From Candidatus Melainabacteria bacterium (GTDB lineage: Bacteria > Actinomycetota > Actinomycetes > Mycobacteriales > Pseudonocardiaceae): 11,871 bases of DNA. Of this stretch, positions 1 to 11,871 are shown piece by piece. The DNA is taken from assembly GCA_903970565.1 (NCBI GenBank), contig CAJCJE010000549.1, positions 1 to 11,871 of the forward strand, read 5' to 3'. How positions within the stretch are numbered: the first letter of the stretch is position 1; every line of letters starts with the position of its first letter. Position numbers and translations under genes: made by a program. The notes beneath the pieces are model-generated. The model was not told the origin of the DNA. It searched no databases and saw only the letters and a program-made list of their open reading frames with translations.

Positions 1-289
1 TGCTCACCGCGCTGTTCGCCGCGAGGTAGTTGATGAGCGTGCACGAGGTGCTCGGGTCGGGCTGCTTGGTCGGGTGGTAGCAGTCGCGCAGCGCCGGACT
101 GACCCCGGGGTAGACGTGGATGGTCTCGTTGAGGGGCCTGATGGTCGAGACACCGCTCGCCGTGACCCCGTGGGCGGCCGGCACGGCCGTGGGGCTCGCG
201 TTCGCCACCGTCGTCGTACCCAGCAGCGCGAGGGCCAACGCGGCCACCCCGCCGGCCACCCGTGTCCAGCGTCGAACACCCGATCTCAT
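1..289 (-). CDS. Secreted protein of unknown function, N-terminal part (runs off left edge)
   Basis: The minus frame opens with ATG at 289-287 and stays open to base 1, giving 96 residues with no stop, so the C-terminus lies outside the window. Residues 1-31 are a textbook Sec signal peptide: a basic start (MRSGVRRWTR), a hydrophobic Ala/Leu core at about 11-23, and an ANA signal-peptidase site at 29-31. The mature part begins SPTAVPAAHG and carries two cysteines (70 and 83) that could form a disulfide, as is common in exported actinobacterial proteins. A weak purine stretch (GAAACGGA) lies just upstream of the ATG. I do not recognise the family. It points away from the terpenoid genes, with 361 bases between it and the P450 stop, so it probably belongs to the neighbouring genome rather than to the pathway. 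The reading frame is well supported; the function is unknown. Confidence 0.72.
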   Translation of the reverse strand, partial: MRSGVRRWTRVAGGVAALALALLGTTTVANASPTAVPAAHGVTASGVSTIRPLNETIHVYPGVSPALRDCYHPTKQPDPSTSCTLINYLAANSAVS

Positions 290-650
290 TGATCCGTTTC
301 GGTATGACACAACAACTCGCCTCCGTTTGGGCACCGCCGGCCAGTGCGGAACATGATGTTGCCGGCGTGGTGCGGTCGGTACTGACCCGATCAGGATGCA
401 GCCGTGGCGGACCGCGAAACGGCTCCGGTGCGTCCGGACGTGTCCGGGCCACGCGGCACGTGTACGAGGCTCGTCCGGGCCACGCGGGAGGCGTACGAGA
501 CCTGTCCGAGCCGGAGCGTCCGCGCGTCCGCCGCAACCGCTCGGTGACCCGGCCGGTCAGCGCTGATCACGGAAGGCAACCAGGAGTGACATCCTGGTGG
601 AGAGCGGCCTGGGACTCGCGGTGCTCGCGGCCAACGGTTCGCGGCCGTGC
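290..650. other. Non-coding gap between secreted-protein gene and P450 gene
   Basis: I find no convincing gene here. Open frames crossing it have arginine/proline/glycine-rich translations typical of shadow frames in high-GC DNA. The right side lies downstream of the P450 stop and the left side holds the start region of the secreted-protein gene, so terminator and promoter signals are expected. I could see no strong stem followed by a T run and no clean -35/-10 pair. The one visible structure is the 31-bp imperfect tandem repeat at 442-503. Confidence 0.5.
442..503. repeat. Two-copy imperfect 31-bp tandem repeat
   Basis: Units 442-472 and 473-503 match at 25 of 31 positions by eye. Both begin with the identical 15-mer GTCCGGGCCACGCGG and share GTACGAG at 462-468 and 493-499. 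A third, degenerate start (GTCCGAGCC) follows at 504. It lies between two minus-strand genes. The role is unknown: it could be a remnant of duplication or tandem protein-binding sites. Confidence 0.6.
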
Positions 651-1859
651 TCACCAGCGCACCGGGAGTTCGGCGAGGCCACCGACGATGAGCCCTTCGC
701 GGCGACTCAGGTCCTCGGCCGCGACCGCGAGATCCAGGGTGGGCACCCGCCGCAGCAACACCTCCAGCGCGACCTGAAGTTCCACCCTGGCCAGTGCCTG
801 GCCGAGGCAGGAGTGCGGACCGACGCCGAAGGCCAGGTGCGGATTGGGCGAGCGGGCCAGGTTCATCGCCTCGGTCGCCTCGAACGCCTGCTCGTCCCGG
901 TTGGCCGCGCTCACGTTGCACACCACCGTGGTCCCGCGCGGCAGACTCGCGTCGCCGACCTCGATCGGCTCGCTGAGGTAGCGCGGGATGCCGAACCCGA
1001 AGTTGGCGTCGAACCGCAGCGACTCCTCCACGGCCGTGGGGATCAGCGACTCCTCGGCGCACAACCGGTCCCAGCGGTCTCGGTCCGCCAGGAGCATCGC
1101 GACCATCTTGCCGATCATGTTCGCGGTGGTCTCGTGGCCGGCCGCGAGCAGGATCTGGGCGGTGGAGAGCAGTTGCGCCCCCGACAGCCTGCCGTCCTCG
1201 GCATCGGCCACGGTGATCAGCTCGCTGAGCAGGTCGTCGGCCGGCGCGGCGCGTTTGGCGGCAATGTGCGCCAACAGGTACTCGGCGAACTCCGCCAGCG
1301 CGGTGTCGATCTCCGCGCGAGAATGGTGGGTGACGTTGAGCATGGTGCTCGACCAGTAGGCGAACTTGTCCCGGTCGGCGGTGGGCAGGCCGAGCAGGTC
1401 GCAGATCACCCAGACCGGCAGTGGAAAGCCGAAGGCGCGAATGAGGTCGGCGGGCCGGCCCTCGGCGAACATCTCGTCGAGTAGCTGCTCGGCCATCGCG
1501 GCGATCCTCGGCCTGCTGGCCGCCATCCGGCGCGCGCTGAACGTCCGACCGACCAGGCGCCGCCACCGCTGATGGCCGGGTCCGGTGGCCGGCGTCGGTG
1601 TCTCCTCGAAGGTGACGCCCTCGTCCGCGCTCACCCGCGCCGCGTCGTCGGCGGTCAGCTGGCGGCTGAACCGGTGGTCGGACAGTACCTGCCGAACATC
1701 CTGATAGCGGGTCAGCAACACCACCTCGTCCCCGCTGACCATGCGCACCCTGGCCACCGGATCGCCCTGGCGCAGCCGGGCCCACTCCGCCGGTGGCTCC
1801 AGCGCGGCGGGAACGGGAAAGGGATATGCCATCACTTCGTCGCCGACATCAGCACTCAA
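651..1859 (-). CDS. Cytochrome P450 monooxygenase
   Basis: A complete 402-residue soluble bacterial class I P450, which would need a ferredoxin and reductase encoded elsewhere. Hallmarks in order: C-helix region HQRWRRLV (96-103), I-helix oxygen-activation motif AGHETTA (240-246), K-helix ExxR as EESLR (278-282), and heme-binding loop FGVGPHSCLG (344-353) with Cys351 as thiolate ligand. No transmembrane anchor is present. The start is TTG at 1859-1857, chosen because a full AGGAGG lies 5 nt upstream; the first in-frame ATG is codon 10 and lacks such a site. It is transcribed divergently from the terpenoid operon, sharing an AT-rich control region, and most likely hydroxylates or otherwise oxidises the cyclised product. 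The family and catalytic competence are clear; the substrate cannot be read from sequence. Confidence 0.96.
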   Translation of the reverse strand: MSADVGDEVMAYPFPVPAALEPPAEWARLRQGDPVARVRMVSGDEVVLLTRYQDVRQVLSDHRFSRQLTADDAARVSADEGVTFEETPTPATGPGHQRWRRLVGRTFSARRMAASRPRIAAMAEQLLDEMFAEGRPADLIRAFGFPLPVWVICDLLGLPTADRDKFAYWSSTMLNVTHHSRAEIDTALAEFAEYLLAHIAAKRAAPADDLLSELITVADAEDGRLSGAQLLSTAQILLAAGHETTANMIGKMVAMLLADRDRWDRLCAEESLIPTAVEESLRFDANFGFGIPRYLSEPIEVGDASLPRGTTVVCNVSAANRDEQAFEATEAMNLARSPNPHLAFGVGPHSCLGQALARVELQVALEVLLRRVPTLDLAVAAEDLSRREGLIVGGLAELPVRW

Positions 1860-1864
1860 CGGGA

Positions 1865-1870
1865 CCTCCT
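1865..1870 (-). promoter_or_regulatory. Ribosome binding site that fixes the TTG start of the P450 gene
   Basis: On the minus strand AGGAGG occupies 1870-1865, followed by a 5-nt spacer and TTG at 1859. This near-perfect anti-16S match decides for the TTG start over the internal ATG nine codons later. Confidence 0.85.
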
Positions 1871-1914
1871 GGGTGTTCTGGTCGCTGTTCTGATCGATAC
1901 TCCCTGTTATTAAA

Positions 1915-1931
1915 ATAAGCCAGGGGCTTAT
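1915..1931. promoter_or_regulatory. Perfect inverted repeat, candidate operator at the P450 start site
   Basis: ATAAGCC (1915-1921), a 3-nt centre AGG, then GGCTTAT (1925-1931): 7-bp arms that match exactly. It sits immediately downstream of the candidate -10 box, where a repressor would block initiation. The size suits a dimeric helix-turn-helix regulator. No regulator gene is present in the window, so the binding protein is unknown. Confidence 0.5.
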
Positions 1932-1937
1932 ATCTCA

Positions 1938-1966
1938 TTTTTATTACATTACGGCAATCAAGTCAA
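1938..1966 (-). promoter_or_regulatory. Candidate sigma-70-type promoter for the P450 gene
   Basis: On the minus strand TTGACT (1966-1961, 5 of 6 to consensus) is followed by a 17-bp spacer and TAAAAA (1943-1938, 4 of 6). Transcription would start near 1931, giving a leader of about 70 nt before the ribosome site at 1870. Spacing and composition are good; this is a prediction from sequence only. Confidence 0.5.
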
Positions 1967-1993
1967 TACGATATGTTAAGCAATATTCACCAA

Positions 1994-2064
1994 TTGACGA
2001 TTTCGGCCCACTATTTGACAGAATTTCCGCTACGAATCAGCCAAAAGGCCACTTGACGAAGTCG
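1994..2064 (+). promoter_or_regulatory. Repeated TTGACGA-type boxes upstream of the aminotransferase operon
   Basis: TTGACGA-N2-TCG occurs twice in the same orientation, at 1994-2005 and 2053-2064, and a related TTGACA lies between them at 2015-2020. Each resembles a -35 element, but none has a convincing -10 about 17 bp downstream; the best is TAACGT at 2077-2082 after the last box (3 of 6). They may be alternative weak promoters or direct-repeat binding sites for an activator. Confidence 0.35.
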
Positions 2065-2074
2065 CATTCAGGGA

Positions 2075-2086
2075 ATTAACGTTAAT
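2075..2086. promoter_or_regulatory. 12-bp perfect palindrome upstream of the aminotransferase
   Basis: ATTAACGTTAAT is an exact palindrome, 120 bp before the GTG start and just downstream of the last TTGACGA box. Such AT-rich symmetry stands out in this GC-rich DNA and is a plausible regulator site; nothing else supports it. Confidence 0.35.
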
Positions 2087-2205
2087 CGGACCCGGCCGAT
2101 TCGATATTTCACGGAATCCGGAAAACGTCCGATGCCCCGTCGAAATCCACGCAGGACGACGCGCCGGACACACCTCACGCGCACGCAGAATCGGGGATCG
2201 ACATC

Positions 2206-3204
2206 GTGACACCCGTCCGCTTCGAACTGTCGTTGAACGAGAACTTCCGCGCGCCGCTCCCGGGGGTGCGTGAAGCCGTCATCACTACCGCCGACGAGGT
2301 CAACCTCACCAAGGATGCGCTTGCCAGCGGCCTGACGCAGGCCATCGCCGAGTATCTGGACGTGCCGCGCGGGCAGGTGCTCGTCGGACCCGGTTCCGGG
2401 GCGCTGCTGCAACAGTTGCTCACCACCCTCGCCGGCGACGGCGAGGTCGTGCACGCCTGGCCGTCCTTCGAGATGTATCCACTGTTGATCGGCAACGCCA
2501 GGGCGCGCCCGATCGCCGTCGGGCTACGCAATGTCACACACGACCTGAATGCGATGGCCGCAGCGGTGACCGAGCAGACCAGAGTCGTATTGATCTGCAA
2601 TCCCAACAATCCCACCGGTAGCGCACTGGGCGAGGCCGAGCTGAAAGAGTTCCTGGGCCTTCTCCCGCCCGACGTAACGGTGGTCATAGACGAAGCTTAT
2701 ATCGACTTCGCGGACCCGGCGTCGATTGCGGACGGTATTCAACTGTACCGCACAGATCCGCGGGTTTGCGTAGTTCGTACCTTCTCCAAGTCGCACGGAC
2801 TACTCGGGCTGCGGGTGGGCTATCTGGTGGCGAACGAGACCGTGGTCGGCCGGCTCGCGCCGGGCTCGTACTTCTACCGGGTCGCCACCGTCGCCCAGGC
2901 CGCCGCGTTCGCGGCGCTGCGCGCGCGCGGACAGATGCGGGCGCACTGTGCCGAGGTCGCCGCCGAACGAGGCCGGGTGCACGCGGCGCTGCGGCAGCTG
3001 GGCTGGCCGGTGCCGGCCAGCGAGGCGAACTTCCACTGGCTGCCACTGGGCGCGGACAACGATCGGTTCGTCCGGTTCTGCGCCGAGGAGGGCGTGGTGG
3101 TCCGGGAGATCGCCGGCGCCGGGGTGCGGGTCACCGTCGGCACCCGCGAGGCCAACGACGCGCTGATCGACCTGGCCCGGCGCTTCACCCGGACGCAGGT
3201 CTGA
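2206..3204 (+). CDS. HisC-like class I/II PLP-dependent aminotransferase
   Basis: A 332-residue fold-type I enzyme, closest by motif to histidinol-phosphate/aromatic aminotransferases. Visible motifs: LNEN near the N-terminus (10-13), CNPNNPTG (131-138), DEAYIDF (162-168) with the Asp that contacts the pyridine nitrogen, and RTFSKSHGLLGLRVGY (191-206) with Lys195 as Schiff-base lysine and Arg203 in the phosphate pocket. RVTVGTREAND (308-318) matches the C-terminal substrate-carboxylate region. The GTG start has GGGGA 8 nt upstream; the frame is open further up but offers no ATG. It is shorter than HisC (about 350 residues) and lacks the usual RYPDP segment, having LTKDALASG at that place. As first gene of the operon it probably transaminates a pathway keto or amino acid precursor rather than serving histidine synthesis, since no other his genes are near. 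Confidence 0.9.
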   Translation: MTPVRFELSLNENFRAPLPGVREAVITTADEVNLTKDALASGLTQAIAEYLDVPRGQVLVGPGSGALLQQLLTTLAGDGEVVHAWPSFEMYPLLIGNARARPIAVGLRNVTHDLNAMAAAVTEQTRVVLICNPNNPTGSALGEAELKEFLGLLPPDVTVVIDEAYIDFADPASIADGIQLYRTDPRVCVVRTFSKSHGLLGLRVGYLVANETVVGRLAPGSYFYRVATVAQAAAFAALRARGQMRAHCAEVAAERGRVHAALRQLGWPVPASEANFHWLPLGADNDRFVRFCAEEGVVVREIAGAGVRVTVGTREANDALIDLARRFTRTQV

Positions 3205-3228
3205 CGTGGGTCCACCACCGACGTATCC

Positions 3229-3234
3229 AGGGAG
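3229..3234 (+). promoter_or_regulatory. Ribosome binding site deciding the polyprenyl synthase start
   Basis: AGGGAG at 3229-3234 precedes ATG 3239 by 4 nt. The alternative in-frame GTG at 3206 lies one base after the aminotransferase stop, with only GCAGG upstream, and the extra residues (Pro-rich) do not look conserved. The choice is likely but not certain. Confidence 0.6.
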
Positions 3235-3238
3235 TGAC

Positions 3239-4252
3239 ATGGCCACCACCAAAACGACCACGAACGGCGCGCTGCTGACCGAGCTTGGCTCCGCCGCGCT
3301 GGTTGAAACGCTGCACGGGGAACTGTTCCGACGCTGGCCGGGCAGCGCCGACCGGGTCCGGGACATCGCCGGATACGCGCTGCTCACCCCCGGCAAGATG
3401 CTACGTCCACTGCTGCTGATCGCGGCGACCGAAGCGGTCGGCGGGGACGGGGCGAGCGTGCTGCCCGCCGCGCTGGCCGTGGAGTACCTGCACGTGGCCA
3501 CGCTGATCCACGACGACGTGATCGACGACGACGAACTGCGCAGGGGACGCCCCTCGGTCCATGCCCGCTACGGCATGGCCGACGCGCTGGTGACCGGGGA
3601 CTTCCTGATCCTGAGCATGTTCAGCACGCTGTCGGAGTGCGCCCGGCAGCCGGCGGCCACCCTGGAGGCCGCCAGGGTGCTGGCCGTGGCCGGCGCGGAC
3701 GTGTGCCGTGGCCAGGCGCGGGAGGCCGAGCTGGTCGGGAAGCTGGACTGCCGGATCGCCGACTACGAGCAGATGGTCGCCCTCAAGACCGGCGCGCTGT
3801 TCCGGGGCGCCTGCCGAGCCGGCGCGATTCTCGGCGGCGCGGCCGAAGCGCACGTCGAGGCGGTCACCCGGTACGCCGAACACCTCGGCGTCGCCTTCCA
3901 GATCTACGACGACCTGCTCCCCTACCTGGCCGGCGCTGACCGGGCCGGAAAGCCGAAAACCAGTGATATCAGCAATCTTCGCCCCACCTTCCCGGTGCTC
4001 ACCGGTTACCTCGACGCCACGCCCGCAGACCGGCAACTGTTCGACGACGCACTGTCCGGCCGAATGTCCACTCAGGACTCTTACCGGCTGGTGAGTGAAC
4101 TGCTCGACCGCACCGGGGCCATCGAACGCAGCCGGGCGCGGGCCGGCGCCGAGATCGAACTGGCCCGCCACGACCTGGCCGGGCTGCCGGGAACGGCCGG
4201 GGTCGCCCTGCTGACCGCCATCGCCGACCTCTCGATCGACCGGGAACGGTAG
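3239..4252 (+). CDS. Polyprenyl diphosphate synthase (GGPP-type or longer chain)
   Basis: A 337-residue trans-isoprenyl diphosphate synthase that condenses isopentenyl diphosphate with an allylic diphosphate. Motifs: GKMLRP (52-57), first Asp-rich motif DDVID (92-96) followed by RRGRPSVH (101-108), ALKTG (181-185), and FQIYDDLLPY (220-229) at the second Asp-rich site, where the third Asp is replaced by Pro228; then GKPKTSDISNLRPTFPVL (237-254). Residues 4 and 5 before the first motif are Thr88 and Ala87, small rather than aromatic, which argues against a farnesyl stop and allows C20 or longer. ATG 3239 was chosen because AGGGAG lies 4 nt upstream; an in-frame GTG at 3206 would add 11 unconserved residues. 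It lies 34 nt after the aminotransferase and 2 nt before the UbiA gene. Confidence 0.94.
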   Translation: MATTKTTTNGALLTELGSAALVETLHGELFRRWPGSADRVRDIAGYALLTPGKMLRPLLLIAATEAVGGDGASVLPAALAVEYLHVATLIHDDVIDDDELRRGRPSVHARYGMADALVTGDFLILSMFSTLSECARQPAATLEAARVLAVAGADVCRGQAREAELVGKLDCRIADYEQMVALKTGALFRGACRAGAILGGAAEAHVEAVTRYAEHLGVAFQIYDDLLPYLAGADRAGKPKTSDISNLRPTFPVLTGYLDATPADRQLFDDALSGRMSTQDSYRLVSELLDRTGAIERSRARAGAEIELARHDLAGLPGTAGVALLTAIADLSIDRER

Positions 4253-4254
4253 CC

Positions 4255-5247
4255 GTGGCCGACTCCGTGGGGCGCGCGATCGTGGCGCACGTACAGACCT
4301 GGCGCCCCTACACCCTCTGCTATCCGGCACTGGTCGGGGTGGCCGGGGCGAGCCTGGCCGGCGCGAACCGGTTCGGCGAGTTCGCGGCGGCGGCGGCCGG
4401 GCCGGCGCTGGGCTGGCTGGCCGGGCACTACCTCGGCGACTACTTCGACCGCGACCTCGACGCCATCGCCAAGCCGCAGCGGCCCATCCCGTCGGGACGG
4501 CTCTCGCCGCGCGCCGCGCTGGTCGGCGGCATCGGCTGCGCGCTCGGCTCGGCGATCGTGGTCACGGTGGCGAACTGGCGGGCCCTGGTGCTGTTCGTCC
4601 TGGCCATGACCGGCATCGTGGCCTACAGCCGGGTGTGCAAGGGCCGGGGAATCTCCGGCAACCTGGTGCGCGGGCTGATCACCACGCTGGCCTTCCTGGT
4701 CGGTGCCATGACGGTGCGCGCGCTGCCGCCCTGGCCGGCGCTGGTGCTGTCGGTGGTGTTCCTGCTGCACGACACCTCCTCCAACCTCATCGGCGCGATC
4801 CGGGACGTCGAGGGTGACCGGGCGGGCGGCTACCGGTCGGTGCCCGCCAGCCGAGGGGTGCCCTTCGCGGTCGGGCTGGCGCTGGCGCTGTATGCGGGCG
4901 CGCTCGTCCTCGCCGCGCTCGGCGCGCTGCTGCCGATCGCGCATCGGCTCCCCTACCTGGTCCTGGTCGTACTCGCGGCCGGGCTCGGCGTCACCGCGAT
5001 CGTGCCGCTGCTGCGGCTGACCCCGGACGTCGTCCAGGTCAGGGCGCTGCGCGCACACCAACTGCTGGTCATCGAACGGCTGGTACTGGCCTCGGCCGTC
5101 ATCGCCACCGGCCTGGACATCCGCACGGTGGTGTTCGTGTTGGTGCCGGTGCTGCTGTTCAGCGGGCTGACCCAGGCCGCGATGCGGGCCAGGCACGAAC
5201 TGCCGCCGACCGCGCGCGGCACGGACCGAAAGGCTTACCAGACATGA
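4255..5247 (+). CDS. UbiA-family membrane prenyltransferase (or UbiA-type terpene cyclase)
   Basis: A 330-residue integral membrane protein with about nine hydrophobic helices (for example 85-106, 110-125, 139-153, 160-172, 203-227, 233-252, 291-305). Both Mg-diphosphate motifs are visible: GDYFDRDLDAIAKPQRPIPSGR (61-82) with Asp62, Asp65 and Asp69, and DVEGDRAGG (184-192) with Asp184 and Asp188. The Asn that usually precedes the first motif is Gly61. Such enzymes ionise a prenyl diphosphate and transfer it to an aromatic or other acceptor; some relatives cyclise the chain instead. The GTG start lies 2 nt after the polyprenyl synthase stop, with GGGAA 8 nt upstream, so the two are almost certainly co-translated and the synthase likely feeds it. 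The last 4 bases overlap the cyclase start (ATGA). The acceptor is unknown. Confidence 0.94.
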   Translation: MADSVGRAIVAHVQTWRPYTLCYPALVGVAGASLAGANRFGEFAAAAAGPALGWLAGHYLGDYFDRDLDAIAKPQRPIPSGRLSPRAALVGGIGCALGSAIVVTVANWRALVLFVLAMTGIVAYSRVCKGRGISGNLVRGLITTLAFLVGAMTVRALPPWPALVLSVVFLLHDTSSNLIGAIRDVEGDRAGGYRSVPASRGVPFAVGLALALYAGALVLAALGALLPIAHRLPYLVLVVLAAGLGVTAIVPLLRLTPDVVQVRALRAHQLLVIERLVLASAVIATGLDIRTVVFVLVPVLLFSGLTQAAMRARHELPPTARGTDRKAYQT

Positions 5248-6933
5248 CATCCCGGACCACTGAGGCGATCACCGAGGCGATCGGCGCCGGTGCCGAGGCA
5301 CTGTTCGCGGTGCGCCGCCCCGACGGCGTCTTCGACTACGGCGACGGTACGCTGACCTCCACGCTGAGCACGGTCGGCGCGGTGTCCGCGCTGTGGTTCG
5401 CCGACCGGACCGGCGCGGCCGAGGAGATCACGCTCGGCACGGACTGGCTGCGCGCGACCCAACTGCCCGACGGTGGTTGGAGCATGGTGCCCGGCGGCGC
5501 CGCCGAGGCCGGTCCGACCGCGGTGGCCACCGCGACCCTGCAACTGGTGGCCGCGACCGAGGCCGCCGAGGCGATCGCCCTCGGCCAGGACTGGTTGCGC
5601 GGCTACGGCGGCCTCGATGCCATTCCGCACCCGGAGGTGGTCGCCTGGTGTCGCCAGTTCTACGGCTACGTCGGCTGGCTCGCGCCGAGCGAGATGCGCC
5701 GGTTTCCGTTGGAACTGGCCCTGTTTCCCGGTTTGTTCCGCCGACTGTTCGACCTGCGGTCACCGATGGTGGCCGCAGGTCGGCCTCGCGCAGACCCGGT
5801 ATCGGCGTACCAATCCGCTGCTGCGACTGCTCGCCGGGGCCGGTGAGTCCAACGCGCTGTCGATCATCCGCCAGGTCTACGAGCACGAGGGCTCGACCGG
5901 TGGCTGGTGCGAGGACGCCTGGGTGACCGGGCTGATCACCGCCGGCCTGGCCAGGGCGCGGCTGGCGCCGGACCTGGTGGCCGGCGCGGTGGCCTGGTTG
6001 CGGGAGAAGGTGAATCCGGACGGCTCGTGGAACTCCGGCCGGCTGGATCTCACCTGGTCGATGTATGCCGGCGCCGGGCTGGTCGCGGCCGGCTACGCCG
6101 CCGACGAACGGCTGCGCCCGACGAAGGAGTTGTTCCTGCGCGATCAGCAGGACCAGCCGTTCACCGCGTTCGGCTGCCCACCGGGGTTCTGGGGCTGGTC
6201 GGGTCCGCGCGGCTGGCCGGCCACGCTGGAGACCGGCGAGATCGTCTCGGTGCTGACCGCGCTGCCCGGAGACGACCAGCGGCCGGCCATCGAGCGCGGT
6301 CTTGCCTGGCTGACCGCGCAACAGGACAGCCGGGGCTCCTGGGGGCTGTGCGTGCGCAACACCAGGGTGGCCAACAGCGGCCCCTGCCCGCACATGACGG
6401 TGCAGGCCGTGGACGCGCTGCTGGACGCCGGGACACCGGCCGACGACCCGCGCATCGGCCGGGCCCTGACCTGGCTGGCCACGGCCCAGCGGGCGGACGG
6501 GACGTTCGAGTCGGTGTGGTACCGGATGTACACCGCCGGAACCTCGGCAGTGCTGCACACCCTGGTCAGAGCAGGCCGGGGCGACGGCCCGACGGCGGAG
6601 AAGGCCCGGCGGTGGCTGCACGCCGGCCAGTTGGCCGACGGTTCCTGGAGTACCGGTTCGGGCACCGAGGAGGGCACCGTCGAGGAGACCGCCTGGGCGG
6701 TGAGCGCGCTGCTGGACGCCGGGGTGGCCGTGGACGATCCGGTTGTTCGGAACGGAATCCGCTGGTTGCGCGACGCCCAGCGGGTGGACGGCAGTTGGCC
6801 GGCGGCGCGGATCAACGAGTACGTGCGGCACGTCTCGCGATATCCCAACGGTGGACTGGCGGGCGGCCTCGCGCTGCGTGCGCTGTCCCGCTACCGCGAC
6901 GCGCTCGCCGGAGGTCACCATGCCGGGAACTGA
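5244..6933 (+). CDS. Squalene-hopene-cyclase-like terpene cyclase, frameshifted as sequenced
   Basis: Two frames together encode one class II-type cyclase of about 562 residues. The first runs from ATG 5244 to a stop at 5846; after about residue 178 its translation turns to shadow sequence. Homology resumes in the +1 frame near 5779 and runs to 6933, so removing one base around 5778 restores it. Across the joint, RFPLELALFPGLFRRLFDLR and then SPMVAA plus VGLAQ match the SHC block around LPGWFP. Six QW-like repeats are seen (composite residues 73-79, 256-262, 359-366, 414-421, 461-468, 511-518). The C-terminus matches SHC order: FESVWYRMYTAGTSAVL, EETAWAVSAL, EYVRHVSRYPN. The DxDD catalytic motif is absent; its place holds LETGEIVSVL (328-337). 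The start overlaps the UbiA stop and the end overlaps the FAD monooxygenase. Probably cyclises a prenyl or epoxy-prenyl substrate; whether it is functional depends on the frameshift being real. Confidence 0.88.
5760..5785 (+). other. Apparent frameshift site in the terpene cyclase gene
   Basis: Upstream, cyclase-like sequence is read in the frame of 5244; downstream it is read one base later, from GTC at 5779. Either one base has been gained or two lost in the stretch CCGCAGGTCGG. There is no long homopolymer and no obvious slippery heptamer. The first frame terminates at 5844-5846. A sequencing error or a recent inactivating mutation is more likely than programmed shifting. Confidence 0.8.
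6910..6914 (+). promoter_or_regulatory. Ribosome binding site fixing the FAD monooxygenase start inside the cyclase gene
   Basis: GGAGG at 6910-6914 stands 5 nt before ATG 6920, inside the last codons of the cyclase gene. It decides for this start over upstream in-frame candidates, whose translation does not resemble the family. Confidence 0.8.
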
Positions 6934-8257
6934 CGTGGTGGTGTGCGGGGCCGGGGTGGCCGGCCTGGCCGCCGCGCACGCCCTTGGCACGCTGGGGTTG
7001 CAGGTGGTGCTGGTGGACAAGCAGACCACGCTCACCACCGCCGCCAAGGGTGAGGTGCTGCAACCCGGCGCGCTGGAGATCCTGCGGGACTGGGGCGTGC
7101 TGGCCCGGCTGTCCGAACACGGCGCGCTGCGGCTGTCCCGGCTGGTCGCGCGGGACCGGTTCGGCCGGACGCGGATGGCACTGGACTACGACCGGCTGCC
7201 CGGCGCCACCAACTGGCTGCTGGCGCAGGATCACCAGCTGATCCTGCGCTCGCTCGCCGAGGGACTGCCGGCGACCGTGCAACCGCGGCGCGGCGTCCTG
7301 GTCGAGCGCGCGGGCCGGGACGACACCGGCCGGGTCACCGGGGTGGTGCTGCGCGCCGGCGGGGTCGAGGAACAACTCGACGCTCGGCTGGTGGTGGCCG
7401 CCGACGGGGTGTCCTCCCGGCTGCGGCGGGCGGCGGGCACTTCCGGCGAGCGCACGGACTATCCACATCGGCTGGTCGCGCTGGACATCCCGCTGGCCGA
7501 TGCCGACGACCTCGCGCCCGACTTCACCGCCTACGTCACCGAGCGTGGGCTGCGGCTGTGCTACCCGCTGCCCGGCGACCGGGCCCGGCTCTACGTGCAG
7601 ACCGGACCGGACGAGCTGCGCGGCCTCGACCAGGCCGCGCTGCTGAACTGGACCGACCGGCTGGTGGACGAACTGCCGGCGCTGGCGGTGTTCGGCTCGG
7701 GCCTCGCGGCGAGCCTGGCGACCCGGCAGACCCTGCCGGTGTCCCGGTTCATCGCGAGCCGGCTGGCCACCCCCGGTCTGGCGCTGGTCGGCGAGTCCGG
7801 GCACGTCGTGCATCCGATGGCCGCGCAGGGCATGAACAGCGCGATCGTGGACGCCCACCAGCTCGCCTCGTGCCTGGGCGCCGCCGCCCGCGACCTCGGG
7901 CCGGCCGAGGTGGACACGGCGCTGGCGCGATACCACGACACGCGCCGGCCAGATCTGGTCCACATAGGACAGACAAGCCACAACGCGGCCCGGATGCTGA
8001 CCGACCTGTCCTGGCTCGGTCGCACCCTCGGCCGGCGCGCGCTGCACCACACCGGAGCCAACCCCCGGCTGCGCGACACGGTCATGCACAACATGTCCGG
8101 ACTCGGGATGCACCGGCTCACCCCGCTGGACCGACTGCACCAAATCGGCGTGCTGCCCGATCCACGGGCCGGCCGGACGCCGGACTGGGCCCCACCACCG
8201 ACCCAGCCGCCGACGCCACGGACCGAGTCACCGCAGCCCCTCACCGACAAGCCCTGA
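6920..8257 (+). CDS. FAD-dependent monooxygenase, putative prenyl epoxidase
   Basis: A 445-residue group A flavoprotein of the PHBH/UbiH type. Residues 5-15 form the beta strand and GxGxxG dinucleotide loop (VVVCGAGVAGL), with the ribose-binding acid in VLVDK (30-34). VVAADGVSSRLRR (158-170) is the DG motif contacting both FAD and NAD(P)H. LALVGESGHVVHPMAAQGMN (287-306) is the second FAD motif, where the usual GD is GE. The C-terminal 30 residues are Pro/Thr-rich and probably disordered. No membrane segment is evident. It overlaps the cyclase gene by 14 nt, so the two are translationally coupled. In other terpenoid pathways flavin epoxidases of this fold oxidise the terminal alkene of a prenyl chain before cyclisation; that role is inferred here. 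Aromatic-ring hydroxylation of a prenyl acceptor is the alternative. Confidence 0.92.
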   Translation: MPGTDVVVCGAGVAGLAAAHALGTLGLQVVLVDKQTTLTTAAKGEVLQPGALEILRDWGVLARLSEHGALRLSRLVARDRFGRTRMALDYDRLPGATNWLLAQDHQLILRSLAEGLPATVQPRRGVLVERAGRDDTGRVTGVVLRAGGVEEQLDARLVVAADGVSSRLRRAAGTSGERTDYPHRLVALDIPLADADDLAPDFTAYVTERGLRLCYPLPGDRARLYVQTGPDELRGLDQAALLNWTDRLVDELPALAVFGSGLAASLATRQTLPVSRFIASRLATPGLALVGESGHVVHPMAAQGMNSAIVDAHQLASCLGAAARDLGPAEVDTALARYHDTRRPDLVHIGQTSHNAARMLTDLSWLGRTLGRRALHHTGANPRLRDTVMHNMSGLGMHRLTPLDRLHQIGVLPDPRAGRTPDWAPPPTQPPTPRTESPQPLTDKP

Positions 8258-8277
8258 CCGAGAAGGAGAACGCGATC

Positions 8278-9324
8278 ATGGATGCCCAGCCCGTCGAGGC
8301 CGACCCCACCGACGCCGACCTCACCACCACCCTGGCCACCCTCATCGACCTGGCGACCCCGTTCGCGGTGCGCACCGCGATCACCCTGCGACTGCCCGAA
8401 CTCGTGGCCGGGGGCAGCACCCGGCTCGACGCGCTGGCCGACGCCTCCGGCGCGCACCAGGAGTCGCTCGGCCGACTGCTGCGCCACCTGGTGAGCATCG
8501 GACTGTTCACCGAGACCGCGCCACAGACCTACGGTCTGACCCCCCTGTCCCGGCACCTGCTCGCCGAGGACGGCACCTGGTTCCGCGGCTGGCTGAACCT
8601 GGAGAGCCCCGGCACGAAGATGGACCTCGCCTTCACCGGCATGTTGCACTCCATCCGAACCGGCCACTCCGCCTACGGCGCCGTGCACGGGGTGCCGTTC
8701 TGGTCGGACTACCAGGACAACGACGCGCTGCGGGAGTTCTTCGGCGGGGTGATGGCCGCCTACGCCTGGCAGACCGGGCCGGTGCTGGCCACCGAGTTCG
8801 ACTGGACCGACGTGCGCACCGTGATCGACGTCGGCGGCGGCATCGGCGCGCTGTTGGCCGAGGTCCTTGCCGCGCATCCGCACCTGCGCGGCGAGGTGCT
8901 GGACCTGCCGCCGGTGGTGGCCGAGGCGAACCAGGCGCTACGGGAGGCGGGCGTCGCCGACCGAGCCGAGTTCGTGCCGGGCAGTTTCTTCGATCCGCTG
9001 CCTGCCGGCCGGGACGTCTACGTGGTCTCCCGCGTGCTGACCGACTGGAACGACGAGAACGCCGGCAAGATCCTGCGCCGGTGCGCCGAGGCCGCCGGCA
9101 CGCACGGCCGCATCCTGATCGTGGAGGTACTGGCCGGCGATGACCACGCCAAGCGCAACACCTCCTTCGACCTCCAGTCACTGGTGCTGCTCGGCGGCCA
9201 GGAACGCTCCCCGGCGGACACCGAGAAGCTGGCCGTCGACGCCGGCCTGGTGGTGGCCAGGGGGCGACGCTGGCCGGGCGGGCTGGTGGTCATCGAGTGC
9301 ATGTCCGCCGGCCGCGAGAACTGA
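8278..9324 (+). CDS. SAM-dependent O-methyltransferase (acetylserotonin/COMT-like family)
   Basis: A 348-residue protein with the two-domain layout of small-molecule O-methyltransferases. The N-terminal winged-helix dimerisation domain (about 15-100) includes LDALADASGAHQESLGRLLR; a C-terminal Rossmann domain follows. Motif I for SAM is VIDVGGGIG (182-190), the acidic adenosine contact follows at EVLDLPPVV (206-214), and GSFFDPLP (235-242) leads into YVVSRVLTDWNDENAGKILR (248-267). In COMT-type enzymes this segment reads LHDW and supplies the catalytic His; here it is Thr255. ATG 8278 is preceded by AAGGAG with a 9-nt spacer and lies 20 nt after the monooxygenase stop. Likely methylates a hydroxyl of the product. 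The missing His leaves room for a proximity mechanism as in DnrK, or a non-methylating role as in RdmB. Confidence 0.9.
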   Translation: MDAQPVEADPTDADLTTTLATLIDLATPFAVRTAITLRLPELVAGGSTRLDALADASGAHQESLGRLLRHLVSIGLFTETAPQTYGLTPLSRHLLAEDGTWFRGWLNLESPGTKMDLAFTGMLHSIRTGHSAYGAVHGVPFWSDYQDNDALREFFGGVMAAYAWQTGPVLATEFDWTDVRTVIDVGGGIGALLAEVLAAHPHLRGEVLDLPPVVAEANQALREAGVADRAEFVPGSFFDPLPAGRDVYVVSRVLTDWNDENAGKILRRCAEAAGTHGRILIVEVLAGDDHAKRNTSFDLQSLVLLGGQERSPADTEKLAVDAGLVVARGRRWPGGLVVIECMSAGREN

Positions 9325-9375
9325 CCCACCACGCCGAGCGGCACCACCCCCTTCCCAACAGCAAAGGAACGGTCG

Positions 9376-10227
9376 ATGACGGTCACCGCAGAATCCATTG
9401 TGGACGTACGCCCGATTTCCGGTGCGCTCGGCGCCGAGGTCCGCGGCGTGGACCTCGAACACCTCGGCGACGAGGTGTTCGCGCAGCTGCACGCGGCGCT
9501 GCTGGCACATCTCGTGCTGTTCTTCCCGGACGCGGTGGGGCTGACCCCGCAGGCGCACAAGGAGTTCGGCCGTCGACTGGGCAGCCTGGAGATCCATCCC
9601 TTCCTGCCCACACTCGACGGGCACGAGGAGATCGTGGTGCTCGACTCCGACCAGGGCGCCAAGGCCGACGTCTGGCACACCGACGTCACCTTCGCGCCGA
9701 GCCCGCCGATCGCCTCGATCCTCCAGATCGTGCGGTGCCCGGCCTACGGCGGCGACACCATGTGGAGCAACCAGTACCTTGCCTACCAGGCGCTGTCCGA
9801 GCCGATCAGGGACCTGTTGACCGGCCTCACCGCGCACCACGTCTTCGCGGTGCCTGGCGGTTCCTACCGCAGCGAGGCCGAACATCCGGTGGTGCGCACC
9901 CACCCGGTCACCGGCCGGCGCTCGCTGTATGTGAACCGGATGTTCACCACCCGCATCCCGCAGCTGCGCAAGGACGAGAGCGACCTGCTGCTCGGTCTGT
10001 TGTTCGGCATCTCCGAGCGTCCCGAGCACAGCTGCCGATTCCGCTGGCAGCCCGGCGCCATCGCGCTGTGGGACAACCGGGCCACCCAGCACCACGCGAT
10101 CAACGACTACACCGAACGCCGGGTCGGCCAGCGGGTGACGATCCTCGGCGACGAACCGCACGGCGAGGCGCCGCGCTGGGCGCACCACGTGGACAACGCC
10201 AGCGCGGCGGCGGCGAGCAGGGCATGA
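9376..10227 (+). CDS. TauD/TfdA-family Fe(II)/2-oxoglutarate-dependent dioxygenase
   Basis: A complete 283-residue jelly-roll dioxygenase. The iron triad is visible as HTD in VWHTDVTF (His101, Asp103) and the distal His in WDNRATQHHAINDY (His239). Arg253 in GQRVTILGDEP is the expected 2-oxoglutarate carboxylate ligand. GAEVRGVDL (19-27) and KEFGRRLGSLEIHP (62-75) are standard N-terminal TauD blocks. Start ATG 9376 has AAAGGA 7 nt upstream; the 51-nt gap before it is the largest inside the operon, and I see no terminator in it. Family members hydroxylate or oxidatively cleave small acids, but many in biosynthetic clusters oxidise complex scaffolds. In this context a late hydroxylation, desaturation or C-O cleavage of the terpenoid is likely. 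The substrate is not readable from sequence. Confidence 0.93.
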   Translation: MTVTAESIVDVRPISGALGAEVRGVDLEHLGDEVFAQLHAALLAHLVLFFPDAVGLTPQAHKEFGRRLGSLEIHPFLPTLDGHEEIVVLDSDQGAKADVWHTDVTFAPSPPIASILQIVRCPAYGGDTMWSNQYLAYQALSEPIRDLLTGLTAHHVFAVPGGSYRSEAEHPVVRTHPVTGRRSLYVNRMFTTRIPQLRKDESDLLLGLLFGISERPEHSCRFRWQPGAIALWDNRATQHHAINDYTERRVGQRVTILGDEPHGEAPRWAHHVDNASAAAASRA

Positions 10228-11012
10228 CCGCACCGGGACCGCGTTTCGTCGAACTCGACGACGGCCTCGGCTGCTACCTGCCGGAGGGCGCGGGAACCGA
10301 CGAGATCGAGTTCATCCACGGCGAGATCTTCCGGGACAACTGTTACCTGCGCGACGGGCTGACCCTGCCCGATGAGCCGCTGGTCCTGGACATCGGCGCC
10401 AACGTCGGGCTGTTCACCCTGTACGTCAAGGGAATCCGGCCCGGCGCACGGGTGGTCGCGGTCGAGCCGATGCCCGCGACGTTCCAGGCGCTGCGCGCCA
10501 CCATCGCTCATCACGGCTGTACCGGGGTGACCACGGTGCGCGCCGCGCTCGGCGCGCGCGCGGAATCGGCGGTGCCGTTCACCTTCTACCCCGACCAACC
10601 CGGCAACTCGACCCGGTATCCGGAGCAGAAGGCAGCCGCACGCGCCCTGCTCGCGCAACTGCCCGGCACGCGCGAGGACCACGAGCGCCGCGCTCGACTG
10701 GCAACGGACGGCGCCGAGGTCCGGCTGTCCGTGACCCGGCTGTCGGAGGTGCTGGCCGGCCTGACCCTGCCGGAGGTCATCGACCTGGTCAAGATCGACG
10801 TGGAGGGCGCGGAGGCGGAGGTGCTGGCCGGGATCGACGAGGCGGACTGGCGCCGGGTCCGGCAGGTCGTGGTCGAGGTGCAACAGTTGGGTCAGGACGG
10901 ACCGGAAGTGCACGATATCCTTGCGCGGCAAGGGTTGGAGGTCAGCAGCGTGCCGGCCGACGGGATACTCGGGGCCCTGGGCACCGAGACCGTGTTCGCC
11001 CGGCGGCCGTGA
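10224..11012 (+). CDS. FkbM-family SAM-dependent methyltransferase
   Basis: A complete 262-residue methyltransferase. The SAM motif is LVLDIGANVGLFTLYV (53-68), with acidic residue Glu81 in VVAVEPMPATF (78-88), and the family signature DLVKIDVEGAEAEVL (187-201) follows. Its N-terminal lead (EIFRDNCYLRDGLTLPDE, 34-51) is typical of FkbM proteins of biosynthetic clusters. The start overlaps the dioxygenase stop as ATGA, with only a weak GAG purine site 6 nt upstream, implying translational coupling. FkbM enzymes O-methylate hydroxyls of polyketides, sugars or carboxylates. Because a glycosyltransferase follows directly, methylation of a sugar or of the aglycone is plausible. With the gene at 8278 the pathway has two unrelated methyltransferases, so at least two methylation events are likely (inference). 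Confidence 0.93.
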   Translation: MTAPGPRFVELDDGLGCYLPEGAGTDEIEFIHGEIFRDNCYLRDGLTLPDEPLVLDIGANVGLFTLYVKGIRPGARVVAVEPMPATFQALRATIAHHGCTGVTTVRAALGARAESAVPFTFYPDQPGNSTRYPEQKAAARALLAQLPGTREDHERRARLATDGAEVRLSVTRLSEVLAGLTLPEVIDLVKIDVEGAEAEVLAGIDEADWRRVRQVVVEVQQLGQDGPEVHDILARQGLEVSSVPADGILGALGTETVFARRP

Positions 11013-11028
11013 GCGGAGGACCGAGGCC

Positions 11029-11871
11029 ATGCGTCTGCTGTTGACCTGCCTGCCCTACTACTCGCATCTGCTGCCGCTGGTCTCGGTCGCCGGCGTCGCG
11101 CGCCGGGCCGGGCACGCGGTCGCGGTGGCGACCGCACCCGCGCTCGCCGAGCACCTCGCCGGGACCGGGATCGAGCATCTGCCGCTGCCGAACGTGCAGA
11201 CCCTGGAGGAACTGCTGGCCGATCCGGCCTTCGCCGGCAGTCCCGGTATGCCGGGTGCCCGCGCGGAAACCGCACGGGAGCGGGCGCGGGCCAGGGCCAG
11301 GCCGGGACGGCTGACCCTGGCCAGGGCCGGGCCGCTGGCCGGCATCTTCGCCAGGGACGTCATCGACGCGGCGCGGCACTGGCGGCCGGAGGTGATCATA
11401 CGGGAGGGCAACGAGTTCGGCGGCCACCTCGCGGCGCACCGGCTGGGGTTGCCCCAGGCCGTGCTGGACATCGCCCCGTTCAACGCGCGCCACCTGCCGT
11501 TCGTGCACGAATCCCTCAACGGCCAGCGCGTCGAACTGGGACTGGACCCGGTCGACGATCCGTGGTGGCCGAACCGGGGTCTGCTGGCCGGTCTCCTGCC
11601 CGCCGAGTGGTACCCGGACTCGCTGCCGGTACACCCGACCAGGTCCTACCGGGCCGAGGAGGTGGGCACCGGACTCGATCCCGCCTTCGCCGACCTGCCC
11701 GACGACCGGCCGCTGGTCCTCGCCGGGCTCGGCACGGTCGCCGCCAGCATCGTGCCGGAAGCACCGGAGCTGTTGACCGCGCTGGTCACCGCGCTCGCGC
11801 GGCTGCCATGTACGGCGGTGGTGTCGCTCGGGTCCGAATCGGCGGTCCGCGACTGGGCCGGCCCGCGCCCG
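11029..11871 (+). CDS. Family-1 (GT-B) glycosyltransferase, 3' end beyond window
   Basis: The frame is open from ATG 11029 to the window edge, giving 281 residues, about 70 percent of a typical 390-420-residue enzyme. GGAGGA lies 8 nt upstream and the FkbM stop 16 nt upstream. The start (MRLLLTCLPYYSHLLPLVSV) and the following AGHAVAVATAP match the acceptor-binding N-terminal domain of antibiotic glycosyltransferases; the His of YSHLLP (13) corresponds to the usual catalytic base. LAGLGT (about 233-238) marks entry into the C-terminal nucleotide-sugar domain, whose donor-binding motif lies outside the window. Residues 77-93 are Arg/Ala-rich (ARAETARERARARARPG), an odd low-complexity loop. No sugar-biosynthesis gene is in view, so the donor may be a common NDP-sugar or one made further right. 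The product is therefore probably a glycoside. Confidence 0.91.
   Translation, partial: MRLLLTCLPYYSHLLPLVSVAGVARRAGHAVAVATAPALAEHLAGTGIEHLPLPNVQTLEELLADPAFAGSPGMPGARAETARERARARARPGRLTLARAGPLAGIFARDVIDAARHWRPEVIIREGNEFGGHLAAHRLGLPQAVLDIAPFNARHLPFVHESLNGQRVELGLDPVDDPWWPNRGLLAGLLPAEWYPDSLPVHPTRSYRAEEVGTGLDPAFADLPDDRPLVLAGLGTVAASIVPEAPELLTALVTALARLPCTAVVSLGSESAVRDWAGPRP

Follow-up and report, generated by a model that had tools for sequence, protein, structure and literature searches.

The window, the whole 11,871-nt stretch that was analysed, comes from an assembly that is 75% complete and divided into 1020 contigs. From position 2206 to the contig end (11871), nine densely packed genes were called on one strand (Table 1), and with the starts chosen here their junctions measure, in order, +1, +2, -4, -14, +20, +51, -4, and +16 nt. 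These values bear out the original prediction of nine co-directional genes with gaps of 51 nt or less. However, five junctions overlap or are spaced by 1–2 nt, rather than the four counted there as overlapping or 2 nt apart, and the order given as prenyltransferase-epoxidase-cyclase is actually UbiA-cyclase-epoxidase. The family assignments agree with the domain calls (HisC-like, polyprenyl_synt, UbiA, SQHop_cyclase, FAD_binding_3, Methyltransf_2, TauD, FkbM, and EryCIII-like_N), and the divergent P450 is confirmed. The eight genes other than the cyclase are open frames, apart from the cut of the last one by the contig end. An Rfam search of the intergenic region returned no match, and among genomes of its genus the window matched its own genome alone.

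Table 1. Genes and other features of the window, with the basis of each assignment
Feature	Position	Strand	Basis and predicted role
Cytochrome P450, divergent	651–1859	-	Pfam p450 1.8e-27; heme-Cys motif FGVGPHSCLG
Intergenic region	1860–2205		Lower GC; 16-nt imperfect direct repeat at 1990 and 2049
HisC/Pat-like PLP aminotransferase (AT)	2206–3204	+	Aminotran_1_2/HisC-like domain; predicted to convert an alpha-keto acid to an alpha-amino acid
Polyprenyl diphosphate synthase, GGPP-like	3206–4252	+	polyprenyl_synt; C20 chain length predicted
UbiA-family prenyltransferase	4255–5247	+	Pfam UbiA 4.5e-33
SHC-like class II cyclase	5244–6933	+	SQHop_cyclase; frameshifted near 5772–5785; A-T-L-E at the DxDD position
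FAD-dependent monooxygenase (FMO)	6920–8257	+	FAD_binding_3 1e-39; weak squalene-epoxidase (SE) match 8.6e-07; predicted prenyl-chain epoxidase
O-methyltransferase (OMT)	8278–9324	+	Methyltransf_2 and Dimerisation; 48% to the L057 copy; predicted bra11-type
Fe(II)/2-oxoglutarate dioxygenase (TauD)	9376–10227	+	TauD domain; predicted to hydroxylate the C3 unit as a bra0-type enzyme
FkbM-type methyltransferase	10224–11012	+	PF05050 2.1e-20; predicted tailoring
GT1-type glycosyltransferase (GT), EryCIII-like	11029–11871	+	EryCIII-like_N; interrupted by the contig end at 11871

The nearest solved chain to the aminotransferase is 4r2n, named 'putative phenylalanine aminotransferase', and the PLP lysine is conserved in 34 of 35 related loci, the 35th match being cut off. 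The polyprenyl synthase carries DDVID as its first motif and DDLLP as its second, the latter shared with 25 of 41 loci. Both Asp-rich motifs of UbiA are present (GDYFDRDLD and RDVEGDRAGGY), and its nearest solved chains are digeranylgeranylglyceryl phosphate synthase and chlorophyll a synthase. The solved chains closest to the FMO (6sw1 and 2x3n, E about 1e-23) are named as probable FAD-dependent monooxygenases. In the TauD dioxygenase, the HxD and the distal His are conserved; it is 63% identical to the copy in the Nocardia locus L057, and its closest solved relative is PlaO1 (7qtd, 3.2e-102; next best 5.3e-66), which we take to be an enzyme of phenalinolactone. The best P450 match per locus reaches 33–43% in 28 of the 43 loci compared, and by sequence the window P450 is not clearly orthologous to those of its relatives. 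FkbM and GT occur together in 4 of the 43 loci. The second half of the GT was sought on other contigs of the 75%-complete assembly, and none was close; 12 matches of a related GT were returned, of which the sole close one is the window's own.

The cyclase gene is not one open frame, a point that had been overlooked. Its N-terminal part lies in the frame of 5244–5846 and its C-terminal part in that of 5473–6933. DxDD is the catalytic proton-donor motif of squalene-hopene cyclase, and the window cyclase, unlike a hopanoid squalene-hopene cyclase, has ATLE in its place. The pattern x-x-[L/M/V]-E replaces DxDD in all 35 aminotransferase-bearing loci and also in P0108, a deposited 'diterpene cyclase' of Nocardia brasiliensis that we take from its label to be the cyclase of brasilicardin. 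Nocardia brasiliensis is the former name of the brasilicardin producer. DTDD or ETDD is found at this position in 3 of the 43 loci.

The 43 loci were hand-picked from a larger number of matches gathered with the cyclase or UbiA as bait. The first source gave 15 matches, all of which were taken; the second had matches in 25/397, 19/160, and 2/150 genomes and in one further genome, from which 16 stretches were taken; and the third had matches in 17/392 and 14/80 genomes, from which 18 were taken. L070, L071, L072, and L122 were left out as repeats of L020, L018, L013, and L066, respectively, and L123 and L125 because they lacked a cyclase match, which left 15 + 13 + 15 loci. Genes were placed in the relatives by tblastn, and the gene calls there are rough (shadow frames). 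To locate AT, OMT, and TauD, the proteins of the window served as queries within the stretch read, with a cutoff of at least 60 bits; unrelated enzymes of the same kind would escape this search.

The operon is conserved as a unit in these relatives. IDS-UbiA-cyclase-FMO occurs in the same order and strand in 35 of the 43 loci, and the full AT-IDS-UbiA-cyclase-FMO order in 24, including L057; these counts are conditional on the cyclase and UbiA baits, and the clustering exceeds chance. Protein distances of the seven core genes are correlated at r 0.82–0.97 over the 24 loci that have all seven, and 0 of 999 permutations was equally high for each of the 21 pairs. The co-inheritance on which the original prediction depended is therefore upheld. 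The core with aminotransferase, dioxygenase, and methyltransferase is conserved in named Saccharopolyspora, Amycolatopsis, Lentzea, Crossiella, Pseudonocardia, and Streptomyces genomes.

The cyclase tree of the 43 loci, which was midpoint rooted and carries a long-branch warning, contains a split supported at 100/99 that places the window together with P0108, L057, and the Amycolatopsis tolypomycina locus L111 (39 rows). The aminotransferase is present in 35 of 35 loci on the window's side of this split and in 0 of 8 on the other, and AT, OMT, and TauD occur jointly in every one of the 21 loci in the subclade that holds the window (24 rows). The window cyclase itself belongs to a sister lineage outside the brasilicardin subgroup (9 rows, joined weakly at 83/64).

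The gene set had been described as a combination not matched to a named product, with fungal and cyanobacterial meroterpenoid pathways as its analogy. Brasilicardin supplies a match, and this actinomycete analogy is the stronger one. For comparison with the bra genes, L057, P0108, the Nocardia terpenica UbiA relative P0244, and the literature stood in for the N. terpenica cluster sequence. The L057 cyclase is 72% identical to P0108, and its UbiA is 67% identical to P0244. In L057, TauD is divergent from AT-IDS-UbiA-cyclase-FMO-P450, which is followed by a PapA acyltransferase and an OMT matching that of the window. According to the published description, bra0 is likewise divergent from bra1–bra11 in the brasilicardin cluster, an agreement that supports a brasilicardin-type reading (PMC7837296). 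By way of these proxies, the brasilicardin A cluster of Nocardia terpenica (bra0–bra12, MIBiG BGC0000632) shares with the window the AT-IDS-UbiA-cyclase-FMO operon, a TauD-type dioxygenase with an OMT, and the L-E cyclase motif (PMC7837296, PMC12185567). The complete Bra cluster is given as GenBank MT247069 (PMC7837296). These sources assign side-chain methoxylation to bra0 and bra11 (PMC12185567, PMC7837296) and describe a terpene whose side chain is an amino acid (PMC7837296); the core is reported to come from bra1–bra6. The window TauD and OMT are putative orthologues of bra0 and bra11.

The two systems also differ. TauD is divergent in brasilicardin, whereas it lies inside the operon in the window, and the window cyclase shares 40–47% identity with P0108 and L057. 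The brasilicardin-type reading is weakened by this low identity and sister position, by the cyclase frameshift, by the unspecific names of the solved FMO relatives, and by UbiA, whose identity to N. terpenica (44% to P0244) does not exceed that to the tiancilactone producer CB03238 (46%) or A. tolypomycina (50%). A further point against it is that the window carries a GT1-type GT and an FkbM gene, neither of which was matched in L057. Acyl genes and 3-hydroxybenzoate genes (bra7–bra9) are absent from the contig, which breaks off within the GT. Brasilicardin has a Bra10-type rhamnosyltransferase, and the window GT is, by its domain, EryCIII-like. A SARP regulator of the Bra12 type is absent among the window genes, the contig spanning little of the flanks.

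The aminotransferase and prenyltransferase could also serve an aromatic meroterpenoid, in which UbiA would prenylate the ring of a phenyl-, hydroxyphenyl-, or indolepyruvate supplied by the aminotransferase. The nearest solved aminotransferase fits this, and so does the zigralone cluster of Micromonospora zingiberis, which has an aminotransferase, a polyprenyl synthase, and a UbiA-like prenyltransferase, as in the window, with a proposed tryptophan-derived acceptor (PMC13307353). However, zigralone uses a Pyr4-like transmembrane cyclase, a TPP enzyme, and epoxidation by ZigK rather than an FMO (PMC13307353); the window cyclase is SHC-like, and both the Pyr4-like cyclase and the TPP enzyme are missing from its contig. 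The AT, OMT, and TauD set and the cyclase clade point instead to brasilicardin with its amino acid side chain (PMC7837296), so the aromatic pathway is considered unlikely. A keto-acid or lactone pathway of the phenalinolactone/tiancilactone type, with the aminotransferase as an accessory, e.g., in amino-sugar formation, would account for the closeness of TauD to PlaO1, and these clusters have the IDS-UbiA-cyclase-FMO cassette and a PlaO1-like dioxygenase in common with the window. A locus whose UbiA is 98% identical to that of CB03238 has the order IDS-UbiA-cyclase-FMO-TauD, and no match to AT or OMT was found in it. In the tiancilactone-type locus L110, assumed to be the tiancilactone cluster, neither AT nor OMT was matched; the cyclase there (NFLD) falls across the 100/99 split and does not group with the window cyclase. 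No amino-sugar gene is present among the window's genes, and this pathway is highly improbable.

The operon may also be a decayed copy in which the frameshift is real and production has ceased in the source organism. The cyclase pieces occupy different frames, and internal stops are absent from all related cyclases among the 27 matches listed. In contrast, both pieces appear constrained relative to L006 (pN/pS 0.25 and 0.25, against 0.28–0.44 for six neighbouring genes), the other eight genes are open, and a single indel error is likely because the assembly is so fragmented. Decay is thus quite unlikely. The aminotransferase need not imply the same product everywhere, because L111, assumed to be the atolypene cluster, has AT-IDS-UbiA-cyclase-FMO and a cyclase on the AT-bearing side, like the window, while an OMT or TauD match is absent in the 20 kb read. 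Atolypenes of A. tolypomycina are described as sesterterpenoids (PMC10301674).

Together, these data suggest, with a probability of about 0.68, that the locus represents most of a brasilicardin-type cluster whose product is a glycosylated diterpenoid alpha-amino acid. The predicted nitrogen-bearing, glycosylated terpenoid remains the best reading, and the window appears to add a new member to a known family, not to define a new pathway type. In the putative route, the polyprenyl synthase would make a diphosphate, probably C20, and UbiA would move this chain to C3 of pyruvate or its enol rather than to an aromatic ring. The FAD enzyme may then epoxidise the terminal alkene, and the DxDD-less SHC-fold cyclase would open the epoxide to give fused rings, presumably with a 3-hydroxyl. 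The aminotransferase would convert the keto acid to the alpha-amino acid, the PlaO1-like dioxygenase would hydroxylate the adjoining carbon, and the O-methyltransferase would cap this hydroxyl. Finally, the GT would add a sugar, probably on the 3-hydroxyl, with tailoring by FkbM and P450. The protein families, the motifs, the conserved linkage, and the clade are observed here, while the order of steps, the strain's product, and the assignment of window genes to particular bra genes are inferred.

Brasilicardin is an immunosuppressant whose core was characterised in Nocardia terpenica. Among 150 Nocardia-genus genomes, P0108 has matches at E 1e-80 or better in 2 (best 72%), and cyclases 49–53% identical to it occur in 19 of 160 genomes of another genus. 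Others have reported a brasilicardin-like cluster in the strain to which relative L018 belongs, Lentzea fradiae CGMCC 4.3506 (PMC9120177), clusters of 'weak similarity' in Pseudonocardia (PMC5183585), and brasilicardin-like genes that, gene by gene, are commoner in Streptomyces than in Nocardia (PMC12153302). No product named for the window's lineage was found in the literature searched, which was available in part; one may still be published. More tentatively, the AT-bearing clade (35/43 loci) may be a large, mostly uncharacterised terpenoid alpha-amino acid family in which UbiA prenylates a non-aromatic C3 keto acid and a DxDD-less cyclase opens an epoxide. The product of the window would then belong to this family as a compound glycosylated and methylated by FkbM, and certain relatives, such as L006 with an A-PCP-C NRPS module alongside, might put the terpenoid amino acid into peptides. 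Should UbiA accept pyruvate, the superfamily would in our judgement gain an unusual acceptor. Under the brasilicardin-type reading, the HisC-like gene acquires a specific function that can be tested, an otherwise puzzling set of genes is linked to a class of drug leads, and the brasilicardin-type core would extend beyond Nocardia terpenica to other actinomycete genera.

Domain searches supported the gene list of the original prediction and corrected its order, which is prenyltransferase-cyclase-epoxidase and not prenyltransferase-epoxidase-cyclase. The junctions between the nine operon genes measure +1, +2, -4, -14, +20, +51, -4 and +16 nt. The cyclase, which had been treated as a single intact gene, is broken across two frames. 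In its nearest relatives, the enzyme is one continuous protein (about 562 residues), and no internal stops were found in related cyclases among the 27 genome matches listed. Compared with the nearest relative among the loci collected, from Nocardia albiluteola (L006), the two cyclase pieces are equally constrained (pN/pS 0.25 and 0.25), and the values of six neighbouring genes are 0.28-0.44. The window is one complete contig of 11,871 bases in a fragmented assembly (4.86 Mb, 1020 contigs, 74.9% completeness), and an indel error in that assembly is a likelier cause of the frameshift than a fresh mutation. The direct repeat in the A+T-richer region between the P450 gene and the operon is possibly a regulator site or a product of chance. 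A Pfam search with the protein piece at the left end of the window gave no match.

Features of the window and of the adjoining region in L006
Feature	Position	Remark
Small, secreted-looking protein	2-334 (-)	N-terminal piece, truncated by contig start
P450	651-1859	divergent from operon
Direct repeat	1990-2005, 2049-2064	16 nt, imperfect, 81%; spacing 59 nt
Operon	2206 to contig end	nine co-directional genes, in the order below
HisC/Pat-like aminotransferase (AT)
Polyprenyl diphosphate synthase (IDS)	3206-4252
UbiA
SHC-like cyclase, first part	frame of 5244-5846	frame shift near 5772-5785
SHC-like cyclase, remainder	frame of 5473-6933
FAD monooxygenase (FMO)
O-methyltransferase (OMT)	8278-9324
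Fe(II)/2-oxoglutarate dioxygenase (TauD)
FkbM methyltransferase
EryCIII-like glycosyltransferase (GT)		truncated by contig end
L006 NRPS module, A-PCP-condensation	L006:14376-17501 (-)	with P450 and MFS transporter

The window cyclase and UbiA were used as baits, and 43 distinct loci were picked by hand from the matches. At the level of the order, 25 of 397 genomes gave strong bait matches; in two other genera, 17 of 392 and 14 of 80 did. In a first set of 28 of these loci, the synthase and cyclase were present in all, UbiA in 27, AT, the FAD enzyme and OMT in 26 each, TauD in 24, P450 in 20, GT in 5 and FkbM in 3. Over all 43 loci, the counts were cyclase 43, UbiA 42, synthase 41, FAD enzyme 41, AT 35, TauD 34, OMT 28, P450 28, GT 7 and FkbM 4; GT and FkbM occur together in four (L009, L013, L066 and L121). 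IDS-UbiA-cyclase-FMO is kept in order and strand in 35 of 43 loci, and the same series preceded by AT in 24 of 43. Protein distances of the seven core genes, taken over the 24 first-set loci that have all seven, were correlated in 21 of 21 pairs (r 0.82-0.97), and for each pair none of 999 permutations was as high. The window's genes are co-inherited, as both linkage and distance correlations indicate, so the comparative genomics that the original prediction had named as a possible refutation does not refute it.

An Amycolatopsis-genus genome carries three separate UbiA-cyclase-FMO clusters on one 9.67 Mb contig, two with an AT match and one without. A related branch with 4.1-4.5 Mb genomes (L061 and L062) keeps cyclase, UbiA, AT and OMT; neither locus gave an FMO or TauD match, and the L062 contig ends early. 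In Saccharopolyspora spinosa (L013/L072), FkbM, GT and TauD each gave incomplete or frame-split matches, pointing either to a copy in decay or to errors in the draft. The cyclase match there contains one TGA, which may be the gene's own stop because a shorter match at the same place has none.

A protein search with the C-terminal part of the window cyclase returned, among its matches, a deposited diterpene cyclase of Nocardia brasiliensis (B1Q2P4), the name that the brasilicardin producer N. terpenica formerly had. On the strength of this source label, the protein is taken to be the brasilicardin cyclase. A locus from another Nocardia-genus genome (L057) encodes a cyclase 72% identical to it, and its UbiA is 67% identical to a UbiA relative in N. 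terpenica. In L057, TauD is divergent from AT-IDS-UbiA-cyclase-FMO-P450, in which the AT, IDS and UbiA genes overlap. Behind this series come a PapA acyltransferase, a GT2 match below threshold, and OMT. This layout agrees with the published bra layout, and we infer a gene-by-gene assignment of bra1-bra6. As described in PMC7837296 and PMC12185567, bra1-bra6 build the brasilicardin core, the divergent dioxygenase bra0 acts with bra11 in C16 methoxylation, bra7-bra9 presumably serve 3-hydroxybenzoate, and bra10 serves rhamnose attachment. The window GT and FkbM had no match in the L057 locus.

In a midpoint-rooted maximum-likelihood tree of 47 cyclase rows, a split supported at 100/99 placed the window, the deposited cyclase, L057 and Amycolatopsis tolypomycina (L111) together among 39 rows, with a program warning that the long branches L064, L065, L111 and L119 are possibly misplaced. 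Within the stretch read, an AT match was found in 35 of 35 loci on the window's side and in 0 of 8 on the other. The window belongs to a 24-row subclade (100/99) in which AT, OMT and TauD are present in 21 of 21 loci, and the brasilicardin group forms a separate, weakly joined subgroup of nine rows (83/64). From these sequences, the window is judged to be a sister lineage that shares the core set and is no copy of the brasilicardin cluster.

A brasilicardin-type glycosylated diterpenoid alpha-amino acid is the main reading, and several findings weigh against it. The window UbiA is no closer to N. terpenica (44%) than to Streptomyces sp. CB03238 (46%) or A. tolypomycina (50%). The solved structure nearest to the window AT is a putative phenylalanine aminotransferase, and, as zigralone shows, an aminotransferase-synthase-UbiA set can also serve an aromatic acceptor (PMC13307353). 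As for wider relationships, the window dioxygenase is, among solved structures, by far the closest to PlaO1 (3.2e-102; next best 5.3e-66), the phenalinolactone dioxygenase. A locus whose UbiA is 98% identical to that of CB03238, a tiancilactone producer (PMC10301674), shares IDS-UbiA-cyclase-FMO-TauD with the window; it has no AT or OMT match, and its cyclase motif is NFLD as against ATLE in the window. Together, the shared cassette and the closeness to PlaO1 place the window within a wider IDS-UbiA-cyclase-FMO family, one branch of which is marked by AT. Also against the main reading, L111 keeps AT without an OMT or TauD match, and A. tolypomycina is the source of the sesterterpenoid atolypenes (PMC10301674); therefore, chain length and product may vary across AT-bearing loci.

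The FAD enzyme is a predicted epoxidase by context and a weak squalene-epoxidase match, since its nearest solved relatives are named only probable FAD-dependent monooxygenases. Residue 255 of the window OMT lies in VLTDW, at the position where the catalytic His is usual in this fold; all 28 loci with an OMT match have Thr at this point. In the synthase, the second Asp-rich motif (residues 235-239) is DDLLP, not DDxxD; DDLLP occurs in 25 of 41 loci, and the fifth residue is Asp in 0 of 41. The NRPS module adjoining the L006 cluster hints that the terpenoid amino acid might be built into a peptide.

The gene combination had been described as matching no named product. Lentzea fradiae CGMCC 4.3506, from which one compared locus comes, is on record as having a brasilicardin-like cluster (PMC9120177), and so are Pseudonocardia from leafcutter ants (PMC5183585); according to one survey, Streptomyces carries the genes more often than Nocardia does (PMC12153302). 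In the portions of the literature searched, no product is named for the window's lineage. The locus is more explained than was originally thought, and the putative prenylation step of its pathway is chemically interesting.
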